A DNA stretch of 64,000 bases from Cyclobacteriaceae bacterium (GTDB lineage: Bacteria; Bacteroidota; Bacteroidia; Cytophagales; Cyclobacteriaceae): assembly GCA_019694875.1 (NCBI GenBank), contig JAIBBC010000002.1, forward strand, positions 248,001-312,000, written 5' to 3'. The notes under the pieces are model-generated. The model was not told the DNA's origin. It saw nothing but the letters and a program-made list of their open reading frames with translations, and ran no database searches. Within the stretch, counting starts at the first letter, position 1. Each line of letters opens with the position of its first letter. Position numbers and translations under genes: made by a program. Of the stretch, positions 1 to 64,000 are shown piece after piece.

Positions 1-408
1 GGATGTTTCCACACAAATAAACTTTTCGCCCGTGTTCACCGCTTTTATAGCGCGAATCAGTTCTTCAAAGCCTGATTTTTTTGAAACAAATCCAAGTGCA
101 CCGGCATTGATAATTCCCGCCACGCGGTCAGCATCGTCATACACAGAGTGTGCAACAATTTTGATGTGGGGATAAGCATCCTGAATGTGCCGGCAAAGCT
201 GAAAACCGTTCATTGTTTTCAGGTCTTCCATGGCATCGAGGTAAATGTCAAGTATCAGAACGTCAACCGGGGTATTTTCCAGCTTGCGCAGCAACTCTTC
301 ACCATCCTTCGCTTCGCCTGCAATTTCAATTTCTTCATCCTGACTCAGAAGATGCCTGATCCCGTCACGCATAATCTTGTAGTCTTCAACATGAAATACC
401 CGTATCAT
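1..408 (-). CDS. Response regulator, NarL/FixJ type (C-terminus cut by window edge)
   Basis: The 136 residues visible form a complete receiver domain. The acidic pair is Glu8-Asp9 (in FHVED), the phosphoacceptor is Asp54 (in LILDIYL), and the conserved lysine lies in GFVSKKSG. The gene would continue past the window edge, where a LuxR-type helix-turn-helix is expected for this family (inference, not seen). The start is supported by an AGAAAGGAAAGA ribosome-binding site just before the ATG. It is transcribed away from the receiver operon on the other strand, with about 280 bp between the two starts. All phosphorylation residues are present, unlike the LuxR-type regulator at 33636. The cognate kinase cannot be named. 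Confidence 0.85.
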   Translation of the reverse strand, partial: MIRVFHVEDYKIMRDGIRHLLSQDEEIEIAGEAKDGEELLRKLENTPVDVLILDIYLDAMEDLKTMNGFQLCRHIQDAYPHIKIVAHSVYDDADRVAGIINAGALGFVSKKSGFEELIRAIKAVNTGEKFICVETS

Positions 409-633
409 TCTTTCCTTTCTAAGACTTTGCGCGCGAATAAGCATCCGTTTAAAATTAAAATCAAACTTGCGGGTGAAAAGGTTCATAAAATCCGGAAATC
501 CACGGAGTAATTTTCTGCCATCGAATTGTAGAATGACGGGCAAATGTAAAAATCCGTGTTTTTCGGGATGGTTTTTGATTAGGTGAAACTCGTTCTTTAC
601 GCCTTAACTAATAACCTGAACCGAGTGTGTGGT

Positions 634-664
634 GTGAAGCTTTGTCTGTGGGGTCTGGCTTCAC
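634..664. promoter_or_regulatory. Inverted repeat in the leader of the receiver operon
   Basis: GTGAAGC (634-640) and GCTTCAC (658-664) form a perfect 7-bp inverted repeat with a 17-nt spacer, 26 bp before the ATG of the first CheY-like gene. It is followed by a C/G-rich stretch rather than a T run, so it does not look like a terminator. It could be an operator or a leader hairpin. The rest of the 409-689 gap shows no gene on either strand. Confidence 0.3.
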
Positions 665-689
665 GCTTCGGTCAGGCAGCCCCGAACCT

Positions 690-1070
690 ATGACACTGCT
701 TTTTATTGATGACGACCCCGAGGACATTGAACTGATACTGGAGGCAATCAAGATAGTCGACCCCGGTCACCGCTGTTTCACGGCTACAAACGGTGCCGAT
801 GGTATGAAAATGCTGGATGTGCTAAAACCGGATTACATTTTTTTAGACATCAATATGCCCGGATTGGGCGGGTGGGATTTGATTAAACTGATTCGGGCTA
901 ACCCTGAATTTGATAAGGTTCCGGTGTGCATCCTGTCGACATCGCAAAACGCGAAGGAACGCGAAATGTTTGTTCGAATGGGTGCTTCCACGTGCTTGTC
1001 GAAACCAAGCTCGTTTCATGAACTGTGTGAGATTTTTAGGAATGTGTTAACGGAAAAACAGAAACCATGA
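690..1070 (+). CDS. CheY-like single-domain response regulator
   Basis: This is a stand-alone receiver domain of 126 aa. The acidic triad is Asp7-Asp8-Asp9 (LLFIDDDPED), the phosphoacceptor is Asp53 (FLDINMPGLGG), a Ser/Thr switch lies in ILSTS, and the conserved Lys is in LSKP. There is no output domain, so it probably passes phosphate on or acts by protein contact, as in the Rcp1/CheY-like group. The ATG was chosen because the receiver fold begins right there; an upstream in-frame ATG would add 21 residues without family character. Its TGA overlaps the ATG of the next small gene by 4 bp (ATGA), so the two are translationally coupled. Partner kinase unknown. Confidence 0.9.
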   Translation: MTLLFIDDDPEDIELILEAIKIVDPGHRCFTATNGADGMKMLDVLKPDYIFLDINMPGLGGWDLIKLIRANPEFDKVPVCILSTSQNAKEREMFVRMGASTCLSKPSSFHELCEIFRNVLTEKQKP

Positions 1071-1276
1071 GTTTACCTGCGAGTGAGTTGAACGAATTTC
1101 ATAAGAGCCTGGTGGATGCCAAGTTTAAGGTATTTGTTATTGAACAATTGAAAAAAGCATTTCGTGGCGATTTTTCATTGATTGAGAATGACATCAACGA
1201 GTTGTTAAGCTATAAAACCCTTCGTGAGATTCGTGCCCGGGCGAGCCAGAAAATTATCTCCCGAAAGAAAGTATAG
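1067..1276 (+). CDS. Small hypothetical protein between two receivers
   Basis: This 69-residue, charged, probably all-helical protein has no signal peptide or membrane segment. I do not recognise a family. It is believable as a gene because it overlaps the upstream receiver by 4 bp and is followed after 1 bp by the ATG of a second receiver, which makes a tight three-gene operon. The central helix (EQLKKAFRGDFSLIENDINELL) and the basic end (REIRARASQKIISRKKV) suggest a protein-interaction role, perhaps with the receivers; this is inference only. Confidence 0.6.
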   Translation: MSLPASELNEFHKSLVDAKFKVFVIEQLKKAFRGDFSLIENDINELLSYKTLREIRARASQKIISRKKV

Positions 1277-1277
1277 C

Positions 1278-1691
1278 ATGAGCCAACAACCTGCGTTAAC
1301 TTTTTTAGTGGTTGATGATGATGCAATTTTTCATTTTCTGATGATGAAATTGCTCGAGCGCCTGGGGATACCGGCCCACTCCGTCCGCACTGCATTAAGC
1401 GGCCGGGAAGCGCTCGACCTGATGGTAGAAGCCCGGCTTACGGGAAAGGCTTACCCGGATTTTATCATGCTGGATTTAAACATGCCGATGATGGGCGGTT
1501 TTGCTTTTTTGGAAGCCTGCCATAAACTTCCGGAACGACTACCACAGCAGGTAAAAATCATTATCATCTCCTCTTCTCTCGATAAACGCGACCGCGACCG
1601 GGCATTGCATCTCGGGGCCAGTCATTATTTGATTAAACCCGTAACGGAAACCGACCTCGAAGCAATTCTGAGATCATCCGAATCGAAGTAA
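1278..1691 (+). CDS. CheY-like single-domain response regulator
   Basis: This receiver-only protein has 137 aa. Acidic residues are Asp13-Asp14-Asp15 (LVVDDDA), the phosphoacceptor is Asp66 (MLDLNMPMMGG), Ser residues follow in IIISSSLD, and the Lys is in LIKPV. The ATG lies 1 bp after the stop of the small upstream gene; an upstream in-frame ATG inside that gene would add 18 unlike residues and was not used. It is the last gene of the three-gene receiver operon. Two different receivers in one operon suggest a branched phosphorelay, but no kinase is in the same transcript; the nearest kinases are the tandem set about 1.4 kb downstream. Confidence 0.9.
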   Translation: MSQQPALTFLVVDDDAIFHFLMMKLLERLGIPAHSVRTALSGREALDLMVEARLTGKAYPDFIMLDLNMPMMGGFAFLEACHKLPERLPQQVKIIIISSSLDKRDRDRALHLGASHYLIKPVTETDLEAILRSSESK

Positions 1692-1754
1692 ACCGGTTTT
1701 TCGGTTGTCACTTCTAAATTTCGTATTGTTGAAGTCGACAAAAAACAGGTACGT

Positions 1755-2048
1755 ATGATTATACGGATAGTCAGGATGCATTTAAGGGAGGCCGGAGTGG
1801 ATGAATTCCTCCAGATTTTTAATGCCAACAAGCATGCAATTCGCAACTTTCCCGGGTGCACACATCTTCAATTACTGAAAGATGCCGGTGATCCGCTGGT
1901 GTACACAACATTAAGTCATTGGAACGGGGAAACTGACCTGGAAGCTTACCGGAAGTCGGAATTGTTTGGCAGTGTTTGGGGCAGGGTTAAAACATTGTTT
2001 TCCGAACGTACGCAGGCCTTTTCGCTGGTGAAATTTATCGAACTGTAG
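1755..2048 (+). CDS. Antibiotic biosynthesis monooxygenase (ABM)-fold protein
   Basis: This 97-residue protein has the ferredoxin-like ABM pattern: an N-terminal strand MIIRIVRMHL, a helix (VDEFLQIFNANKHAIRNFPG), a strand with LQLLKD, then the family hallmark of a Ser-His-Trp segment (TTLSHWNGETDLEAYRKSELF), and a last strand. The fold covers quinol monooxygenases such as YgiN, heme-degrading enzymes and stress proteins; the substrate cannot be read from sequence. It stands alone, 63 bp after the receiver operon and directly before a tRNA gene. A TAAATTTC box about 40 bp upstream is one base away from the TAnnTTTG consensus. Confidence 0.8.
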   Translation: MIIRIVRMHLREAGVDEFLQIFNANKHAIRNFPGCTHLQLLKDAGDPLVYTTLSHWNGETDLEAYRKSELFGSVWGRVKTLFSERTQAFSLVKFIEL

Positions 2049-2049
2049 A

Positions 2050-2080
2050 TTGTTCAAAACTTAAAGTTTGCCCATATTTG
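2050..2080 (+). promoter_or_regulatory. Probable promoter of tRNA-Leu
   Basis: TTG at 2050-2052 and CATATTTG at 2073-2080 are 20 bp apart, which matches the Bacteroidota -33 TTTG / -7 TAnnTTTG layout with one mismatch in each box. It would start transcription roughly 25-30 nt before the mature tRNA. Confidence 0.4.
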
Positions 2081-2112
2081 CAGCCCGATCAGCACGTCCG
2101 CTGGTCGTTTTT

Positions 2113-2194
2113 GCCTGAGTGGCGGAACTGGTAGACGCGCACGACTCAAAATCGTGTACCGCAAGGTGTGCCGGTTCGATTCCGGCCTTAGGTA
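2113..2194 (+). tRNA. tRNA-Leu (anticodon CAA)
   Basis: A class II tRNA of 82 nt folds by eye. The acceptor GCCTGAG pairs with CTTAGGT (with a G-U at 1:72), the D-arm contains GGTAGACGC, the anticodon stem CACGA/TCGTG encloses loop CTCAAAA with anticodon CAA, a variable arm follows, and the T-arm is GCCGG-TTCGATT-CCGGC. The discriminator is A73 and CCA is not encoded. It reads UUG codons. A strong hairpin terminator follows, and its 3' part is duplicated 330 bp downstream. Confidence 0.95.
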
Positions 2195-2340
2195 CAAAGT
2201 CCTGACAGTAATGTCAGGATTTTTTATATGTGGATAGTTTACGTTTTGCGAAGCGCGAAATCGGGCAAGCGTTATGTTGGCATGACGCAGGATGTAACGT
2301 TGAGACTCGCTCAACATAATTCCGGCAAATCGAAGTTTAC
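2167..2340 (+). repeat. Direct repeat copy 1: tRNA T-arm, terminator and GIY-YIG 5' half
   Basis: This stretch recurs at 2463-2670 at an offset of 330-331 bp. Part of the unit is genuine tRNA-Leu (T-arm and acceptor 3' strand), followed by the terminator and the first 113 bp of the nuclease gene. From 2178 to 2340 the two copies differ only by one extra T in the T run and by a one-base deletion and one substitution in the nuclease part. Confidence 0.9.
2201..2225 (+). terminator. Terminator of tRNA-Leu
   Basis: CCTGACA-GTAA-TGTCAGG is a perfect 7-bp hairpin with a tetraloop, followed by six T. It lies 6 bp after the tRNA. The start codon of the GIY-YIG gene is only 2 bp after the T run. Confidence 0.85.
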
Positions 2341-2485
2341 CTCAGGTCATATGCCATGGAAATTGATTTATCAGGAAACTTATTCAGGTAGCGTGGAAGC
2401 AAGAGTCCGCGAAAAGTACCTGAAGTCATCGCAAGGCAGAAGATTTTTGGATAAAGAATTAGGTGCCGGTTCCCTGCCCGACTGA
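2228..2485 (+). CDS. Small GIY-YIG nuclease family protein
   Basis: This single-domain protein (85 aa) has the motif pair WIVYVLRS...GKRYVGMT at residues 2-20, Arg in LRLAQHNSG, and Glu in the helix VEARVREKYLKS, all as in the short UvrC-N-terminal-like GIY-YIG group. That fold cuts nucleic acid; the target of this subfamily is not known to me. The ATG lies directly behind the tRNA terminator, so there is no room for its own promoter or a normal ribosome-binding site, and expression may depend on read-through. The last residues (GAGSLPD) and the stop are encoded by a second copy of the tRNA T-arm sequence plus a palindrome, so the gene end is not ordinary coding sequence. The first half of the gene is repeated downstream as a broken copy. 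Confidence 0.85.
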   Translation: MWIVYVLRSAKSGKRYVGMTQDVTLRLAQHNSGKSKFTSGHMPWKLIYQETYSGSVEARVREKYLKSSQGRRFLDKELGAGSLPD

Positions 2486-2507
2486 CTAGCGTCAGCGGTC
2501 AGGCGGG
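2473..2507. repeat. 35-bp imperfect palindrome inserted in a T-loop copy
   Basis: The insert runs from CCTGCCC to AGGCGGG and can fold into a hairpin around GACTGAC-TAGC-GTCAG, with further G/C-rich pairing outside. It separates TTC from GATT of the T-loop and leaves both flanks intact. It supplies the final Leu-Pro-Asp codons and the TGA stop of the GIY-YIG gene. Its size and shape are like REP-type palindromes, but I cannot tell from one copy whether it is repeated in the genome. Confidence 0.7.
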
Positions 2508-2530
2508 GATTCCGGCCTTAGGTACAAAGT

Positions 2531-2556
2531 CCTGACAGTAATGTCAGGATTTTTTT
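2531..2556 (+). terminator. Duplicated tRNA terminator
   Basis: This is the same CCTGACA-GTAA-TGTCAGG hairpin as behind the tRNA, here with seven T. It probably ends any transcript of the GIY-YIG gene. Confidence 0.75.
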
Positions 2557-2558
2557 AT

Positions 2559-2670
2559 ATGTGGATAGTTTACGTTTTGCGAAGCGCGAAATCGGGCAAG
2601 CGTTATGTTGGCATGACGCAGGATGTAACGTTGAGACTCGTCAGCATAATTCCGGCAAATCGAAGTTTAC
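2559..2670 (+). pseudogene. Truncated, frameshifted second copy of the GIY-YIG gene
   Basis: The first 26 codons are identical to the intact gene at 2228. Then one C is missing after TTGAGACTC (about 2639) and an A is changed to G nearby. The frame leaves the family sequence at once and stops at a TGA about 18 codons later. Nucleotide identity continues past the deletion to 2670, so the two copies were once collinear. The helix carrying the catalytic Glu is absent, so no functional nuclease can be made. Confidence 0.85.
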
Positions 2671-2890
2671 GTAATGTTAGTCGTTCATCCTGAACGTTAC
2701 GATGCCTGCAAATCAAGCTGTATCAAAAGTCGAAGAGAAGTTAATGTTGACTTTTAAAGTACGCTTCATCACTCATAGTTTGAGTACGTGAGAAACTAAA
2801 ACTCAGCTCCTCTATTCGGCAGTGGGTTGAGAATGTTGAGTGATCTTCACGATTTTTTTGCAGGCAAATGAAACCACCAACAAACATTAC
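2671..2890. other. 220-bp sequence of nested inverted repeats
   Basis: The ends are GTAATGTT (2671-2678) and AACATTAC (2883-2890). Inside them, TGCCTGCAAA (2703-2712) pairs with TTTGCAGGCA (2857-2866), and ATCACTCA (2768-2775) pairs with TGAGTGAT (2837-2844). A local hairpin CGTTCA-TCC-TGAACG lies near the left end. The arms are nested in the right order for one long folded structure. There is no coding sequence. It begins exactly where the GIY-YIG repeat stops. It may be a structured RNA or a small non-autonomous mobile element. The remaining 2891-3070 shows only an AT-rich leader with a CTACTTTACT tandem repeat. Confidence 0.5.
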
Positions 2891-3070
2891 AGTGTATTGA
2901 AAATGAAAAAAATGTGAAAGGTGTTGCTCTTCACGAACTTAGTGCAATCTACTTTACTCTACTTTACACAGGACAATTTTTATGCAACTCTTTCATTTAC
3001 AAATGTCTTCCATTATTCAAACAAACTGATAAATTGCCCGCTGTTGTCTAATTAATTTTTCCTTTAGCTC

Positions 3071-5404
3071 ATGGAACGAGTCGGGTGTTTGGCGGGAGAT
3101 AGTTTGCTTTTTAAAATTTCAACGTTAAAGAGAACCTGTTTATTTGCTGCTATTACTATTTGCATGTTGAGCGTTGTTTCCTGTGATCGACAGGGTGACG
3201 ACTACAACGCTGCAAAGACTGACATGTTTTTATTAAAGCAAGCACTTGATTCGGTTGATGTTCTGTATCAGGATCCCCAGGCCTATAAGATCATTACACG
3301 TGTTCGTGAGAAAGTTAACTCCGATCCGGGCAACGCGTTATACATTCGCACACTCCGGTTAACAACTACAGTTCTGCTGTCAAAACCATTTGCGTCTCTC
3401 GTTCAACTGGATTCGGCAGTTTCATTTGCTCACGAAGCCAAAAAATTGGCTTTGCTGGGACACGATTCAATTGAATGGGCCCACAACGAAATACAGATTG
3501 GCAGATACCTCTACCTCAGAAGTTTCTGGTTGCACGAAACCACCGAATTGCCGGGTGCTTCAAATGTGCTGTTGCGTGCCGTTCAATTTCTTGAGAAAAA
3601 AGAAGTGACAGACGGATTGTCGCAGGCATATCATTGGTTATCGGGGGCAACCGCTGTTGCAAATGATGGAGTTGCAAAGAAACTAACCTACGAACTGCGT
3701 GCTCTGCACTATAACGATTCAGTAAAATTCACCGCGCTTCGGGCTAAAATCTGCAATGACCTTGCGGTAATTTATAAAGACCATATGAAGAACATTCCCA
3801 AAGGAAAGAGTATGCTGTTTCGCGCGTTAACAATTTGGGAAAAGTTAAATGACGCAGATAGCGAGTCCGTGGTGCTCGCCAACATCGGTGAAGCATTCTT
3901 AAACGAAGGGGATGTCAATGAAGCCCTGCGATATTACAAGCTGTCGGCAAACGTAGCCGATTCCGCTAAGCATTGGAAACGGGAGGCTATTGCGTATAAT
4001 CAGATTGCCGAGGTGTTTCAAAAAAATTTCCGGTATGACTCAGCCATAATCTATAATAGAAGAGCAATTGATACTTTAAAAAACGATTCTACGTATTCTC
4101 CGGGAATGGTGATCCGGTGGCAGGCAAACCTGGCTGAAAGTTACATGGCTAAAGGTGATCGTGACTTTGCATTTAATCTCGTAGAAAAATTTGAACAAGC
4201 ACTTCCTCACATTGAAGGACAGGGATTAAGTGAAGATTTTGCTGCTCTTGAACATGTTGTTTCCACGCTTCCGCGAACAGGCGACTTAAAAAAGCTGGCC
4301 GATGCACAGCAAAAATTACTGGACTTGCGAAACACAATTTTCGCAAGGGAGCAAATGATTGAAGTGGGCCGGATCGAAAGTCAATATGAAATCCAGCTCA
4401 AGGATAAGGAACTTGAAGTTTTGCAGTTGTCGCTTTCGATTCAGGCCGAGAACGCAACAAAAGAAAAATGGATCCGCATTTTATTGATTATAGGAATTTT
4501 AATCACCACGTTGGGTTTAATTCTGGTGCTCAGGCTACTCCGGCAACAAAATAAGTTTAACAACTCGCTTGCGGAACGCAGTGAGATTATTGAACACCAG
4601 AAACACGAGCTGGAAAAAAATCTACAGGAGTTGCAGCGCACGCAAGGTTACATGCTCACGTCTGAAAAAATGGTTATGCTCGGCCAGTTCACGGCAGGTG
4701 TTGCGCATGAGTTGAATAACCCGTTAAATTTTATTTCGGGCGGAGTTTCTGTGCTGGATGATGTAGTGGAGAAATTCCTGGTTAGTGGAACAGCTTCCAA
4801 AGAAGATGTCAGTAAGGCTTCCATCGGATTGCGGGAAGTGCTCAAGAACATTAATAATGGAGTGGCCCGGATGGCAGCCATTGTTGAGAGCCTTCAAGTC
4901 TTTTCAAATTCAAAAGAAACCTTAACAGAAACCTCGGAAGCTGAGGTAAGCGAGTGCCTGGATGCTTCTCTCATGCTGATCAAATCCAAGCTCGACAGGG
5001 ATGCTATTGAGGTATTACAATCCTACACCCCTGTTAAAGTGCGCGGACATTCCGGGCGTCTCAGTCAGGTGTTCATAAACCTGATCGACAACGCGATTTA
5101 TGCTGTGCTGAATAATCCTGTTGGTGAAAGGCAGTTGGTGATTACGATGGCGATAACTCCGGATCGGGTTAATATAAACTTTGCTGACAATGGCCAGGGT
5201 ATACCGGAGGAAATTCACCGCAGTGTATTCCATGCATTCTTTACCACCAAGGAAACCGGTCAGGGTACCGGTCTCGGGTTATTCATTTGCTACAACATTG
5301 TCAAGGATTTTGGCGGAACGATAACGTTTGAAAGTAAGGTGGGCAAGGGTACTACATTCACGGTAAGTTTATTGCGATCAAAATTTACCTCAGAAAATTT
5401 CTAA
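3071..5404 (+). CDS. TPR-domain sensor histidine kinase (tandem paralogue 1)
   Basis: This protein of 777 aa is a hybrid of tetratricopeptide-like repeats and a membrane histidine kinase. Near the N-terminus is a hydrophobic segment ending in LSVVSC, a lipobox-like site. Helical repeats follow to about residue 440, then a transmembrane segment at about 468-490 and a coiled coil (EIIEHQKHELEKNLQELQRT). The H-box AHELNNPLNF has the phospho-accepting His546. The ATPase domain has the N-box (DNAIYAV), G1 (DNGQGIP), F-box (FFTTK) and G2 (GTGLGLFIC). There is no receiver or DNA-binding domain. The repeats are probably periplasmic and the kinase cytoplasmic. No clear ribosome-binding site precedes the ATG, so a later start a few codons in is possible. 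It is the first and only undisrupted leading member of three tandem copies. Confidence 0.88.
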   Translation: MERVGCLAGDSLLFKISTLKRTCLFAAITICMLSVVSCDRQGDDYNAAKTDMFLLKQALDSVDVLYQDPQAYKIITRVREKVNSDPGNALYIRTLRLTTTVLLSKPFASLVQLDSAVSFAHEAKKLALLGHDSIEWAHNEIQIGRYLYLRSFWLHETTELPGASNVLLRAVQFLEKKEVTDGLSQAYHWLSGATAVANDGVAKKLTYELRALHYNDSVKFTALRAKICNDLAVIYKDHMKNIPKGKSMLFRALTIWEKLNDADSESVVLANIGEAFLNEGDVNEALRYYKLSANVADSAKHWKREAIAYNQIAEVFQKNFRYDSAIIYNRRAIDTLKNDSTYSPGMVIRWQANLAESYMAKGDRDFAFNLVEKFEQALPHIEGQGLSEDFAALEHVVSTLPRTGDLKKLADAQQKLLDLRNTIFAREQMIEVGRIESQYEIQLKDKELEVLQLSLSIQAENATKEKWIRILLIIGILITTLGLILVLRLLRQQNKFNNSLAERSEIIEHQKHELEKNLQELQRTQGYMLTSEKMVMLGQFTAGVAHELNNPLNFISGGVSVLDDVVEKFLVSGTASKEDVSKASIGLREVLKNINNGVARMAAIVESLQVFSNSKETLTETSEAEVSECLDASLMLIKSKLDRDAIEVLQSYTPVKVRGHSGRLSQVFINLIDNAIYAVLNNPVGERQLVITMAITPDRVNINFADNGQGIPEEIHRSVFHAFFTTKETGQGTGLGLFICYNIVKDFGGTITFESKVGKGTTFTVSLLRSKFTSENF

Positions 5405-5459
5405 GAACATGCATTAACCGGAATATCCGTTAATTTTTATTAGAAATCTGTCTGCAGAT

Positions 5460-7668
5460 ATGCTACAAAAAATCGTGTTCGTCTTGTGTGTTACTGGTTT
5501 TATCATGCTGGCAATCTTCGGCTGCCGCGATGACCAAACAGCGATCAAGATCAAAACACCACTGGAGTCAGCACTTGATTCGGCTGAATTGATGTTCATA
5601 TCGCCAGTGGGCGAAAAAATTGTTAGCCGCATAACTCCGGAAGTGTGTTCTGCAAAAGATGTAAGAGTCAGGATCAGAGGCCTTCGCATTATATCAATGG
5701 TGCTCCTTTCAAATAAAGACGTCACTTCACTGGGTCAGTTAGACACTGCCGTGTCGTTTGTTAAAAAGGGCGAACAGCTGGCGTTAGCAATAAATGATTC
5801 CATCGAATGGGCGCTTTGCACAGTTCAATTATTCCGATACAAAAGCCTGAAACATGAATGGTATTTCGGAGGCGATGAAAAAATCGGGTCAAAAGAAAAA
5901 CTCAGGAAAGCTATTGAGGTTCTTGAGAGAGCCCGGATGACGGATGGCCTTTCGATGGGCTGCCGCACATTGTCACATGCAATTTCAATTGACGATGAAG
6001 ATTTAGCTGAATCGTTGAAATATGATCTCCTCGCGCTGAAGTACAACGACTCAACGAAATATCCGGTTTTGAGAGCACGGAGTTGCGGAGATTTGGGAAA
6101 CAAGTATTGGTATTTCGGACAATTAAAACTGGCTGAAAATTATTACCTGCGGGCCATCGAAATATTCAAATATTATGATACGCTGCATCATTCTCTCTCA
6201 CTGGTAAATCTGGCGAAATATCAGTAATAATAAGGCTCAAAGACCTCACTATTATCACATGGCTGCTGCAGTTGCAAAGTCGTGCAAAGCTACAGTATGG
6301 GAATCCGAAGTTTACTTTGAATTGGCGCTTCATTTTCAGGCAGTAAGCATGTTTGATTCAGCCCTATTTTTCCTAAGGAAAAGCACCGAAACAGCGCCTA
6401 AAAATCTTGGAAACTATCAGAAGGTAATCGATAGCCGCGAAGCGTCAATGGCCGTGAGTTACCTGCAGCTCGGCCAACGGGCTAAAGCGCTAAAGCTAAC
6501 CGCCATACGGGAAGAAAAACTGAACAATGAATGGTTAAGCGGAGACAGTCAGATGATTGAGTTAGGTGACTTGATAACAAGTTATCGGATGTTGGGCGAT
6601 CTTAAAAAATTAGTAGCTGCACAAAGAAAATTGGTGTTATTAAACGAATCGGTGAATTCGAGAGAAAGAATGATTTCAACTGGCAAGGTTCAGGGCCGGC
6701 TTCAGCTTGAGCTTAAAGATAAGCAGTTAAAAGTACTGGAGATGTCGAACGAACTGCATGCCGCGGCCGCTAAGCATGAATTGTGGTTGCGGTTTTTATT
6801 GATTGGAATTGTACTTGTTACAGTGGCAGGGTTTGTCGTAGTAAGAATTCTTTTGACGCGGCAGAAGAAGTTGAATCTTTTTTTGACAACGCAGAATGAA
6901 ATGATCGACCAGCAGAAAAATGACATTGAGAAGAGTTTGCAGCAACTGCAACGAACGCAGGCTCATGTATTGAATTCAGAAAAGATGGCCATGCTCGGTC
7001 AGTTCACTGCGGGTGTTGCGCACGAACTAAATAATCCGTTGAATTTTGTTTCGGGAGGCCTTTCGGTATTGGAGGAGACGATTGAAGAGGCGGGAACGGA
7101 ATTTGAAAAGGAACGAGAGACATTGAGCGCCATCCGTGGAGGAATTGACCGGGCAATGGCAATCGTAAACAGTCTCCGTGTATTTTCGAATCCCCGGTCC
7201 GGAATAGGATATGATTCATACTCCGACATTGCCGAATGCATGAAGGCATCACTTCTGGTGATGCAATCCAGAATAACAGCTAATGAAATAAACGTTGTAT
7301 CGGATTTATCCGAGCAACTGGTCGTTGGTCATTCCGGTCAACTCTGCCAGATTTTCATCAATATTATAGATAACGCCATCCACGCAGTTAAAGATATGCC
7401 GAAGGAACGCAAGAGGATTCATATTCGGTCCCGAAAGCATGGCCCGAACGTGTTGATTGACTTTCAGGATTGCGGTGCCGGCATTCCGGAGTCAGTGCAC
7501 GCAAATTTGTTTCGGCCATTCTTTACAACAAAGCCGGCAGGTCAGGGGATAGGCCTCGGTTTATTTATTTGTAACACTATTTTGAAGACAATCGATGGGG
7601 CTATTGCATTTGAAAGCCGGGCAGATGTTGGTACGACCTTCTCAGTGCAACTCGCCAGGCCAAAATGA
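5460..7668 (+). pseudogene. TPR-domain sensor histidine kinase (tandem paralogue 2), frameshifted
   Basis: The architecture is that of its two neighbours: signal segment ending in LAIFGC, helical repeats, transmembrane segment, coiled coil, H-box AHELNNPLNF, and N, G1, F and G2 boxes (GIGLGLFIC). The reading frame breaks at about 6216-6219. The first part runs to a TAA at 6225-6227. The rest (SNNKAQRPHYYH onward) continues in the +1 frame and aligns residue for residue with paralogue 3 (THDDAESLRYYH). One extra base therefore explains the break. The first ATG after the break (6259) has no ribosome-binding site. No slippery sequence is evident. The stop overlaps the next gene by 4 bp. It is either a genuine pseudogene or a sequencing error; everything else in the kinase is intact, so decay would be recent. 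Confidence 0.8.
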
Positions 7669-9926
7669 ATGATTGTTTAAAAGCCATGATAAAGCAACCG
7701 GGAATGATACGAGGGTTTTCTTTGCTTGCGATGTGTTTACTGGCGGGTTTCCTCGTAGTCTGCGATAACATATCCGACAAAGCGGATATGATCCACCCAA
7801 AAACACCGCTTGAAATTGCGCTGGATTCCGCGGAAATTCTGTTTGCTTCGCCAAAAACGGAAAGGATTGTTGATCGCATTAAATCACACGTGCTGATTGA
7901 AAAAAATCCCTTGTTAAAGATGAGAGGCCTTCGGATTCTATCTAAGGTACTGCTGAGCAGATGGGTATCTTCAGCAGCTGAGCTGGATTCGGCAGCCAAA
8001 TATGTAAAACAGGCAGAAGAACTGGCATTGGCATCCGGAGACTCGCTGCAATGGGCTTTGTGTCAGGCTGATCTGTTCCGATATGAAAATCGGATACGGA
8101 ACGAATTCAGTAAACCAAAAATTCGACCGAAAAGCACACTGTTACGTGCCATAAACCTCATTGAGAAAAGTCACCTGACGGATGAACTTTCGTTTGCTTA
8201 CAGGGTATTGGCCAGAAGAATGCTAACCGATCAGGAACCGATTCCGGACGTACTGCAATGTGATTTGCTGGCGCTTCAATTTAATGACTCAGCTAAATAT
8301 CCTGAACTACGCGCTGCCATGTGTCATACTATGTATGCCACCTATTTCGCACTTAATCAGCCTAAAGACGCGTTGAAATATTTGTTACGGGCAAAAAAAA
8401 TGTTGCAACAACTGGATGATACCGTTTACTATGTATACGTCACCCTCGATTTGGCGTCATTCACACACGATGACGCAGAGAGCCTGCGCTACTATCATGA
8501 TGCGCTGCGCGTTCTAAAATCTCCTGCTCGTTCCTTACATGCGGCATGGGCTAATTACGGTCTTGGATTTAGGTTTCAGCGTATGGGAATTTATGATTCA
8601 GCCATTTACTACTCACGTCGTGGCATTGAGAAACTTTTAATAAGTCCGGGTGATAATCGAAGAGATATTTTAATGCGTCAGGTGAACATGGCTGTAAGTT
8701 ATGCCGGCTTGCGCCAGTTCGATATCGCCAAACGACTGGCAGCGATCCGGGACAGCCTTACTGTCGGGAACGCGGCCTGGGAGCAGGCAACTCCTCCAAC
8801 GGCCAAAAGGTTTGACTTATTCGGAATGATTAAGGTGTATCAAATGTTGGGTGACGTAAAAAATTTGACTCGGGTACAAGCTAAGCTGCTGAAACTACAG
8901 CGTGGATTGTATTCAAGTGAACTAATGGGTGAAGTTGGAAAAGCCGAGAAGCGGTATGAGCTTAAAATTAAAAATGAAGAGTTGAAAAACCTCGAGAAGA
9001 CCAGTGCCCTAAAGGCTACCGCTGCCGAACGGGATGAACGGCTGCGTGTATTGCTAATAGGCGTAGTAGCCATTGCAATAACCGGACTGCTGATTATCCG
9101 GAGTCTGTTGGCGCGTAAAATTAAGTTGCAGCGGTCTTTAACAAGACAAAACGCAACGATAGAACGACAAAAGATCGGTCTTGAAAATAGTCTCCGCAAT
9201 CTTCAGCGAACCCAGGCGCACATATTGAATTCTGAGAAGACGGTTATGCTGGGTCATTTCACAGCAGGTGTTGCGCATGAACTGAATAACCCGTTAAACT
9301 TTGTTTCCGGTGGTGTATCGGTTTTTGAAGAAGCTGCTGAAAATGCCGGGGAAGCAATCACTGAAAAAGAGCGGGAATTACTGCGTTCTATCAGGCAGGG
9401 AGTAGATCGGGTTATGGAAGTCGTGAACTGCCTTCGCGTGTACTGTAATCCAAAATCCGAAATCGGGTTTGATTCCTTGTCTGACGTAAAAGAGTGTCTT
9501 AATGCTTCTCTGTTGGTACTTCAATCAAAAATAAATATGAGCGAGGTGGAAATCGTGCCGGATTTATCCGACCAAATAGTGATAGGACATTCGGGCCAGC
9601 TCTGCCAGGTATTTATCAATGTAATTGACAATGCGGTTTATGCAGTCAAAGACTTAGCGAAGGAACGAAAAACGATTCGCATCCATGTTCGTAAAGACGA
9701 TGACAACGTACGGGTTGACTTTCAGGATCGCGGGCCCGGTATCGCAGAATCAATTCGGCCTAACTTATTCAGTGCCTTTTTTACAACAAAACCCGCTGGC
9801 GATAGCATGGGCTTGGGTCTTTTCAGTTGTTATGCAATTCTTAGATCGATACGGGGATCGATTTCGTTCACCAGTGACATCGGTCAGGGCACAACCTTTA
9901 CCGTTCGCTTGGCGCGTCCGAAATAA
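7665..9926 (+). CDS. TPR-domain sensor histidine kinase (tandem paralogue 3)
   Basis: This is a 753-aa kinase with the same plan as paralogues 1 and 2. A hydrophobic start ends in GFLVVC. Helical repeats follow (for example YDSAIYYSRRGIEKLL), then a transmembrane segment (VLLIGVVAIAITGLLIIRSLL). The coiled coil contains LQRTQAHILNSEK. The H-box AHELNNPLNF has His538. The ATPase boxes are DNAVYAV, DRGPGIA, FFTTK and MGLGLFSC. G1 has Arg for the usual Asn/Cys neighbour and Ala for Pro, a mild departure. The ATG overlaps the upstream stop as ATGA; ATGs 7 and 13 codons later would leave a more typical short signal peptide and remain possible. The gene ends the kinase array. Confidence 0.88.
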   Translation: MNDCLKAMIKQPGMIRGFSLLAMCLLAGFLVVCDNISDKADMIHPKTPLEIALDSAEILFASPKTERIVDRIKSHVLIEKNPLLKMRGLRILSKVLLSRWVSSAAELDSAAKYVKQAEELALASGDSLQWALCQADLFRYENRIRNEFSKPKIRPKSTLLRAINLIEKSHLTDELSFAYRVLARRMLTDQEPIPDVLQCDLLALQFNDSAKYPELRAAMCHTMYATYFALNQPKDALKYLLRAKKMLQQLDDTVYYVYVTLDLASFTHDDAESLRYYHDALRVLKSPARSLHAAWANYGLGFRFQRMGIYDSAIYYSRRGIEKLLISPGDNRRDILMRQVNMAVSYAGLRQFDIAKRLAAIRDSLTVGNAAWEQATPPTAKRFDLFGMIKVYQMLGDVKNLTRVQAKLLKLQRGLYSSELMGEVGKAEKRYELKIKNEELKNLEKTSALKATAAERDERLRVLLIGVVAIAITGLLIIRSLLARKIKLQRSLTRQNATIERQKIGLENSLRNLQRTQAHILNSEKTVMLGHFTAGVAHELNNPLNFVSGGVSVFEEAAENAGEAITEKERELLRSIRQGVDRVMEVVNCLRVYCNPKSEIGFDSLSDVKECLNASLLVLQSKINMSEVEIVPDLSDQIVIGHSGQLCQVFINVIDNAVYAVKDLAKERKTIRIHVRKDDDNVRVDFQDRGPGIAESIRPNLFSAFFTTKPAGDSMGLGLFSCYAILRSIRGSISFTSDIGQGTTFTVRLARPK

Positions 9927-9935
9927 CCGCGGCAA

Positions 9936-10013
9936 CTATTCGTCAAACGTGATGTTCACCATACTTTTCAGCGTGGTTGGAGCTTCAGAAACGTAACGTT
10001 TTATCGGATTAGC
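9936..10013 (-). pseudogene. C-terminal remnant resembling the SAM hydrolase tail
   Basis: Read on the minus strand, 25 codons end in SMVNITFDE and a TAG. The same nine residues end the SAM hydroxide adenosyltransferase at 41160. Over 26 bp (9940-9965 against 41164-41189) only two bases differ, both at synonymous third positions, and the last Glu codon and the stop differ too. Upstream residues do not match and a TAG closes the frame. No start codon or gene body is present, so this is a leftover gene end rather than a gene. Confidence 0.4.
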
Positions 10014-10057
10014 CTAAACGGTCGTCCTTTCCAGGCATATTTATCGTTTATCGGATT
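9999..10057. promoter_or_regulatory. Two TTTATCGGATT motifs before the dehydrogenase gene
   Basis: TTTATCGGATT occurs at about 9999-10010 and again at about 10047-10057, directly before the ATG of the dehydrogenase. The same string is found at about 15140 between two divergent genes, and related TTATCGG sites lie at 25918, 29482 and 31741. It may be an operator. Confidence 0.3.
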
Positions 10058-10058
10058 T

Positions 10059-10811
10059 ATGAATTATAACTTTCAGGATAAGGTTGCCTTGATAACAGGG
10101 GCAACTTCAGGTATCGGATTGGCTACCGCGCTCAGATTCGCTGAGTGTGGCGCCCGCGTGGCTTTGTTAGATCAGCATACAACACTTCCATTTAGTGCCC
10201 GAAATCAGTTTGAAAAATATGGAACTGATTTTCATTTATTTCAATGTAATGTCACGAACGAGAAAGAGGTTTCAGGATGTGTTAATCTGGTGGTAAGGAG
10301 ATTCGGACGGCTTGATTTTGCTTTTAACAGCGCGGGTGTAGGTGGAGAATTTGCCACGGTTCAGGAGTATCCAACCGATGACTGGGATTTTGTAATGAAT
10401 GTTAATTTAAAGGGCACATTTCTTTCCATGAAGTATGAAATTCCGGCAATCATAAAAAGCGGGGGTGGTGCCATTGTAAATTGTGCGTCATTGCTCAGCT
10501 TGGTAGCTTATGAAAATGATTCAGCTTACGTTGCCTCTAAGTTTGGCGTGTTAGGACTTACTAAAAATGCCGCTCTTGAATACGCGTCAACTTCGTTGAG
10601 GATAAATGCGATCAGCCCCGGGTTTACCCGTACCCCAATGATCGACAAAGGTAATGATGACAAACTCAGGCAGATTGCAGCGCGACATCCCATTGGGCGT
10701 GTTGCCGCTCCGGAAGAAATTGCAAATGGTGTGCTATGGCTTTGCTCCGACCAAGCAACCTTTGCGGTTGGACTGAATCTTTTACTGGATGGAGGTTATA
10801 CAATCCAATAA
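10059..10811 (+). CDS. SDR family NAD(P)-dependent oxidoreductase
   Basis: This protein of 250 aa is a classical short-chain dehydrogenase. The cofactor loop is TGATSGIG at about residues 14-21, the structural motif NSAG replaces the usual NNAG, the catalytic Ser lies in VNCASLLS, and the Tyr-x-x-x-Lys is YVASK in SAYVASKFG. The PG motif (ISPGFTRTPM) and the C-terminal LLLDGGYT are as usual. It reduces or oxidises a carbonyl/alcohol; the substrate cannot be told. An Asp (LLDQH) at the end of the second strand hints at NAD preference, by family knowledge. It is followed after 16 bp by the amidohydrolase and probably shares its transcript. Confidence 0.9.
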   Translation: MNYNFQDKVALITGATSGIGLATALRFAECGARVALLDQHTTLPFSARNQFEKYGTDFHLFQCNVTNEKEVSGCVNLVVRRFGRLDFAFNSAGVGGEFATVQEYPTDDWDFVMNVNLKGTFLSMKYEIPAIIKSGGGAIVNCASLLSLVAYENDSAYVASKFGVLGLTKNAALEYASTSLRINAISPGFTRTPMIDKGNDDKLRQIAARHPIGRVAAPEEIANGVLWLCSDQATFAVGLNLLLDGGYTIQ

Positions 10812-10827
10812 TACATCATCAAATTTT

Positions 10828-12165
10828 ATGAAATATATCGTTTTCGCGCTGATGCTCTCCACGCTGCCGGTTTGTACGCAGGAGCCATCGCCTTCCAGAG
10901 TTCAGCGTCCTGTAGAGGATATTGTTCAGGACATCGCATTCGTCAATGTGAATGTGATAACCATGGAATCGGAAATGGTTCTGAAAGACCAAACTGTTTT
11001 AGTAAAAAATTCGAACATTGAACTGATCGGTCCTACTAAATCAACAAAGGTTCCTTCAACCTATTTCCGGATTGATGCAAAAGGCGCTTACCTCATGCCG
11101 GGCCTGGCGGACATGCACACACACATCTGGTACCAGGAGGATTTGCTTCCATATGTAGCAAATGGAGTTACTGCCGTATTGAATATGGGTAGCCCGTCCA
11201 GCATACTTCAGTTCAGGTCTAAGTCAGTGGCCAAAGAGATTATTGCACCCACCATTTTTGCCAGCGGGTTTGTAGATGGCCCGAACAGCCGCGGTTGGTT
11301 TGCAAGAACTCCGGCCGAAGCTGAAGAGGCCGTGATTGAGATCAAGGCTGGCGGCTGGGATTTTATTAAAGTCTATAATAGTATCCCAACAGATGCCTAT
11401 CAGGCATTAATGACGAAAGCAAAAAGTGAAGGTATAGCAGTTATTGGTCATGGTGTACGTGCCCCTGGCATGCAGGGAATTTTAAACTCAGGTCAGGTAA
11501 TGATAGCGCATGCAGAAGAATATCTGTATACGTTTTTCAACAGAACACCCAACGAATCAAAAATTGCAGAGGCGGTAATGCTTACCAAAGACGCAGGTGC
11601 TTATGTTACGCCAAACTTATGTACGTACGAAACTATTGCGAGGCAATGGGGTAATCCTGCTGAATCGCAACGCTTACTGAACCTTCCAGAAATGAAATAT
11701 GTAAGCCCCAAATGGAAGGATAATTTCTGGAAGCAATTTGATTTCCCCACACGTAATGGAAATATTAACACGGAGTACGCTTTCCTGAAAAAATTAACAA
11801 AGAGTTTTTATGATGTGGGTGTTCCTCTTTTACTCGGCACCGATACCCCGTTTATGACCGGACAAGCCAACGGCTTTGCTATTCATGATGATATCCGCAA
11901 CCTGACTGAATGCGGACTTACACCTTACCAGGCGCTTTCGATCGGTACAAAGAATGCGGGCGAATTCATTAACAAATTTGTTAGCGGTAGCAAACCATTT
12001 GGACTTATTAAGGTGGGATGCAAGGCTGATTTGCTGTTGCTTCAAACCAATCCGTTAAAAGATGTACGAGCGCTAAGAGATCGGGTGGGCGTGATGATCA
12101 ATGGCCGGTGGCTGTCGGAAGCAAAATTGAAAGAAGAAATGGAAGCTTTGGTTAAATCCTATTGA
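10828..12165 (+). CDS. Amidohydrolase family protein, exported
   Basis: This protein of 445 aa begins with a signal segment (KYIVFALMLSTLP) followed by a Cys, so a lipoprotein is possible. The amidohydrolase barrel has the first metal pair in DMHTHIW, the later His residues in GHGVR and AHAEE, and the metal Asp in LLGTDTPF. The C-terminal strand motif (GCKADLLLLQTNPLKDV) is typical of the imidazolonepropionase-like group, which hydrolyses cyclic amides or dipeptides. The position of a barrel Lys (FIKVYNS) fits the carboxylated-Lys type. The ATG was chosen because the signal peptide starts there; an upstream in-frame ATG lies inside the dehydrogenase gene. Confidence 0.87.
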   Translation: MKYIVFALMLSTLPVCTQEPSPSRVQRPVEDIVQDIAFVNVNVITMESEMVLKDQTVLVKNSNIELIGPTKSTKVPSTYFRIDAKGAYLMPGLADMHTHIWYQEDLLPYVANGVTAVLNMGSPSSILQFRSKSVAKEIIAPTIFASGFVDGPNSRGWFARTPAEAEEAVIEIKAGGWDFIKVYNSIPTDAYQALMTKAKSEGIAVIGHGVRAPGMQGILNSGQVMIAHAEEYLYTFFNRTPNESKIAEAVMLTKDAGAYVTPNLCTYETIARQWGNPAESQRLLNLPEMKYVSPKWKDNFWKQFDFPTRNGNINTEYAFLKKLTKSFYDVGVPLLLGTDTPFMTGQANGFAIHDDIRNLTECGLTPYQALSIGTKNAGEFINKFVSGSKPFGLIKVGCKADLLLLQTNPLKDVRALRDRVGVMINGRWLSEAKLKEEMEALVKSY

Positions 12166-12248
12166 ACTGACACCTGATAGGGAGTGAATTCAAACTTGTG
12201 TCTTGCCTAATAGCATTGTTCATTTTGTTGCATAAATCCGTTAAGAAG

Positions 12249-13706
12249 ATGACTCAATCCATTTCATTTATAAGAAACTGTAAACTTCATATTATTCTGT
12301 TACTTATCATTTGTTGTTGCTCATCAAAGAATGATTCAGTAATAGCCAATAAAAATGAGCCCTTTATATCAGCGGCTATTTCTGCTTCAGAAATGCTGAA
12401 AACGCATATGCGTCAATTTGATATTCCTGGGATGCAGGTAGCAGTCTCTTCTGGTGGGCAACTCGTATGGTCAGAATCATTTGGTTATGCAGATTTGGAA
12501 AGAAAGATACCTGTCAATAATACAACTGAATTCAGGCTTGGTAGTGTTTCGAAAAGCTTAACAGGTGCTGCGGTCGCCCTTTTACTCCAGCAGGGGAAAT
12601 TTACGCTTGAATCTGAGGTGTATCAGTTAGTGCCGACTTTTCCTAAGAAGCCATGGCCAATTACAATTGGTCAGTTAGCAGGTCACACTTCCGGTATTCG
12701 CCATTACAATTCTGATGACGAAGTTAATAATACGAAACATTATGAAACAGTCTCTGAAGCACTCAATCAATTTTCGAACGATACACTGCTGTTTGCACCA
12801 GGCACTCAAGTTGAGTACAGTAGTTTTGGCTATACGTTATTGAGCGCAGCGATAGAGTCGGTCAGCAATAGCCCGTTCCCCGAATATATGAAGAATTGCA
12901 TCTTCGTTCCGTTAGGCATGACGCATACATCAATGGATTACACTGACAGGGATATTCCGGAACGAAGCAAATTTTATGTTTTGAATGATGACGACATGAG
13001 AGTTGAAGCACCTTTTGTTGATAATAGCAATAAATGGGCGGCTGGCGGTATGATTTCTACTGCGGAAGACCTTGCCCGCTTTGGCAACGCATTGTTAGAT
13101 AATTCATTGGTGCGTGCCGATATCAACGACCTGTTATTCAAGTCTATGAAAACCAAAAACGGAGTCGAGACGGGTTATGGCATTGGCTGGCAAATAAAAA
13201 TGGATGGCCAGGGGCGAAAAGTAGTTTTGAGTGACGGCTCAATGCCCAGCGCCCGCGCTGTTCTTTTGTTGTATCCTGCCGAAAAGCTTGTCGTTAGTCT
13301 GCTTATGAATACCGGAAAATCGATTTTTTTTAATAAAGAAGAAGCGATGATGTTGGCGAATTTATTCCTGCAACCAACAGGATTTAACCCCTCAGAAACC
13401 GAAAGAAGAAATGCTGTAGGTAAGTATAGCTATTCCACAACAATGGAAGATGAAGCTATAAATGGTGTGATTAGTATCACGGAAGAAAACGGTCGGCTAA
13501 AAGGTACAATGACCATACCTAATCAGTTTTTTAAAGAACGTGTAATTCCCGTCCCTTCCGTCAGGGTAGTGGGAGATCAAATAGATATTATAGGGGTCCC
13601 AGGCAATTGGATTTCCATGAGTTTTATCAGTTCGGGAAACGAATCACAGGGTATATGGCGATTTGGACCAATTAAAGGTGATATGGAATGCCGACACTAC
13701 AAATAG
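12249..13706 (+). CDS. Serine hydrolase, beta-lactamase/esterase family lipoprotein
   Basis: This protein of 485 aa has a hydrophobic leader ending in a run of cysteines (IICCCSS), consistent with a lipoprotein. The class C beta-lactamase/DD-peptidase fold shows Ser99-Val-Ser-Lys102 as the nucleophile motif and Tyr190-Ser-Ser in place of the usual Tyr-x-Asn. Gly-rich turns (GHTSGIRHY and GGMISTAEDLARFG) follow as in the family. A C-terminal beta-rich tail of about 100 residues follows the catalytic domain. Such enzymes act as esterases or peptidases outside the cytoplasm; true beta-lactamase activity is unlikely given the Tyr-Ser-Ser motif. The start was chosen at an ATG preceded by TTAAGAAG. 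Confidence 0.85.
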   Translation: MTQSISFIRNCKLHIILLLIICCCSSKNDSVIANKNEPFISAAISASEMLKTHMRQFDIPGMQVAVSSGGQLVWSESFGYADLERKIPVNNTTEFRLGSVSKSLTGAAVALLLQQGKFTLESEVYQLVPTFPKKPWPITIGQLAGHTSGIRHYNSDDEVNNTKHYETVSEALNQFSNDTLLFAPGTQVEYSSFGYTLLSAAIESVSNSPFPEYMKNCIFVPLGMTHTSMDYTDRDIPERSKFYVLNDDDMRVEAPFVDNSNKWAAGGMISTAEDLARFGNALLDNSLVRADINDLLFKSMKTKNGVETGYGIGWQIKMDGQGRKVVLSDGSMPSARAVLLLYPAEKLVVSLLMNTGKSIFFNKEEAMMLANLFLQPTGFNPSETERRNAVGKYSYSTTMEDEAINGVISITEENGRLKGTMTIPNQFFKERVIPVPSVRVVGDQIDIIGVPGNWISMSFISSGNESQGIWRFGPIKGDMECRHYK

Positions 13707-13756
13707 TAAAGAATGTATACACTAAAATCAAATGCAATATAATCCAGTTAAATATT

Positions 13757-14191
13757 ATGAAGAGTACCACATTTTTGTTTATGTTGGCTTTGCTGACCGG
13801 TTGTAGTTTTGAAGATGAACAGCTGCGACCAATTCAATTGCATTTACCGCCTCACGAGCTCACTGTTTGGAAGCTTTCGAGAGTGCAGTACTTAAACGAG
13901 GAATGGCGAGCAGCGTCCGCGAAAGATCTGCATGAACTCAGGTTTACCACAAACGGTAAAGTTGAATTTGTTCACTCCGAGGGCGCATGCTCTGGAACGT
14001 ATATTCTGGAAGAGTCAAGTAACACGACCAGCCTTATGTTGAAAGACCTTCCGTGTTCTGTGCCTGCGCCTCACATGTGGCAGTCGCATCTCATTGTCTC
14101 GTTGACCGACTCGCTTGTCGTTACCGAGCCTCGATTGAATCCCACAGCATTTAAGTCATCGGTTAAGTTTGAGTATAGAATTAGTCATTGA
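13757..14191 (+). CDS. Small lipoprotein of unknown function
   Basis: This 144-residue protein has a clear lipoprotein signal (FMLALLTGC, Cys at about 18). The mature part is beta-rich, with the pattern LTVWKLSRVQYL...EWRAASAKDLHELRFTTNGKVEF, two Cys in the middle (GACSG and LPCS), and a strand-like end. It resembles lipocalin-like Bacteroidota lipoproteins, but I cannot assign a family. A truncated relative lies at 18670 (VTVWKLSRILVESTWKTVEENQIVTLKF). It begins 50 bp after the serine hydrolase and may be in its operon. Confidence 0.65.
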   Translation: MKSTTFLFMLALLTGCSFEDEQLRPIQLHLPPHELTVWKLSRVQYLNEEWRAASAKDLHELRFTTNGKVEFVHSEGACSGTYILEESSNTTSLMLKDLPCSVPAPHMWQSHLIVSLTDSLVVTEPRLNPTAFKSSVKFEYRISH

Positions 14192-14332
14192 TCGAAACGG
14201 AATGTTAGCGATATTCTGGGTTAACGCAGAGCGCACGAAAGGAGATCAAATCTTTCAGCTCGCTTCAGTTTAATTCGGAAATGCATTCCGGTGTAAAACT
14301 TAGTCCCGTAAGTAGTCAGGTTGATTCTTAAA

Positions 14333-15073
14333 TTACTCCCAATGCAGGTCAGAGAATGTATCGGTTGTAGAGAGAAGATTTGCGGGTAGTTTTTTAGGTG
14401 TTGCAATGTTTCTGTATTCCTCGCGCGAGGTAACAACTCCGTTTCTCATAAACACAACCTCTACCGCAATCCAGCCTTTACCAAGCTTCTCATACTTATT
14501 AAATTGGGTTTGAAACATATTCCCTTTCCTGCCTTTGTTTTCCATTTTGGTGAATAACATGGTTTCTGCATCTATCCAAAATCTGCAGATATCCGGATTG
14601 CCAATAACATATTGTTTTTTGCCAGTTAGAGTATCAATTTCAAATCTTTCGAAATCGTAACCTGATTTTTGCAATTTGTCAATCGTGGCATCCGGTTTAT
14701 CGATATACACACTAAAGCCAAGAATCAGTAAAACATGAGTTGTCCTTGTTCTGGAGACAATCCTGTCGTCTTTCCATACATACTGACTATCCCCTTTAAA
14801 AGTTAATCCATTGCCGCTTTTCATGTTTTCAAATTTAATGGCAAGGCCATGGGGTATACTCAGGGCTTCATACCAAATCTCTTCCTTTTCCGGATTACCT
14901 TCTTTATAGGTGGTGGTCTTCTGGGTGAAAGTCAGGTTTTTGTACCATTCGCCTTTATAATGATTATACATTTGCTCAATTACAGCGCGTCCGTTCATAG
15001 GATCCCTTTTCTCCTGAGCGAAGGCTATAGATAAAAATGATACAGAAAGAGTTAAGGTCAAGAAGAGTTTCAT
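14333..15073 (-). CDS. LolA-like exported protein
   Basis: This 246-residue protein has a signal peptide cleaved after SIAFA. The mature part has the outline of LolA/LolB-like lipoprotein-carrier relatives: an N-terminal helix with VIEQMYNHYKGEWYKNLTFTQ, then alternating strands (EIWYEALSIPHGLAIKF, SQYVWKDDRIV, YVIGNPDICRFWIDAETMLFTKM) ending in a family-like strand VEVVFMRNGVVTSREEY. Proteins of this shape bind lipid or a hydrophobic ligand in the periplasm. It is a single gene, convergent with the lipoprotein gene and divergent from the DUF2911 gene across a 210-bp gap that holds a TTTATCGGATT motif at about 15140. Confidence 0.65.
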   Translation of the reverse strand: MKLFLTLTLSVSFLSIAFAQEKRDPMNGRAVIEQMYNHYKGEWYKNLTFTQKTTTYKEGNPEKEEIWYEALSIPHGLAIKFENMKSGNGLTFKGDSQYVWKDDRIVSRTRTTHVLLILGFSVYIDKPDATIDKLQKSGYDFERFEIDTLTGKKQYVIGNPDICRFWIDAETMLFTKMENKGRKGNMFQTQFNKYEKLGKGWIAVEVVFMRNGVVTSREEYRNIATPKKLPANLLSTTDTFSDLHWE

Positions 15074-15283
15074 GAGAATAAAATGATCAGTGTTAATGAA
15101 TTTGAAAGGTATGCCTGTTTCAGTCAGATAAAGTCATACTTTATCGGATTTACCAATCTGCAAACCGGATCTAAACCTTTTGTGTAAAAGGAGACTTAGT
15201 GCACTGGTTCATACAAGTAATTTTTCGTTGTTATAGATTCGAGTCTTAATACAGAAGTTCTAATACACTTTACCTTAAACACT

Positions 15284-17563
15284 ATGAGAACAACGTTGAT
15301 TTTATTCCTTATTCTATCTGTTGCAAATCTCTACGCACAAACACCTGTTGAAGAGGCAAAAAAAACACTTTCGAAATACACCACGTATTGGGGCTTAAGT
15401 GGAAAAATCCCAGCAGACACACTTCAAAAATGGGCTGAGTGGTTGGTGGTGGGAGAGAATGAAAAAGAAGAGCAGCAAGCGCGGATTAATGCCTATAATA
15501 GGTTGTACGTGGCCATTTTCATAAGTGTGGGTGATCAAAATGCTCCGCTGAAAACTGTGTTAAGCAATGGGACGATTAGTCGGAGCGTTGTAACAAGTTC
15601 GGCTATAGAAAAGCTAAAATGGCCAGATGAAACCAAAACTACACCGTTAAATGAAGTTGGCAAAGTTATTGTAAAAGGAACTGGCTCAATTTCAGTGTTC
15701 ATTATCCCTGCATTCGGATATGATATCAGAGCATTTAATGCAGTCATGGACGCTGGCTCAAAAGATTTTACATTTTATTTCATAACAATTCCAGGTACGG
15801 ATGGAACTGCGCCTTACAAACTCCCCGAAATCAGGAATCTCAAGGAAACAGCATGGTTAAATAGTTTAGCAAACGCAGTGGATAGAGAGATGACTAAACG
15901 TAAAATCAGTCAGGCATACCTGTTAACTCAGGGAACTTCCATTAACACTGCGATGAAGATTCAAGCACTTTCACCGAAACGGATCAAAGGCATCATAAAC
16001 CTTAATGGCAACAACCTTGCGACAATATCTCCTACGGCGGTTGTAGGGCAGTCTAATACCCAACAGATTCCTGTAGACCCCGACAAATCGTTCCCGTTCT
16101 CAGATATTCAACGGTTTAAAAAAGTATCAACGGCAAGAAGAACCTATCAAACCGGCTTTAGTAGTAATCGAAAATTAGCAATCGAAATAATGGAAGGTAT
16201 GACTGACCGGACTGATGCCTTTGCGGCCGGTCGTTTTTTTCAGGAAAACGCTGCTTTTCCGACAGCGGACGAATTAATGAAACAGAGAATACCTATACTT
16301 GAGATACTGCCTGCACATGATGAACTTTCGCTATCGGTAAGCAATAATAGGTCTGTACTTCAAAGCTGGGTGAAATTTAAGTGGGCAAATCCTGAAGTGC
16401 CATTAACGGTTGTGATCCCGACCGGGAGAAGCCTGTTCTTTGTGGAAAATCCGAATGAAGTTATTCAGAACATGAGGAAATTTGTTGCGGGAAAATTGCC
16501 CGAGCCAGATTTAACTCCCGTCGCAACGAAAATCGTAAATCCAAGCCCGGGCGCGGAGATTTCACAAACGTTTAGCAATACGGATGTTCGGGTTGTTTAT
16601 CACCGACCCGCAGCTAAAGACCGCGAAGTTTTTGGCAAACTTGTTCCCTATGGAAAAGTTTGGCGTGCTGGCGCGAACGATGCAACAACCATATCCTTCA
16701 GCCGTAACGTGATTATTGATGGGAAGAGACTTGAAAAAGGAGTGTACTCCTTGTTTATTATTCCGGAGGAAACAAAATGGACGTTCATTTTTAATAAAAT
16801 GTTAAATCAATGGGGCGCTTTTAATTACGATCAGCAATTTGACGTACTGCGTGTTGAAGTTCCGGTTAAGAGGGATAATAAACAGGAGTGGCTGAAGTAT
16901 GACTTTGAAAACCTCACAACAACTACAGTCGATCTTACGCTTCAATGGGCAGAATCAAAGGGAATTATTACAATTCACGAAGATTTTCAGATGCCCCTTG
17001 TTCCCGAAAAGATCAAGTCCATGGCTTGGATAAAAATACTCGAAGACGAAGAAAAAGATGGTTCCAATATTAAAACAGGCCGACAAACAGGGGCTACCGC
17101 TGATGGCAAGTCAATGTCATACTTTTTTGATAAGCAAAGTGACATGATCTGGTTTAAACTGGAAACGTATACAGACACGGACACATTTAGTCCTGCCATG
17201 AGTATTTCATTCGATACCGACTGTGATCAAAAAACGGGTACACCTTGGTATGGAAGCAATACGAAATTTACTGTGGACAGAATGATTTCAGCAAGCCCGA
17301 AAAGACAGGGTAACGGTTATGAGGGTTTTAACGGTATTACGGATGATAAGGGTATTCAACTTGCACAATGGACCAATATTCAGGAAGATAACATAAGCTT
17401 TTATTTTAGTCCGGATGAAAAATGTCAGTACATCGGGGTTAAAGTGTCCGATATTAAGCCTGGTATGAAAAAATTCAATGTCATCGGCTCCGTGGGCAAC
17501 AACAGCATTTGGAATGACGATATTGGCAAGGACGGAATATTTGCAACAATAGAATTGAAATAG
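15284..17563 (+). CDS. Exported alpha/beta-hydrolase-like and DUF2911 fusion protein
   Basis: This protein of 759 aa has a signal peptide (LILFLILSVANLYA). Residues 20-405 look like an alpha/beta-hydrolase-type domain, but a clean Gly-x-Ser-x-Gly is not visible (the nearest is TQGTSINTA), so it may be inactive or distant. Residues about 425-575 are a DUF2911 domain (VRVVYHRPAAKDREVFG, VPYGKVWRAGANDATTI, KGVYSLFIIP, WGAFNYDQ). A further beta-rich domain (about 590-759, with ISFDTDCDQKTGT and NDDIGKDGIFATIELK) recalls DOMON/CBM9-like folds. DUF2911 proteins are common in this phylum and have no firm function. It is followed after 1 bp by a real alpha/beta hydrolase. Confidence 0.75.
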   Translation: MRTTLILFLILSVANLYAQTPVEEAKKTLSKYTTYWGLSGKIPADTLQKWAEWLVVGENEKEEQQARINAYNRLYVAIFISVGDQNAPLKTVLSNGTISRSVVTSSAIEKLKWPDETKTTPLNEVGKVIVKGTGSISVFIIPAFGYDIRAFNAVMDAGSKDFTFYFITIPGTDGTAPYKLPEIRNLKETAWLNSLANAVDREMTKRKISQAYLLTQGTSINTAMKIQALSPKRIKGIINLNGNNLATISPTAVVGQSNTQQIPVDPDKSFPFSDIQRFKKVSTARRTYQTGFSSNRKLAIEIMEGMTDRTDAFAAGRFFQENAAFPTADELMKQRIPILEILPAHDELSLSVSNNRSVLQSWVKFKWANPEVPLTVVIPTGRSLFFVENPNEVIQNMRKFVAGKLPEPDLTPVATKIVNPSPGAEISQTFSNTDVRVVYHRPAAKDREVFGKLVPYGKVWRAGANDATTISFSRNVIIDGKRLEKGVYSLFIIPEETKWTFIFNKMLNQWGAFNYDQQFDVLRVEVPVKRDNKQEWLKYDFENLTTTTVDLTLQWAESKGIITIHEDFQMPLVPEKIKSMAWIKILEDEEKDGSNIKTGRQTGATADGKSMSYFFDKQSDMIWFKLETYTDTDTFSPAMSISFDTDCDQKTGTPWYGSNTKFTVDRMISASPKRQGNGYEGFNGITDDKGIQLAQWTNIQEDNISFYFSPDEKCQYIGVKVSDIKPGMKKFNVIGSVGNNSIWNDDIGKDGIFATIELK

Positions 17564-17564
17564 C

Positions 17565-18590
17565 GTGAATACGTTACTCGTGAATCGAAAGATTTTTAAA
17601 TGGATTTCTATTTGTATTCTATCACTGGTATTCTTGCTTGTTCTAACAGGATTTATGTACGAACAGCTAGCACGCTACACAATTGAAATTAAGTTTCCTG
17701 TGCGCGGCAGATTGGTTGAGGTTGATGGACATAAATTGAATATCAGATCACACGGCAATGGAAAGCCCATTGTTGTTTTTGAAAGCGGTCTTGATATTGG
17801 CGGATCGCTTGTTTGGAACAAAGTTCAGCCGGAAGTCGCAAAATTTGCAACAGCAGTATCGTATGACCGCTCCGGAGTGCTATGGAGTGAACGTGGTCAA
17901 AATCCGAAAACCTGTCACGCTATGGCTGAAGAACTTTATCAGCTTCTTAAAAATTCGGGTCATAAAGGGCCTTACATATTGGTTGGTCATTCGATGGCTG
18001 GTTACATGCTGCGATCCTTTGTTAAGAACCATCCGACTGAAGTTGCCGCAATAGTTTTTGTTGATGTTTCTCATCCGGATCAATTAAACCGATTCCCAAA
18101 AGAGATTAGACGAATGATGGCCACACCCCCTGAATGGATTACAGATCTCAAAAGCTCGATTGGCATTACCCGATGGCTAGCGTTACCTGAACGATATCCG
18201 GCTACGCTTGAAAATGATTCCATTAATCTTATTACCAATGCCTATATGCCACGATCGATTCCGGTAGTCATGGAAGAATTGGCAAATTTTGAGAATATGA
18301 GCGTAGAAGCAGGCAAGATTGACTCATTTGGAAGTACTCCGTTAATTGTTATCACCGGAACAGGCGAGCAGCGGATGAGCGAGTTTACAAATATGAAAGT
18401 CGGGACAGAATTCATAAAGTCCTGGATGAGGATGCAAACTGAGCTTTTGTCATTGTCATCAAACAGTAAACAAATTTTGGCGGATAAAAGCGGACATTAT
18501 GTTCAACTGGAACAGCCTGAATTAGTTATTAAAGTCATCAGGAATGTGGTTGCGCAATCGAAAGCCACAAAAAATGATAGCGATGATTAA
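17565..18590 (+). CDS. Membrane-anchored alpha/beta hydrolase
   Basis: This protein of 341 aa starts at a GTG directly after the previous stop. An N-terminal transmembrane anchor (ISICILSLVFLLVLTGFMY) precedes the fold. The nucleophile is Ser143 in GHSMAGYM, the oxyanion region lies near VVFESGLDIGG, and a conserved YDRSGVLWSE follows as in the haloalkane-dehalogenase/epoxide-hydrolase-like group. The acid is likely in IVITGTGE and the final His in DKSGHYVQLEQPE. It probably cleaves an ester outside the cytoplasm; the substrate is unknown. It is likely co-transcribed with the DUF2911 fusion. Confidence 0.85.
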   Translation: MNTLLVNRKIFKWISICILSLVFLLVLTGFMYEQLARYTIEIKFPVRGRLVEVDGHKLNIRSHGNGKPIVVFESGLDIGGSLVWNKVQPEVAKFATAVSYDRSGVLWSERGQNPKTCHAMAEELYQLLKNSGHKGPYILVGHSMAGYMLRSFVKNHPTEVAAIVFVDVSHPDQLNRFPKEIRRMMATPPEWITDLKSSIGITRWLALPERYPATLENDSINLITNAYMPRSIPVVMEELANFENMSVEAGKIDSFGSTPLIVITGTGEQRMSEFTNMKVGTEFIKSWMRMQTELLSLSSNSKQILADKSGHYVQLEQPELVIKVIRNVVAQSKATKNDSDD

Positions 18591-18669
18591 AACTGTGAAA
18601 ACTAAAAAAGGAAGCGGGAGAAAAACAATATTTCGCGGATGTGTAAACAAACTGAAAATGGTCATGTGT

Positions 18670-18933
18670 ATGAAAAAGCTTGTATCGGTATTAATTGTAT
18701 TTCTTGCGTTGATTGGATGTTCAGATGACGTCACGATAGAAAATTATCGTTACCCCTATTGGTCTCATAATGTTACAGTTTGGAAACTGTCGAGGATATT
18801 AGTTGAATCGACATGGAAAACGGTTGAAGAAAATCAAATTGTTACACTGAAATTTTACCTGGATGGTGAGGTGCAGTCTGATGACCGATTGTGCAAAGTT
18901 GGATTTTGCGTTGTAACTACGTTTCGCGTATAA
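18670..18933 (+). CDS. Short lipoprotein, truncated paralogue of the one at 13757
   Basis: This 87-residue protein has a lipoprotein signal (VFLALIGCSDD). After it the sequence follows the 144-aa lipoprotein: VTVWKLSRILVES against LTVWKLSRVQYLN, and NQIVTLKFYLDGEV against LHELRFTTNGKVEF. Similarity ends near LCKVGF and the last 8 residues are unrelated. The gene runs 17 bp into the convergent permease gene, so its normal second half appears to be lost. An upstream in-frame ATG would give a 42-residue extension without signal-peptide character and was not used. It may be a decayed gene. Confidence 0.55.
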   Translation: MKKLVSVLIVFLALIGCSDDVTIENYRYPYWSHNVTVWKLSRILVESTWKTVEENQIVTLKFYLDGEVQSDDRLCKVGFCVVTTFRV

Positions 18934-21295
18934 TGTCAACTGGATTGATAGTAGTAGCGCGCCTGATTCTTAAAAACACTGACGCCACAACAACTGCCAA
19001 AATTCCTGATATTGCGATTAAAACCGTTTCAATATTTGTCCGTTGGTAGTATTCCCAAATCGCATCCATAAAGATGTTTGCAGATGCAATGCCCCCGGCC
19101 GTGCCGAGAATGCAGGAGATTCCAAGGATAATCAAGAAGGGTTTGCCCGCAAGCCAAATGAGCCGACCCGAAGACGCGCCCATCATTTTCCGCAGTCCGA
19201 TTTCTTTAAGGCGCCTCTGGATGTGCAGGGTAACGAGAGAAAAAAGACCGGAAATAGATAGCAGCATGGTAACCGAACCTAAAAATGAATAGAGAATCGT
19301 TACATTCCGGAAATGCTGTAGCGTTTCACTCATTTCTTCATCCATTATTTTTCCCTCATAAGCCCTTGTTGAAAATAAATTTTTCCAGTCGGATTCCGCT
19401 GACTTCTGGATGCTCAGCAAATTTGTCGGGGCTGCTTTTAACGTGAGAAATCGGTAGGAGGCGGATCGGCAGTAACGGAATGCGATGGGCTGTACCGGCT
19501 GAAACAACGCATTTAAATATACGTCCTTAACAACGCCAGTGATAAAAACCTGAACAGAATCATTCCATAAAACACGTTGTCCGATTGGTGTTCCCTTTAT
19601 TTGAAAGGCTCTGACAAATTCTTCATTTACGAGCATGGATTCAATTTCATCGTTTGCTGAGTTTTTTTCGAAAGCTCTTCCTTCCAGCAGTTGGATGTTT
19701 AGCGTTTCGAGATAATTGTCCCCGATATTCAATGCGTCAACTTCTCTTGCCTGCTGTTGAATCTTAACGGATGCTTTATATGTACTGCTGGAAATATGAT
19801 GTTCACTTCCGCTGATAGTTGTGATGCGGGGATCTTTTTCCAGTTGTTGTTTCAACACGATAAATTCGTTTTCCCCTTGTACGGGAATTTCAATCACGGA
19901 ATGTGAATCAAACCCCAGATCATAATCTTCCTGGTAAACGGTATTGTAATAAAAAGCCAGATTGAAGATAATTGCGACAAGTGAAATAGTTAATTGCAGA
20001 ATGAGAAGAACTCGCGTAAGCAATGACGTGCCACCGAATTTTAATTTTCCTTTGAGCACTTCGAGAGGGTTGAAGGAGGCTATGTAAAAGGCTGGGTAAG
20101 CGCCAGAAGCGATGGCAGCTAGTAACGTTACAGATGTTATAAAAATGATGAATAGGGCTGATAAATAATTCACGTTAAAATTTAGATCCGGCCAAAGAGC
20201 GTCCCATGCCGGTAGAAAATACTGAGCTAATAGAATTCCCAATGCGAGGCTGAGTACGCAAAGAATAAGGTTCTCCCATAAAAATTGTTTTCGAAGATCG
20301 GTTTTTCGTCCTCCTAAAACCTTGCGAAGCCCAATTTCCTTCAACCTGGCAGCCGCTGTGGCCAGGGTTGTGTTGGTCAGATTAACACATGCGATAATCA
20401 ACAAAACACTTGCAATTACAAACAACACAATTACCGCAGCAGGGGGTAGAGGCTGACCAAACCAGTGACCTTTCATTTGACTTGCGCGCGCCCGCTCAGC
20501 CATTCCCTCAAGGGGATCAAGATAAAACTCACTTACTTTTAAGTCGGGCCGGGCTAGATTTTGGGTGTCGATGAACTGCTGAAGGTTAGTTTCTATTGCA
20601 GCGATATTTGATTTGTTTTTTACGTACAGAAACGTGGTATTCCACACCTTCCAATTGTCGGGCTGATACCGTTTATCGACTGCTGTTGTATAAAAGTTAT
20701 CCAGGTTGGTAAGTATTTGAAAATGAAAACTGTTGTTGAATTCGAAATTCTTGTAAACACCTGCGACAGTAAATTCTACCGGTTGCTGATTAATTATAAA
20801 GGTGAGCGACTGACCGACGGCATTCTCGGTTCCGAAGTATTTTTTTGCCAGTAAGTCGCTTAACAGCAGATTTTTTTCGGCTATGGATTTTACACCACTG
20901 ATCATGGCGAGATCAAATACATCGAGAAATTCGGGGTCAGTAAAGGCGACCTCCGTTCTGAATACGTCTGTCTTAATTTTTACGTCCCGGTCGGTTGTTT
21001 CATATCGGATTACCGCGTCAATCAACTGTTTATTCTCCCGCAATAATCCACCTAAAGGGATTGGGCATATGCCATATTTTTCAATATTTCCCTCAGGAGT
21101 AATATGTTTAAAGTTCACGCGATAGATATCACCCCTGTTTTGATGCATGGCGTCAAACGTTGAGTTCAGTTCATAGTTGAAATACGCTACAATCGCGCAT
21201 GCAAAAGCAACAGCCAGACCGACCACGCTGATTCCAACAGGATACTTATTTTTTTTTATGTGTCGCCACGCGATAGATAGATAATTGGTGAACAT
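18917..21295 (-). CDS. ABC transporter permease, MacB/FtsX type
   Basis: This protein of 792 aa has two MacB-type halves. Each has a transmembrane helix, a periplasmic MacB_PCD-like region and a three-helix FtsX domain. The first half starts with AWRHIKKNKYPVGISVVGLAVAFACAI and its FtsX region includes ARLKEIGLRKVLGG. The second half contains RRLKEIGLRKMMGASSG. Proteins of this size and layout are frequent in Bacteroidota and work with a separate ATPase, which is not in this window. The substrate is unknown; antimicrobial or lipoprotein export is known for the wider family. It follows the S41 peptidase gene after 7 bp, in the same orientation. Confidence 0.9.
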   Translation of the reverse strand: MFTNYLSIAWRHIKKNKYPVGISVVGLAVAFACAIVAYFNYELNSTFDAMHQNRGDIYRVNFKHITPEGNIEKYGICPIPLGGLLRENKQLIDAVIRYETTDRDVKIKTDVFRTEVAFTDPEFLDVFDLAMISGVKSIAEKNLLLSDLLAKKYFGTENAVGQSLTFIINQQPVEFTVAGVYKNFEFNNSFHFQILTNLDNFYTTAVDKRYQPDNWKVWNTTFLYVKNKSNIAAIETNLQQFIDTQNLARPDLKVSEFYLDPLEGMAERARASQMKGHWFGQPLPPAAVIVLFVIASVLLIIACVNLTNTTLATAAARLKEIGLRKVLGGRKTDLRKQFLWENLILCVLSLALGILLAQYFLPAWDALWPDLNFNVNYLSALFIIFITSVTLLAAIASGAYPAFYIASFNPLEVLKGKLKFGGTSLLTRVLLILQLTISLVAIIFNLAFYYNTVYQEDYDLGFDSHSVIEIPVQGENEFIVLKQQLEKDPRITTISGSEHHISSSTYKASVKIQQQAREVDALNIGDNYLETLNIQLLEGRAFEKNSANDEIESMLVNEEFVRAFQIKGTPIGQRVLWNDSVQVFITGVVKDVYLNALFQPVQPIAFRYCRSASYRFLTLKAAPTNLLSIQKSAESDWKNLFSTRAYEGKIMDEEMSETLQHFRNVTILYSFLGSVTMLLSISGLFSLVTLHIQRRLKEIGLRKMMGASSGRLIWLAGKPFLIILGISCILGTAGGIASANIFMDAIWEYYQRTNIETVLIAISGILAVVVASVFLRIRRATTINPVDIIRET

Positions 21296-21302
21296 GGATT
21301 TG

Positions 21303-23213
21303 TTATTTTAATGTTTGAAGAGCTTTAAGTGCGCTGGGCAAACCGGGAGTAATCTCTAATGCTTTCTCGTAACAGTGAACTGCTTCCGCTTTGTTGCCAG
21401 TCAGTGCCATCACTTCTCCCGGGCTATCCCAAACGTTTGCCGATTTTGGGAACAATTCAGTATTGAGCTTGAAAAGTTTGATAGCGTCAGCGAGTTGGTT
21501 CTTTCTGACGAATCGATATCCCCAACCATTAATTTTTGATTCAAAGTCGGTCCGTTCTTCTTTTGGTACGTTACCATGGATTCGTCTCAGCTCGTTAATT
21601 GCCGCATCTATGTTGCCTTCGAAGATCAGTTGCTGTGGATTTATGTAGGAAGAAGGCAGCGATTTCAGCGTCATGGTAAGCCAAGGGGCTTGTAAATGAA
21701 GCTGTCCGTTATTCGGGGAAACAGTCAGACCATCCACGTCAGTTATAAATCGCCCGTCATTTTGCGGGTACAAAGTTGTATTCAAAAACTTTACGCGGTC
21801 GATATCCTCAATGATCATTCTCCATTCTCCGTTGATCTTTTTTATATCAAGAGTTTGTAAGTATGAGTATTGGTAAGTACCGGCCAGTGTAGCTGCTGAT
21901 TCTGATGATTTTGATACGTCAACGGGTGTGTAACTAAGTGCATAAGACAGAACGGAATCTTTGCCGGAGAAGTAATCGGCAGCCCGTTGTTCGATTAGAA
22001 TTTCAGGCGAAAACTGAATCCGGGTATCGTTCGGAAAACCGGCATTTTGAAAATGTGTGGAGATTCCAAATTTGAGCTTTGAGTTTGGCAAACCAAACTT
22101 AACGTCATTGTCGAAGAAATTTACCGCAGAAACTGCCGGTTCACCTATTAAAATTGCTTTTGAAATCATTTCGAGCCGTATCGCCAACACGGTTCCGGCT
22201 GATTGCGAGCGTCTATCCATAAGCACAAACAGTTTTCCGGGCTGATTTATTTTTGGTTGAGTTAGAAAATCATACAGTGGTTTTAATGTTCCAATATTTC
22301 CGCCTTGCCCCTGGCGTAAATCGAGAATTATCTCTGAGGGATTTTTTGAGTCGACTATCTCCTGCATCTCCGAACAGAAGAGATCCGGCTTGTAGCTTTG
22401 ATCAATGATTTGAAATGTATGTTTGATGTACAGTACGTTTTCGGATTCGAGAAAACGAAACCAATATGGCTTCATAGGATTTTGACGATATAAAGGCTTC
22501 CCTTCGTTTCCACCCATATCGAATTTTGAAAATAATTCCTGGAGAGCTACTGATGAAAATGTGACGTGTGTTACCGATCCTTTATGATTTTCTAATGAAT
22601 ATGTGGCCTCGTTTGGATTATCGATTATTCCTGTTCCATTTAAATACTGTGCTAGAGTAACGAAATTTCGGATTCCATCTTTAAAAGATGCTTCATTACC
22701 GTAATCTCTCGAAATTAATGGCCTGAGTTTATCCATAACGTGCACTATTGGAACATGGTCAATGGCAGTTATTCTACAGCCTATCAGATTTTCGTGCTCT
22801 TTTGGGGCATTGATTACAAACAACCCTTCCGGGAAATAATAAACCATTAAGGGGAAGAATTTGAACTCGTAAAAGGAAGGAGGTGATGCAAAAGGATCAA
22901 TTGATGAATGACCATCATTCATGAGTGCAACCAATCTCGTAAGTTCCGCAACAATCTTGTTTTCATCCCACTCCGGGAGTTTTTTTCGCAACTCGTCAAA
23001 TAATTTGTTAAAAGATTTTTGATCCAGACTGGGATTTGACAGAAATGGATTGGGATGAAGCTGTAAGATTCTTTCTTGAAGAAAATTGACATCCTGAGTC
23101 CACAGTGATGGGCTTAACATCTGAGAAGACGCTGCTTTTTGCGAAAAGCATAGTGTAAAATAACTGTTAAGCAGAATGAAGGTTAATAGTGGGATTGGAC
23201 GGAGCATTTCCAT
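21303..23213 (-). CDS. S41 family peptidase with C-terminal TPR
   Basis: This exported protein of 636 aa has a signal peptide (LLTFILLNSYFTLCFS). The S41 (C-terminal processing peptidase-like) domain holds EIILDLRQGQGGNIG and the nucleophile Ser338 in RRSQSAGTVLA. A region before it resembles an N-terminal helical domain (NPSLDQKSFNKLFDELRKKLPEW, NDGHSSIDP). The last ~80 residues are TPR-like (AIKLFKLNTELFPKSANVWDS...AVHCYEKALEITPG). It acts in the periplasm or at the surface on an unknown protein. An ATG two codons in is equally possible as start. It lies upstream of a permease and divergent from a second permease. Confidence 0.87.
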   Translation of the reverse strand: MEMLRPIPLLTFILLNSYFTLCFSQKAASSQMLSPSLWTQDVNFLQERILQLHPNPFLSNPSLDQKSFNKLFDELRKKLPEWDENKIVAELTRLVALMNDGHSSIDPFASPPSFYEFKFFPLMVYYFPEGLFVINAPKEHENLIGCRITAIDHVPIVHVMDKLRPLISRDYGNEASFKDGIRNFVTLAQYLNGTGIIDNPNEATYSLENHKGSVTHVTFSSVALQELFSKFDMGGNEGKPLYRQNPMKPYWFRFLESENVLYIKHTFQIIDQSYKPDLFCSEMQEIVDSKNPSEIILDLRQGQGGNIGTLKPLYDFLTQPKINQPGKLFVLMDRRSQSAGTVLAIRLEMISKAILIGEPAVSAVNFFDNDVKFGLPNSKLKFGISTHFQNAGFPNDTRIQFSPEILIEQRAADYFSGKDSVLSYALSYTPVDVSKSSESAATLAGTYQYSYLQTLDIKKINGEWRMIIEDIDRVKFLNTTLYPQNDGRFITDVDGLTVSPNNGQLHLQAPWLTMTLKSLPSSYINPQQLIFEGNIDAAINELRRIHGNVPKEERTDFESKINGWGYRFVRKNQLADAIKLFKLNTELFPKSANVWDSPGEVMALTGNKAEAVHCYEKALEITPGLPSALKALQTLK

Positions 23214-23376
23214 GGTTTCAGTTCTTAGGATTATTTCTAAAGGACTGACTTTATTTTTTTTTGTTGCTTAGAAAATGTGCTCCCGACAAAAAATGACCTT
23301 TTTGTTTACGTTTAAATCCTTCAACCGGTAACTATTCGATTTTTGAGCGGTATGAATTAGTACTAACCCTCTCAAT

Positions 23377-25791
23377 ATGCTCAAGCTTAATCTACGCCTG
23401 GTGTTCCGCAGTTTGCTTAAAAACAGAGTTACCTCGGTAATTAATTTAATCGGACTGGCTGTTTCGTTTTCAGCTATTTTATTGATCATTTTGTATCTCC
23501 AAAACGAGCTTAGCTATGATCGGTATCACGCAAATGCAGATCGCATTTATCGGATCTCGCGGGAATCGTTGGACAGCAAAGGGAATCCGGAGTTTCATTT
23601 TGGGCACACACAGCCTTCTCTGGCCGTGTATCTAAAACAGGATTTTCAGGAAGTAGATGATGTTGTCAGGCTAATCAATAATGGCAATAGTCTTGTATCG
23701 TATAACCAGAAATCGAATGTTGAAACCCGTTTATTCTTCGCTGACCCATCTGTTTTTTCTATTTTTTCCTGGAAAATAATAATGGGGAATAAGAGTACGG
23801 CATTGAAAGATGTGAATTCAATCGCCATTAGTCAGTCGGCAGCCGATCGTTACTTTAAAGATGAAAACCCAATCGGAAAGATGCTTGTACTGGACAATGA
23901 GTACTCCTTAATGATTACGGCTGTCTTTGAAGACTTTCCTGCTAACTCACACCTGAAGGCCGATTTTCTGGCGGCTATGGCAACATTAGAAAAAATAGAA
24001 GGGCTGGAACAAATGATGGAAGATCAGAGTAATAACTATGCAACGTATGTTTTGATCAAGCCTAATTCAAATATTAAACACCTCGAATCAAGGATCGGTA
24101 CGATGCTGGACAAATACTATCCGTTAAATCAGGATGGCCGTAAGCTATCTGAGGCATATCGGTATCATACCTGGCCTCTAAAGGATTTGCATCTTTTCTA
24201 TACGTTGGATTCTGAAACCGAGCCAAATGGTAATTATATAATGATCTATGTTTTCACTGGCACAGCAATTTTAATTCTTCTTATTGCCTGTATTAATTTT
24301 ATAAACCTGTCAACAGCCAGGCTGTCTCAGCGGGCAAAGGAAGTGGGCTTGAAAAAGATTGTTGGCGCACACCGTACCGCACTTTTCTTTCAATTTGTAC
24401 TGGAGGCATTTTTTTTAGGATTGCTTTCTCTTTTACTGGCTTTCGGAGTGGTCTATTTTTTATTGCCAGAGTTTAACACGTTCCTGAGTAAATCGTTACG
24501 TTTTCCGGCATTAAGCTCGCCTTTAGTGTTAATCGGACTGGTATTCATTCTCTTATTTGTCAGCCTGGTGGCAGGCGGATATCCGGCTTTATTGCTATCC
24601 TCCTTTAAACCGGTTGATGTGCTAAAAAAAGGCGTGGTCACTTCCTGGAAAAAATTCAGCGTGCGATCTGTTTTAGTCGGCATGCAATTTTTCTTTTCTA
24701 TTTCACTCATTGCCTTTGTATTGATTGTCAGATCTCAGCTCAATTTTATAGCTTCTTTCAATCCTGGATTCAATACCGACAATACTTTAGTGCTGCCGTC
24801 TTCACCGGAAATCTATAATAATTTTAAACTCATTAAAGAGCAGCTTGAGCTGCAAGAAGGTATTGAATTGGTTAGTTTGGGTAGCCGAGTTCCTTCTGGA
24901 AGACTAGCTGACAATCAGGACGTCAAAATCGAAGTAAAAGGAGAGTTTTTGCCGATTGATATTCGTTTGGCTGATGTGCATGTTGATCACGATTATATAA
25001 AAACTCTGAACCTGAAAATGGCCGCGGGGCGAGATTTTGACCGTCAACTGGCAAGCGATTCAACGGAAGCATTCATTGTTAATGAAACTGCTGTTCTTGG
25101 TCTGGGATGGAAATCAAATGAAGAAGCAATTGGTAAGGCAATTCATTATGGCAGATATCGTAAGGGAACGATAGTCGGGGTAGTAAAGGATTTTAATTTT
25201 GAATCTCTTCACGAACCCATTAAACCGTTAGTGCTGGTTGTAACGCAAGGTCGAGCGCGTTCTGTCATTTTTAAAATAGACCCGTCAAAGCGTGAGGAGA
25301 TTGTAAAGCACCTTACTCAGCAATGGTCATTTTTACGCCCGGGTTTTCCTTTTAGTTATTATTCACTGGCTGATAACTTTGCAAAAAGCTATGAAAAGGA
25401 AGTTAAATTGGGTGAAGGTGTTAATTTCTTTACGCTCTTTGCAGTTCTTATTTCCTCGTTGGGAGTATTCGGGCTTGGTTTATTTATGGCTGAGCAGCGT
25501 GCCAGGGAGATGAGTATCCGAAAAGTATTGGGAGCATCGGTTTCTGTTGTTACAGTACTGTTTGTAAGGTGGTTTATGGTATTGATTTTTATCGCTGCGA
25601 TTTGTGCCGTTCCGCTTAGTTATTGGATAGCGTATCGTTGGCTGAGCAGCAGCTTTGCTTTTTCTGCTGCTATTGGATTTACCCCTTTTATAATTGCCAT
25701 CGTGGCGATTCTGATTTGCACATTATTTTCTATTGGAACGCAAATTCTTCGGACCGCCTCCCGTAATCCGGTGAAAGATTTGAGGGAGTAG
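23377..25791 (+). CDS. ABC transporter permease, MacB/FtsX type
   Basis: This protein of 804 aa has the same double layout as the permease at 18917. The N-terminal half carries NLIGLAVSFSAILLIILYLQNELSYD, a periplasmic domain, and an FtsX domain with RAKEVGLKKIVGAHRTALFFQF. The second half carries AREMSIRKVLGASVSVVTVLFVRWF. No ATPase is encoded beside it. Similarity to the minus-strand permease is at family level only. It starts 163 bp from the divergent S41 peptidase, so the gap probably holds both promoters. Confidence 0.9.
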   Translation: MLKLNLRLVFRSLLKNRVTSVINLIGLAVSFSAILLIILYLQNELSYDRYHANADRIYRISRESLDSKGNPEFHFGHTQPSLAVYLKQDFQEVDDVVRLINNGNSLVSYNQKSNVETRLFFADPSVFSIFSWKIIMGNKSTALKDVNSIAISQSAADRYFKDENPIGKMLVLDNEYSLMITAVFEDFPANSHLKADFLAAMATLEKIEGLEQMMEDQSNNYATYVLIKPNSNIKHLESRIGTMLDKYYPLNQDGRKLSEAYRYHTWPLKDLHLFYTLDSETEPNGNYIMIYVFTGTAILILLIACINFINLSTARLSQRAKEVGLKKIVGAHRTALFFQFVLEAFFLGLLSLLLAFGVVYFLLPEFNTFLSKSLRFPALSSPLVLIGLVFILLFVSLVAGGYPALLLSSFKPVDVLKKGVVTSWKKFSVRSVLVGMQFFFSISLIAFVLIVRSQLNFIASFNPGFNTDNTLVLPSSPEIYNNFKLIKEQLELQEGIELVSLGSRVPSGRLADNQDVKIEVKGEFLPIDIRLADVHVDHDYIKTLNLKMAAGRDFDRQLASDSTEAFIVNETAVLGLGWKSNEEAIGKAIHYGRYRKGTIVGVVKDFNFESLHEPIKPLVLVVTQGRARSVIFKIDPSKREEIVKHLTQQWSFLRPGFPFSYYSLADNFAKSYEKEVKLGEGVNFFTLFAVLISSLGVFGLGLFMAEQRAREMSIRKVLGASVSVVTVLFVRWFMVLIFIAAICAVPLSYWIAYRWLSSSFAFSAAIGFTPFIIAIVAILICTLFSIGTQILRTASRNPVKDLRE

Positions 25792-25896
25792 CGGATCAGC
25801 TATTTGTGAATCAGCATTGACAATAATAACTGAACCGAGGACAAACGGATATTGTAAATGATAGTCGGGACCGTTCACTTCCTTATCAAAAAATAC

Positions 25897-25924
25897 CCCA
25901 ATTAGGAGGTAAGAAATTATCGGG
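25897..25924. promoter_or_regulatory. Shared 28-bp element before the YceI genes
   Basis: A 28-bp stretch starting with CCCAAT and containing GGTAAGAAATTATCGGG matches the stretch at 31720-31747 at 24 of 28 positions. It lies 70 bp before the first YceI gene. A shorter version (GGTATTAATTTATCGG) is found at 29473. It may be a transcription-factor site. Confidence 0.45.
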
Positions 25925-25993
25925 AATTACGATTCAGCGCAGGTTTTAGCTCAAATTGACATTGTATTTGATTACAACTCGCAAACCCGCTTT

Positions 25994-26578
25994 ATGAGAA
26001 TTTTACCTGCGTTATTTTTATGCACCCTTCTGACGGTATCAGTCTTTTCAACCGCTCAGGTTTTTAAGATTGATAATGGTCACACATCTGTAACCAGCAA
26101 GGTTATGCGATTTGAAGTTGTAAAAGTATTAGGCCGGTTCAACTCTGTTTCCGGAACGGTAAATTACAATGCTGCGGATGTAACAAAAACAACTGCTGAT
26201 ATTAAAATCCTTTCCGATAGTTATTCTGCCAATAATGCAGAAGGTGAGAATGCGATTAAAAGCCCGGTATTTCTGGATTCAAAAAAATATCCGGAAATCA
26301 ACATCATAGTAAAAAGCTTATCAAAAAATGCCGCAGGTTTTGATGTAAAAGCAGACCTTACACTGCACGGTATTACGAAAGAGATCTCATTTCCGGTTAT
26401 GATGACAGGTCCATCCATGGATTTACCAACGCAAAAGCAATCGATTGGTATTATGGGCAAGGTTGTTATCAACCGTCAGGATTTCGATATTAAAATGGCA
26501 GCCAAAATGCCATCAGGCGGAATGGTTGTTGGCAACGAAGTGGAGATCGAAATCAATGCATTGGCTATTGCTCAATAG
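25994..26578 (+). CDS. YceI family protein
   Basis: This protein of 194 aa has a signal peptide (LFLCTLLTVSVFSTAQ) and the YceI lipocalin-like barrel. Typical features are VFKIDNGHTSVTSKVMRFEVVKVLGRFNSVSGTV at the start, NAIKSPVFLDSKKYPEI in the middle (family pattern D-x-P-x-F-D-x-x-x-Y-P), and LTLHGITKEISFPV. The barrel binds a hydrophobic ligand such as a polyprenoid in known structures; the ligand here is unknown. It overlaps a second YceI gene by 23 bp. Confidence 0.9.
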   Translation: MRILPALFLCTLLTVSVFSTAQVFKIDNGHTSVTSKVMRFEVVKVLGRFNSVSGTVNYNAADVTKTTADIKILSDSYSANNAEGENAIKSPVFLDSKKYPEINIIVKSLSKNAAGFDVKADLTLHGITKEISFPVMMTGPSMDLPTQKQSIGIMGKVVINRQDFDIKMAAKMPSGGMVVGNEVEIEINALAIAQ

Positions 26579-27107
26579 AATAGGACTTGCGGGATTTGTT
26601 CTGATTTCTTTTTTCAGTCAGTCAGTCTGTTGCCAAAAGCTTTCGGTTGATAAAACAAAATCCAAAGTTGATTTTGAAGTAACTCATCTTGGAATGCTAA
26701 CCGTGAAAGGATCATTTCAGGAATTTGAAGGCATAATTGAAATAAAAGGTAAACAGGTTGTGGTTATCGGTAGTATTAAATCGGCAAGTATTGTAACCGG
26801 AAATGCTGATCGGGATGAAACGGTGAAGGGCAAAGCATTCCTGAATGTTGAGGCTTATCCGGAAATTAACTTTTCGGCAACCGGAACCGCTTCGCTCGAT
26901 TCAATACGGATTGCCGGATCGTTGAAGATTCGGGGTGTTTCGCACACCGCACAATTGAAAGGTAAATATGTGTCTGATCAACAAGTCGAGTGCACTATGT
27001 TCATTAAAAGAAGTGATTTTAAATTAGATTTTGGGAGTATGGATGCTTTAGTGGGTGACGATGTATCCATTACACTAAACCTCTTTCTTACACCCTCGCT
27101 GAAATAA
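26556..27107 (+). CDS. YceI family protein (second copy)
   Basis: This 183-residue protein has a signal peptide (GLAGFVLISFFSQSVC) and a YceI barrel: LSVDKTKSKVDFEVTHLGMLTVKG, DETVKGKAFLNVEAYPEI, and LKIRGVSHTAQLKGKY. The start was placed at an ATG inside the end of the first YceI gene, because only there does a normal signal peptide begin; a TTG four codons later is an alternative. It is clearly different in sequence from the first copy, so this is an old duplication. The alpha/beta hydrolase follows 6 bp downstream, so the three genes form one operon. Confidence 0.85.
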   Translation: MHWLLLNRIGLAGFVLISFFSQSVCCQKLSVDKTKSKVDFEVTHLGMLTVKGSFQEFEGIIEIKGKQVVVIGSIKSASIVTGNADRDETVKGKAFLNVEAYPEINFSATGTASLDSIRIAGSLKIRGVSHTAQLKGKYVSDQQVECTMFIKRSDFKLDFGSMDALVGDDVSITLNLFLTPSLK

Positions 27108-27113
27108 AAAGAT

Positions 27114-27995
27114 ATGAAACAGAAAAGATTAAATGGAAGGAAAACATTTTTGATACCCATGTTTCTTTTGTACGTGATGGTCAGTTGTACGGCTCAGACG
27201 GTAGAGAAAGCAAGTTTTGAAACGATAAAGTTTTCTAATCCAGCATTGGGTTTTGAAGCGAGTCTCACCGGGATATTGCAGGTACCGGGTATACCTCGAA
27301 AGTACCCGGTTATAGTATTTGTACATGGTTCAGGTCAGGGTACACGTAACGAATATCAAAATTTGTTTGATCGATTTTTAGAAAGTGGCTTTGCGGTCTT
27401 CTCGTACGATAAAAGAGGTGTAAATGAATCAACAGGTACGTACAATGGAGTGGGCCCGAAAAACAGCCCGATGATGATTCCGTTGTTAGCATCTGATGCT
27501 TTCGAAGCAGTGGAGATGCTTAAAAAAAGGCCTGAGATTGATTCCGATAAAATTATTGTAATGGGCGGTAGCCAGGCTGGCTGGATAATTCCAGTCGTTG
27601 CGTCTATGTCTAAGAATGTCTCGAGTTACGTCATCCTCTACGGAACAACCGTTACCGTTGGAAGAGAAATATTTTATAGCAAATTGGCGGAAACCGGCTC
27701 TACACCTATTGAACAGGCTCAGCTTGAAATGGATAAATACACAGGCATTGAAGGATTTGACCCGGTCCCGTACGTGGCAAAATTGAAGCAGAAGGGGCTT
27801 TGGATGTTTGGGGGTAGGGATAACAGCATTCCGACTCCGCGATCCGTTCAGCTGCTTGAATCCATTAACAAGACCAATGGTAATCTGTGCGAAATTAAAA
27901 TTTACCCGGAAGCAGGTCATGGATTGATAAACAAAAATTCAGGTCAGTTGGAAGATTTTATTCCGTATGTATTGGATTGGCTTAGTAAAAATTAA
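27114..27995 (+). CDS. Alpha/beta hydrolase, exported
   Basis: This protein of 293 aa has a lipoprotein-like signal (LIPMFLLYVMVSC). The serine hydrolase fold shows HGSGQGTRNEY near the oxyanion hole, YDKRGVNESTG, the nucleophile Ser153 in GGSQAGW, an acid in MFGGRDNSIP, and the His in YPEAGHGL. This resembles dienelactone-hydrolase/BAAT-like esterases acting at the cell surface. It belongs to the operon with the YceI pair; DUF6624 follows 21 bp further and may be included. Confidence 0.87.
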   Translation: MKQKRLNGRKTFLIPMFLLYVMVSCTAQTVEKASFETIKFSNPALGFEASLTGILQVPGIPRKYPVIVFVHGSGQGTRNEYQNLFDRFLESGFAVFSYDKRGVNESTGTYNGVGPKNSPMMIPLLASDAFEAVEMLKKRPEIDSDKIIVMGGSQAGWIIPVVASMSKNVSSYVILYGTTVTVGREIFYSKLAETGSTPIEQAQLEMDKYTGIEGFDPVPYVAKLKQKGLWMFGGRDNSIPTPRSVQLLESINKTNGNLCEIKIYPEAGHGLINKNSGQLEDFIPYVLDWLSKN

Positions 27996-28016
27996 TTCAT
28001 AAATAAAACAATAGTT

Positions 28017-28628
28017 TTGAGAAAGACTTTGATACTCGTATGCATGCTACAGGCATTTTTAAGCTATGCCCAAAAAGAAGGCAATACCGTTAATGAATCC
28101 TTAAAAGCTGAACTGGAGTTAATTCTTAAAAAAGATCAGGAGGATCGCATTATGGCCGATTCAATTGAAAAAAAATTCGGCTCACAATCAAGCGAACTGC
28201 TCATGCTGTACGAGCGCATGTTGTTAAAAGACAGTCTCAATCAACAGCGTATAACAGCGATAATTGATCAATATGGGTGGCCGGGTAAAAGCCTTGTCGG
28301 GAAGGAAGCAAGCTTAGCGGTTTTCCTCGTTATTCAACATGCTTCGCTTGAAATTCAAAAAAAGTACTTGCCCCAATTTCGAGAGTCGGTAACAAAAGGC
28401 GAATCCAGCTCATCAAATCTGGCATATCTGGAAGACCGGATCTTAATGCGCGAAGGAAAGCCGCAGCTATATGGCACGCAGGTTATTACGGATAATACGG
28501 GCCAAAAGAAATTCTATAATATTTATGATGAAGTCAATGTTGATGAAAGAAGATTGAAAATCGGTCTTGGTCCGCTGGCTGACTATGGAAAGAGATTTAA
28601 TATTGACTATAAGAAACCGATCAAGTAG
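28017..28628 (+). CDS. DUF6624-like exported protein
   Basis: This protein of 203 aa starts at a TTG and has a signal peptide (TLILVCMLQAFLSYA). The mature part has the DUF6624 signature as I know it: AIIDQYGWPGKSLVGKEAS, FLVIQHAS, QKKYLPQFRESV, LAYLEDRILMREGKPQLYGTQV. Function is unknown. The TTG start is less certain, but no ATG gives a complete signal peptide. It follows the alpha/beta hydrolase closely. Confidence 0.75.
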   Translation: MRKTLILVCMLQAFLSYAQKEGNTVNESLKAELELILKKDQEDRIMADSIEKKFGSQSSELLMLYERMLLKDSLNQQRITAIIDQYGWPGKSLVGKEASLAVFLVIQHASLEIQKKYLPQFRESVTKGESSSSNLAYLEDRILMREGKPQLYGTQVITDNTGQKKFYNIYDEVNVDERRLKIGLGPLADYGKRFNIDYKKPIK

Positions 28629-28818
28629 ACCTATCGAAAATAGTACCGGTTAATAAGAGATAACCTTTTGCAGTCCTATCTGGAATGCCGACAGATTTGT
28701 ATTAATTTTTTTTTAGACTCTTGATAAAAGAGTAAGAGTTTGTCGGGAAGCACGTTTTTCGGTGTCAGTCCTTAAACTATTGCGTATTGCAAGCAATCGT
28801 GAAGGAAAAAACATCACT

Positions 28819-29310
28819 ATGAAAATTATTAATGTATGTTTTGCTGTTTTGTTCGCCTGTACAACTGTGTTTGGTCAGCAAAAATTCGTTTCGCTACGGT
28901 TATGCGGAACCCACAATCCCGTAAAAGCTATTGAAAACGTTTCTGATCTACCCAAATGGGTGATAAGTATTGAACAAACTAAGTCGGGTGCCGTTCTAAA
29001 GTTCAGAGATGGCAAGGAAGAAAGCTTTGATCTATTCAAAGAAGAAGATTTGAAGAGGTTCAAGAAAATACTAGGAGTTGCACGAGTTGATCAACTGGAA
29101 TCAGATAACGTGGAATTAGATAAACTAGAATTCAATAAAGCAGAGTCGAATTTGAATGTGTTAGGGACACTTTCTCCCGCCAAAGGACTTTTGGCTATCC
29201 GTTCGGATAACGATAGTGTCAAAGTTGATGTAATACCAAGTGAAGTTGTGAGAGATAGAAAACAACTTAAGAAGTGGTTAAAACGCTATGAGATAACGAT
29301 AGATGAGTAA
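28819..29310 (+). CDS. Hypothetical exported protein
   Basis: This 163-residue protein has a signal peptide (NVCFAVLFACTTVFG). The mature part is charged and lysine/aspartate-rich, with no motif I recognise. The ATG was chosen over an upstream GTG (19 codons earlier) because it is preceded by GAAGGAAAAA and begins the signal peptide. It stands alone, with about 190 and 236 bp of non-coding sequence around it. Confidence 0.55.
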   Translation: MKIINVCFAVLFACTTVFGQQKFVSLRLCGTHNPVKAIENVSDLPKWVISIEQTKSGAVLKFRDGKEESFDLFKEEDLKRFKKILGVARVDQLESDNVELDKLEFNKAESNLNVLGTLSPAKGLLAIRSDNDSVKVDVIPSEVVRDRKQLKKWLKRYEITIDE

Positions 29311-29453
29311 TATCTTTTAGCCTTACAAACCTTTTTAAACCTGGGGCGTTGGTAAGCAATATCTCGCAAAAGTCAGCAACTTTTGTCAAGGCATAAACTT
29401 CAAGTCCGAAAAAATTCGATAGCGAAATAAACGCTTGAAAGACTGAATAAGCA

Positions 29454-29489
29454 GGTATTAATAACTCAATAAGGTATTAATTTATCGGA
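29454..29489. promoter_or_regulatory. Tandem GGTATTAAT repeats with TTATCGG
   Basis: GGTATTAAT occurs at 29454-29462 and 29473-29481, 19 bp apart. The second copy runs straight into TTATCGG. Direct repeats about two helical turns apart are typical of AraC-family binding sites, and an AraC-type gene lies 1 kb downstream. The wider region 29311-29546 shows no gene. Confidence 0.4.
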
Positions 29490-29546
29490 AAAGCCTGCTC
29501 CTGAATACACAAGCATCATCTTTCACCGGATAAAAAAGAAACTCTG

Positions 29547-30473
29547 ATGATGTATACTTTGCTTATTATTTTCCAAATTCTCATTATTCCAAAATTGGAT
29601 TGTAATCCTCCAATATGCGAAGCAAAGTGGAGCCTTCAGCCCAGCGGAACTTCTCAGGTGCTGCTTGGACTTTCTTTTACATCACAAAAAAAGGGCTATG
29701 CCGTTGGTACTGAAGGTACGATTCGTGTAACCGAAGATGCCGGGAAAACATGGATTTCGCAGGTGAGCGGAACGTCTGATTTCTTACGTGATGTTCATTT
29801 TAGCGATGCGCTCACCGGTACCATTGTTGGTCAGTCAGGACTTATCCTGCGAACAACTGATGGCGGTCAGAACTGGATACGGCAGAATAGCGGCACGACA
29901 GAACATCTCGTTCATGTTCATTTTTACAACAACAAGGTGGGGATGGCTTCCGGACAGGGAGGGATAATTTTGAAGACGAATGACGGAGGTTTGACGTGGA
30001 TCAAACAAACCACACACACGCTTGTCGAAATTCCGGGTGTATATATGATCAGCGAAAACGTAGCGGTTGCAGTAGGTTTTAATGGACTTATTTTGAGAAC
30101 GGATGATGGCGGAAGCACTTGGAAAGTAAAGAGCAGCAGCATCGTTAACGATTTACGGAGCGTCTCCTTCTCTGGTAATTCCGGTGTAGCCGTAGGTATC
30201 GGTGGTAAAATTCTTTATTCTAATGATGCGGGGCAAACCTGGACGGTGGCCTCAAATTCGATAGAGGTCGATTTATACGCTGTACAATTTTTGAAAACGA
30301 ATCAGGTATTTACAGTGGGCACGGGGCAAATTTTAGTTTCTGCCGATCTCGGCAAAACCTGGAGTTCATCATCAAGCCCGGCATTTGGAGAGGACCTGTA
30401 TGCGGTTGCATTTAACAGTGGCATGGGTTGGGCTGCAGGCCAGAATGGTCTTCTGTTTACATACAATCCATAG
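29547..30473 (+). CDS. Ycf48/BNR-type beta-propeller protein
   Basis: This protein of 308 aa is made of about six repeats of roughly 43 residues with the pattern GTxxxLxxVxFxxxxxGxAVGxxGxIxxTxDGGxTW; clear copies include TDDGGSTWKV and SNDAGQTWTV. That is the BNR/photosystem II assembly factor (Ycf48) type of beta-propeller. The N-terminus is hydrophobic (TLLIIFQILIIPKL) and suggests export. In Bacteroidota such proteins are surface or periplasmic and often unassigned. No T9SS C-terminal domain is visible; the protein ends with the last propeller strand. Confidence 0.8.
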   Translation: MMYTLLIIFQILIIPKLDCNPPICEAKWSLQPSGTSQVLLGLSFTSQKKGYAVGTEGTIRVTEDAGKTWISQVSGTSDFLRDVHFSDALTGTIVGQSGLILRTTDGGQNWIRQNSGTTEHLVHVHFYNNKVGMASGQGGIILKTNDGGLTWIKQTTHTLVEIPGVYMISENVAVAVGFNGLILRTDDGGSTWKVKSSSIVNDLRSVSFSGNSGVAVGIGGKILYSNDAGQTWTVASNSIEVDLYAVQFLKTNQVFTVGTGQILVSADLGKTWSSSSSPAFGEDLYAVAFNSGMGWAAGQNGLLFTYNP

Positions 30474-30512
30474 CCAATTGCCGTTAATATTTTTTTACTT
30501 TAGTTGTACGAA

Positions 30513-31703
30513 ATGAATACCGTATCCACAACATTTGATTTTTGGATTCTCTTGTTCGCAGGATTTTCCTTTATCGGGCTTTTTTACTCAGTTAAGCTTC
30601 TCGCTTCAAAAGGCGAAAGCCGAATGGATGTGTTACTGGGCCTTTACCTGCTCATGCAATCCGTAACGGTGCTTGAATATGTTTTGTTTTGGACAAAATT
30701 GATTTATTCAGTTCATGGTTTCGCAGATATTTCGTTGCTGTTTGGCGTTTTATATGGACCTATTTTGCTGATTTATTTTAATCAATCTTTTGGAAATAAA
30801 AAGTCACTTAAAAAATACTCCTGGCACTTTATGCCTTTTATTATTTTATTGACGTTGAAAGTGCCCTTCTATTTCAGTTCGCCCGAAGCAAAATTTTATC
30901 ACACCCACGACATTCTGTTTGGTTCTTTGTTTGACTACTATCCATGGGTTAAAATATGGCACATGACGTTGTATTGCGTTGTACTCTTCATGCTAATAAA
31001 CAATCAGTCCGGGGTAGGTTCTATGAGAAGGTGGGCGCGCTGGATTGTAGGCTTTTTCTCTTTTTATGTTTTGTTATCGTTGGGTTATCAGGGTCTAGTG
31101 CAATCCGGACTATTGACACCTGACCTTGATTATGTTGTTTCGCTGGCAACGTGTGGAACAATTTTCTTTGTCGCATGGTATGGCCGCGGTTTTGCAGGTG
31201 TTGCGGATGGTCTCAGTTTACCTGACTCGCTCAAAGCCGCGGGGCAAACACCGTCTTCTTTTCGTAATGAACTTATCATAGAGTCGACTCCTAAGCATGT
31301 AACAGAAAAATATAAAAATTCTGGCCTGCCTAAAAACCTTGAAATCAAACTTTCGGAGCAGCTGGAAATCTTAATGCAGGAGCAGAAGTTATATAAGCTT
31401 AATGATCTTAAACTTGAAACACTGGCTGAGAAACTCAATACGAATAAGCATTTCATTTCGCAAGTTATAAACGAGGTTCATAAGGTAAATTTCTTTGAAT
31501 ATATAAATCTGAAGCGCATTGAAGAAGCAAAACAGTTGCTTCGCCTTAAGCCTAAAAAGGACCTTAATGTAATTGAAGTGGCTTACGAAGTAGGGTTTAA
31601 TAATAAGGGAACTTTCAATTCAGTTTTTAAACGGATAACCGGCCTTACACCCACCGAATTCAGAAGACAATCACAGCAATTATTGGAACCGAGGTCAAAT
31701 TAA
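30513..31703 (+). CDS. AraC family regulator with N-terminal membrane domain
   Basis: This 396-residue protein has six or seven hydrophobic helices in the first ~235 residues, then an AraC-type double helix-turn-helix at the C-terminus (LETLAEKLNTNKHFISQVINE and NVIEVAYEVGFNNKGTFNSVFKRITGLTPTEFR). It should sense a signal in or at the membrane and bind DNA without release. The ATG lies 9 bp after a possible TTG and is preferred. Target genes cannot be proved, but TTATCGG-type sites lie on both sides of it (29473 and 31731). Confidence 0.87.
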   Translation: MNTVSTTFDFWILLFAGFSFIGLFYSVKLLASKGESRMDVLLGLYLLMQSVTVLEYVLFWTKLIYSVHGFADISLLFGVLYGPILLIYFNQSFGNKKSLKKYSWHFMPFIILLTLKVPFYFSSPEAKFYHTHDILFGSLFDYYPWVKIWHMTLYCVVLFMLINNQSGVGSMRRWARWIVGFFSFYVLLSLGYQGLVQSGLLTPDLDYVVSLATCGTIFFVAWYGRGFAGVADGLSLPDSLKAAGQTPSSFRNELIIESTPKHVTEKYKNSGLPKNLEIKLSEQLEILMQEQKLYKLNDLKLETLAEKLNTNKHFISQVINEVHKVNFFEYINLKRIEEAKQLLRLKPKKDLNVIEVAYEVGFNNKGTFNSVFKRITGLTPTEFRRQSQQLLEPRSN

Positions 31704-31719
31704 ACGCGTCTGCATATCA

Positions 31720-31747
31720 CCCAATCCGGGGGTAAGAATTTATCGGG
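31720..31747. promoter_or_regulatory. Shared 28-bp element before a lipoprotein gene
   Basis: It contains GGTAAGAATTTATCGGG and agrees with the element before the YceI genes at 24 of 28 positions. It lies 17 bp after the AraC-type gene and about 118 bp before the lipoprotein gene. Confidence 0.45.
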
Positions 31748-31864
31748 TTGTACTCCTTACTTTTTCTCAAAGCGTAAAAATCATCACAGGCTGTTGCACT
31801 CGGTCAGAGTCTATCGGTTTGGACTGTTTCTTAGCGCGTATCAATCATCTTTGAGTAAGATCTA

Positions 31865-32698
31865 ATGAAAATTTCTATGAAGAGAGTTATTAATACGTTC
31901 GTGGGCTTGGCATTGGCCGGATGCTTTGTTACATCATGCGGAGATGAAGAAGGTTCTGTACAAGCATCAGACATGTATACGCTCACGACAATTTATGATG
32001 TGGGAAATACGGGCAGCTCGGCAGATATCAGAGTTAATTTTGACTTAAAAATTGGTACTGATTTGACCAAACTTTCAGAAGTTCGGCTTGTATTAGTGAG
32101 AGGCTCGAAATCTCTCTCAAAACAAAAGGCGGGGTCCCTTGCTCCCGGAAGTTTTTTTACGGTTCCTCTGCAGTCGGGTTCTCATCAATCAATCAAAATT
32201 ACAGCAGATATAAAAGACAGCGATGCTGAACCGATAATCAATGGCGAATACACTGCTTTTATCGTTACCCTTGGAACGGACAATGCAATCGGCATATCCG
32301 CAGGAAAAAAATTCGCGTTAGCTGATAAGCCAGTTTATGCAGGAGATTATGTTGGGGTTTGGGAAGATCTTGGACCGCCTGGACCCGGTAAATTCGCAAT
32401 GTCTATGCGGATTGCAGATAATTACTCCGGCAAAATGTTCTACGCAAACGCGGATTTTAAGCCATTCGGATCCGGCAGTCAGGATGCACTTGTAACCATG
32501 ACGGTTAACGGAACTGAAATATCAGCTTTCATCTTAGATCAACTTATAGAGAATTATCCAAATGATCCGACCGGTTGTGCCGCTACCAAGTCATTGACTG
32601 GAAATTTTGAAGACGATATTAATCTTGTGTTGGATACGTTCGTATGGTCCGATTGTGATGGTTCGCGCCAAGTTAAATTAAAATTCACCAGGCAGTAG
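31865..32698 (+). CDS. Lipoprotein of unknown function
   Basis: This 277-residue protein has a lipoprotein signal; the lipid Cys is in ALAGC or, less likely, in FVTSC a few residues later. The mature part is beta-rich with an Ig-like feel (VRLVLVRGSKSLSKQKAG, YTAFIVTLGTDNAIGIS) and a C-terminal domain with two Cys (DPTGCAATK and VWSDCDGSR) that may pair. I do not recognise a family. A second gene follows after 22 bp, so the two are probably an operon. Confidence 0.65.
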   Translation: MKISMKRVINTFVGLALAGCFVTSCGDEEGSVQASDMYTLTTIYDVGNTGSSADIRVNFDLKIGTDLTKLSEVRLVLVRGSKSLSKQKAGSLAPGSFFTVPLQSGSHQSIKITADIKDSDAEPIINGEYTAFIVTLGTDNAIGISAGKKFALADKPVYAGDYVGVWEDLGPPGPGKFAMSMRIADNYSGKMFYANADFKPFGSGSQDALVTMTVNGTEISAFILDQLIENYPNDPTGCAATKSLTGNFEDDINLVLDTFVWSDCDGSRQVKLKFTRQ

Positions 32699-32720
32699 AC
32701 CAACGATTAAAACTTAGTAT

Positions 32721-33599
32721 ATGAAAAACATTTTTTTTATTGCCGGCTTGCTTACAGTAACGTGTTTGTATAGTCAGGTGCCGTCAATGTCAACGGCAGA
32801 TTCACTTTTCAAATCCCAGGATTGGACTGGGTCTGTACGTGCATACACCATGTTGACCAAGGCTAACCCTAATCCAAAAACGGGATTAATTTTTAACAGG
32901 TTAGGGGTTTCACTCTATCAACTTTCGCGGTTCAATGATGCTGTGCCTGCGTTTAGAAGAGCAATAGAAATAAGCAGAAACCCGGCAGTAATGTATTCAC
33001 TAGCCTGCACGTTCAGCAGGCTCAACTTAAAAGACAGCTGTTATCATTGGCTGGACAAGGCCGCAACAAATGGATTTCGGGAATACAAGCAGCTTGCACA
33101 TGACAATGATCTAAAAGCTTTAGCTGGAGATAAGCGATTTCAGGAAATCGTAACTAAAGTTCAAATAAACGCGATGCCTTGCCTGGCGTTGCCTGACTAC
33201 AGGCAACTGGATTTCTGGATTGGCGAATGGAATGTGATTGATACTAACACAGGAAAAATGGCAGGCAATTCAAAAATTGAGCTTATTCTGGATAACTGTG
33301 TTATTCAGGAAAATTGGCAGCCCGTGGCAGGGTTTGCGGCAAAAAGTTTCAGCTTGTTTGAGGCGGCTACTGGGAAATGGAAACAAACTTATGTAACTGC
33401 AGACGGACAAATACTTGAATTTACCGATGGGCAAGGGCAGAATGGTTTGCTTCAGTTCAAATTGAAATCAGGCAATGAATGGCGGAGAATGACATTTTCA
33501 AAGTTAGGGGATGATAAAGTAAAGCAAGTTGGTGAGCGGTCAGCTGACGGAAAAGCATGGACCGTTGAGTATGATCTGACGTATATAAAAACTAAGTGA
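32721..33599 (+). CDS. TPR protein with DUF1579-like C-terminal domain
   Basis: This 292-residue protein has a signal peptide (FFIAGLLTVTCLYS). Residues 25-140 contain two to three tetratricopeptide-like repeats (LIFNRLGVSLYQLSRFNDAVPAFRRAIEI). From about residue 155 a beta-rich domain starts with QLDFWIGEWNVID, a phrase typical of DUF1579-like lipocalin folds, followed by strands such as QENWQPVAG and KWKQTYVTADGQ. Function unknown. It is probably co-transcribed with the lipoprotein gene before it. Confidence 0.7.
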   Translation: MKNIFFIAGLLTVTCLYSQVPSMSTADSLFKSQDWTGSVRAYTMLTKANPNPKTGLIFNRLGVSLYQLSRFNDAVPAFRRAIEISRNPAVMYSLACTFSRLNLKDSCYHWLDKAATNGFREYKQLAHDNDLKALAGDKRFQEIVTKVQINAMPCLALPDYRQLDFWIGEWNVIDTNTGKMAGNSKIELILDNCVIQENWQPVAGFAAKSFSLFEAATGKWKQTYVTADGQILEFTDGQGQNGLLQFKLKSGNEWRRMTFSKLGDDKVKQVGERSADGKAWTVEYDLTYIKTK

Positions 33600-33635
33600 C
33601 AATGAATAACGATCGCATGTAAAATTGTATGTGTT

Positions 33636-34259
33636 ATGAAAAAGAAGGTGATGATTGTTGGAAAAAATCAAGAAACTTGTAATTCGTACAAAATTGTAAT
33701 TGATGGTACGAATACTTTTTGTGTTGTTGGTAAGTATGAGTTTGGGGAAGATGCTGTTCGTGAAATTCCAAAAATTTTCCCCGACATTATCTTAATGAGT
33801 ATAGACCTTGCCGGGAAAAGCGGAATCGAAATTACCGAAATAATAAAAAAGAAATACCCGCACGTAGAAGTCTTGATTATCTCGCCCTATATTGACAGTG
33901 GAGTAGTTTTTGCGTCACTTAAAGCCGGTGCTGGTGGCTACGTGACGCAAGGCTCCACTTATTTGCAGTTGATATCTTCGCTTGAACAAATTTCACGCGG
34001 CGGAGCCCCGATGAGTGATGAGATCTCGCGAATGATCATCCGCGAATTTCAAACAAATCTTAATTCTCCAATCACCAAACGTGAGAAACAGGTTCTTCAA
34101 ATGGTGTCTGCCGGCATGACGTACACTCAGATATCGGAGGAATTGAATATCTCTAAAGAGACTTCAAAGACACATATCCGCAATATTTATACGAAGCTCA
34201 ATGTGAGCTGCAAAGCGGAAGCAGTTTCCCGCGGACGCGAAGACAAATTGATTATCTGA
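33636..34259 (+). CDS. LuxR-type regulator with degenerate receiver domain
   Basis: This 207-residue protein has the receiver/LuxR layout of NarL-type regulators. The helix-turn-helix is intact (ITKREKQVLQMVSAGMTYTQISEELNISKETSKTHIRNIYTKLNV). The receiver is not. The acidic pair is replaced by Gly-Lys-Asn (MIVGKNQ), the phosphoacceptor position after PDIILM is Ser55, and the conserved Lys is Gln in GYVTQGS. It therefore cannot be phosphorylated in the normal way and probably responds to a ligand, a protein partner or its own level. It lies 150 bp upstream of susC in the same direction and is a candidate regulator of that operon. Confidence 0.88.
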   Translation: MKKKVMIVGKNQETCNSYKIVIDGTNTFCVVGKYEFGEDAVREIPKIFPDIILMSIDLAGKSGIEITEIIKKKYPHVEVLIISPYIDSGVVFASLKAGAGGYVTQGSTYLQLISSLEQISRGGAPMSDEISRMIIREFQTNLNSPITKREKQVLQMVSAGMTYTQISEELNISKETSKTHIRNIYTKLNVSCKAEAVSRGREDKLII

Positions 34260-34325
34260 CCCAGGGGTATTCGCATACCACCATTTCAAAATTTTTACGA
34301 AGAACGCGATTAATAATTACGTCAA

Positions 34326-34349
34326 TACGTGCTATTACCTGTGCACGTA
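34326..34349. promoter_or_regulatory. Inverted repeat before the SusC gene
   Basis: TACGTGC (34326-34332) and GCACGTA (34343-34349) are perfect 7-bp arms with a 10-bp spacer, centred about 72 bp before the SusC start. The layout fits a dimer-binding operator, possibly for the LuxR-type regulator upstream. Confidence 0.35.
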
Positions 34350-34409
34350 CCGGTGCCGATATTTGATTAACACACATTTGTTTTTATTTCTAACCTAAAC
34401 CAAAAATGT

Positions 34410-37400
34410 ATGAAGAGACTTTTACTGTCTTGTGTGACGATGATGCTAATGCTTGCGGCAGTGCAAGTATTCGCGCAGGATCGCACGGTCTCGGGCCGCG
34501 TAACATCTGCTGAAGATGGAAGTGCGCTTCCGGGAGTAAGCGTTGTTCTGAAAGGAACAGCTATTGGAACTCAGACTGATGGAGAAGGACGCTATTCGCT
34601 GTCCGTTCCTGCAGCCGGGGGAACGTTAACATTCTCATTTATCAGTCTTAAAACTCAGGAGGTCGCGCTTACGACCCAATCGAATGTTGATGTTTCGATG
34701 GAGGCAGATGCAGCAACGCTGAACGAAGTTGTTGTTGTTGCCGGTGGTTTGACTGTTCAAAGACGCGAATTAGGAAACCAGGCTACAACAATTAAGGCAA
34801 CTGACCTTACCCAGGGTAAGTCATCAAACGCAGTTGCGGGTCTGCAAGGAAAAGTACCTGGATTATTGGTGAGTGCCGTAAGCTCAGGTGTTAACCCAAA
34901 TTTCCGTGTTGTACTCCGTGGTCAACGTTCTCTGTTAGGTAACAATCAGGCCCTTTTGGTGTTGGATAATATCATCACTCCGCTTAACCTGTTAGGCAAT
35001 CTTAACCCTGAGGATATTGAAGATATTCAGGTGTTGAACGGTGCAGGAGCTGCTGCACTCTACGGTTCTGATGCATCTAATGGTGCGTTGATCGTAACAA
35101 CCAAGCGCGGCAAAGCTGGTAAGACTGAAATCAAAGTTTCCAACACAACAACGTTGGAAACTGTAAGCTACCTTCCTAAACTGCAAACTAAATGGGGTTC
35201 TGGTACAACACCTGATACACCTCCGGTTTATACTCCTTACGAAAACCAGCAGTTCGGGCCAAGATTTGACGGAACCATTCGTCCGATCGGTAAGCCCCTC
35301 GAAGCCCTTGATCCAACCAATACTGACCCCTACGCTCGTGGTCACCTACAACAGTACGCTAAATACTCTCATACCAACGGAAAGAATGATTTCTGGGAAA
35401 CTGGTATGCAAAATCAAACCGATTTTGCAATAACAACCGGTGATGACAAAGGCAGCATCTATGCATCTGGTCAATATTTCAGGCAGCACTCTACTGTACC
35501 CTGGGATAAGTACAAGCGTTACAGCTTCCGCGCAAACATTGACCGTAAAATTGGTGAAACTGTGAAGGCCTCCATTTCAACAAATTACATCACCAACTTC
35601 TTCGATATAAGCCCTTCGGTTGGAACTGCTTTTCAGGATGTGATGATGTCTCCCGGTGAAATTCAGATTACGAAGTACAAGCACTGGAGAGGTAATCCGG
35701 CAACGAACTTTGCTAACCCTAATGGCTATTATAATGAATACTTTGCCAACCCGTACTTCACTTTATCAAACAACAGGGCTGAGACAAGGAACAACTACTT
35801 CCAGGGAACTATGGAATTAAAATGGAATCCAGTCGCTCCGTTAACACTTACAGGCCGTGTGGGTATGACAAACCGACACGTATTTACCAAGCAATGGGCC
35901 GGCAAATTTACATATTCTGATTGGACAAAGAGCCCGGCTGGTGCGGGATCAGGTAGTAATAAAACCGATATCACAGGTTTTGTAGCCGATAACGGATTCT
36001 ACTCAACACAGCTGGTAATTGACTTTTTGGGCGAATACAAGACTAAATTGTCTGATGACCTCTCATTAACCATCGTAGGCGGTTTCCAGGCACGTGATAA
36101 CAGGGACAACAATGTGGGGGTTGCTGCGAATGGCTTGGTAATCAGTGGCGTTTACAATGTTGGAAACTCTTCAACAAACCTATTTGGTACACAAACAAAT
36201 AATCGGGCCACACAAATGGGGGTGTACGCTGATATTCGTCTCGGATTTAAAGAATGGGCATACTTGCACCTAACTGGTCGTAATGACTGGAGATCTGTTC
36301 TGGCAAAAGAGAACAGATCATTCTTCTACCCGGCTGCTGATGTATCTATTATTCTTTCCGATGCAATTTCTGCTCTGAAAGAGTCTGAGTGGGTTGACGC
36401 CTTGAAAATCAGGGGCGGTTACTCTCAGGTAGGTCAGGTAAGTATCGGACCTTATCAGCTGCAAACAACCTTTAACCAAAACTATGGCTATCCATACTCC
36501 AGCGGTGGCGGGTTTGGTCTTGGCAACACTCTGGTTTCTCCAGATTTGAAGCCTGAGATTACTACATCGATGGAGACCGGGTTCGACCTAGACTTGAAGA
36601 AATATTCTGCCAGTATCGGGATGACGGTCTATAAAAGTAATACTGTTAACCAGACTATCCCAGTGCAAATTTCCAGCGCTTCCGGATTTAACACGTTTCT
36701 CACTAACGTTGGTGAAGTTGAGAACAAAGGTCTGGAAACATACCTGCAAGCTACTCCGATCGAAACATCTTTCGGGCTTAGTGCAATGTTCCGTGTAACC
36801 TACACGCTAAACAGAAACGAAGTTATTTCTCTGGCTGAAGGAACAACCGAACTTAATATTGGTTCACTCGGTCAGGGTAGAATTGTAGCTAAAGTTGGAA
36901 AGCCTTTCCCTTATGTGACCGTAACCAAATATAACAGAACAGAAGACGGAAGGGTGATTGTTAACCCAATAACCGGTTTCCCGTCTACAAATGGTGTGTA
37001 CAAGAATTTTGGAACGTCTTCTCCGCCCCATATCGTGGGATTGACAAGTGAGATCAAGTATAAGGGTTTCAGATTAGCAGCAACTGCAGAATTCCGAACC
37101 GGACACTTTATCTACAATTCAGTAGCAACCCCATTTGATTTCTCCGGAGCAGGCATACGCACCGGATGGTATAACCGCGAACGTTTTGTATTCCCGAATT
37201 CTGCATATGAAGATCCAGAAAATCCCGGAACGTATATCGACAACACAAACGTAACAGTAGCTACCGGGGGCGCTGACTTCTGGACTGACGGTTCGCGCAA
37301 TACTACTATTGGCGAAAACTATACGCACTCTGCTGGTTTCTGGAAGATCCGTGAAATCTCACTGCGTTATGATTTCCCAAAAGCATGGCTGTCCGCGACC

Positions 37401-37589
37401 AAGTTCATAAAAGCAGCTTCATTGAGCGTTCAGGGCCGTAACTTGTTCATATGGGTTCCTAAAACCAACCTGTATACCGATCCGGAATACAGCGTTTTCG
37501 GAACGGACAGCAATGCCATTGGATTTACGAACATTAACCTGACTCCACCGTCACGTTACTTTGGTGGTGCAATTTCCCTAACATTTTAA
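34410..37589 (+). CDS. SusC/RagA-type TonB-linked outer membrane transporter
   Basis: This protein of 1059 aa has a signal peptide ending in VFAQD. A carboxypeptidase-regulatory-like domain follows (TVSGRVTSAEDGSALPGVSV), then a likely TonB-box region (LNEVVVVAGG), a plug domain (LQGKVPGLLVS, LRGQRSLLG, ALYGSDASNGALIVTTKRG) and a long beta-barrel that ends in an aromatic strand (RYFGGAISLTF). It forms the channel below a SusD lid and imports an oligomer using TonB energy. The next gene, its SusD partner, begins at the base after the stop. The cargo cannot be read from sequence; no glycoside hydrolase or protease lies in the operon. Confidence 0.95.
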   Translation: MKRLLLSCVTMMLMLAAVQVFAQDRTVSGRVTSAEDGSALPGVSVVLKGTAIGTQTDGEGRYSLSVPAAGGTLTFSFISLKTQEVALTTQSNVDVSMEADAATLNEVVVVAGGLTVQRRELGNQATTIKATDLTQGKSSNAVAGLQGKVPGLLVSAVSSGVNPNFRVVLRGQRSLLGNNQALLVLDNIITPLNLLGNLNPEDIEDIQVLNGAGAAALYGSDASNGALIVTTKRGKAGKTEIKVSNTTTLETVSYLPKLQTKWGSGTTPDTPPVYTPYENQQFGPRFDGTIRPIGKPLEALDPTNTDPYARGHLQQYAKYSHTNGKNDFWETGMQNQTDFAITTGDDKGSIYASGQYFRQHSTVPWDKYKRYSFRANIDRKIGETVKASISTNYITNFFDISPSVGTAFQDVMMSPGEIQITKYKHWRGNPATNFANPNGYYNEYFANPYFTLSNNRAETRNNYFQGTMELKWNPVAPLTLTGRVGMTNRHVFTKQWAGKFTYSDWTKSPAGAGSGSNKTDITGFVADNGFYSTQLVIDFLGEYKTKLSDDLSLTIVGGFQARDNRDNNVGVAANGLVISGVYNVGNSSTNLFGTQTNNRATQMGVYADIRLGFKEWAYLHLTGRNDWRSVLAKENRSFFYPAADVSIILSDAISALKESEWVDALKIRGGYSQVGQVSIGPYQLQTTFNQNYGYPYSSGGGFGLGNTLVSPDLKPEITTSMETGFDLDLKKYSASIGMTVYKSNTVNQTIPVQISSASGFNTFLTNVGEVENKGLETYLQATPIETSFGLSAMFRVTYTLNRNEVISLAEGTTELNIGSLGQGRIVAKVGKPFPYVTVTKYNRTEDGRVIVNPITGFPSTNGVYKNFGTSSPPHIVGLTSEIKYKGFRLAATAEFRTGHFIYNSVATPFDFSGAGIRTGWYNRERFVFPNSAYEDPENPGTYIDNTNVTVATGGADFWTDGSRNTTIGENYTHSAGFWKIREISLRYDFPKAWLSATKFIKAASLSVQGRNLFIWVPKTNLYTDPEYSVFGTDSNAIGFTNINLTPPSRYFGGAISLTF

Positions 37590-39245
37590 ATGAGAGAGAT
37601 GATGAAAAAATATAATGTGAAAGTATGGGCAGGAGCGGTGGCAATCCTGTTCCTGGCAGCATCGTGCTCGGATTTCCTCGACATCAACGATAACCCCAAT
37701 GCGGCTACCTCAGCTGACGTGAATCTTGTCCTTCCGCAGGCTATCACGGCATCAGCTGTTGTGGCAAATACGTACAACACTTACGGGGGGCATTTTGGAG
37801 GATTTCTGGCAAATGCCGGAGGTTTCTCAGGCTTTGGTACACTGTTAAGCTACAACCTGACACCATCAGACCATAACGGGCTGTGGACAGTCACGTACCA
37901 GGATCCCCTCAATGACTTTAAATATGTCATTGACAAGACTGAAGGTGATCCAACATATGCGTACTTCAATGCGGCTGCAAAAATTATGACCGTTTATTTG
38001 TACATGAAACTCGTTGATACATTCGGTGACGTGCCATATACTGAGGCACTGCGTGGTTCAGAAGGTCTTGTTACTCCGGCTTATGACGATGCTGCTTCGA
38101 TCTACGCGGATCTTCAAACAAAGCTTGATGATGCTATATCGCTTATTGACAATAGCCAGTTCTCGTTACGTCTTACCAAAGCCAGCGATCCGCTTTTTGG
38201 TCCATTGGCCCAGTCAAGTGCAGAACGGAATATTGGAGATCAAATGTTGGACTGGAAGCGTTTTGCTAACACCCTAAAACTTAAAATGTTGGTTCGCACT
38301 GCCAACAACGCGGGTCTTGCTGCACTACCGCTAACATTTCCGGATATATATGTCACTCCGGGAGATGCTTCAACAGGAGTAAGAATTCCTGGCGGATCGG
38401 CATTTATTACGGATGATGCGATTGTTGATCCCGGTTTTGAGGTTAATAGGCCAAACCCGGCCTGGAATTCATGGGGAAGAACTGTTGCCCTGACATTGTC
38501 AAATTCATCCCGGGTTCCTACATCTTATTCATTTGCGTTCTATGCCGGCCCGAAACTTTCAGATGCTGGCCGTGGAAGAACAATTTATGTTAATTATCCG
38601 GCTACTCCTCACAACCAATTAGGTGATGAGACTGACGCTGCTCCAATTGTCGCGAACCAGGTAACGTGGGCGGGCAGTGGTATCTATTCCGGTCTGGGAG
38701 TTCTGAAAGGCGCTGGTATGGGACAACCATTAATGTTGGCTGCGGAGGCATTGTTCCTCCGTGCTGAAGCTGAACTTAACGGTGGTATCGCAGGTGGAAC
38801 GGCCGCTGCCGAAACATCATTCAATGCGGGAATCACAGCTTCCTTTAATTACCTGTATAAAGATGAAAACGAGACCGTAACAACAGCAGTTGCTCCGTTA
38901 GTGTCCTCGTACATATCGACCAATACAGGTAACTATTTGGCAGATTTCACTGCAGCTACTACTACGGCTCAGCGTCTTGAAGCAATTATTACGCAGAAGT
39001 ACATCGCGATGAACATGATCACTTCAGATGAAGCTTACAACGAGTTCCGCAGAACAGGTTTCCCGGTAACGGTTCCGGGCGGTGGCGAAAACTTCGATAT
39101 CGCATCGAATAAGTCAACCATCACAGAGCGTTTCGATCGCCTTCCAACCCGTGTAATGTACCCTTCGTCAGAACAGTCGTTCAATGCTGGAAACTACCGA
39201 ACGGTAGATTATCGCAGTGAAAGAATTTTCTGGGATCCATCATAA
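37590..39245 (+). CDS. SusD/RagB family nutrient-binding lipoprotein
   Basis: This protein of 551 aa has a lipoprotein signal (VAILFLAASC) and the SusD start SDFLDINDNPNAAT. The helical tetratricopeptide-like core includes YDDAASIYADLQTKLDDAISLID and a DWKRFANTLKLKMLVR helix, and the C-terminal region has IAMNMITSDEAYNEFRRTGFP and RLPTRVMYPSSEQSFN. This pattern fits the SusD-like_2 group. It sits on the outer face of the SusC channel and captures the substrate. ATGs at 37599 and 37602 are closer to a GAGAGA ribosome-binding site, so the true start may be 3-4 codons later; the signal peptide is unaffected. Confidence 0.93.
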   Translation: MREMMKKYNVKVWAGAVAILFLAASCSDFLDINDNPNAATSADVNLVLPQAITASAVVANTYNTYGGHFGGFLANAGGFSGFGTLLSYNLTPSDHNGLWTVTYQDPLNDFKYVIDKTEGDPTYAYFNAAAKIMTVYLYMKLVDTFGDVPYTEALRGSEGLVTPAYDDAASIYADLQTKLDDAISLIDNSQFSLRLTKASDPLFGPLAQSSAERNIGDQMLDWKRFANTLKLKMLVRTANNAGLAALPLTFPDIYVTPGDASTGVRIPGGSAFITDDAIVDPGFEVNRPNPAWNSWGRTVALTLSNSSRVPTSYSFAFYAGPKLSDAGRGRTIYVNYPATPHNQLGDETDAAPIVANQVTWAGSGIYSGLGVLKGAGMGQPLMLAAEALFLRAEAELNGGIAGGTAAAETSFNAGITASFNYLYKDENETVTTAVAPLVSSYISTNTGNYLADFTAATTTAQRLEAIITQKYIAMNMITSDEAYNEFRRTGFPVTVPGGGENFDIASNKSTITERFDRLPTRVMYPSSEQSFNAGNYRTVDYRSERIFWDPS

Positions 39246-39272
39246 TATGTCCAATCGCTAAAGAGAAAAAAT

Positions 39273-40220
39273 ATGAAAAAGACTTTTTTGAGAATATGTG
39301 TAGCGCTATTGGGCATTTCGCTGGTGGCCTGCCTTGATGACAGCAAGTATGCACTTGATCCTGCGGGAACAAAAAATATCATTGAGTTTTACGACCCGTC
39401 AGTTCCAACGTCTCCATCCGGATCAGTTTACCCGGTTTGGACTGCGTCTACTGAAGTTGCTCCCTCATTTACATTGGAGCAGATCATCAGCTACTCAGGT
39501 CCTAACAGCAACGACAGCGACATTGAGTTAACGCTTGCAGTTGACCCTACGGCGTTGGATGAGTACAATACTCAGATGACAACTGGTTTAAACGGAGGTG
39601 CCCCTCTTAATGGTGCTACGTATGACCTGATGCCTGAGGCAAACTACGACCTCGATGCAACTACAGTGACGATTCCAAAAGGTGACAAGAAAGTAGCAAT
39701 TTCCATTACACTGTACCCCGATCAGTTTGATCTGTCGAAGAGCTACGTACTTCCATTACGTATCACGACTGCTTCAGAGGGAATTCTTAGTGCGCATTAC
39801 AGCGTAGCATTGCTTGCGGTGGTTGTAAAAAATATCTATGATGGTATTTACGAAATCACCGATGGTTCTATCACCCGTAATTCATCTTCTGGTCCTGACC
39901 TGGTTTTGGGTGGTGACTATATAAATGGTCTTGAAATGCCGCTGACAACCATTAATGGTACAACATCAGGTATTGTTCCGTTGTGGAAAGATGGTAGTGG
40001 TGTTGGAGGTGTTGCCGGAACTCAGGTTGCGGTTAACCAAACTACCAATGACGTAACAGTAACAAGTTCAACGAATGCATTGTTGAAAAACACACCTGGC
40101 CAGATCAATCATTACGACCCTGCAACAAAAACTTTCGTATTGAACTTTGACTGGGGTTCCGGAGCTAGTACGCGTATTATCTCCGGTTTAACGCTGGAGT
40201 ACGTTGAGCCACGTCCTTAA
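39273..40220 (+). CDS. DUF1735 domain lipoprotein
   Basis: This 315-residue protein has a lipoprotein signal (CVALLGISLVAC). Residues 45-190 follow the DUF1735 (BT_3987-type) domain, with EVAPSFTLEQIISYSGPNSNDSDIELTLAVDPTALDEYN and VTIPKGDKKVAISITLYPDQFDLSKSYVLPLRI. The C-terminal ~120 residues are beta-rich. In other Bacteroidota, lipoproteins of this kind are surface glycan-binding proteins encoded after SusC/SusD. It is the third gene of the operon, 27 bp behind SusD. Confidence 0.88.
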   Translation: MKKTFLRICVALLGISLVACLDDSKYALDPAGTKNIIEFYDPSVPTSPSGSVYPVWTASTEVAPSFTLEQIISYSGPNSNDSDIELTLAVDPTALDEYNTQMTTGLNGGAPLNGATYDLMPEANYDLDATTVTIPKGDKKVAISITLYPDQFDLSKSYVLPLRITTASEGILSAHYSVALLAVVVKNIYDGIYEITDGSITRNSSSGPDLVLGGDYINGLEMPLTTINGTTSGIVPLWKDGSGVGGVAGTQVAVNQTTNDVTVTSSTNALLKNTPGQINHYDPATKTFVLNFDWGSGASTRIISGLTLEYVEPRP

Positions 40221-40236
40221 TTGCAGTTGATTGAAA

Positions 40237-40271
40237 CCAGTAAGGTTGAGACTTGTTCTCTTCCTTACTGG
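40237..40271 (+). promoter_or_regulatory. Hairpin inside the SusC/SusD operon
   Basis: CCAGTAAGG (40237-40245) and CCTTACTGG (40263-40271) are perfect 9-bp arms with a 17-nt loop. No T run follows, so it is not a standard terminator. It may stabilise the upstream message or reduce read-through into the last gene. Confidence 0.45.
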
Positions 40272-40302
40272 GTTCAAATTGTTAACCATTAAAAATGCCA
40301 CA

Positions 40303-41058
40303 ATGAAAAAAAACAAACTTATAAATAGAACTCTGGTCGCCCTCGGTTTCTGCGTGATCGCGGTAAGCTGTAGCGATGACGGAAGCGATAAGCCCTCGGC
40401 TGGATTCGCAGGGATTGCTTCTGCGTATTACGAAGAAGACGGAAATCAGACGATCACTATTCCGTTTGTGAACGGAAGCGTATCGGCTTCAGACATCATA
40501 TTTGATGGTACTGCAACGGAAGGTGAAGACTATGAAATAGTCGGAATAAATGACGAAGGAATTCAGATTTCATTCATCGATGATAATGATTGGGAAGGAA
40601 CAGAGAATCTTCGCATTCGTCTTGCTAAACCTTCAAGCAACGGTAACAGTATTCACACAGTAACACTTGTGAGCAATAACTGTAGCGATCCGGAAGGTCA
40701 GACGCTTGCTAACATGGCTGGAACATATACTGTTGTTACGGATGACTGGGAAGATTTCGCTCCTGGGGCGCATCTTACCGTTTCAGTGGTAGATGAGACA
40801 CACATCCGCATCGTTCAATATCCTGGAACTACCGTTAGCCACCAAGGTCTGCTTCTCACCGTTGCAGATTTCAGTACTGGGGATATAGTAGTGGCATCGC
40901 AAAATAACGGCTCATACAATGCCAGTGGAACTCAGGCTACAACTACGTCTGGAACTGGTGAGATTACTGAGCCATGCAGAATTGAGCTGGACTTGACGTT
41001 TGTTCTGCCTTGCTGCGGTACAAACCCTGGGCTAGCCCTGGTTTTACAAAAAGAGTAG
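40303..41058 (+). CDS. Lipoprotein, last gene of the SusC/SusD operon
   Basis: This 251-residue protein has a lipoprotein signal (VALGFCVIAVSC). Residues about 30-125 look like a Calx-beta-type domain (GNQTITIPFVNGSV, DGTATEGEDYEIVG, FIDDNDWEGTENLRIRLAKPS). A second beta-rich domain with paired Cys (VLPCCGTNPG) follows. I know of no named family for the whole. It probably binds ligand at the cell surface together with SusD. The ATG was chosen at the signal peptide; an in-frame start 24 codons earlier lies in the hairpin region. Confidence 0.72.
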   Translation: MKKNKLINRTLVALGFCVIAVSCSDDGSDKPSAGFAGIASAYYEEDGNQTITIPFVNGSVSASDIIFDGTATEGEDYEIVGINDEGIQISFIDDNDWEGTENLRIRLAKPSSNGNSIHTVTLVSNNCSDPEGQTLANMAGTYTVVTDDWEDFAPGAHLTVSVVDETHIRIVQYPGTTVSHQGLLLTVADFSTGDIVVASQNNGSYNASGTQATTTSGTGEITEPCRIELDLTFVLPCCGTNPGLALVLQKE

Positions 41059-41078
41059 TCTGATTTTTAGTTAGGAAG

Positions 41079-41107
41079 AGGCTGCTTGTATAGTACATGC
41101 AGCCTTT
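41079..41107 (+). terminator. Terminator of the SusC/SusD operon
   Basis: AGGCTGC and GCAGCCT pair, and TGTA/TACA extends the stem across one mismatch to a TAG loop, giving about 12 bp in total. A short T-rich tail follows. It lies 20 bp behind the last operon gene. Confidence 0.75.
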
Positions 41108-41159
41108 ACTTCTAAGAAAGAACTTGTAATAGTTATTGGAACTCAACGGATGAGTAATG

Positions 41160-41933
41160 TCACTCGTCAAACGTGATGTTTACCATGCTGTCGTAGGCGA
41201 GGCCGAGCAGTTCAGAGGCATTGCCTTTATAAATTCCGATTTCCAGCAAGCCCAGGCTGTTAAACAACAGGAAGCATTCACCTTCTTCCGCCTGGTTGTA
41301 GTGTGTTAAAATGCGCCTGAATTTTTCTCCGCCAAACTGAACTGTAAACGTTTTGCCTTTACTGAGTATCTCGAACGCTTCTTTCGGAATGTTAGTAATC
41401 AGGTTGCCGAAGTTATCCACGCGGATGACGTGGCCGGCAATAATCTTTTTCGTGGCTTTTACCTGCCGGTCAATCATTTTCTTGAACGTGCCCATCGGCC
41501 TGCCGATGTCGGCAATACCCACACCGCTCGCGAGCTTAGCCGCAGCCGGTGCAAATATGTCTTTCTCCGGGAAAGTTGTTTGAATCGGTTGTATGGTATT
41601 CAGTTCTGCGAGAAACTGGTGCGGCCGATCGCTGATCAAGCCAAACAACCCGTTGTCGGTGCCCACAAAAAAATGATCTTCAAGTTGCAGAACAATTGAC
41701 GCATCATCGCGCTGCCCGGCTGAATCAACACCCACAAGGTGTACGGTACCCTTCGGAAACTCCCGGAAAACGGACCGCAAAATATATGCTGCATGGGCAA
41801 CGTCAGAAGGTTTAACCTGGTGACTAATATCTACAATCCTGAGCCCGGGGTTGACGCTGAGAATCTTTGCCTTGATAGCCGCCACGTAATGGTCGCTCTC
41901 GCCTGAATCTGTAAGCAGCGTAACTATGGCCAT
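41160..41933 (-). CDS. SAM hydroxide adenosyltransferase (SAM hydrolase)
   Basis: This protein of 257 aa belongs to the family formerly called DUF62, related to fluorinase and chlorinase. It begins with VTLLTDSGESDHYVAAIKAKI (the family has TLLTDFG-x-D-x-YV), then VDISHQVKPSDVAHAAYIL, HLVGVDSAG, FVGTDNGLFGLI, and the C-terminal domain with GHVIRVDNFGNLITNI. Members split SAM with water into adenosine and methionine. Phe to Ser in TDSG is a small departure. A TAGCTTTG box (41967-41974) lies 33 bp before the ATG. The last nine residues reappear in the remnant at 9936. Confidence 0.9.
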   Translation of the reverse strand: MAIVTLLTDSGESDHYVAAIKAKILSVNPGLRIVDISHQVKPSDVAHAAYILRSVFREFPKGTVHLVGVDSAGQRDDASIVLQLEDHFFVGTDNGLFGLISDRPHQFLAELNTIQPIQTTFPEKDIFAPAAAKLASGVGIADIGRPMGTFKKMIDRQVKATKKIIAGHVIRVDNFGNLITNIPKEAFEILSKGKTFTVQFGGEKFRRILTHYNQAEEGECFLLFNSLGLLEIGIYKGNASELLGLAYDSMVNITFDE

Positions 41934-42070
41934 GGTTGATGCTACCGGGTATAATGACTATTTTCGCAAAGCTAAGCAAACATTTCTAATCCCGTTTACG
42001 GAATGAACTTTGCAGCAGCTTTTCCCGTTACCAGCGAACATAATCCAGACAGAATTAAAGTATCACAGGC

Positions 42071-43024
42071 TTGACAGAAAAAACAGTAACACTCGATAAT
42101 ATTTCGCTCATCGATTTCCTCGGTGTCGAAAACCGCAACATTCAGTCGCTCGCGTCAGCGTTCCCGAAAAGTAAAATCGTTTCGCGCGGCAACGAAATTT
42201 TGGTGCGGGGTTCTTCGGCCGAGATCGATCAGATCAGTGACATCCTCAATGCGCTTATTCAGCATTTCCATAAATACGGCCGGGTCAATGAAGATATCGT
42301 TCGGAGCTACGTGGCCAACGATGCCGAACTTGAACAGCAGGATGGCCAGGATGGCATTGTCATTTACGGAACACGTGGTAATCCTATTCGTCCGAAAACG
42401 CCTAACCAGGTAAAGCTCGTTCAATTGGTACGTGAGAATGACCTGGTGTTTGCCCTCGGACCGGCCGGTACCGGTAAGACTTATATTTCAGTTGCACTTG
42501 CTGTGCAGGCGCTAAAGAACAAGCAGGTAAAAAAAATTATTATCACACGTCCGGCCGTTGAAGCGGGTGAGAACCTTGGTTTCCTTCCGGGCGATCTGAA
42601 AGAAAAAATTGACCCTTATCTCCGTCCGATTTACGATGCCTTGAACGACATGATCCCGTTCGAGAAACTTCAATATTATATGGAGCGTGAGATCATCGAA
42701 ATCGCTCCGCTTGCGTACATGCGCGGGCGCACGCTTAACAACGCTTTTATTTTGCTTGACGAAGGTCAGAACACCACGCCCATGCAAATGAAAATGTTTC
42801 TGACACGCATGGGTCCTGAGTCAAAAATGATTGTTACCGGTGATGTATCCCAGGTGGATTTGCCGGTCAATCAACGTTCAGGCTTGAAAGAAGCTACCCG
42901 CATTCTTGCGGGTGTAAAAGGTATCGGTTTTATCGAACTGAACGACCGTGATGTTGTTCGCCATAAACTCGTGCGTGAAATTATCGAAGCGTACGATAAA
43001 GATCAGCCAACACCGAAGAAGTAG
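42071..43024 (+). CDS. PhoH family ATPase
   Basis: This protein of 317 aa starts at a TTG. Residues 1-85 are a KH-like RNA-binding region, and the PhoH ATPase domain follows with Walker A GPAGTGKT at about 134-141, the motif ITRPAVEAGENLGFLPGDL, and Walker B (AFILLDEGQN). The layout is that of the YbeZ/PhoL subgroup, which works with the endonuclease YbeY in ribosome and RNA quality control in other bacteria (family knowledge). It has no ybeY neighbour here. It is divergent from the SAM hydrolase gene. Confidence 0.92.
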   Translation: MTEKTVTLDNISLIDFLGVENRNIQSLASAFPKSKIVSRGNEILVRGSSAEIDQISDILNALIQHFHKYGRVNEDIVRSYVANDAELEQQDGQDGIVIYGTRGNPIRPKTPNQVKLVQLVRENDLVFALGPAGTGKTYISVALAVQALKNKQVKKIIITRPAVEAGENLGFLPGDLKEKIDPYLRPIYDALNDMIPFEKLQYYMEREIIEIAPLAYMRGRTLNNAFILLDEGQNTTPMQMKMFLTRMGPESKMIVTGDVSQVDLPVNQRSGLKEATRILAGVKGIGFIELNDRDVVRHKLVREIIEAYDKDQPTPKK

Positions 43025-43079
43025 AGTTCCATTGATTGTTTAAGCTTGACGGGACTACACACACCGTGTATCTTCCTCA

Positions 43080-45182
43080 ATGTTTTCCTGGACGCCCTAC
43101 GCACTCGTTCGTATAGCACTTGTGTTTATTGCCGGCATCATAGCCGGATTGTATTTTCCTGAAACACTTCCAATCCGGTACGTTGATCTTTTGTTTGCAA
43201 TCCTGGTGGTTGTGTTTTCAATACTGACCTATCTTAAATGGAAAGGCAGTCTCAAATATGTCAACATTGGTTTCGTTGGAATAATCGCCCTGTTTCTTTC
43301 GGGATATTGTAACGTGTACCATTCCACGGATTATTACCGGGGAGATCATTTCGCTCACGATACTCAACCCATAACGTATTATAAAGTTAGAATTGCTGCC
43401 CAACCTCAGGAAAAGGAAAGTTCATGGAAGGTTGAGGGTGATGTTCAATTTGTTAAGCATGACAGCAGCTGGCTTCAGCGGAGCGGAAAAGTGTTGCTTT
43501 ATTTTTCCAGGAAGTATTATGCAAACCCGTTCGAGTATGGAGATGTGCTCCTTGTGAGAGGCAGTCCGGAATTGTTGAACGAACCCTCAAACCCGGGTGA
43601 GTTCGACTACAAAAAATTTCTTAGCTATCGCAAAACATACCATCAGCAATTTCTTCGTGAGAATGATGTAATAAAAATCTGCCATGAGCCGAACAGTAAA
43701 TTAGTTGCATACTCCATCAAAGCACGCGAGTGGGCTGATCGGGCAATAAAGACAAATGTTCAAGGCAAGCAGGAGCAGGCTACAGCGTCCGCGTTGGTGC
43801 TTGGTGTAACCGATGGCCTTGACAACGATTTAATCGGGGCATACTCAGCTACGGGGTCGTTGCATGTACTCTCAGTTTCCGGCCTGCATGTTGGAATTAT
43901 TTACTGGCTTATCCTGCTCATCTTCCGGCCGCTGAATAACACAACCCAAGGTAAATGGGTGCTCGCGATTTTCAGCACGCTGGTGCTGTGGGGATACGCA
44001 TTTGTAACCGGGGTATCACCATCAGTGCTTCGGGCTGTAACGATGTTTTCATTTGTTGCGCTCGCCCGGCCGTGGGGACAACAAACCAATATTTATAACA
44101 CGCTTGCAGCTTCGGCCTTTTGCCTGTTGTTGTATGAACCTTATCTGATCATGTCAGTCGGGTTTCAACTTTCATACCTTGCAGTGATAGGTATCGTATA
44201 TCTGCAACCTAAACTCATTTCACTTTGGCAACCTAAAACCTGGCTTTGGGAACAAATCTGGCAAATCACGTGTGTGTCAATTGCTGCGCAGGCCGCTACG
44301 GTTGCACTTGGTCTGCTGTATTTTCATCAATTCCCCGTCTACTTTTTGTTCTCAAATCTTTTTGTGATCCCCGTGTCTTTCGTTGTACTGGTGCTTGGCA
44401 TTGTGGTAGTATGCGTTAGCGCAGTCGCTCCCGTTGCTGCTGCGCTTGGATTTTTGCTACAATGGACAATCTGGTTCTTAAACTTTGGGGTTTTCAAAAT
44501 GGAAGCCTTGCCGGGCAGTTTAATTGATAATGTTTATATCACCACCTTTCAGTGCTGGCTGTTGATGGCGGCCATCCTGTCGATAGTTCTTGCATTTGAA
44601 CTTCGCAGCCTTCAATCCCTTGCCGTTGCTTCAATCCTGTGCGTATTATTCTCAATCCTGCAATGGATTCATTTCAGAGAAGATATCCACCAGAAAAAGT
44701 TTATTGTATACAATGTTAACGGCCACAGCGCATGGGATTTAATGGATAATGGGCAGGTTTATTTTTTTGCGGATTCAATATTGACCAGGAACACCAACAA
44801 GGTCAGGTTTCATATCCGGCCTAACCGGCTGCGTAACGGTGTGGGACAAATCAGCGATGGCAAAATTCAATCCTTTAGCGTGCGGCTGGACGGGTGCAGG
44901 CTGGTCGTATGGAACGGACTAAGAATTCTGCAACTTGAAGATCGAAACTTCAAAATCCCCTTAAATTTTGAAGTCGATTACGTGATTGCCGGAGCGAACG
45001 CAGTACGCGATTTGGAACTAATTAAAGCGCTAAAATTTAAGAAACTGATCCTGGATAGCAGCAATTCTTTCTATTTTGCCGAGCGGCTGCTGAAAGATGC
45101 CCTTGCGGAAGGCATTCCTATACATTCCGTACAGCATCACGGAGCTTTCATCGTTAAACTTAATGATCATGAGTCTGGTTGA
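43080..45182 (+). CDS. comEC: ComEC/Rec2 family DNA uptake channel
   Basis: This protein of 700 aa has an N-terminal pair of transmembrane helices, then a DUF4131-like periplasmic region (NEPSNPGEFDYKKFLSYRKTYHQ). The competence domain follows (SATGSLHVLSVSGLHVGI, VTGVSPSVLRAVTMFSFVALARPW, PYLIMSVGFQLSYLAVIGIVYLQP) with many membrane helices. It should carry single-stranded DNA across the inner membrane. The C-terminal ~160 residues lack the metallo-beta-lactamase His-x-His-x-Asp-His motif found in Bacillus ComEC. The enoyl-CoA hydratase start overlaps its end by 14 bp. Confidence 0.9.
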   Translation: MFSWTPYALVRIALVFIAGIIAGLYFPETLPIRYVDLLFAILVVVFSILTYLKWKGSLKYVNIGFVGIIALFLSGYCNVYHSTDYYRGDHFAHDTQPITYYKVRIAAQPQEKESSWKVEGDVQFVKHDSSWLQRSGKVLLYFSRKYYANPFEYGDVLLVRGSPELLNEPSNPGEFDYKKFLSYRKTYHQQFLRENDVIKICHEPNSKLVAYSIKAREWADRAIKTNVQGKQEQATASALVLGVTDGLDNDLIGAYSATGSLHVLSVSGLHVGIIYWLILLIFRPLNNTTQGKWVLAIFSTLVLWGYAFVTGVSPSVLRAVTMFSFVALARPWGQQTNIYNTLAASAFCLLLYEPYLIMSVGFQLSYLAVIGIVYLQPKLISLWQPKTWLWEQIWQITCVSIAAQAATVALGLLYFHQFPVYFLFSNLFVIPVSFVVLVLGIVVVCVSAVAPVAAALGFLLQWTIWFLNFGVFKMEALPGSLIDNVYITTFQCWLLMAAILSIVLAFELRSLQSLAVASILCVLFSILQWIHFREDIHQKKFIVYNVNGHSAWDLMDNGQVYFFADSILTRNTNKVRFHIRPNRLRNGVGQISDGKIQSFSVRLDGCRLVVWNGLRILQLEDRNFKIPLNFEVDYVIAGANAVRDLELIKALKFKKLILDSSNSFYFAERLLKDALAEGIPIHSVQHHGAFIVKLNDHESG

Positions 45183-45942
45183 TTACCATGTTAAAAATCG
45201 GGTTGCCTTCATAACACTGAACCGGCCTGAGAAGCGTAATGCGCTTAACCATGAACTGGTAGCTGAACTAAAAGAGGCATTTGACCGGGCCGCGGATGAT
45301 GCGCAGGCAAAGGTGATTGTATTGAAAGCAAATGGTGAGGCGTTTTGCGCGGGCGCTGACCTTGAATACCTACAGAAACTGCAAAAGTTTTCGTTTGAAG
45401 AAAACCTTCAGGACTCCAACCACCTCAAAGATCTTTTTCTTAAAATTTATACTCATCCGAAAATTGTAATTGCCCAGGTTCAGGGTCATGCATTGGCAGG
45501 CGGATGTGGCCTGGCTACGGTTTGTGATTTTGTGGCTTCGGGTCCAACGGCAAAGTTTGGATACACCGAAGTCAAGATCGGATTCATTCCGGCTATCGTA
45601 ACCGTGTTTCTGTTGCGAAAACTTGGAGAGGCAAAATCCAAAGAAATGCTTCTGAGCGGTGAATTGTTTTCTGCGGAAAAGGTATTGCAAATGGGATTGA
45701 TCAATTACGTGGTTGAAACCGATAAGCTCGACTCGCATGTTCTTCAACTCGCCAGCAAGTTAGTGGAGACAAATTCTGCCGAATCCATGAAGCTCACAAA
45801 ACGCATGATTGCGGAAATCCCGTCAAAGTCTGTTGAAGAGGCATTGCGCTACGCTGCCGAAATGAATGCACAGGCGCGAGGCTCAGAGGACTGCAAGCGT
45901 GGCATTGCCGCATTTCTGAACAAAGAGAAGCTCAGCTGGTAA
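45169..45942 (+). CDS. Enoyl-CoA hydratase/isomerase family protein
   Basis: This protein of 257 aa is a crotonase-fold enzyme: ITLNRPEKRNALNHELVAEL at the start, the first oxyanion-hole loop in AFCAGADLEYL, the second in ALAGGCGLATVCDF, and the catalytic-region Glu in YTEVKIGFIPA. The C-terminal ALRYAAEMNAQARGSEDCKRGIAAFL is typical. The match to methylglutaconyl-CoA hydratase-like members is plausible, but the substrate is not certain. It is translationally coupled to comEC by overlap and followed by recQ after 1 bp. The ATG was chosen at the family start; further upstream ATGs lie inside comEC. Confidence 0.9.
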   Translation: MSLVDYHVKNRVAFITLNRPEKRNALNHELVAELKEAFDRAADDAQAKVIVLKANGEAFCAGADLEYLQKLQKFSFEENLQDSNHLKDLFLKIYTHPKIVIAQVQGHALAGGCGLATVCDFVASGPTAKFGYTEVKIGFIPAIVTVFLLRKLGEAKSKEMLLSGELFSAEKVLQMGLINYVVETDKLDSHVLQLASKLVETNSAESMKLTKRMIAEIPSKSVEEALRYAAEMNAQARGSEDCKRGIAAFLNKEKLSW

Positions 45943-45943
45943 G

Positions 45944-47860
45944 TTGGAAGATTCACTTTCGATATTAAAAAAGTACTGGGGACATGCGCAGTTTCGTGCG
46001 CTTCAGCCCGAGATTATCAATTCAATTCTTGCCGGGCATGATACGCTGGCACTCCTGCCGACCGGAGGCGGAAAGTCAGTTTGCTTTCAGGTTCCGGGGT
46101 TGCAACTTGAGGGCTTGTGCATTGTAATTTCTCCGCTGATCGCATTGATGAAAGATCAGGTTGAAAATCTGAAAAGTAAGGGCATTCACGCGGTAGCAGT
46201 TCATTCAGCAATGTCGCGTGAGGAAATTGACATCCATCTGAACAACTGCATTCACGGTGACGTGAAGTTTTTGTACCTGTCACCCGAACGTCTCCACACG
46301 GAGATTTTTGTTGAGCGTGTCAAACAAATGAACGTTGGCCTGATCGCTGTTGATGAAGCGCACTGTATTTCGCAATGGGGCTATGACTTCCGTCCGTCTT
46401 ATTTACAGATCGCGAGCCTTCGTGAACTGCTGCCCGATGTTCGCATAATCGCGTTAACCGCTTCTGCAACACCTCAGGTAAAAGACGACATTGTAGATAA
46501 ACTAAAATTCAGAAAAGGCCACCAGGTTTTTCAGAAGACCTTTGCGCGTGAGAACCTTTCGTTCGTTGTCCGTAGAACGGAAAACAAAGAACGCAAGTTG
46601 ATGGAAGTATTGCAGAAGGTGCAGGGACCTGTCATAATCTACTCGAGATCCCGAAAGGGAACGCATGAGCTTTCTGATGAGCTTAATAAAAAAGGTATCA
46701 GTTCGATATACTATCATGCCGGCCTGACTTTCGAACAGCGCACCGATCATCAGGAGCAATGGATTAAAAATAAAAAGCGCGTGATGGTTGCCACGAACGC
46801 GTTCGGGATGGGTATTGACAAGCCCGATGTGCGGATTGTAGCTCACCTTGATCTTCCCGAAAATCTCGAGTCATATTATCAGGAGGCCGGTCGGGCCGGT
46901 CGTGACGGAAAAATGGCGTACGCAGTTGTGATATATCACGATTCTGACGTTACCACACTGCAAACAAAAACAAAACAGTCGCAGCCTTCGGTTATTGTCT
47001 TAAAGAAAACTTACCAGGCCCTTGCCAATTTTTATCAGTTGGCACAGGGGAGTGGAGAGGGAGAGAGTTTTGATTTTGACTTGTATAATTTCTGCGATCG
47101 ATTTGAGCTTCAGGCGGGCCTTACCTATAACGCTCTCAGAAAGCTGGAGGAGGAAGGTTTGATTGAGTTTAACGAGAGCTTTTACAGTCCCTCGGTTGTG
47201 CATATTGCTGTGGATAAAACCAGGCTGTATGAATTCCAGGTAGCTAACGAGCAATTTGATCCGCTTATTAAGATGCTTTTAAGGTTGTATGGGGGACAAT
47301 TGTTCAGTGACTTTACGAAAATATCAGAGTCATACCTGGCGAAAGGTCTGAAGATGAAGACCGGTGAACTGATTTCAGCGCTTCGTCATCTGCATGATCT
47401 CAAAATTATCATCTACAAACCCGCCAAAGAAAAGCCTCAAATAACCTTTATCGTTCCGCGACAGGATGCGGAAAAACTTCCGCTGGATGTAAAGCGACTG
47501 GAGGAGCGGAAAGCGCTCATCGAATCGAAAATGAAAGCGATGACCAATTTCGTTACGTCAACACACCGTTGCCGGATGCAATTGATCCAGGAATACTTTG
47601 GCGAAGAAACTTTTCAGACGTGCGGAAAGTGCGATGTATGCATTGAGCTAAAGAAAAAGGAGAGTTCGGTACAGTTGCAGTCGCTGCGCGGTGAAATTAT
47701 TACGCTGGTAAAATCGAAACTTTACACAATTGACCAGCTGGAGAAACGCATCGCGCCATCCGATACCGGTTTGTTCATTGACCTGGTTCGCGAGATGGTG
47801 GATGAGGGCGAGCTTGAATACGACAAGGTATGGCGATTGAAAATTCCTGCCCGGAAGTAA
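45944..47860 (+). CDS. recQ: ATP-dependent DNA helicase RecQ
   Basis: This protein of 638 aa starts at a TTG directly after the previous stop. The helicase core shows motif 0/Q (HAQFRALQPEII), Walker A LLPTGGGKS, DEAHCISQWGYDFR, TASATPQ and motif VI QEAGRAGRDG. The zinc-binding region has Cys residues in HRCRMQLIQEYFGE...CGKCDVC, followed by a winged-helix. The C-terminus lacks a clear HRDC domain of the usual length; a short helical region (LYTIDQLEKRIAPSD) is there instead. It unwinds DNA 3'-5' in repair and recombination. It converges on recN with no gap. Confidence 0.93.
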   Translation: MEDSLSILKKYWGHAQFRALQPEIINSILAGHDTLALLPTGGGKSVCFQVPGLQLEGLCIVISPLIALMKDQVENLKSKGIHAVAVHSAMSREEIDIHLNNCIHGDVKFLYLSPERLHTEIFVERVKQMNVGLIAVDEAHCISQWGYDFRPSYLQIASLRELLPDVRIIALTASATPQVKDDIVDKLKFRKGHQVFQKTFARENLSFVVRRTENKERKLMEVLQKVQGPVIIYSRSRKGTHELSDELNKKGISSIYYHAGLTFEQRTDHQEQWIKNKKRVMVATNAFGMGIDKPDVRIVAHLDLPENLESYYQEAGRAGRDGKMAYAVVIYHDSDVTTLQTKTKQSQPSVIVLKKTYQALANFYQLAQGSGEGESFDFDLYNFCDRFELQAGLTYNALRKLEEEGLIEFNESFYSPSVVHIAVDKTRLYEFQVANEQFDPLIKMLLRLYGGQLFSDFTKISESYLAKGLKMKTGELISALRHLHDLKIIIYKPAKEKPQITFIVPRQDAEKLPLDVKRLEERKALIESKMKAMTNFVTSTHRCRMQLIQEYFGEETFQTCGKCDVCIELKKKESSVQLQSLRGEIITLVKSKLYTIDQLEKRIAPSDTGLFIDLVREMVDEGELEYDKVWRLKIPARK

Positions 47861-49513
47861 TTAATTGTTGATCAATTCCTCTGCATTCTTCAATGCAGCC
47901 TTCGATGGATTTTCTCCGCCAATCATTTTTGCTATTTCCTCCACACGTTCTTTATCCTTCAGCTTACGAATGTTGCTGATGGTTTTCTTTGACGAGCTGT
48001 CTTTGAAAACGAAATAATGAGCTTCCCCGCGTGCCGCAATCTGGGGCAGATGTGTGATGGTGATGAGTTGGTGATGGGCAGCCATCGACTTCATCAGTTC
48101 GCCCAGGCGAATGGCAATCTCGCCCGAAACACCGGTATCAATTTCATCGAGCACAAGCGTAGGCATAGCTGTTTTTGCGGCCATTACATATTTGATGCAA
48201 AACATGACTCTCGAAAACTCGCCACCGGAAGCCACCATGGCTAAAGGTTTTGGTGAAATGCCTTTGTTCGCACTAAACAGGATTTCAATCGCATCCGCAC
48301 CATGAACGGCCGGTTCAATGTTCTCCTGATCTATTTTCAGGTTCGCATCCGGAATGCCCAGTTCTTTCAAAAGTTTTACAAGCTCTTTTGTTAGCGGATC
48401 AAATGACTTTTTACGGGCAGCTGATAACTTTTTACCAATCGCGGCTACTTCGGTTTTTGATTCTTCGAAAAGGCTGCGGGCGTTTTCCAATGCGCCATCC
48501 AGGTTGGAGGTGATGTTAGCCTTGCGTTGCAATTCATCCTGAAGGGTAAGCAATTCATCAATGCCGGTCGCGCGGTGTTTCTTGAGCAACCGGTATAGAA
48601 GATTAACACGCTCTTTCAAAAATTCAGCGCGTTCGGGATCAAATTCAACGGTGTCCTGCTGGCGTTCAATCTCGGAAGCGATGTCGTCAAGTTCAATTAA
48701 AATACTCTCAAGCCGTTGCTTAAGGGTTTCGTATTGTTTTGCATAACCGGATATGATCAGCAGGTGTGACCGTGCTTCTGAAAGCGAGTTCCGTGCGGCA
48801 AATTCGGACTGAGTCAGGATGGATAATGTCGACTGAAGCCGGGAGGTGATGTCTTCCGCGTGCTCCATGATCTTCAGTTCCGATTCAATTTTCTCCTGCT
48901 CGCCTTGTGCGAAACCGGCTTTAACAAGCTCATCCAACTGAAAGTTGGTATACTCCGCTTCCTGGCGAAGCGTGTCAGCTTCGCTTACCAGTGTATCGTA
49001 TGTTTTTTTGTTCTGCACGAAGGTGGTCCATGCTTCGCGATACTGGTCGAGCAGTTTTTGATTTTCGCCATATGAATCAATCAACCGTAATTGAAATTCA
49101 TGGCTGCCCAAGTGCAACGTTTCATGCTGCGAATGAACATCCATCAGCAAGTTGCCGAGCTTTTTCATTACGTCAAGCGTAACGGGTGTATCGTTAATAA
49201 AGGCGCGTGATTTTCCCCCGGGACTTATTTCCCTGCGGATTACAGTGTTGTCATCGTAGTCAAGGTCTTCTGCCTTGAAAAAGCTTTTCAGTTCGTATGC
49301 ACCAATTTCAAACACGCCCTCCGTTACACACTTTTCATTTTCATCCCACAGTACTTTTGTGTCTGCCCGGTTCCCTTTTAGCAGGCCCAACGCACCGAGC
49401 ATAATGGATTTACCAGCCCCGGTTTCACCCGTAACAACATTTAGTCCCGCAGACGGTTCCAGCTCCAGGTGGCGGATCAGGGCATAGTTTTTTATGGTGA
49501 GATGCTTCAGCAT
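47861..49513 (-). CDS. recN: DNA repair protein RecN
   Basis: This protein of 550 aa is SMC-like: the N-terminal MLKHLTIKNYALIRHLELEP with Walker A GETGAGKS, two long coiled-coil stretches, and the C-terminal ABC part with signature VASGGEFSRVMF and Walker B TLVLDEIDTGVSG, then an H-loop (LITITHLPQIAARG). It holds broken DNA ends together in double-strand-break repair. Its ATG overlaps the stop of the small upstream gene by 1 bp. Confidence 0.95.
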   Translation of the reverse strand: MLKHLTIKNYALIRHLELEPSAGLNVVTGETGAGKSIMLGALGLLKGNRADTKVLWDENEKCVTEGVFEIGAYELKSFFKAEDLDYDDNTVIRREISPGGKSRAFINDTPVTLDVMKKLGNLLMDVHSQHETLHLGSHEFQLRLIDSYGENQKLLDQYREAWTTFVQNKKTYDTLVSEADTLRQEAEYTNFQLDELVKAGFAQGEQEKIESELKIMEHAEDITSRLQSTLSILTQSEFAARNSLSEARSHLLIISGYAKQYETLKQRLESILIELDDIASEIERQQDTVEFDPERAEFLKERVNLLYRLLKKHRATGIDELLTLQDELQRKANITSNLDGALENARSLFEESKTEVAAIGKKLSAARKKSFDPLTKELVKLLKELGIPDANLKIDQENIEPAVHGADAIEILFSANKGISPKPLAMVASGGEFSRVMFCIKYVMAAKTAMPTLVLDEIDTGVSGEIAIRLGELMKSMAAHHQLITITHLPQIAARGEAHYFVFKDSSSKKTISNIRKLKDKERVEEIAKMIGGENPSKAALKNAEELINN

Positions 49514-49737
49514 CAGTCGTTAATGTCTATAATGATTTCGTAAATATCGTCAATCGCTACTGTCAGCTTTTGTCCCCGCATATTGCGGAGGTCCAAATTA
49601 ATCCCGGAAAATTTGAGAAGCTCAGCCAGCAGCACAGTATTGTCGGTAAGCACAATATTAATTTTTTTGCCGGTAAATCGAGCCAGTTCGCTTTGAATTT
49701 GCGCAGGAGTACTCAGCCGTGTAAGTCGTTTTTGCAT
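49513..49737 (-). CDS. Small Sm-like hypothetical protein
   Basis: This 74-residue protein has a helix (TPAQIQSELARFTGKK) followed by five predicted strands: INIVLTD, TVLLAELLKFSGIN, LDLRNMRGQK, LTVAIDDIYEI and IIDI. That order matches the Sm/LSm (Hfq-like) outline, where Gly or Ala in strand 2 and an Asn/Asp loop are usual. This is an inference from pattern only. It lies between DUF4835 and recN and overlaps recN, so it is expressed with them. Confidence 0.55.
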   Translation of the reverse strand: MQKRLTRLSTPAQIQSELARFTGKKINIVLTDNTVLLAELLKFSGINLDLRNMRGQKLTVAIDDIYEIIIDIND

Positions 49738-49774
49738 GGGCTGCTAAGCAACTTACTGCCGGGTCAAAATGCAA

Positions 49775-50671
49775 TTAATTCTTAAGGATTTTTGCGTAGG
49801 CCGTTTGGTTGGAAGGGTCCATCTGGGTGATTACGTCATAGGCTTCACGCCTGACAGCCAGTTGGCCGTTCGAAAAAATGTTGGCCAGTTCTTTCGACTT
49901 GGCATCGAAGAACGAAATGATCAGGATGGCGTTGGGGTTGATGTCTTTGGCTTTGCGAATGCTTTTGAGTCCGTTCAGGATGATCTGCCGGCTCTGATCG
50001 GGAGTTTTTTCAAACGTGTCGAGCCCGAGGCGATGGTAGCTGTAAAGTGTTCTCCGGACGTCAGCCATCTGCGGGTTTAGCAGGTTCTCAACAATCCAGT
50101 ACCGGTTACGAATGCTTCCCAGCGACTGCCAGCCCGGACGGTTGGAAGATTGAGCATTGTTTACAACAGTAAGCGCTTTTTGAAAGTAAGGCGTTCCACC
50201 CAATTCGCTAAACGAATCATAATCCATACCGATCACCAGGTAGGCATAAAACGCCAGCATGGAAGTGAGGTTGTTGGTATATGTGTTATCGTTGTATTCA
50301 AGCGGCTGCGATTCGATGTATTCAAATTCCCAGTCACGGTCAGCAAAATTCAATAACAAACTGGTGTAATTCGAATTATAAACCGGGCGGGCCGATTGTA
50401 TTTGTACCGAAGCGCTGAACACACCAATCGATGGCATGTCGTTGATGTTGATTAGAATACTGCAGTTTATTTTTTCGTGCTGCTGGTAAGTATCATTAGT
50501 CCATTTGCGTGAATTCAAAAACTGCTGGAAGGCAGTCTTCATATCGCGGAAAACGTTCCGGTCGGTTGTTTTTACTTTCGGCCCTACGTTGACAGTGACC
50601 GTGGCGAGCAGTTCCTGCGCTGTAGCATTCAGCGTGCACGCGAATAAGAATATGGCTAAGAGTTTACGCAT
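49775..50671 (-). CDS. DUF4835 family exported protein
   Basis: This 298-residue protein has a signal peptide (LAIFLFACTLNATA). The mature protein shows the DUF4835 pattern: FRDMKTAFQQFLNSRKWTND, CSILININDMPSI, VYNSNYTSLLLNFADRDWEFEYIESQPLEYN, and NLTSMLAFYAYLVIGMDYDSFSELGG. In some annotations the family is called PorD of the type IX secretion system; I am not certain of that link. It is conserved between coaBC and recN in this phylum as I know it. Its start overlaps the end of coaBC by 8 bp. Confidence 0.88.
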   Translation of the reverse strand: MRKLLAIFLFACTLNATAQELLATVTVNVGPKVKTTDRNVFRDMKTAFQQFLNSRKWTNDTYQQHEKINCSILININDMPSIGVFSASVQIQSARPVYNSNYTSLLLNFADRDWEFEYIESQPLEYNDNTYTNNLTSMLAFYAYLVIGMDYDSFSELGGTPYFQKALTVVNNAQSSNRPGWQSLGSIRNRYWIVENLLNPQMADVRRTLYSYHRLGLDTFEKTPDQSRQIILNGLKSIRKAKDINPNAILIISFFDAKSKELANIFSNGQLAVRREAYDVITQMDPSNQTAYAKILKN

Positions 50672-51866
50672 GCACTTTATCGAGAATTGCCGAAACGATG
50701 TCGCGGGCAACGGCTTTCTTACTTTTCAGATCAAACTTTTTAACAGACCCGGACCGGTCGATCATTGTGATCTTGTTTGTATCGTGGCCAAAACCGGCAC
50801 CGGCATCGTTCAATGAGTTCAGTACTATCAGGTCAAAATTCTTCGATTCAAGTTTTTTCAACGCATTGTCCTGTTCGTGTTCTGTTTCCAGCGCAAACCC
50901 GACAATCACCTGATTCTTTTGCTTGAGCTTGCCAAGTGACGCAGCGATATCGCGCGTCTTCGTTAACTCAATCGTGAGATTTTCGTCTTTCTTTTTGATC
51001 TTCTGATCGGCCTTTACGGTAGGCCTGTAATCTGCGACAGCGGCAGCCAATACCGCAATATCCGCTTGCGGAAATACTGCTACGCACGCTTCATACATTT
51101 CTTCTGCCGACATCACCTTCTTAACGCTTACCTGGGGGTGCGAAGTATGCATGGCAGTTGGCCCGCTTACCAGCGTTACGTGCGCTCCGAGATTTGCGAG
51201 CGATTCGGCAATGGCATAACCCATCTTCCCGGTCGAATGATTACCAATAAACCGGACGGGATCAATTGCCTCATGAGTCGGACCGGCTGTAACAAGCACA
51301 TTTTTGCCCTTAAGCGCATTGCTGTTCAAGAAGAATTCTTCGATCTCCGCTACAATTTCTTCAGGCTCGGCCATCCTGCCGGTACCCACCAATCCGCTGG
51401 CGAGTTCGCCATAAGCAGGGTCGAGAATGCGGTTTCCGAACGAAGCTATTTTCTTAAGATTCTCTTTCGTTGCGTCATGCTGAAGCATGTCGAGGTCCAT
51501 GGCAGGAGCGAGGAAAACCGGGCAACGCGCTGAGAGATAGACAGCCATCAACAGGTTGTCGCATCGGCCGCTGGCCATTTTGGCAATGGTGTTAGCGCTT
51601 GCCGGTGCAATGATCATCGCATCCGCCCAAAGGCCAAGATCAACATGATTGTTCCATTGACCGCTTTCGTCTTTGATGAATTCCGAGAGTGCCGGATTTT
51701 TTGAAAGCGTGGAGAGGGTTAAAGGAGTGATGAAGGTCTTTGCAGAATCCGTCATCACTACCTTTACTTCAGCGCCCGCCTTCACCAGAAGCCGCGTTAA
51801 AACCGCAGACTTATAGGCGGCAATACTGCCGGTAATTCCCAGCACTATCTTTTTGCCCTGAAGCAT
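50664..51866 (-). CDS. coaBC: Bifunctional CoaBC (coenzyme A biosynthesis)
   Basis: This protein of 400 aa has the flavoprotein decarboxylase part first (VLGITGSIAAYKSAVLTRLL, catalytic His in NNHVDLG, APASANTIAKM). From about residue 185 comes the phosphopantothenoylcysteine synthetase part (NVLVTAGPTHEAIDPVRFIGNHSTGKMG, AAAVADYRP, KIKKKDENLTIELTKTRDI, GFALETEHEQDNALKKL). It joins cysteine to 4'-phosphopantothenate and decarboxylates the product. It is transcribed after rpoZ with a 6-bp gap. Confidence 0.95.
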   Translation of the reverse strand: MLQGKKIVLGITGSIAAYKSAVLTRLLVKAGAEVKVVMTDSAKTFITPLTLSTLSKNPALSEFIKDESGQWNNHVDLGLWADAMIIAPASANTIAKMASGRCDNLLMAVYLSARCPVFLAPAMDLDMLQHDATKENLKKIASFGNRILDPAYGELASGLVGTGRMAEPEEIVAEIEEFFLNSNALKGKNVLVTAGPTHEAIDPVRFIGNHSTGKMGYAIAESLANLGAHVTLVSGPTAMHTSHPQVSVKKVMSAEEMYEACVAVFPQADIAVLAAAVADYRPTVKADQKIKKKDENLTIELTKTRDIAASLGKLKQKNQVIVGFALETEHEQDNALKKLESKNFDLIVLNSLNDAGAGFGHDTNKITMIDRSGSVKKFDLKSKKAVARDIVSAILDKVHA

Positions 51867-51872
51867 GAATGT

Positions 51873-52199
51873 TTATTGAGGTTCCGGAGTGCTCTCAGTT
51901 GCTTCTCTTCTTCTGAAGTTAAGCTTGCCTTCGATAAATTCTTCTGTTGCTGTAGAAGTTGATTTCGGCATACGCTCGTAGAACTTCGAGATTTCGATCT
52001 GCTCGCGGTTTTCGAAAACCTCTTCGAGGTTATCCACCGTAGTTGCGAACTCAGCCAGTTTGTTGTTAAGCTCTTCCTTGATATTGGAAGCAATTTGCTT
52101 TGCACGCTTGGAGATTACAACCACAGATTCGTAGATGTTTCCGGTTTGCGCTGCCAGCTTATCGATATCGCGTGGAATGATTGATGATTGAATAGCCAT
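51873..52199 (-). CDS. rpoZ: DNA-directed RNA polymerase omega subunit
   Basis: This protein of 108 aa is the Bacteroidota form of the omega subunit. The key helix region is GNIYESVVVISKRAKQIASNIKEELNNKL, which matches the Rpb6-like domain; it helps RNA polymerase assembly. The position directly after bamD and before coaBC supports the call. The gap to bamD is only 2 bp. Confidence 0.9.
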   Translation of the reverse strand: MAIQSSIIPRDIDKLAAQTGNIYESVVVISKRAKQIASNIKEELNNKLAEFATTVDNLEEVFENREQIEISKFYERMPKSTSTATEEFIEGKLNFRRREATESTPEPQ

Positions 52200-52201
52200 A
52201 G

Positions 52202-53014
52202 TTATGAATTTGTACTTTTTAAAGTCGTTAATTTTGAATTGCTGTCTACATAGTATCGCTCGGCTTCTTTCAGGAATTTGCTGTCGGGATACCGGTCGAT
52301 AAAATTTTTATAACTCTGAACAACGTCCAGGTAGCGCTCGCGCTGCTTGCTTGGCACACTTTCTTCGGCAAGCAAAAACTTGGATTGAACAATCAGGAAG
52401 AACGATTCTTCCACGTATTTTGAGTCAGGGAAGTTCTTCTGGAAGTTATCCATCGCAACGATAGCGGCCTTGTATTGGCGCATTCTTACGTATTGAAATG
52501 CGTTGTCAAAACCTTTCCGCTCCAGCCTCTGCTGCACGGTATAAATCACTTCAATCGATTGATCCTTGAACTTGCTGTTTGGGAAACGATTCAAAAAATC
52601 CTGCATGGACGTCATTGCCTGAATGCTTTCAGACTGGTCGAGGTTCGGTCCGGGAGAAGATTTGTAAAGGGAATATGCGTACATGAAGCGGGCTTCTTCC
52701 GAAAGCGTACCGCGGCCAAACGTTTCGAAGAATGATTTGAATTGTTCGGCTGAGAGCAGGTACATTTTTTCGTAGTACTGGCAGTACGCCAGATAGAACT
52801 GCACTTTTTCGGCCTCGGGCAATCCGCGAACGATCGGTAAAATCTGCTCAAACAGAATTGACGTTCTGTAGTAGTCCTTTTTGGCGTAGTAGGCCAGACC
52901 AGCCTCGTACTTTACGCGCCAATCGGGGTTTTTCTCGATTTTCCTGAATTTACTGCATGAAAACGCGACAAAAAGTCCTAAAATCAATATAAAAACTACA
53001 GATACTCTCCGCAT
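52202..53014 (-). CDS. bamD: Outer membrane assembly lipoprotein BamD
   Basis: This 270-residue protein has a lipoprotein signal (VVFILILGLFVAFSC). Tetratricopeptide-like repeats follow, with characteristic turns: YEAGLAYYAKKDYYRTSILFEQILPI, QFYLAYCQYYEKMYLLSAEQFKSFF, and FLNRFPNSKFKDQSIEV. It is part of the complex that inserts outer membrane proteins. The ATG was chosen at the signal peptide. An exact TATATTTG box ends 7 bp before the ATG, which implies a very short or absent leader. Confidence 0.9.
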   Translation of the reverse strand: MRRVSVVFILILGLFVAFSCSKFRKIEKNPDWRVKYEAGLAYYAKKDYYRTSILFEQILPIVRGLPEAEKVQFYLAYCQYYEKMYLLSAEQFKSFFETFGRGTLSEEARFMYAYSLYKSSPGPNLDQSESIQAMTSMQDFLNRFPNSKFKDQSIEVIYTVQQRLERKGFDNAFQYVRMRQYKAAIVAMDNFQKNFPDSKYVEESFFLIVQSKFLLAEESVPSKQRERYLDVVQSYKNFIDRYPDSKFLKEAERYYVDSNSKLTTLKSTNS

Positions 53015-53021
53015 AAGCCCG

Positions 53022-53029
53022 CAAATATA
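53022..53029 (-). promoter_or_regulatory. -7 promoter box of bamD
   Basis: TATATTTG is an exact match to the Bacteroidota TAnnTTTG box, with 7 nt (CGGGCTT) between box and ATG. No convincing -33 TTG lies at the usual distance. Same spacing as at OstA and the methyltransferase. Confidence 0.45.
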
Positions 53030-53089
53030 ATACAAAGCTGGGATAAGTCTGAAACGCAAAAAGTTGTGTGGAATGCGAAGGAAAGCCGG

Positions 53090-53794
53090 TTATTTTTTCA
53101 CCATCAGCTTCCGTGTGAGCACGCTCTCGTTGTTAACATAGAGCGTGTAAAAATAGATGCCGGTGTTGAGCTGCTCGGCCTCGATCTTAACACTGTTCTG
53201 ACTGGGAAGGAGGTCGTAAGCCGACAGCGGGCTTCCTAAAATGTTGTGGATGATGATCTTGGCCTTCACATGCTCCTGGTGGATGTCGTAATCGATTCGG
53301 GCGCTTGTAACTACGGGATTAGGATACAGATCATGTATGGTGATCAGCGAGGAGGAGTAGATATGGCCCTTTTCCTGTTTTCCTTCCACCACGAAATTGA
53401 TGTCCAGTTGTGTTATTTCAGACGGATTTGCCTTGTTGAAAACCTGGTATTTTACCGAGCTGAAACCTTCTGTCAAACCTGCATCCAATCCAATAGCGAA
53501 GCGTTCGAGTGTTTCACCCGGCTCGAGCCGTACCGTGTAGGTATCGGTACGCTGGTCGAGGCAATTGTTATCGGGGCAAAAGAAATTTTTCTGGGTACTG
53601 CCGATCTGGGTTTCGATGCGCCTGATCACCAGCGTGATGGGTTTGTCGAACGTATTCCTGATTTTAACAGGCGCCTGAATCACTTCGCCTACCGCGCCCT
53701 TGTACGACTCTTCAAGGCCGGCAATTTCGAAGTTCTGGGCCGTTAAGGCATAGCTCGCAAAACACAGTACAACAGCCAGTAAAAGTCTCCCCAT
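53090..53794 (-). CDS. Exported protein with T9SS type A sorting domain
   Basis: This 234-residue protein has a signal peptide (LLLAVVLCFASYALTA). The middle part is an Ig-like domain (GEVIQAPVKIRNTFDKPITLVIRRIETQIG). The last ~75 residues are a T9SS type A sorting domain: LYPNPVVTSARIDYDI, then KAKIIIHNILGSPL, and the end GIYFYTLYVNNESVLTRKLMVKK. The domain directs secretion across the outer membrane. A longer form would start 27 codons earlier but would lose the signal peptide position. Function of the passenger is unknown. Confidence 0.87.
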   Translation of the reverse strand: MGRLLLAVVLCFASYALTAQNFEIAGLEESYKGAVGEVIQAPVKIRNTFDKPITLVIRRIETQIGSTQKNFFCPDNNCLDQRTDTYTVRLEPGETLERFAIGLDAGLTEGFSSVKYQVFNKANPSEITQLDINFVVEGKQEKGHIYSSSLITIHDLYPNPVVTSARIDYDIHQEHVKAKIIIHNILGSPLSAYDLLPSQNSVKIEAEQLNTGIYFYTLYVNNESVLTRKLMVKK

Positions 53795-53880
53795 GCACGC
53801 GTAGTTTGTACAAAGTTTATTGAATTTCTGCGGTTTTTCATAAGAAAACCGGAAATAATTTAACTCGTACGGCAATAAAA

Positions 53881-55476
53881 TTATCGGGGAGCGCGTTTCT
53901 GCGGCACCTTTTTCTCGGGAGTAATATTCTTCGGAGTTGGTTTGGCGGGCTCGGCTGGTTTTGGGACTTCCTTAACCACGTCTTTTTTCAGCGGTCGCTC
54001 ATCTGCGCGCCATTTGAAATCCTGCAGGCGCGTGTTTTCTTCTTCCAGCTCGTGGGGAGGAATGAAGTTTCCGTCAGGCTGTTTGATGAAGCTGATACTG
54101 TTCACTTTTCCTTCCTTGAACTTGATGGTGATGTTACTACACGTAACGTTGTTCATGCCGGTAAGCAGCCCGGTTTTTTCATCGATAGCGAAGTAAATGC
54201 TCTCACCGTTTCCATTCACGAAAACCTTGCTCAGTTTTCCTGCCCTGAAATCCGCGATCATCTTCCGGCCTTTGATCTGGTTATAATTTTTGGAGGTATC
54301 CTGGGAAATCACGAATGAGTTTATATCCATAAAAATTTTGCTGATCGTATTGTGTTGTATCAGCATGCTGATCGAATCGGCAGTCATTTGATTGCCATCA
54401 GTCCACAACACCGGATTTTTATAAAAGTAAAGTATAGAATCGGCTGACCGATATTCCAGCGAGTCGGCCTTGCCTTGCAGGTCGCGCTTAAAAATTTTCA
54501 CGTTATGATACGCGAGCAAGCGTTTCTTGGCCGGATCAACATCATCTATGGAAACGAGCGTGTCGGCAGTCATAAATAATGTGTCGCCCTCTTCTGTCAC
54601 CTTGGCTACGTATGCGTGATCATAAATCTTTGCAAAGTTGTTATTGTATGTATCAGACGCCTGACTGTAAATCGTCATGTTTTCTTCCAGTGAGGTCATA
54701 ATAACATTGCCCCTCGCTTTGGATATTTTTTTGATGTCGTCAAAGAATATCTTGTCGCCTTCTATCGTGTAGTTGCGCGTGCGGCCTCTTCCTTTGTTTG
54801 AATCGAACGTGCGTGTAATGGTATTGTAAATACCGGATTGGTAATTGAACGTGTTAGTATCCTTGTCGACAACCTCAGTCTCTGCCACAAAGTAGATAAC
54901 CTTTGTTTTCGAGTTATACCGCATACTGTCAGATTTCATCACATAATCCGGATTGGTAACTTTCACGTCTTTCTTAAAAGATGCAAAGTTTGTTGTAGCA
55001 TCGTAATACCCTTTCCGGCTAACCAGCGTGTTGATGCTGTCGACCAGCTTACCGCCATTATAATAACGTGCTTCGTTAATTATCCGGTCGTAGTCCAGAA
55101 AATCGGTATACAATTTTGCCTGCGCCAGTTTGGTAAACACTACGTTGTTTCGAAGCTTAGCTTTTTTGGTGTTTCCATCATACTGAAGTGTACGCGCTGT
55201 AATGGTGATCGAATCGCCTTCCAGGATACGAACATTACCAAAAGCTTCCACCGCATTGCGGCTGCGGTAAAACCACGCTGAATCACAAAAAATGGTGGTG
55301 GTATTCTGGACAAACTTAACCTGTTCCTCGCCTTTGATCACGCGTTCCACGCGCTCACCATTTTTGATGCCCCCGATCAGCCTGCCAGCACCTTTTTGTA
55401 GCTCCACGGTCTTTTGAGCCATTGCCGGGGCAAAAGCGATCAATAACAAGCTTAAAAGGAGTACAGCCGTGCGCAT
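53881..55476 (-). CDS. OstA-like (LptA/LptD N-terminal) protein
   Basis: This protein of 531 aa has a signal peptide (LLLSLLLIAFAPAMA) and long runs of OstA-type beta-jellyroll repeats (TTIFCDSAWFYRSRNAVEAFGNVRI, DSITITARTLQYDGNTKKAKLRNNV, IYFVAETEVVDKDTNTFNYQSGIYN, NYTIEGDKIFFDDIKKISKARGNVIM). The domain is known from LptA and LptD, which move lipopolysaccharide across the periplasm; the Bacteroidota form is about this length. The C-terminus is basic and proline-rich. An exact TAATTTTG box lies 7 bp before the ATG. Confidence 0.88.
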   Translation of the reverse strand: MRTAVLLLSLLLIAFAPAMAQKTVELQKGAGRLIGGIKNGERVERVIKGEEQVKFVQNTTTIFCDSAWFYRSRNAVEAFGNVRILEGDSITITARTLQYDGNTKKAKLRNNVVFTKLAQAKLYTDFLDYDRIINEARYYNGGKLVDSINTLVSRKGYYDATTNFASFKKDVKVTNPDYVMKSDSMRYNSKTKVIYFVAETEVVDKDTNTFNYQSGIYNTITRTFDSNKGRGRTRNYTIEGDKIFFDDIKKISKARGNVIMTSLEENMTIYSQASDTYNNNFAKIYDHAYVAKVTEEGDTLFMTADTLVSIDDVDPAKKRLLAYHNVKIFKRDLQGKADSLEYRSADSILYFYKNPVLWTDGNQMTADSISMLIQHNTISKIFMDINSFVISQDTSKNYNQIKGRKMIADFRAGKLSKVFVNGNGESIYFAIDEKTGLLTGMNNVTCSNITIKFKEGKVNSISFIKQPDGNFIPPHELEEENTRLQDFKWRADERPLKKDVVKEVPKPAEPAKPTPKNITPEKKVPQKRAPR

Positions 55477-55483
55477 AAAGTGC

Positions 55484-55491
55484 CAAAATTA
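55484..55491 (-). promoter_or_regulatory. -7 promoter box of the OstA gene
   Basis: TAATTTTG fits TAnnTTTG exactly and is followed by GCACTTT and the ATG. A possible -33 TTTG (55515-55518) lies 23 bp upstream, slightly longer than usual. Confidence 0.45.
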
Positions 55492-55546
55492 ACCAAAAAC
55501 ATACTGCGAACTACCAAACTGTGTGAGGGTAGCGTTATCTTGGACC

Positions 55547-56872
55547 ATGCTTGAGCAATTTCTGAACCATATCCAACAACACAGTTTATGCAAACCATCC
55601 GACCGGATCTTACTGGCTGTGAGCGGAGGACTCGATTCGATGGTTATGCTGAACCTATTCAAAAAGGCAGGCTATCCTGTCGGGGTTGCGCATGGCAACT
55701 TTCAATTGAGGGGCAATGAAGCTGACGAAGATGAACGCTTTGTGATGGACGCGTGCAAAGCGGCCGATATTCCGTTCTTCAGTAAAAAGTTTAATACACG
55801 TGAATACGCCAACGAAAACAAGTTATCAATTCAAACTGCTGCCCGAGAATTGCGGTATGCCTGGTTCCAGGAATTGATGGGCAAAGAACAGTTTAATTTT
55901 CTCGCGACCGCCCATCATGTGAATGATTCACTGGAAACTGTTTTGCTGAAATGGGTTCACGGTTCTTCACTGGAAAGCTTTGCCGGCATTCCGGTGCGAA
56001 ATAAGAAAGTTATTCGCCCTATGTTGTTTGCAACACGTAACCAGTTGTCGGAGTTTGCTTCGGAGAAAGGAATCATGTGGCGGAATGACTCAAGCAATGA
56101 CTCTGACGACTATCAACGAAATTTTATTCGCCACCACGTTATTCCGCGCCTGAAAGAAATCAATCCTGCGCTTGAATCGACTTTTTTACACGGCTTGAAA
56201 AAAATTACGGGCGAGCTCGAGTTTCTGCGAACACAGCTTGAGCAATGGAAGGCCGAACATGTTCATCAAAAAGCAGGACAGGTTTTTATCGACAAGGCTG
56301 CATTGTTAAATGCCACGTTTTCGGATTCGTTGTTGTGGCGTGTGGTTCGTGAGTATGGCTTCAACATCGATCAATGCCACGACATGATGCAGGCGATGCA
56401 AAGTCAGTCCGGGAAAAAATTTATTGGTACTTCCCATTTGTTAACACTTGATCGCGACCATATCATTATTTCACCGTACGATGAGGCATACGAGGCGGTA
56501 ACAATCCGCGAAAAAAACGAAAGTGTTGTTCGGGGCGCGTGGGAGATAAGCATCGAGCGTACCAAGTCGAGCGAAATTTCGAGTAGCTCAATCGTAGCAT
56601 CACTGGATGCCGATAAAGTGAAATTTCCGATCACCTGGCGGTACTGGCAACCGGGCGATTCGTTCTATCCGCTCGGTATGGAGAACCGTAAAAAGCTAAG
56701 CGACTTCCTCATCGACCGGAAAATTCCGCTGGCAGACAAGAACGGGATAAGTGTGCTGGAGTCGGAAGGGGAAATCATCTGGGTAGTGGGCCACCGGATT
56801 GACAACCGCTACAAAATCACCCCCGAAACCAGGTCGGTGATTGAGTTCACGGTTCAGCCATATTTTGGCTGA
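55547..56872 (+). CDS. tilS: tRNA(Ile)-lysidine synthetase TilS
   Basis: This protein of 441 aa shows the PP-loop AVSGGLDSMVML at about residues 25-36, then VAHGNFQLRGNEADEDERFV, the family ATAHHVNDSLETVLLKWVHGSSLESFAGI, and the C-terminal TilS domain with RYWQPGDSFYPLGMENRKKLSDFLIDRKIP. It makes lysidine at the wobble position of tRNA-Ile(CAU) so that it reads AUA. The ATG was chosen rather than a GTG eight codons upstream. It is divergent from the OstA gene. Confidence 0.95.
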   Translation: MLEQFLNHIQQHSLCKPSDRILLAVSGGLDSMVMLNLFKKAGYPVGVAHGNFQLRGNEADEDERFVMDACKAADIPFFSKKFNTREYANENKLSIQTAARELRYAWFQELMGKEQFNFLATAHHVNDSLETVLLKWVHGSSLESFAGIPVRNKKVIRPMLFATRNQLSEFASEKGIMWRNDSSNDSDDYQRNFIRHHVIPRLKEINPALESTFLHGLKKITGELEFLRTQLEQWKAEHVHQKAGQVFIDKAALLNATFSDSLLWRVVREYGFNIDQCHDMMQAMQSQSGKKFIGTSHLLTLDRDHIIISPYDEAYEAVTIREKNESVVRGAWEISIERTKSSEISSSSIVASLDADKVKFPITWRYWQPGDSFYPLGMENRKKLSDFLIDRKIPLADKNGISVLESEGEIIWVVGHRIDNRYKITPETRSVIEFTVQPYFG

Positions 56873-56946
56873 TTCCTTTTTGTTTGGAAGCAAGCCTTTA
56901 TAACTTGGCAGCCTGATTCAGACTCAAACCTTAAAATCAAATAGTT

Positions 56947-57876
56947 ATGAAAATTACCGTAGTTGGTGCGGGTAACGTGGGCGCAACGTGTGCCGATGTG
57001 CTTGCGTACCGGGAAGTAGCCAATGAGATTGTCCTGCTCGATATCCGCGAAGGTTTTTCGGAAGGCAAAGCCCTCGACATCTGGCAAAAAGCACCGATCG
57101 ATTTGTACGACTCGCGTACTGTAGGCTCAACCAACGACTATGCTAAAACCGCCAACTCGGACGTTGTGGTGATCACTTCAGGTTTGCCCCGCAAGCCCGG
57201 CATGAGCCGGGACGATTTGATTACGACCAACGCAGGAATTGTAAAATCGGTAACGGAAAACGTAATCAAGCATTCGCCAAACGCAATCATCATCGTTGTA
57301 TCGAATCCGCTTGACGTTATGACGTACCAGGCGCACATCACTTCGAAGCTTCCGCGCACGAAGCTGATGGGTATGGCCGGTATTCTTGATACTGCGCGTT
57401 ATCGTGCGTTCCTTGCAGAAGCACTTAACGTTTCCCCGAAAGATATTCAGGCGATGTTGCTGGGCGGCCATGGCGATACCATGGTTCCGCTTCCCCGCTA
57501 CACCACCGTGGCCGGTATCCCGGTAACGGAACTGATCGATAAAGATAAGTTGCATGCAATCCTCGAGCGTACAAAAGTGGGCGGAGGCGAGCTCGTAAAA
57601 CTGATGGGAACATCGGCATGGTATGCACCGGGGTCTGCCGCTGCGCAGATGGTGGAGGCTATCGTAAAAGATCAGCGCAGAGTATTCCCGGTGTGTGTGA
57701 AGCTGGAAGGTGAATACGGAATTAAAGATTGCTACCTCGGTGTTCCGGTAATCCTTGGCAAAAATGGTGTTGAAAAAATCATCGAACTCCAACTGAACTC
57801 AGAAGAGAAGGCCCTCATGGAAGCCAGCCGTAAAGCGGTTCGCGAAGTGATGGACGTACTGGATAAAATCGGATAA
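56947..57876 (+). CDS. mdh: Malate dehydrogenase (LDH-like type)
   Basis: This protein of 309 aa shows the Rossmann loop VVGAGNVGATCADVLA, the substrate Arg loop RKPGMSRDDL, NPLDVMTY, the catalytic His in LLGGHGDTMVPL, and the C-terminal helix. Residues of the active-site loop (Arg-Lys-Pro-Gly-Met) point to malate rather than lactate. It oxidises malate to oxaloacetate in the citric acid cycle. The start is set by a weak leader with TAGTT before the ATG. A hairpin terminator follows the stop after 24 bp. Confidence 0.95.
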   Translation: MKITVVGAGNVGATCADVLAYREVANEIVLLDIREGFSEGKALDIWQKAPIDLYDSRTVGSTNDYAKTANSDVVVITSGLPRKPGMSRDDLITTNAGIVKSVTENVIKHSPNAIIIVVSNPLDVMTYQAHITSKLPRTKLMGMAGILDTARYRAFLAEALNVSPKDIQAMLLGGHGDTMVPLPRYTTVAGIPVTELIDKDKLHAILERTKVGGGELVKLMGTSAWYAPGSAAAQMVEAIVKDQRRVFPVCVKLEGEYGIKDCYLGVPVILGKNGVEKIIELQLNSEEKALMEASRKAVREVMDVLDKIG

Positions 57877-57900
57877 TCTCGGGTATCAACCTGTTCAAAG

Positions 57901-57930
57901 GGACGCATGCACAGCATCGCGTCCTTTTTT
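57901..57930 (+). terminator. Terminator behind mdh
   Basis: GGACGC and GCGTCC form the stem, extended by ATGC/GCAT to an ACA loop with one bulged base. Six T follow. It lies between mdh and the convergent methyltransferase gene. Confidence 0.85.
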
Positions 57931-57946
57931 ATTGTTACCGGATGGG

Positions 57947-58711
57947 TTATTTATTTCCGCGGTAAATAATCTCTCGTGCAAGCGCCAGCTTTTTCACGGT
58001 AGGTTCCGCCAATGTGAATACAAAATTATCCTCAACCGGAGTAAGTCCGCTTTGCGCGATCCGTTGAGAATAATCGTGACCATATTTTCTTACATGATCA
58101 TCCTGGCCAAAGATTTTTTCACGTTCGCGTTTGTCAGTGATCGTATGATCTTCAAACGTTACATCCGGTATCGGTCTGAAGAACGGAACCTGAAGGATCG
58201 CAAAGCCGCCCGGTTTTAGCACGCGATGAATTTCGCGCATAGCCTGGATGTCGTCACGCACATGCTCCAGTACGTGGTTGCATAAAACAACATCGAACTT
58301 ATTTTCTCCAAACGGGATCTCATGGATATCCATTTTCACTTTCGCCAAGGGCGATTCGATATCGGCCGTGATGTAACCGTCACCGTGTATCTTTTCAAAC
58401 CTCGGAATGAAGCACGCTTCCGGTGCAACGTGTAAGATGTTCTTCTTGGTTTTGAAAAAATCGGTTTGCTGTTGCAGGTAAACCCAGATTAACCGATGCC
58501 GCTCAAGGGAAAGACAGTTTGGGCATAGCGCATTTTCACGTGTGCTGATTCGTCCGTAGGGTAGAAACTTGCGATAACGTTTTTCACAGACCGGGCATTC
58601 AACGGCACGCCCCGCATAAAAAAGTCCAAGCACTTTCAACCCCAATCCACTCACGCGTTGCAGGTACTTTCGGGGTACATACCGGATCAGAAATGCGATA
58701 ACTTTTTTCAT
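57947..58711 (-). CDS. Class I SAM-dependent methyltransferase with Zn-ribbon
   Basis: This 254-residue protein has a Cys4 zinc-ribbon at about residues 36-64 (ECPVCEKRYRKFLPYG...ALCPNCLSLERHRL). The methyltransferase domain follows: LHVAPEACF near the SAM site, YITADIESPLAKVKMDIHEIPF, VVLCNHVLEHVRDDIQAMREIHRVLKPGGFAILQVP. The substrate is unknown. The start was set at the ATG before the family begins; a much longer in-frame extension upstream has no such character. An exact TATCTTTG box ends 7 bp before the ATG. Confidence 0.85.
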   Translation of the reverse strand: MKKVIAFLIRYVPRKYLQRVSGLGLKVLGLFYAGRAVECPVCEKRYRKFLPYGRISTRENALCPNCLSLERHRLIWVYLQQQTDFFKTKKNILHVAPEACFIPRFEKIHGDGYITADIESPLAKVKMDIHEIPFGENKFDVVLCNHVLEHVRDDIQAMREIHRVLKPGGFAILQVPFFRPIPDVTFEDHTITDKREREKIFGQDDHVRKYGHDYSQRIAQSGLTPVEDNFVFTLAEPTVKKLALAREIIYRGNK

Positions 58712-58718
58712 CAGGCGG

Positions 58719-58726
58719 CAAAGATA
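58719..58726 (-). promoter_or_regulatory. -7 promoter box of the methyltransferase gene
   Basis: TATCTTTG is an exact TAnnTTTG match, followed by CCGCCTG and the ATG (7 nt). A -33 box at the usual distance is not clear. Confidence 0.45.
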
Positions 58727-58889
58727 ATATTTGTCTAAAGACATCAGTATGAACCGCGTTTCCGCCTGTGGACTAATTATTTCCGACCGTCTAAAACTAT
58801 TTACCTTTACACCCCATCCTATACTCAGAAACGCAATAATTGCAGGTAAAAACGGCCAAACCGTGACAGAAACGCTACTGGATATCGCT

Positions 58890-59492
58890 ATGATGCATTC
58901 CGACACCCTGATTACCCGGGCTAAGCAAGGTGACAAGAACGCACAGGGCAAGCTTGTACAGCTGTGGTACAAGAGGATTTATAACTTCAGCTATAAGTTC
59001 TTTTTGGATCACGACCTGGCGATGGAGGCTGCGCAGAAGACGTTCATTTCGATGTGCCGGAACATCGAAGGGTTACAGGATATCGCACGGTTCAAAAGCT
59101 GGATTTATAAAATCGCTGTGAATTATTGCCGTGAGGAGGCCCGGAAGACGAAGAACAGCAAGTCGATTTCGATGGATAAGATTTACAATGTGGAGGCTGA
59201 AGAATCACCACAATGGGAAAATTCATCCGCGCGAAGCGATAATCCGGAGCGTCACTATCAGCAAACCGAGTTATCGGATATTCTGCAGAAGTCGCTGATG
59301 GAACTGAGTGCCGAGCAGCGCGAAGTGGTGATCATGAAAGAATTTGAAGGGTTGAAGTTTCGTGAGATCGCAGAAGTGCTGAACATTTCTGAAAACACCG
59401 TGAAGTCGAGAATGTACTATGGACTTGACGGGTTGAAGAAGATTTTAGAGAGAAAAAACATTACGAAGGAAACAATACACTATGAGCTATAA
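58890..59492 (+). CDS. ECF-type RNA polymerase sigma factor
   Basis: This 200-residue protein has sigma region 2 (LVQLWYKRIYNFSYKFFLDHDLAMEAAQKTFISMCRNIEGL, then FKSWIYKIAVNYCREEARK) and region 4 (LSAEQREVVIMKEFEGLKFREIAEVLNISENTVKSRMYYGLDGLKKIL). It directs RNA polymerase to a special promoter set. The start is not certain: ATG at this position or 3 bp later, or a GTG nine codons earlier, all fit. The stop overlaps the next gene, its likely anti-sigma factor, by 11 bp. Confidence 0.9.
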   Translation: MMHSDTLITRAKQGDKNAQGKLVQLWYKRIYNFSYKFFLDHDLAMEAAQKTFISMCRNIEGLQDIARFKSWIYKIAVNYCREEARKTKNSKSISMDKIYNVEAEESPQWENSSARSDNPERHYQQTELSDILQKSLMELSAEQREVVIMKEFEGLKFREIAEVLNISENTVKSRMYYGLDGLKKILERKNITKETIHYEL

Positions 59493-60333
59493 ACCAGATG
59501 AATCGGCCTTGATGGCATATCTGTATGGCGAGCTGCAGGGCGAAGAGAAGAGAAGCGTTGAAAAATACCTGGCGGAAAATCCGCAGGCAATGAAAGACCT
59601 TCAGGGATTGATGGACGTGCGCAAAATACTTTCTGTCATCGAAGACAAGGAAGTGATTGCACCGCCCATCGTGATGGAAGATTCGCGGCAACGGTATTTC
59701 TGGAACACACCGTATTTGAAAACGGTGATCAGCATCGCAGCTTCTGTTATGTTGCTGCTCGTAGCCGGAAAGGTTCTTGACCTACGGATAAATTTCGAAG
59801 GGAATTCCGCGCAAATCAGCTTTGGCGAACCTGCGGGTAAAGTAAGTGATCCGGTTCAACCGGGTTTAACAGCTCAGCAGGTTCAGGATATGATCAACCA
59901 GTCGGTACAGAATAACAATCAGATCGTACAGGCGAGCTGGTCAGAGTCGCAAAAGAAAATTGATGCATCGATTCGTCAGAACATGGCGATGAACTCGGAG
60001 AAGTTTAAAGAGCTGGTAAAAAAGGCATCGACAGCTTCTGAGGCACAGATAAGCGGTTATGTTGCGAGCCTGAAGAAAGAAAATCAGCAGATGGTAAAAG
60101 ATTACTTCAAGCTTACCACCGGTGAACAGCAAAAGTATATTGAAAACCTGCTGGTTGATTTTGCGAAATACATGAATCAGCAGCGCACCAGCGACCTGGA
60201 AGCAATTCAGGTACGAATGGCAAGTATGGAGCAGAACACTACGCTCTTAAAAGAAGAAACAGAACAAATCCTGACCAGCATTATCTCCAATAATACAGCT
60301 GCGCCAGGTAATGCAGGAACTAAAAGTTATTAA
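59482..60333 (+). CDS. Probable anti-sigma factor, membrane-bound
   Basis: This 283-residue protein starts with an anti-sigma-like helical domain (ALMAYLYGELQGEEKRSVEKYLAENPQAM) without the zinc-binding His-x-x-x-Cys-x-x-Cys. A transmembrane segment lies at about residues 75-95 (TVISIAASVMLLLVAGKVLDL). The periplasmic part contains long coiled coil (QDMINQSVQNNNQIVQASWSESQKKID). It should hold the sigma factor at the membrane; the position directly after the sigma gene supports this. The following gene, 13 bp downstream, encodes an exported protein, so a three-gene operon is likely. Confidence 0.78.
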   Translation: MSYKPDESALMAYLYGELQGEEKRSVEKYLAENPQAMKDLQGLMDVRKILSVIEDKEVIAPPIVMEDSRQRYFWNTPYLKTVISIAASVMLLLVAGKVLDLRINFEGNSAQISFGEPAGKVSDPVQPGLTAQQVQDMINQSVQNNNQIVQASWSESQKKIDASIRQNMAMNSEKFKELVKKASTASEAQISGYVASLKKENQQMVKDYFKLTTGEQQKYIENLLVDFAKYMNQQRTSDLEAIQVRMASMEQNTTLLKEETEQILTSIISNNTAAPGNAGTKSY

Positions 60334-60346
60334 CAGGTAAACGAAT

Positions 60347-61678
60347 ATGAAACGAGTAATTAATTTTTTGATAGTGGGGTTGATGCTGATGAGCGCACCG
60401 TTGCTTGCCCAGAATCCCACGGGAGTGAGGACGCAGAACGACAGAATGCAGCGTGACATCGCGGTGATGGAAACAGCGCTTTCCGAAATGATTAAACAGG
60501 AGTTTGACCAGCGCAACTTCTTCTTCATGGATATAAAGGGAAATTATCTTTCCGGCTACGGTGTAACCTTTACGGTCCCCACGGGTATGTTAAATGTATG
60601 GGGTTCGGGCAACTCGCAATATATGGTGATTAATGGCAATGGCTTTAGCAGTTCGTCAAGCTGGAGTTCAGACGATGACCTTGCGGTTACGGAAAATGAG
60701 GCTCAACAGGCAGAACAGGCGATGAAGCCGGTGAAGAAGCAGCAGAAGGAACGTGACAAAGCCGAGCGTGATGCTCAGCAAGCCTCTGACGAGGATTATG
60801 CGCGTAACGAGGCAATTGCATCAGGCGGTTACATCGGGTCGCGCAATAATGTTGGTGTTGCCACGACACGCGGCAAGCGGTATAACAGCGACAGCCTGAA
60901 TGCGATCAACAATGCAAAGATTATAAAAGCTGCGAAAACTTTTATTGCCGACTACGGAGACATGCTGAGTCAGCTTGGACCGGAAGAAAGAATCATTGTA
61001 ACGAACCGCAGCCAGGGGAATAATGAATTCTGGATTTATGGTCAGAAAGCCAAGCGCTCACTGTTAAGTGTTGAAGCAAAGAAATCAGACCTTACAGCGT
61101 TCCGTCAGGGAAAAATATCGCGCGAGCAACTGATGAGCAAGATCAAAGTTGTAAACAGCGTATCAACCGATAAAGCCGAACCGGATATGGAGTTGCTCGT
61201 GAGCATTTTCAACAGATTATACCAGAGCGATTTGTCAAAAACCTACTATGTGCAGGGCAATACATACTATGAGCATCTGAATGACTTTGGCGCGATCGTT
61301 CACATGCAGGTTTACTCCAGCAACACAAACTACCTGCCGGACCGTGGCGATGAAACCAGAACAGTTCTTTCCATGCCGACTTTGGGTTTAAATAACCTTT
61401 CGCAGGAGGAACGCGACAAAAAGGTAAAAGAGCTTTACCCGGTGTTCGAAAACGAACTGAAAGAAAATATGATCGATTACGGCCGAACTTTAAAAAGCCT
61501 GAACGACAATGAACAACTGATTGTTGACGTTACATTAACGAAATGCAAAGGTTGCGGAATTCCGTCTAAGCTGGAGGCAGCGGTGAAAGCGTCAGTGTTG
61601 AAAGACTTTAATGCAGGGAAAATTGACAGGAATACTGCGTTATCAAAAATCGAAGTGACGAAGGCAGCAAATCAATAA
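60347..61678 (+). CDS. Exported protein of unknown function
   Basis: This 443-residue protein has a signal peptide (FLIVGLMLMSAPLLA). The N-terminal third contains a Ser-rich turn (NGFSSSSSWSSDDD) and a charged, Ala-rich helical stretch (QAEQAMKPVKKQQKERDKAERDAQQAS). The later part is globular with three Cys (KCKGCGIPSK among them) and no family I recognise. It follows the anti-sigma gene closely and ends before a strong terminator. It may be the protein or envelope state that the sigma/anti-sigma pair monitors; this is inference. Confidence 0.65.
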   Translation: MKRVINFLIVGLMLMSAPLLAQNPTGVRTQNDRMQRDIAVMETALSEMIKQEFDQRNFFFMDIKGNYLSGYGVTFTVPTGMLNVWGSGNSQYMVINGNGFSSSSSWSSDDDLAVTENEAQQAEQAMKPVKKQQKERDKAERDAQQASDEDYARNEAIASGGYIGSRNNVGVATTRGKRYNSDSLNAINNAKIIKAAKTFIADYGDMLSQLGPEERIIVTNRSQGNNEFWIYGQKAKRSLLSVEAKKSDLTAFRQGKISREQLMSKIKVVNSVSTDKAEPDMELLVSIFNRLYQSDLSKTYYVQGNTYYEHLNDFGAIVHMQVYSSNTNYLPDRGDETRTVLSMPTLGLNNLSQEERDKKVKELYPVFENELKENMIDYGRTLKSLNDNEQLIVDVTLTKCKGCGIPSKLEAAVKASVLKDFNAGKIDRNTALSKIEVTKAANQ

Positions 61679-61707
61679 GCTGTTTATTACACGACAGGAT
61701 ACAGGTT

Positions 61708-61749
61708 TACCCGGATGGTTGTTACAACGTTTTACATCCGGGTATTTTT
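61708..61749 (+). terminator. Terminator of the sigma factor operon
   Basis: TACCCGGATG (61708-61717) and CATCCGGGTA (61735-61744) are perfect 10-bp arms with a 17-nt loop, followed by TTTTT. The tail may overlap a promoter for the next gene (TATTTTTA, with TTG 21 bp upstream). Confidence 0.85.
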
Positions 61750-61774
61750 ACGAATTATTTTTTAACGCAATCGC

Positions 61775-63115
61775 ATGAATAAAAAAGTCATCATTGGAGC
61801 AGGAGTAGTTGTGGTTTTACTCATTGCCTTTTTTGTTGTGAAGGGAAGCCGCAAAACAGAAGGTGCCGACATCCTGGCCAGCGTGAAACAGGGCAAGTTT
61901 AAGGTGGAGATTGAAACCACCGGAGAACTTGAAGCAAAAAACTCCGTGAACATCATGGGCCCAACTTCCCTGCGCGATTTCAGAATCTGGGAAGTCAAAA
62001 TCCAAAACATCGTTGATGAAGGTGTGGTTGTGAAAAAAGGTGACTGGGTGGCGACACTTGATCGCACAGAATTCCAGAATAAACTGGGCGACAAAAATAT
62101 TGAGCTTGAAAAAGCAAATTCAAAGTACACGCAAACTCAGCTTGATACAACGCTTACCATGCGCCAGTCGCGCGATGAACTCATCAACCTGAAGTATGGC
62201 GTGGATGAGAAGCAGATCGTGCTTGAACAATCCAAATACGAGCCGCCTGCAACCATCAAGCAGAACGAAATCAATTACGATAAAGCCGTGCGGGCTTATG
62301 AGCAAGCACTTGAGAACTACAAAATCAAAAAGAATCAGAACGTTGAAAAAATGCGCGAAGTGGCCGCCGAGCTTCGGAAAGTGCGCAACGAAATGGATAA
62401 CATGTCGAAAATCGGGGAGGCCTTTAACATCATTGCCCCGGAACCCGGGATGGTGATTTACAGCAAAGACTGGAGTGGAAAACCAATAAAGGCAGGTTCA
62501 ACTATTCAGATGTGGGATCCCGTAGTTGCCAAACTTCCTGACCTCTCACTGATGATCTCTAAAACGTATGTCAATGAAGTAGATGTGCGCAAAGTGAAAG
62601 TCGGCCAGCCCGTGGATGTGGGTCTCGATGCATATCCTGATAAGAAATTAAAAGGTACCGTTGTTCGCGTGGCGAACGTGGGTGAACAACGCCCGAATTC
62701 CGATGCAAAAGTGTTTGAAGTTACGATCGAGATCAAGGGTACTGATATGAGCCTGCGTCCGGCCATGACAACAAGCAATAAAATCATCGCGAATCAGCTC
62801 GACAGTGTGTTGTATGTTCCGCTTGAGTGCCTTCACAGTCAAAGCGATACCATCACATATGTTTACAAGAGTGATGGCTTAAAAATCAGCAAGCAGGAGG
62901 TTATCGTGGGCGATGCCAATGCCAATGATGTTGTGATCAAAGGTGGTTTGAAACTGAATGACAGGGTTTATCTGTCAAACCCTGCAGGTCAGGAAGACGA
63001 AGATGTGAATCTGCTTCCTGAAATGAACGGCAAGCGTAAGAAGAAAGAAGCAAAAGAAGAGGAGAAGAAAGATTTGCCCCCTGCTACACCTGCGATAATC
63101 TCTAAAGCGCAATAA
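61775..63115 (+). CDS. HlyD-type efflux periplasmic adaptor subunit
   Basis: This protein of 446 aa has an N-terminal membrane anchor (VIIGAGVVVVLLIAFFVV). A barrel-sandwich half follows (VEIETTGELEAKNSVNIMGP), then a long coiled coil (about residues 100-215), the second half (FNIIAPEPGMVIYSKDW), and a beta-barrel (VGLDAYPDKKLKGTVVRVANVGE). The C-terminal tail is Lys/Glu-rich. Proteins of this kind link an inner membrane ABC permease with an outer membrane channel. The next gene, a MacB-type permease, starts at the base after its stop. Confidence 0.92.
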   Translation: MNKKVIIGAGVVVVLLIAFFVVKGSRKTEGADILASVKQGKFKVEIETTGELEAKNSVNIMGPTSLRDFRIWEVKIQNIVDEGVVVKKGDWVATLDRTEFQNKLGDKNIELEKANSKYTQTQLDTTLTMRQSRDELINLKYGVDEKQIVLEQSKYEPPATIKQNEINYDKAVRAYEQALENYKIKKNQNVEKMREVAAELRKVRNEMDNMSKIGEAFNIIAPEPGMVIYSKDWSGKPIKAGSTIQMWDPVVAKLPDLSLMISKTYVNEVDVRKVKVGQPVDVGLDAYPDKKLKGTVVRVANVGEQRPNSDAKVFEVTIEIKGTDMSLRPAMTTSNKIIANQLDSVLYVPLECLHSQSDTITYVYKSDGLKISKQEVIVGDANANDVVIKGGLKLNDRVYLSNPAGQEDEDVNLLPEMNGKRKKKEAKEEEKKDLPPATPAIISKAQ

Positions 63116-64000
63116 GTGAAATCGATATTTTCTCAACGCGTACTGGCTAATCTTTACATAGCCATTGGGGCCGTACTAACCAACAAGATCAGGTCGCTGC
63201 TCACCGCACTTGGTATTATCTTCGGTGTTGCCGCGGTGATTGCCATGCTGGCCATTGGAAACGGTGCGCAGCAGGAGATTCTTGCCCAAATCAAACTGGT
63301 TGGTGTGAACAACATTGTGATCAAACCGATCATTGAGCAGGAAGAAGAAAAGATTGCAGAGAATACAGGCGCGAAGAAGGAAAAGAAAAAGTTTTCCCCA
63401 GGCCTTACGATCCGCGATGTAAACAGCATCCGCGAAACGATTCCCGGTATTACCAAAATGAGCCCGGAAATTATCCTTAACACGTATGTGATCCGAAGCG
63501 GCATCAGGCGTTCAGCCAAGCTCGTGGGCATTGACCCTTCATACTTCGATATTTTCAGTTTCGAATTACAGGAAGGTCAGCGATTCAACGATGAACAATT
63601 GAAAATCGGAGCTCCGGTATGTGTAATCGGGAATTCCATTAAAACTAAATTTTTCCCAACCGAAGATCCGATTGGTAAATCCATCAAGGTAGGCCCTCAT
63701 TGGCTGAAAATTGTTGGCGTGATGAAAGAGCGCCTCGTTTCAAAAACGAGTATCAGCAAGCTCGGTATTCGCGATTTTAACATGGACATCTATGCACCAC
63801 TTCAAACTGTGCTGGTACGTTACCGTAACCGGGATGTAATTTCTGCCGAAGCATTGCGCAAGGAAGCGATGAAAAGCGGGGGTAACTTCATTATCATTGG
63901 CGGAGGAGGTGACGGTGACGAGCAGACCGAGGAAGAGCAAATGGAGTCTAAAAACTATCATCAACTCGACAGGCTCGTAATTCAGGTAGAGCAAACGGAA
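63116..64000 (+). CDS. MacB-type ABC transporter permease (cut by window edge)
   Basis: A GTG start follows directly on the stop of the adaptor gene. The 295 residues present show the MacB/FtsX start: LANLYIAIGAVLTNKIRSLLTALGIIFGVAAVIAMLAIGNGAQQEI, then a periplasmic domain with VIGNSIKTKFFPTEDPIGKSIKVG. The stretch has a Glu/Lys-rich insert (EQEEEKIAENTGAKKEKKK) and a Gly-rich turn (IIGGGGDGDEQTEEEQ). No ATPase domain is fused at the N-terminus; a separate ATPase gene is expected nearby. The gene continues past the window. Confidence 0.9.
   Translation, partial: MKSIFSQRVLANLYIAIGAVLTNKIRSLLTALGIIFGVAAVIAMLAIGNGAQQEILAQIKLVGVNNIVIKPIIEQEEEKIAENTGAKKEKKKFSPGLTIRDVNSIRETIPGITKMSPEIILNTYVIRSGIRRSAKLVGIDPSYFDIFSFELQEGQRFNDEQLKIGAPVCVIGNSIKTKFFPTEDPIGKSIKVGPHWLKIVGVMKERLVSKTSISKLGIRDFNMDIYAPLQTVLVRYRNRDVISAEALRKEAMKSGGNFIIIGGGGDGDEQTEEEQMESKNYHQLDRLVIQVEQTE

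Follow-up and report, generated by a model that had tools for sequence, protein, structure and literature searches.

Why does a very small GIY-YIG nuclease gene sit between an intact tRNA-Leu(CAA) gene and a displaced copy of its 3' part? Is this a mobile unit, as an earlier note made from the sequence had proposed, or a local duplication? The locus lies in the window, by which the whole analysed stretch of 64,000 nucleotides is meant, and it was compared with other loci of the same genome (G000), its genus, its phylum and more distant bacteria.

The tandem unit at tRNA-Leu(CAA)

The features of the locus are collected in Table 1. The nuclease ORF starts 2 bp past the first T-run, just as the earlier note had described. 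The same set of parts, which had been placed 330 bp downstream, was recovered as two exact repeats (2178-2225 and 2508-2555, 48 nt; 2220-2309 and 2551-2640, 90 nt; both 100%) at offsets of 330/331 bp, followed by a weaker one (2311-2347 and 2641-2677, 89%). However, the duplicated tRNA part is not the continuous T-arm that had been assumed: the displaced copy is interrupted in its T-loop, between TTC and GAT, with no tRNA base lost, and the hairpin between the two tRNA pieces had been overlooked. The hairpin folds better than its shuffles (z -3.26, DNA parameters), and the nuclease ORF reads into the inner tRNA piece and the hairpin, which supply its final codons and its stop. The second nuclease copy was correctly seen as frameshifted and cut off, since it leaves the frame near 2640 and is no longer similar beyond about 2670.

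Table 1 Features of the tRNA-Leu(CAA) locus (positions in the window)
Feature	Position	Strand	Evidence and remarks
ABM-domain gene, upstream	1755..2048	+	Pfam PF03992, E 1e-12; anchors the tRNA-Leu(CAA) locus by synteny within the genus
Intact tRNA-Leu(CAA)	2113..2195	+	ARAGORN; Rfam RF00005, 54.1 bits
Terminator-like inverted repeat and T-run, copy 1	2200..2225	+	Sequence; 100% repeat at 2530-2555
GIY-YIG nuclease gene, 85 aa, single domain	2228..2485	+	PF01541, E 4e-14; stop 2483-2485
Displaced tRNA copy, inner piece (tRNA nt 56-65)	2463..2472	+	Script alignment
35-nt hairpin in T-loop of displaced tRNA copy, between C56 and G57	2473..2507	+	
Displaced tRNA copy, outer piece (tRNA nt 66-83)	2508..2525	+	100% identical to intact tRNA
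Terminator-like repeat, copy 2	2530..2556	+	
Second nuclease copy, 5' part, truncated and frameshifted (ATG 2559)	2559..2670	+	93% over residues 1-29

The nuclease is the only ORF in the unit, and no integrase was found among the scanned neighbours (the ABM gene, two response regulators and two histidine kinases), as the earlier note had also stated. An Rfam scan of window positions 1500-3300 gave nothing but the tRNA above the cut-off. An intron was rejected as an explanation: the tRNA is intact, the same scan gave no intron signal, and no self-splicing group I intron with a homing gene interrupts tRNA-Leu.

The nuclease retains the conserved Tyr, Arg and Glu of the GIY-YIG domain, and Y5, S9, Y16, G18, R26, H30, N31, E62 and K66 were invariant in 17 sequences; the conserved GIY-YIG residues are presumably catalytic. 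The AlphaFold model is one compact domain (mean pLDDT 90.9), and a separate C-terminal DNA-binding region is absent from the 85-aa protein. In the profile search, the nearest solved structures were UPF0213 (1zg2, E 2e-15) and SLX1 (7cq2, E 1.6e-7), to which Foldseek also pointed (best E 1.1e-3, prob 1.00). The median dN/dS of the family was 0.27, with a value of at least 1 in 0 of 238 pairs (the pairs being non-independent); judged from these ratios, the nuclease is under purifying selection. Four family proteins gave no PHROG match and a single NCBIfam match, a group I intron endonuclease model at 19.5 bits against a cut-off of 56.05. A defence gene was also considered and set aside (two proteins were without a PADLOC match), as was cargo of a phage or plasmid: family relatives outside chromosomes amounted to six weak phage records (all below 40% identity), two plasmid records and one viral contig. 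Such relatives are almost lacking, which leaves the family without a known vector and counts against a mobile element.

Recurrence of the unit and its empty sites

G000 itself gave ten nuclease matches at E <= 1, and the nucleases adjoin tRNA-Leu(CAA), tRNA-Arg(CCG), tRNA-Met, tRNA-Phe and tRNA-Pro(AGG). At tRNA-Arg(CCG) there are two units, with two hairpins in each displaced tRNA. When the tRNA genes of G000 were surveyed (35 entries, with Arg-CCG and Pro-AGG doubled through contig overlap), nuclease units appeared at these five, and hairpin-broken copies lacking a nuclease at tRNA-Thr(TGT), tRNA-Cys and a second tRNA-Met. Those at tRNA-Thr(TGT) and tRNA-Cys (L016 and L035) are tandem arrays of about four copies with periods of 104 and 126, made of tRNA 3' end, terminator and hairpin, in which no nuclease was found.

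All 17 genomes of the genus had nuclease matches, and the complete genus set (63 matches plus L009) was reduced to 55 loci. A same-strand tRNA gene lay within 400 bp at 41 of these; 27 of the 41 had a far-side partial tRNA copy of at least 11 nt, with a script-found hairpin in 17. An Arg-CCG unit is present in G013 (L048) and a decayed one in G002 (L051). Among the 14 genus loci lacking a tRNA, L007 and L051 resemble tRNA loci in decay, L052 lies at the end of a contig, L070 fits none of these types, and ten resemble another type when judged by eye. In eight of these ten, direct repeats stand on both sides of the gene (L009, L056, L084, L085, L086, L088, L089 and L091, the others being L090 and L093), and many of the flanking repeats are of a GTCATT..GCGAG type. 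It is possible that these tRNA-less genes with their flanking repeats form a nuclease-repeat system similar to RAYT/REP. In addition, the tRNA-Arg loci of G001 and G002 (L351 and L350) adjoin a long ORF that appeared serine recombinase-like by eye.

Across the phylum, identified as Bacteroidota through named relatives, 193 of the 296 sampled genomes carry the nuclease family. The final count comprised 199 loci, for which all predicted tRNA genes were masked, both sides were searched and two duplicates were dropped; duplicates had been left out before (9 loci in an earlier locus count, 7 in the 201-locus count), and the recount from 201 to 199 loci led to the same conclusions. A same-strand tRNA gene was found within 400 bp at 170 of 199 loci, for which the chance expectation is about 0.004 (about 0.4%, reckoned from the 33 tRNA genes of G000). 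The anchoring tRNAs represent 13 isotypes and 27 anticodons. A far-side partial copy of the linked tRNA was present in 148 of 170 loci at a length of at least 11 nt and in 145 at 13 nt or more, while 22 had no far-side copy. The far-side copy was broken by an insert folding with at least 4 bp in 113 of 170 loci, against 14 of 170 on the other side; the hairpin counts are lower bounds because the break finder misses arm replacements (L006, L060 and L065). Outside the genus, tRNA linkage was observed at 25 of 28 top loci, 37 of 39 picked loci and 67 of 77 loci from the contig search. The loci beyond the genus lean to the type seen in the window, since the 67 of the phylum search comprised the strongest matches and others chosen high up in the list, and the 77 of the contig search were drawn from the best 80 of 374.

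The carriers include the named cultured species Arenibacter troitsensis, Leeuwenhoekiella polynyae and Reichenbachiella agariperforans, MAGs titled Ignavibacteria and Neomarinimicrobiota, and a complete-genome MAG of Parcubacteria. Units were seen in both orders, as tandem arrays and as nuclease-less arrays; G250 and G308 each hold five full copies of equal score, spaced by 450 bp and 315 bp, respectively. At L118 (1124-1830), the nuclease is accompanied by a 3' fragment of tmRNA with a double mini-hairpin in its T-loop. For comparison, 58 tRNAs of the genus with no nuclease within 600 bp were searched over a span wider than that used for the units, in a set rich in Leu orthologues; ten had a partial copy of 13 nt or more, and nine a hairpin-broken one. 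Most of these nine are probably nuclease-less units or relics, and some may be due to chance. Taken together, the unit is apparently a widespread and undescribed bacterial element, in which a tiny nuclease gene usually lies between an intact tRNA and a partial copy of it, the latter often with a loop broken by a hairpin.

The ABM gene adjoins tRNA-Leu(CAA) in 15 of the 17 genus genomes including G000 (the exceptions are G012 and G015). A nuclease at this tRNA is intact in G000 and G006 and a relic in G012, and none was seen in the other 14. Two very close relatives, G004 and G005, whose RpoB proteins are 99.9% and 99.6% identical to that of G000, have a tRNA-Leu identical to that of the window and no nuclease on its contigs, which break at the tRNA. 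Past tRNA-Leu, G004 shows another terminator; in G005 (L329, 141-830), a different insert of some 660 bp that contains another ORF separates tRNA-Leu from a 21-nt remnant of its 3' end. The Arg-CCG tRNA is likewise identical in both genomes, and no unit was found in the 1.5 kb (G005) and 127 bp (G004) inspected beside it. Empty orthologous sites therefore exist, also in very close relatives. Contigs end at tRNA genes with units or potentially with units in G000 (C1/C2 and C1/C3), G004 (C37/C62) and G005 (C4/C16); such breaks with short overlaps perhaps reflect mixed alleles or longer arrays.

The possibility that one unequal crossing-over duplicated tRNA-Leu together with the nuclease, followed by decay and with no mobility, would account for the truncated second nuclease copy. 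It is refuted by the occurrence of the same layout at 27 anticodons and at tmRNA across phyla, by the empty sites and by the recurring hairpins, which leave it almost negligible. The earlier note had named units behind different tRNA genes, with empty sites elsewhere, as the sign of mobility, and both were found; an arrangement that is fixed and syntenic in all relatives and never occurs at other tRNAs, which would have spoken for a local duplication, is excluded by the same data. The mobile reading gains accordingly from the repeated units and the empty sites, movement itself being deduced from the comparison of genomes.

The tRNA-Leu gene of the window is only 72-76% identical to its genus orthologues, and it is 96%, 95% and 83% identical to those of MAGs carrying a cognate unit (L176, L177 and L175, respectively). 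RpoB of the L177 genome is 89% identical to that of G000 and RpoB of G006 is 93% identical, yet the tRNA-Leu of G006 reaches only 73%. Since the tRNA-Leu allele disagrees with RpoB, the data fit a swap of alleles between related lineages, whether together with the unit or not; the sorting of old alleles may explain the discord as well. An origin of the tRNA from a distant group of Bacteroidetes was rejected: RpoB of both L175 and L177 is 89% identical to that of G000, as near as in some genus members and nearer than in G126 of the same family (82%), and the RpoB search of the L176 genome was without a match. The exchange of tRNA alleles is weakly supported, as G004 and G005 share the window allele without a nuclease, the MAGs with the most similar tRNA-Leu are by RpoB about as near to G000 as the genus is, and the Arg-CCG unit of G000 sits on a native-type tRNA, all of which counts against it.

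Break sites, hairpins and nuclease lineage

The site of the break was found to depend on the order of the parts. When the intact tRNA came first, the breaks fell in the T-loop region (41), the anticodon arm (15), the D region (5) and the variable region (2), and when it came last, they fell in the D (41) and anticodon (9) regions and never in T (Fisher p 5e-15 for T). By this coupling, it is usually the copy on the outside, next to the native flank, that is broken; L003, with the broken copy on the other side, is a clear exception. In the 201-locus set, 58 of 115 first breaks had occurred without loss of a tRNA base, and T56/57 accounted for 23 of these 58. The outer piece matched the intact tRNA at 100% identity in 105 of 115 cases, a figure that the seed search favours. 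The insertion at the tRNA 3' end proposed by the earlier note proves too narrow: breaks lie in the T-loop, the anticodon arm or the D-loop, the intact tRNA also follows the nuclease, and one unit is on a tmRNA.

These data also bear on the idea that the duplicated 3' end is the att repeat of an integrative element at tRNA-Leu, with the nuclease as a passenger. tRNA 3' ends are common att sites, and the insert before the tRNA remnant in G005 would suit such a scar. The unit with its single ORF, the neighbours without an integrase, the hairpin and the inner tRNA piece all argue against it, and units with the intact tRNA last keep broken 5' tRNA parts, whose presence would not follow from an att site at the 3' end. 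This explanation is mostly refuted and we regard it as very unlikely.

A few types of hairpin were recognized, namely CC[T/C]G.. palindromes, short stems replacing the anticodon arm, and double mini-hairpins found mostly in Ser tRNAs; the classes were defined by hand, and 82 of 113 hairpins could be sorted. They were compared with a nuclease tree (FastTree, about 76 columns) by means of label shuffles, which take no account of host relatedness. Isotype changed 40 times on the tree against a shuffled mean of 108.7 (minimum 101 of 200 shuffles), hairpin class 10 times against 26.6 (82 classed), break site 32 against 52.2, anticodon 65 against 131, and side 24 against 48.7. The nuclease lineage tracks both the tRNA isotype and the hairpin class.

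The 14-nt start of the window hairpin occurs exactly at three places in the 17 genus genomes, twice at Leu-CAA and once at Arg-CCG, and all are in units. The hairpin thus seems to travel with the unit, and its random capture from a common repeat was rejected because its start was found in units alone in these genomes. The palindrome CCTGCCTGCCGGCAGGCAGG was found exactly in units of Bacteroidota and of an Ignavibacteriales MAG, and with one change in a Parcubacteria MAG. It also occurred outside units in 14 of 198 genomes, against 0 for the reversed control. In G023 and G002 (L271, L272, L273 and L274), it is nested in other repeats, often just before GAA/AAT.

The main rival of a homing element builds on these hairpins. 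According to it, branched or hairpin DNA is the substrate of a nuclease that resembles SLX1, and what moves is the hairpin, in the way that REPs do with RAYT transposases; the hairpin would settle preferentially in tRNA loops and take the nuclease gene with it. This would agree with the nearest solved relatives being UPF0213 and SLX1, the latter acting on branched DNA according to structure entry titles, with the recurrence of the palindrome in units of several phyla and outside units, with the nuclease-less arrays, and with the direct repeats that flank eight of ten tRNA-less related nucleases in the genus. However, exact copies of the start of the window hairpin were confined to units in the 17 genus genomes, and both the duplicated tRNA and the coupling between order and break site are left unexplained. 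We consider this alternative rather improbable.

Known systems and the proposed mechanism

It has been reported that the phage GIY-YIG enzyme SegB cuts in tRNA genes, with the motif RAWTSGAAC at 23 of 83 sites, that it prefers this motif and can do without it, and that it drives tandem amplification of tRNA together with segB (PMC13096335). By our own reading of the letters, RAWTSGAAC would be the reverse complement of the T-loop sequence GTTCSAWTY. The unit resembles SegB of phages T4 and T6 in having a GIY-YIG gene beside tRNA genes (PMC13096335; PMC2988022). It differs in that SegB is phage-borne, while the present family is chromosomal with only weak phage matches, and no hairpin-broken tRNA copy is described for SegB in the accessible parts of these two papers (PMC13096335; PMC2988022). 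SegB was the sole parallel, from phages, among the literature matches listed, which mostly covered papers outside subscription and held no such bacterial units; the accessible part of a GIY-YIG phylogenomics paper contains nothing on tRNA-linked units (PMC1564403).

The SegB precedent and the tandem arrays might also suggest a role serving the host, in which the nuclease amplifies tRNA genes under tRNA attack, as SegB does in phage T6. However, the additional tRNA copies are incomplete, most of them being broken by a hairpin, and so cannot supply tRNA, which makes such a role highly unlikely.

Other known systems share single traits with the unit. UPF0213 and SLX1 are the nearest by profile and Foldseek, but SLX1 works with SLX4, and we know of no UPF0213/SLX1 nuclease that is mobile or tRNA-linked. 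Like REP/RAYT, the unit ties small palindromes to a nuclease-like gene and has copies without the gene. RAYTs are Y1 transposases, whereas the present protein has a GIY-YIG domain (Pfam gives no Y1 transposase) and the frame of the unit is tRNA-derived. With tRNA-targeting integrative elements it shares the restored tRNA and a far end at which the 3' part of the tRNA is directly repeated, but not the integrase, and the unit of about 330 bp, the 5'-side units and the hairpin are foreign to them. The catalytic domain, and alleles with and without the nuclease at one site, are shared with free-standing GIY-YIG homing endonucleases. Known GIY-YIG homing enzymes carry an extra DNA-binding domain, while the present nuclease is without a separate C-terminal DNA-binding region. 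By analogy, the function resembles intronless homing, with cleavage as a presumed step.

The reading that we prefer, with a probability of roughly 0.58, is that of a minimal chromosomal, tRNA-anchored selfish element which would spread by homing-like repair at tRNA loops, its cleavage and transfer being presumed. Since the SegB motif appears to correspond to the T-loop, where many units break, we infer that the loop of the tRNA gene is cut and then repaired with a unit-bearing copy as template. The element would consist of the single-domain, UPF0213/SLX1-like GIY-YIG gene, a segment completing the tRNA, and the outer partial tRNA copy with its hairpin-broken loop. The nuclease would cleave a tRNA gene in the loop that harbours the hairpin, generally the T-loop in units that begin with the intact tRNA and the D-loop in those that end with it. 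When the break is mended from a copy bearing the unit, the unit would be inserted and one intact tRNA gene left, and the tRNA allele may at times be exchanged. A difficulty for this reading is that mere insertion at the cut would suffice to abolish the site, so that the inner tRNA piece and the hairpin call for an additional function; the hairpin may shield the leftover tRNA copy from renewed cutting and may itself be a substrate of the nuclease. Repeated breaks could lead to tandem amplification of the unit.

Several facts count against homing. The intact tRNA retains the presumed target, which leaves the avoidance of self-cutting unexplained, the nuclease has no extra DNA-binding domain, and hairpin-broken copies also occur at nine of the 58 nuclease-less control tRNAs. 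The 22 of 170 tRNA-linked loci that lack a far-side copy, and loci such as L003 with the broken copy on the other side, likewise depart from the expected layout. It is conceivable, although somewhat doubtful, that the units represent a new class of mobile element, in which a structure-specific GIY-YIG nuclease with its own hairpin homes to tRNA and tmRNA loops, rebuilds the gene that it breaks, can exchange the tRNA allele of its host and has nuclease-less satellites amplifying in tandem.

If the preferred reading is true, these units would be among the smallest autonomous mobile elements, overlooked behind tRNA genes. Many tRNA fragments would then find an explanation, as perhaps would some of the contig breaks that assemblies show at tRNA genes. 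The units might offer a route for the exchange of tRNA alleles, and GIY-YIG nucleases, palindromic repeats and the evolution of tRNA genes would be joined in one testable scheme.
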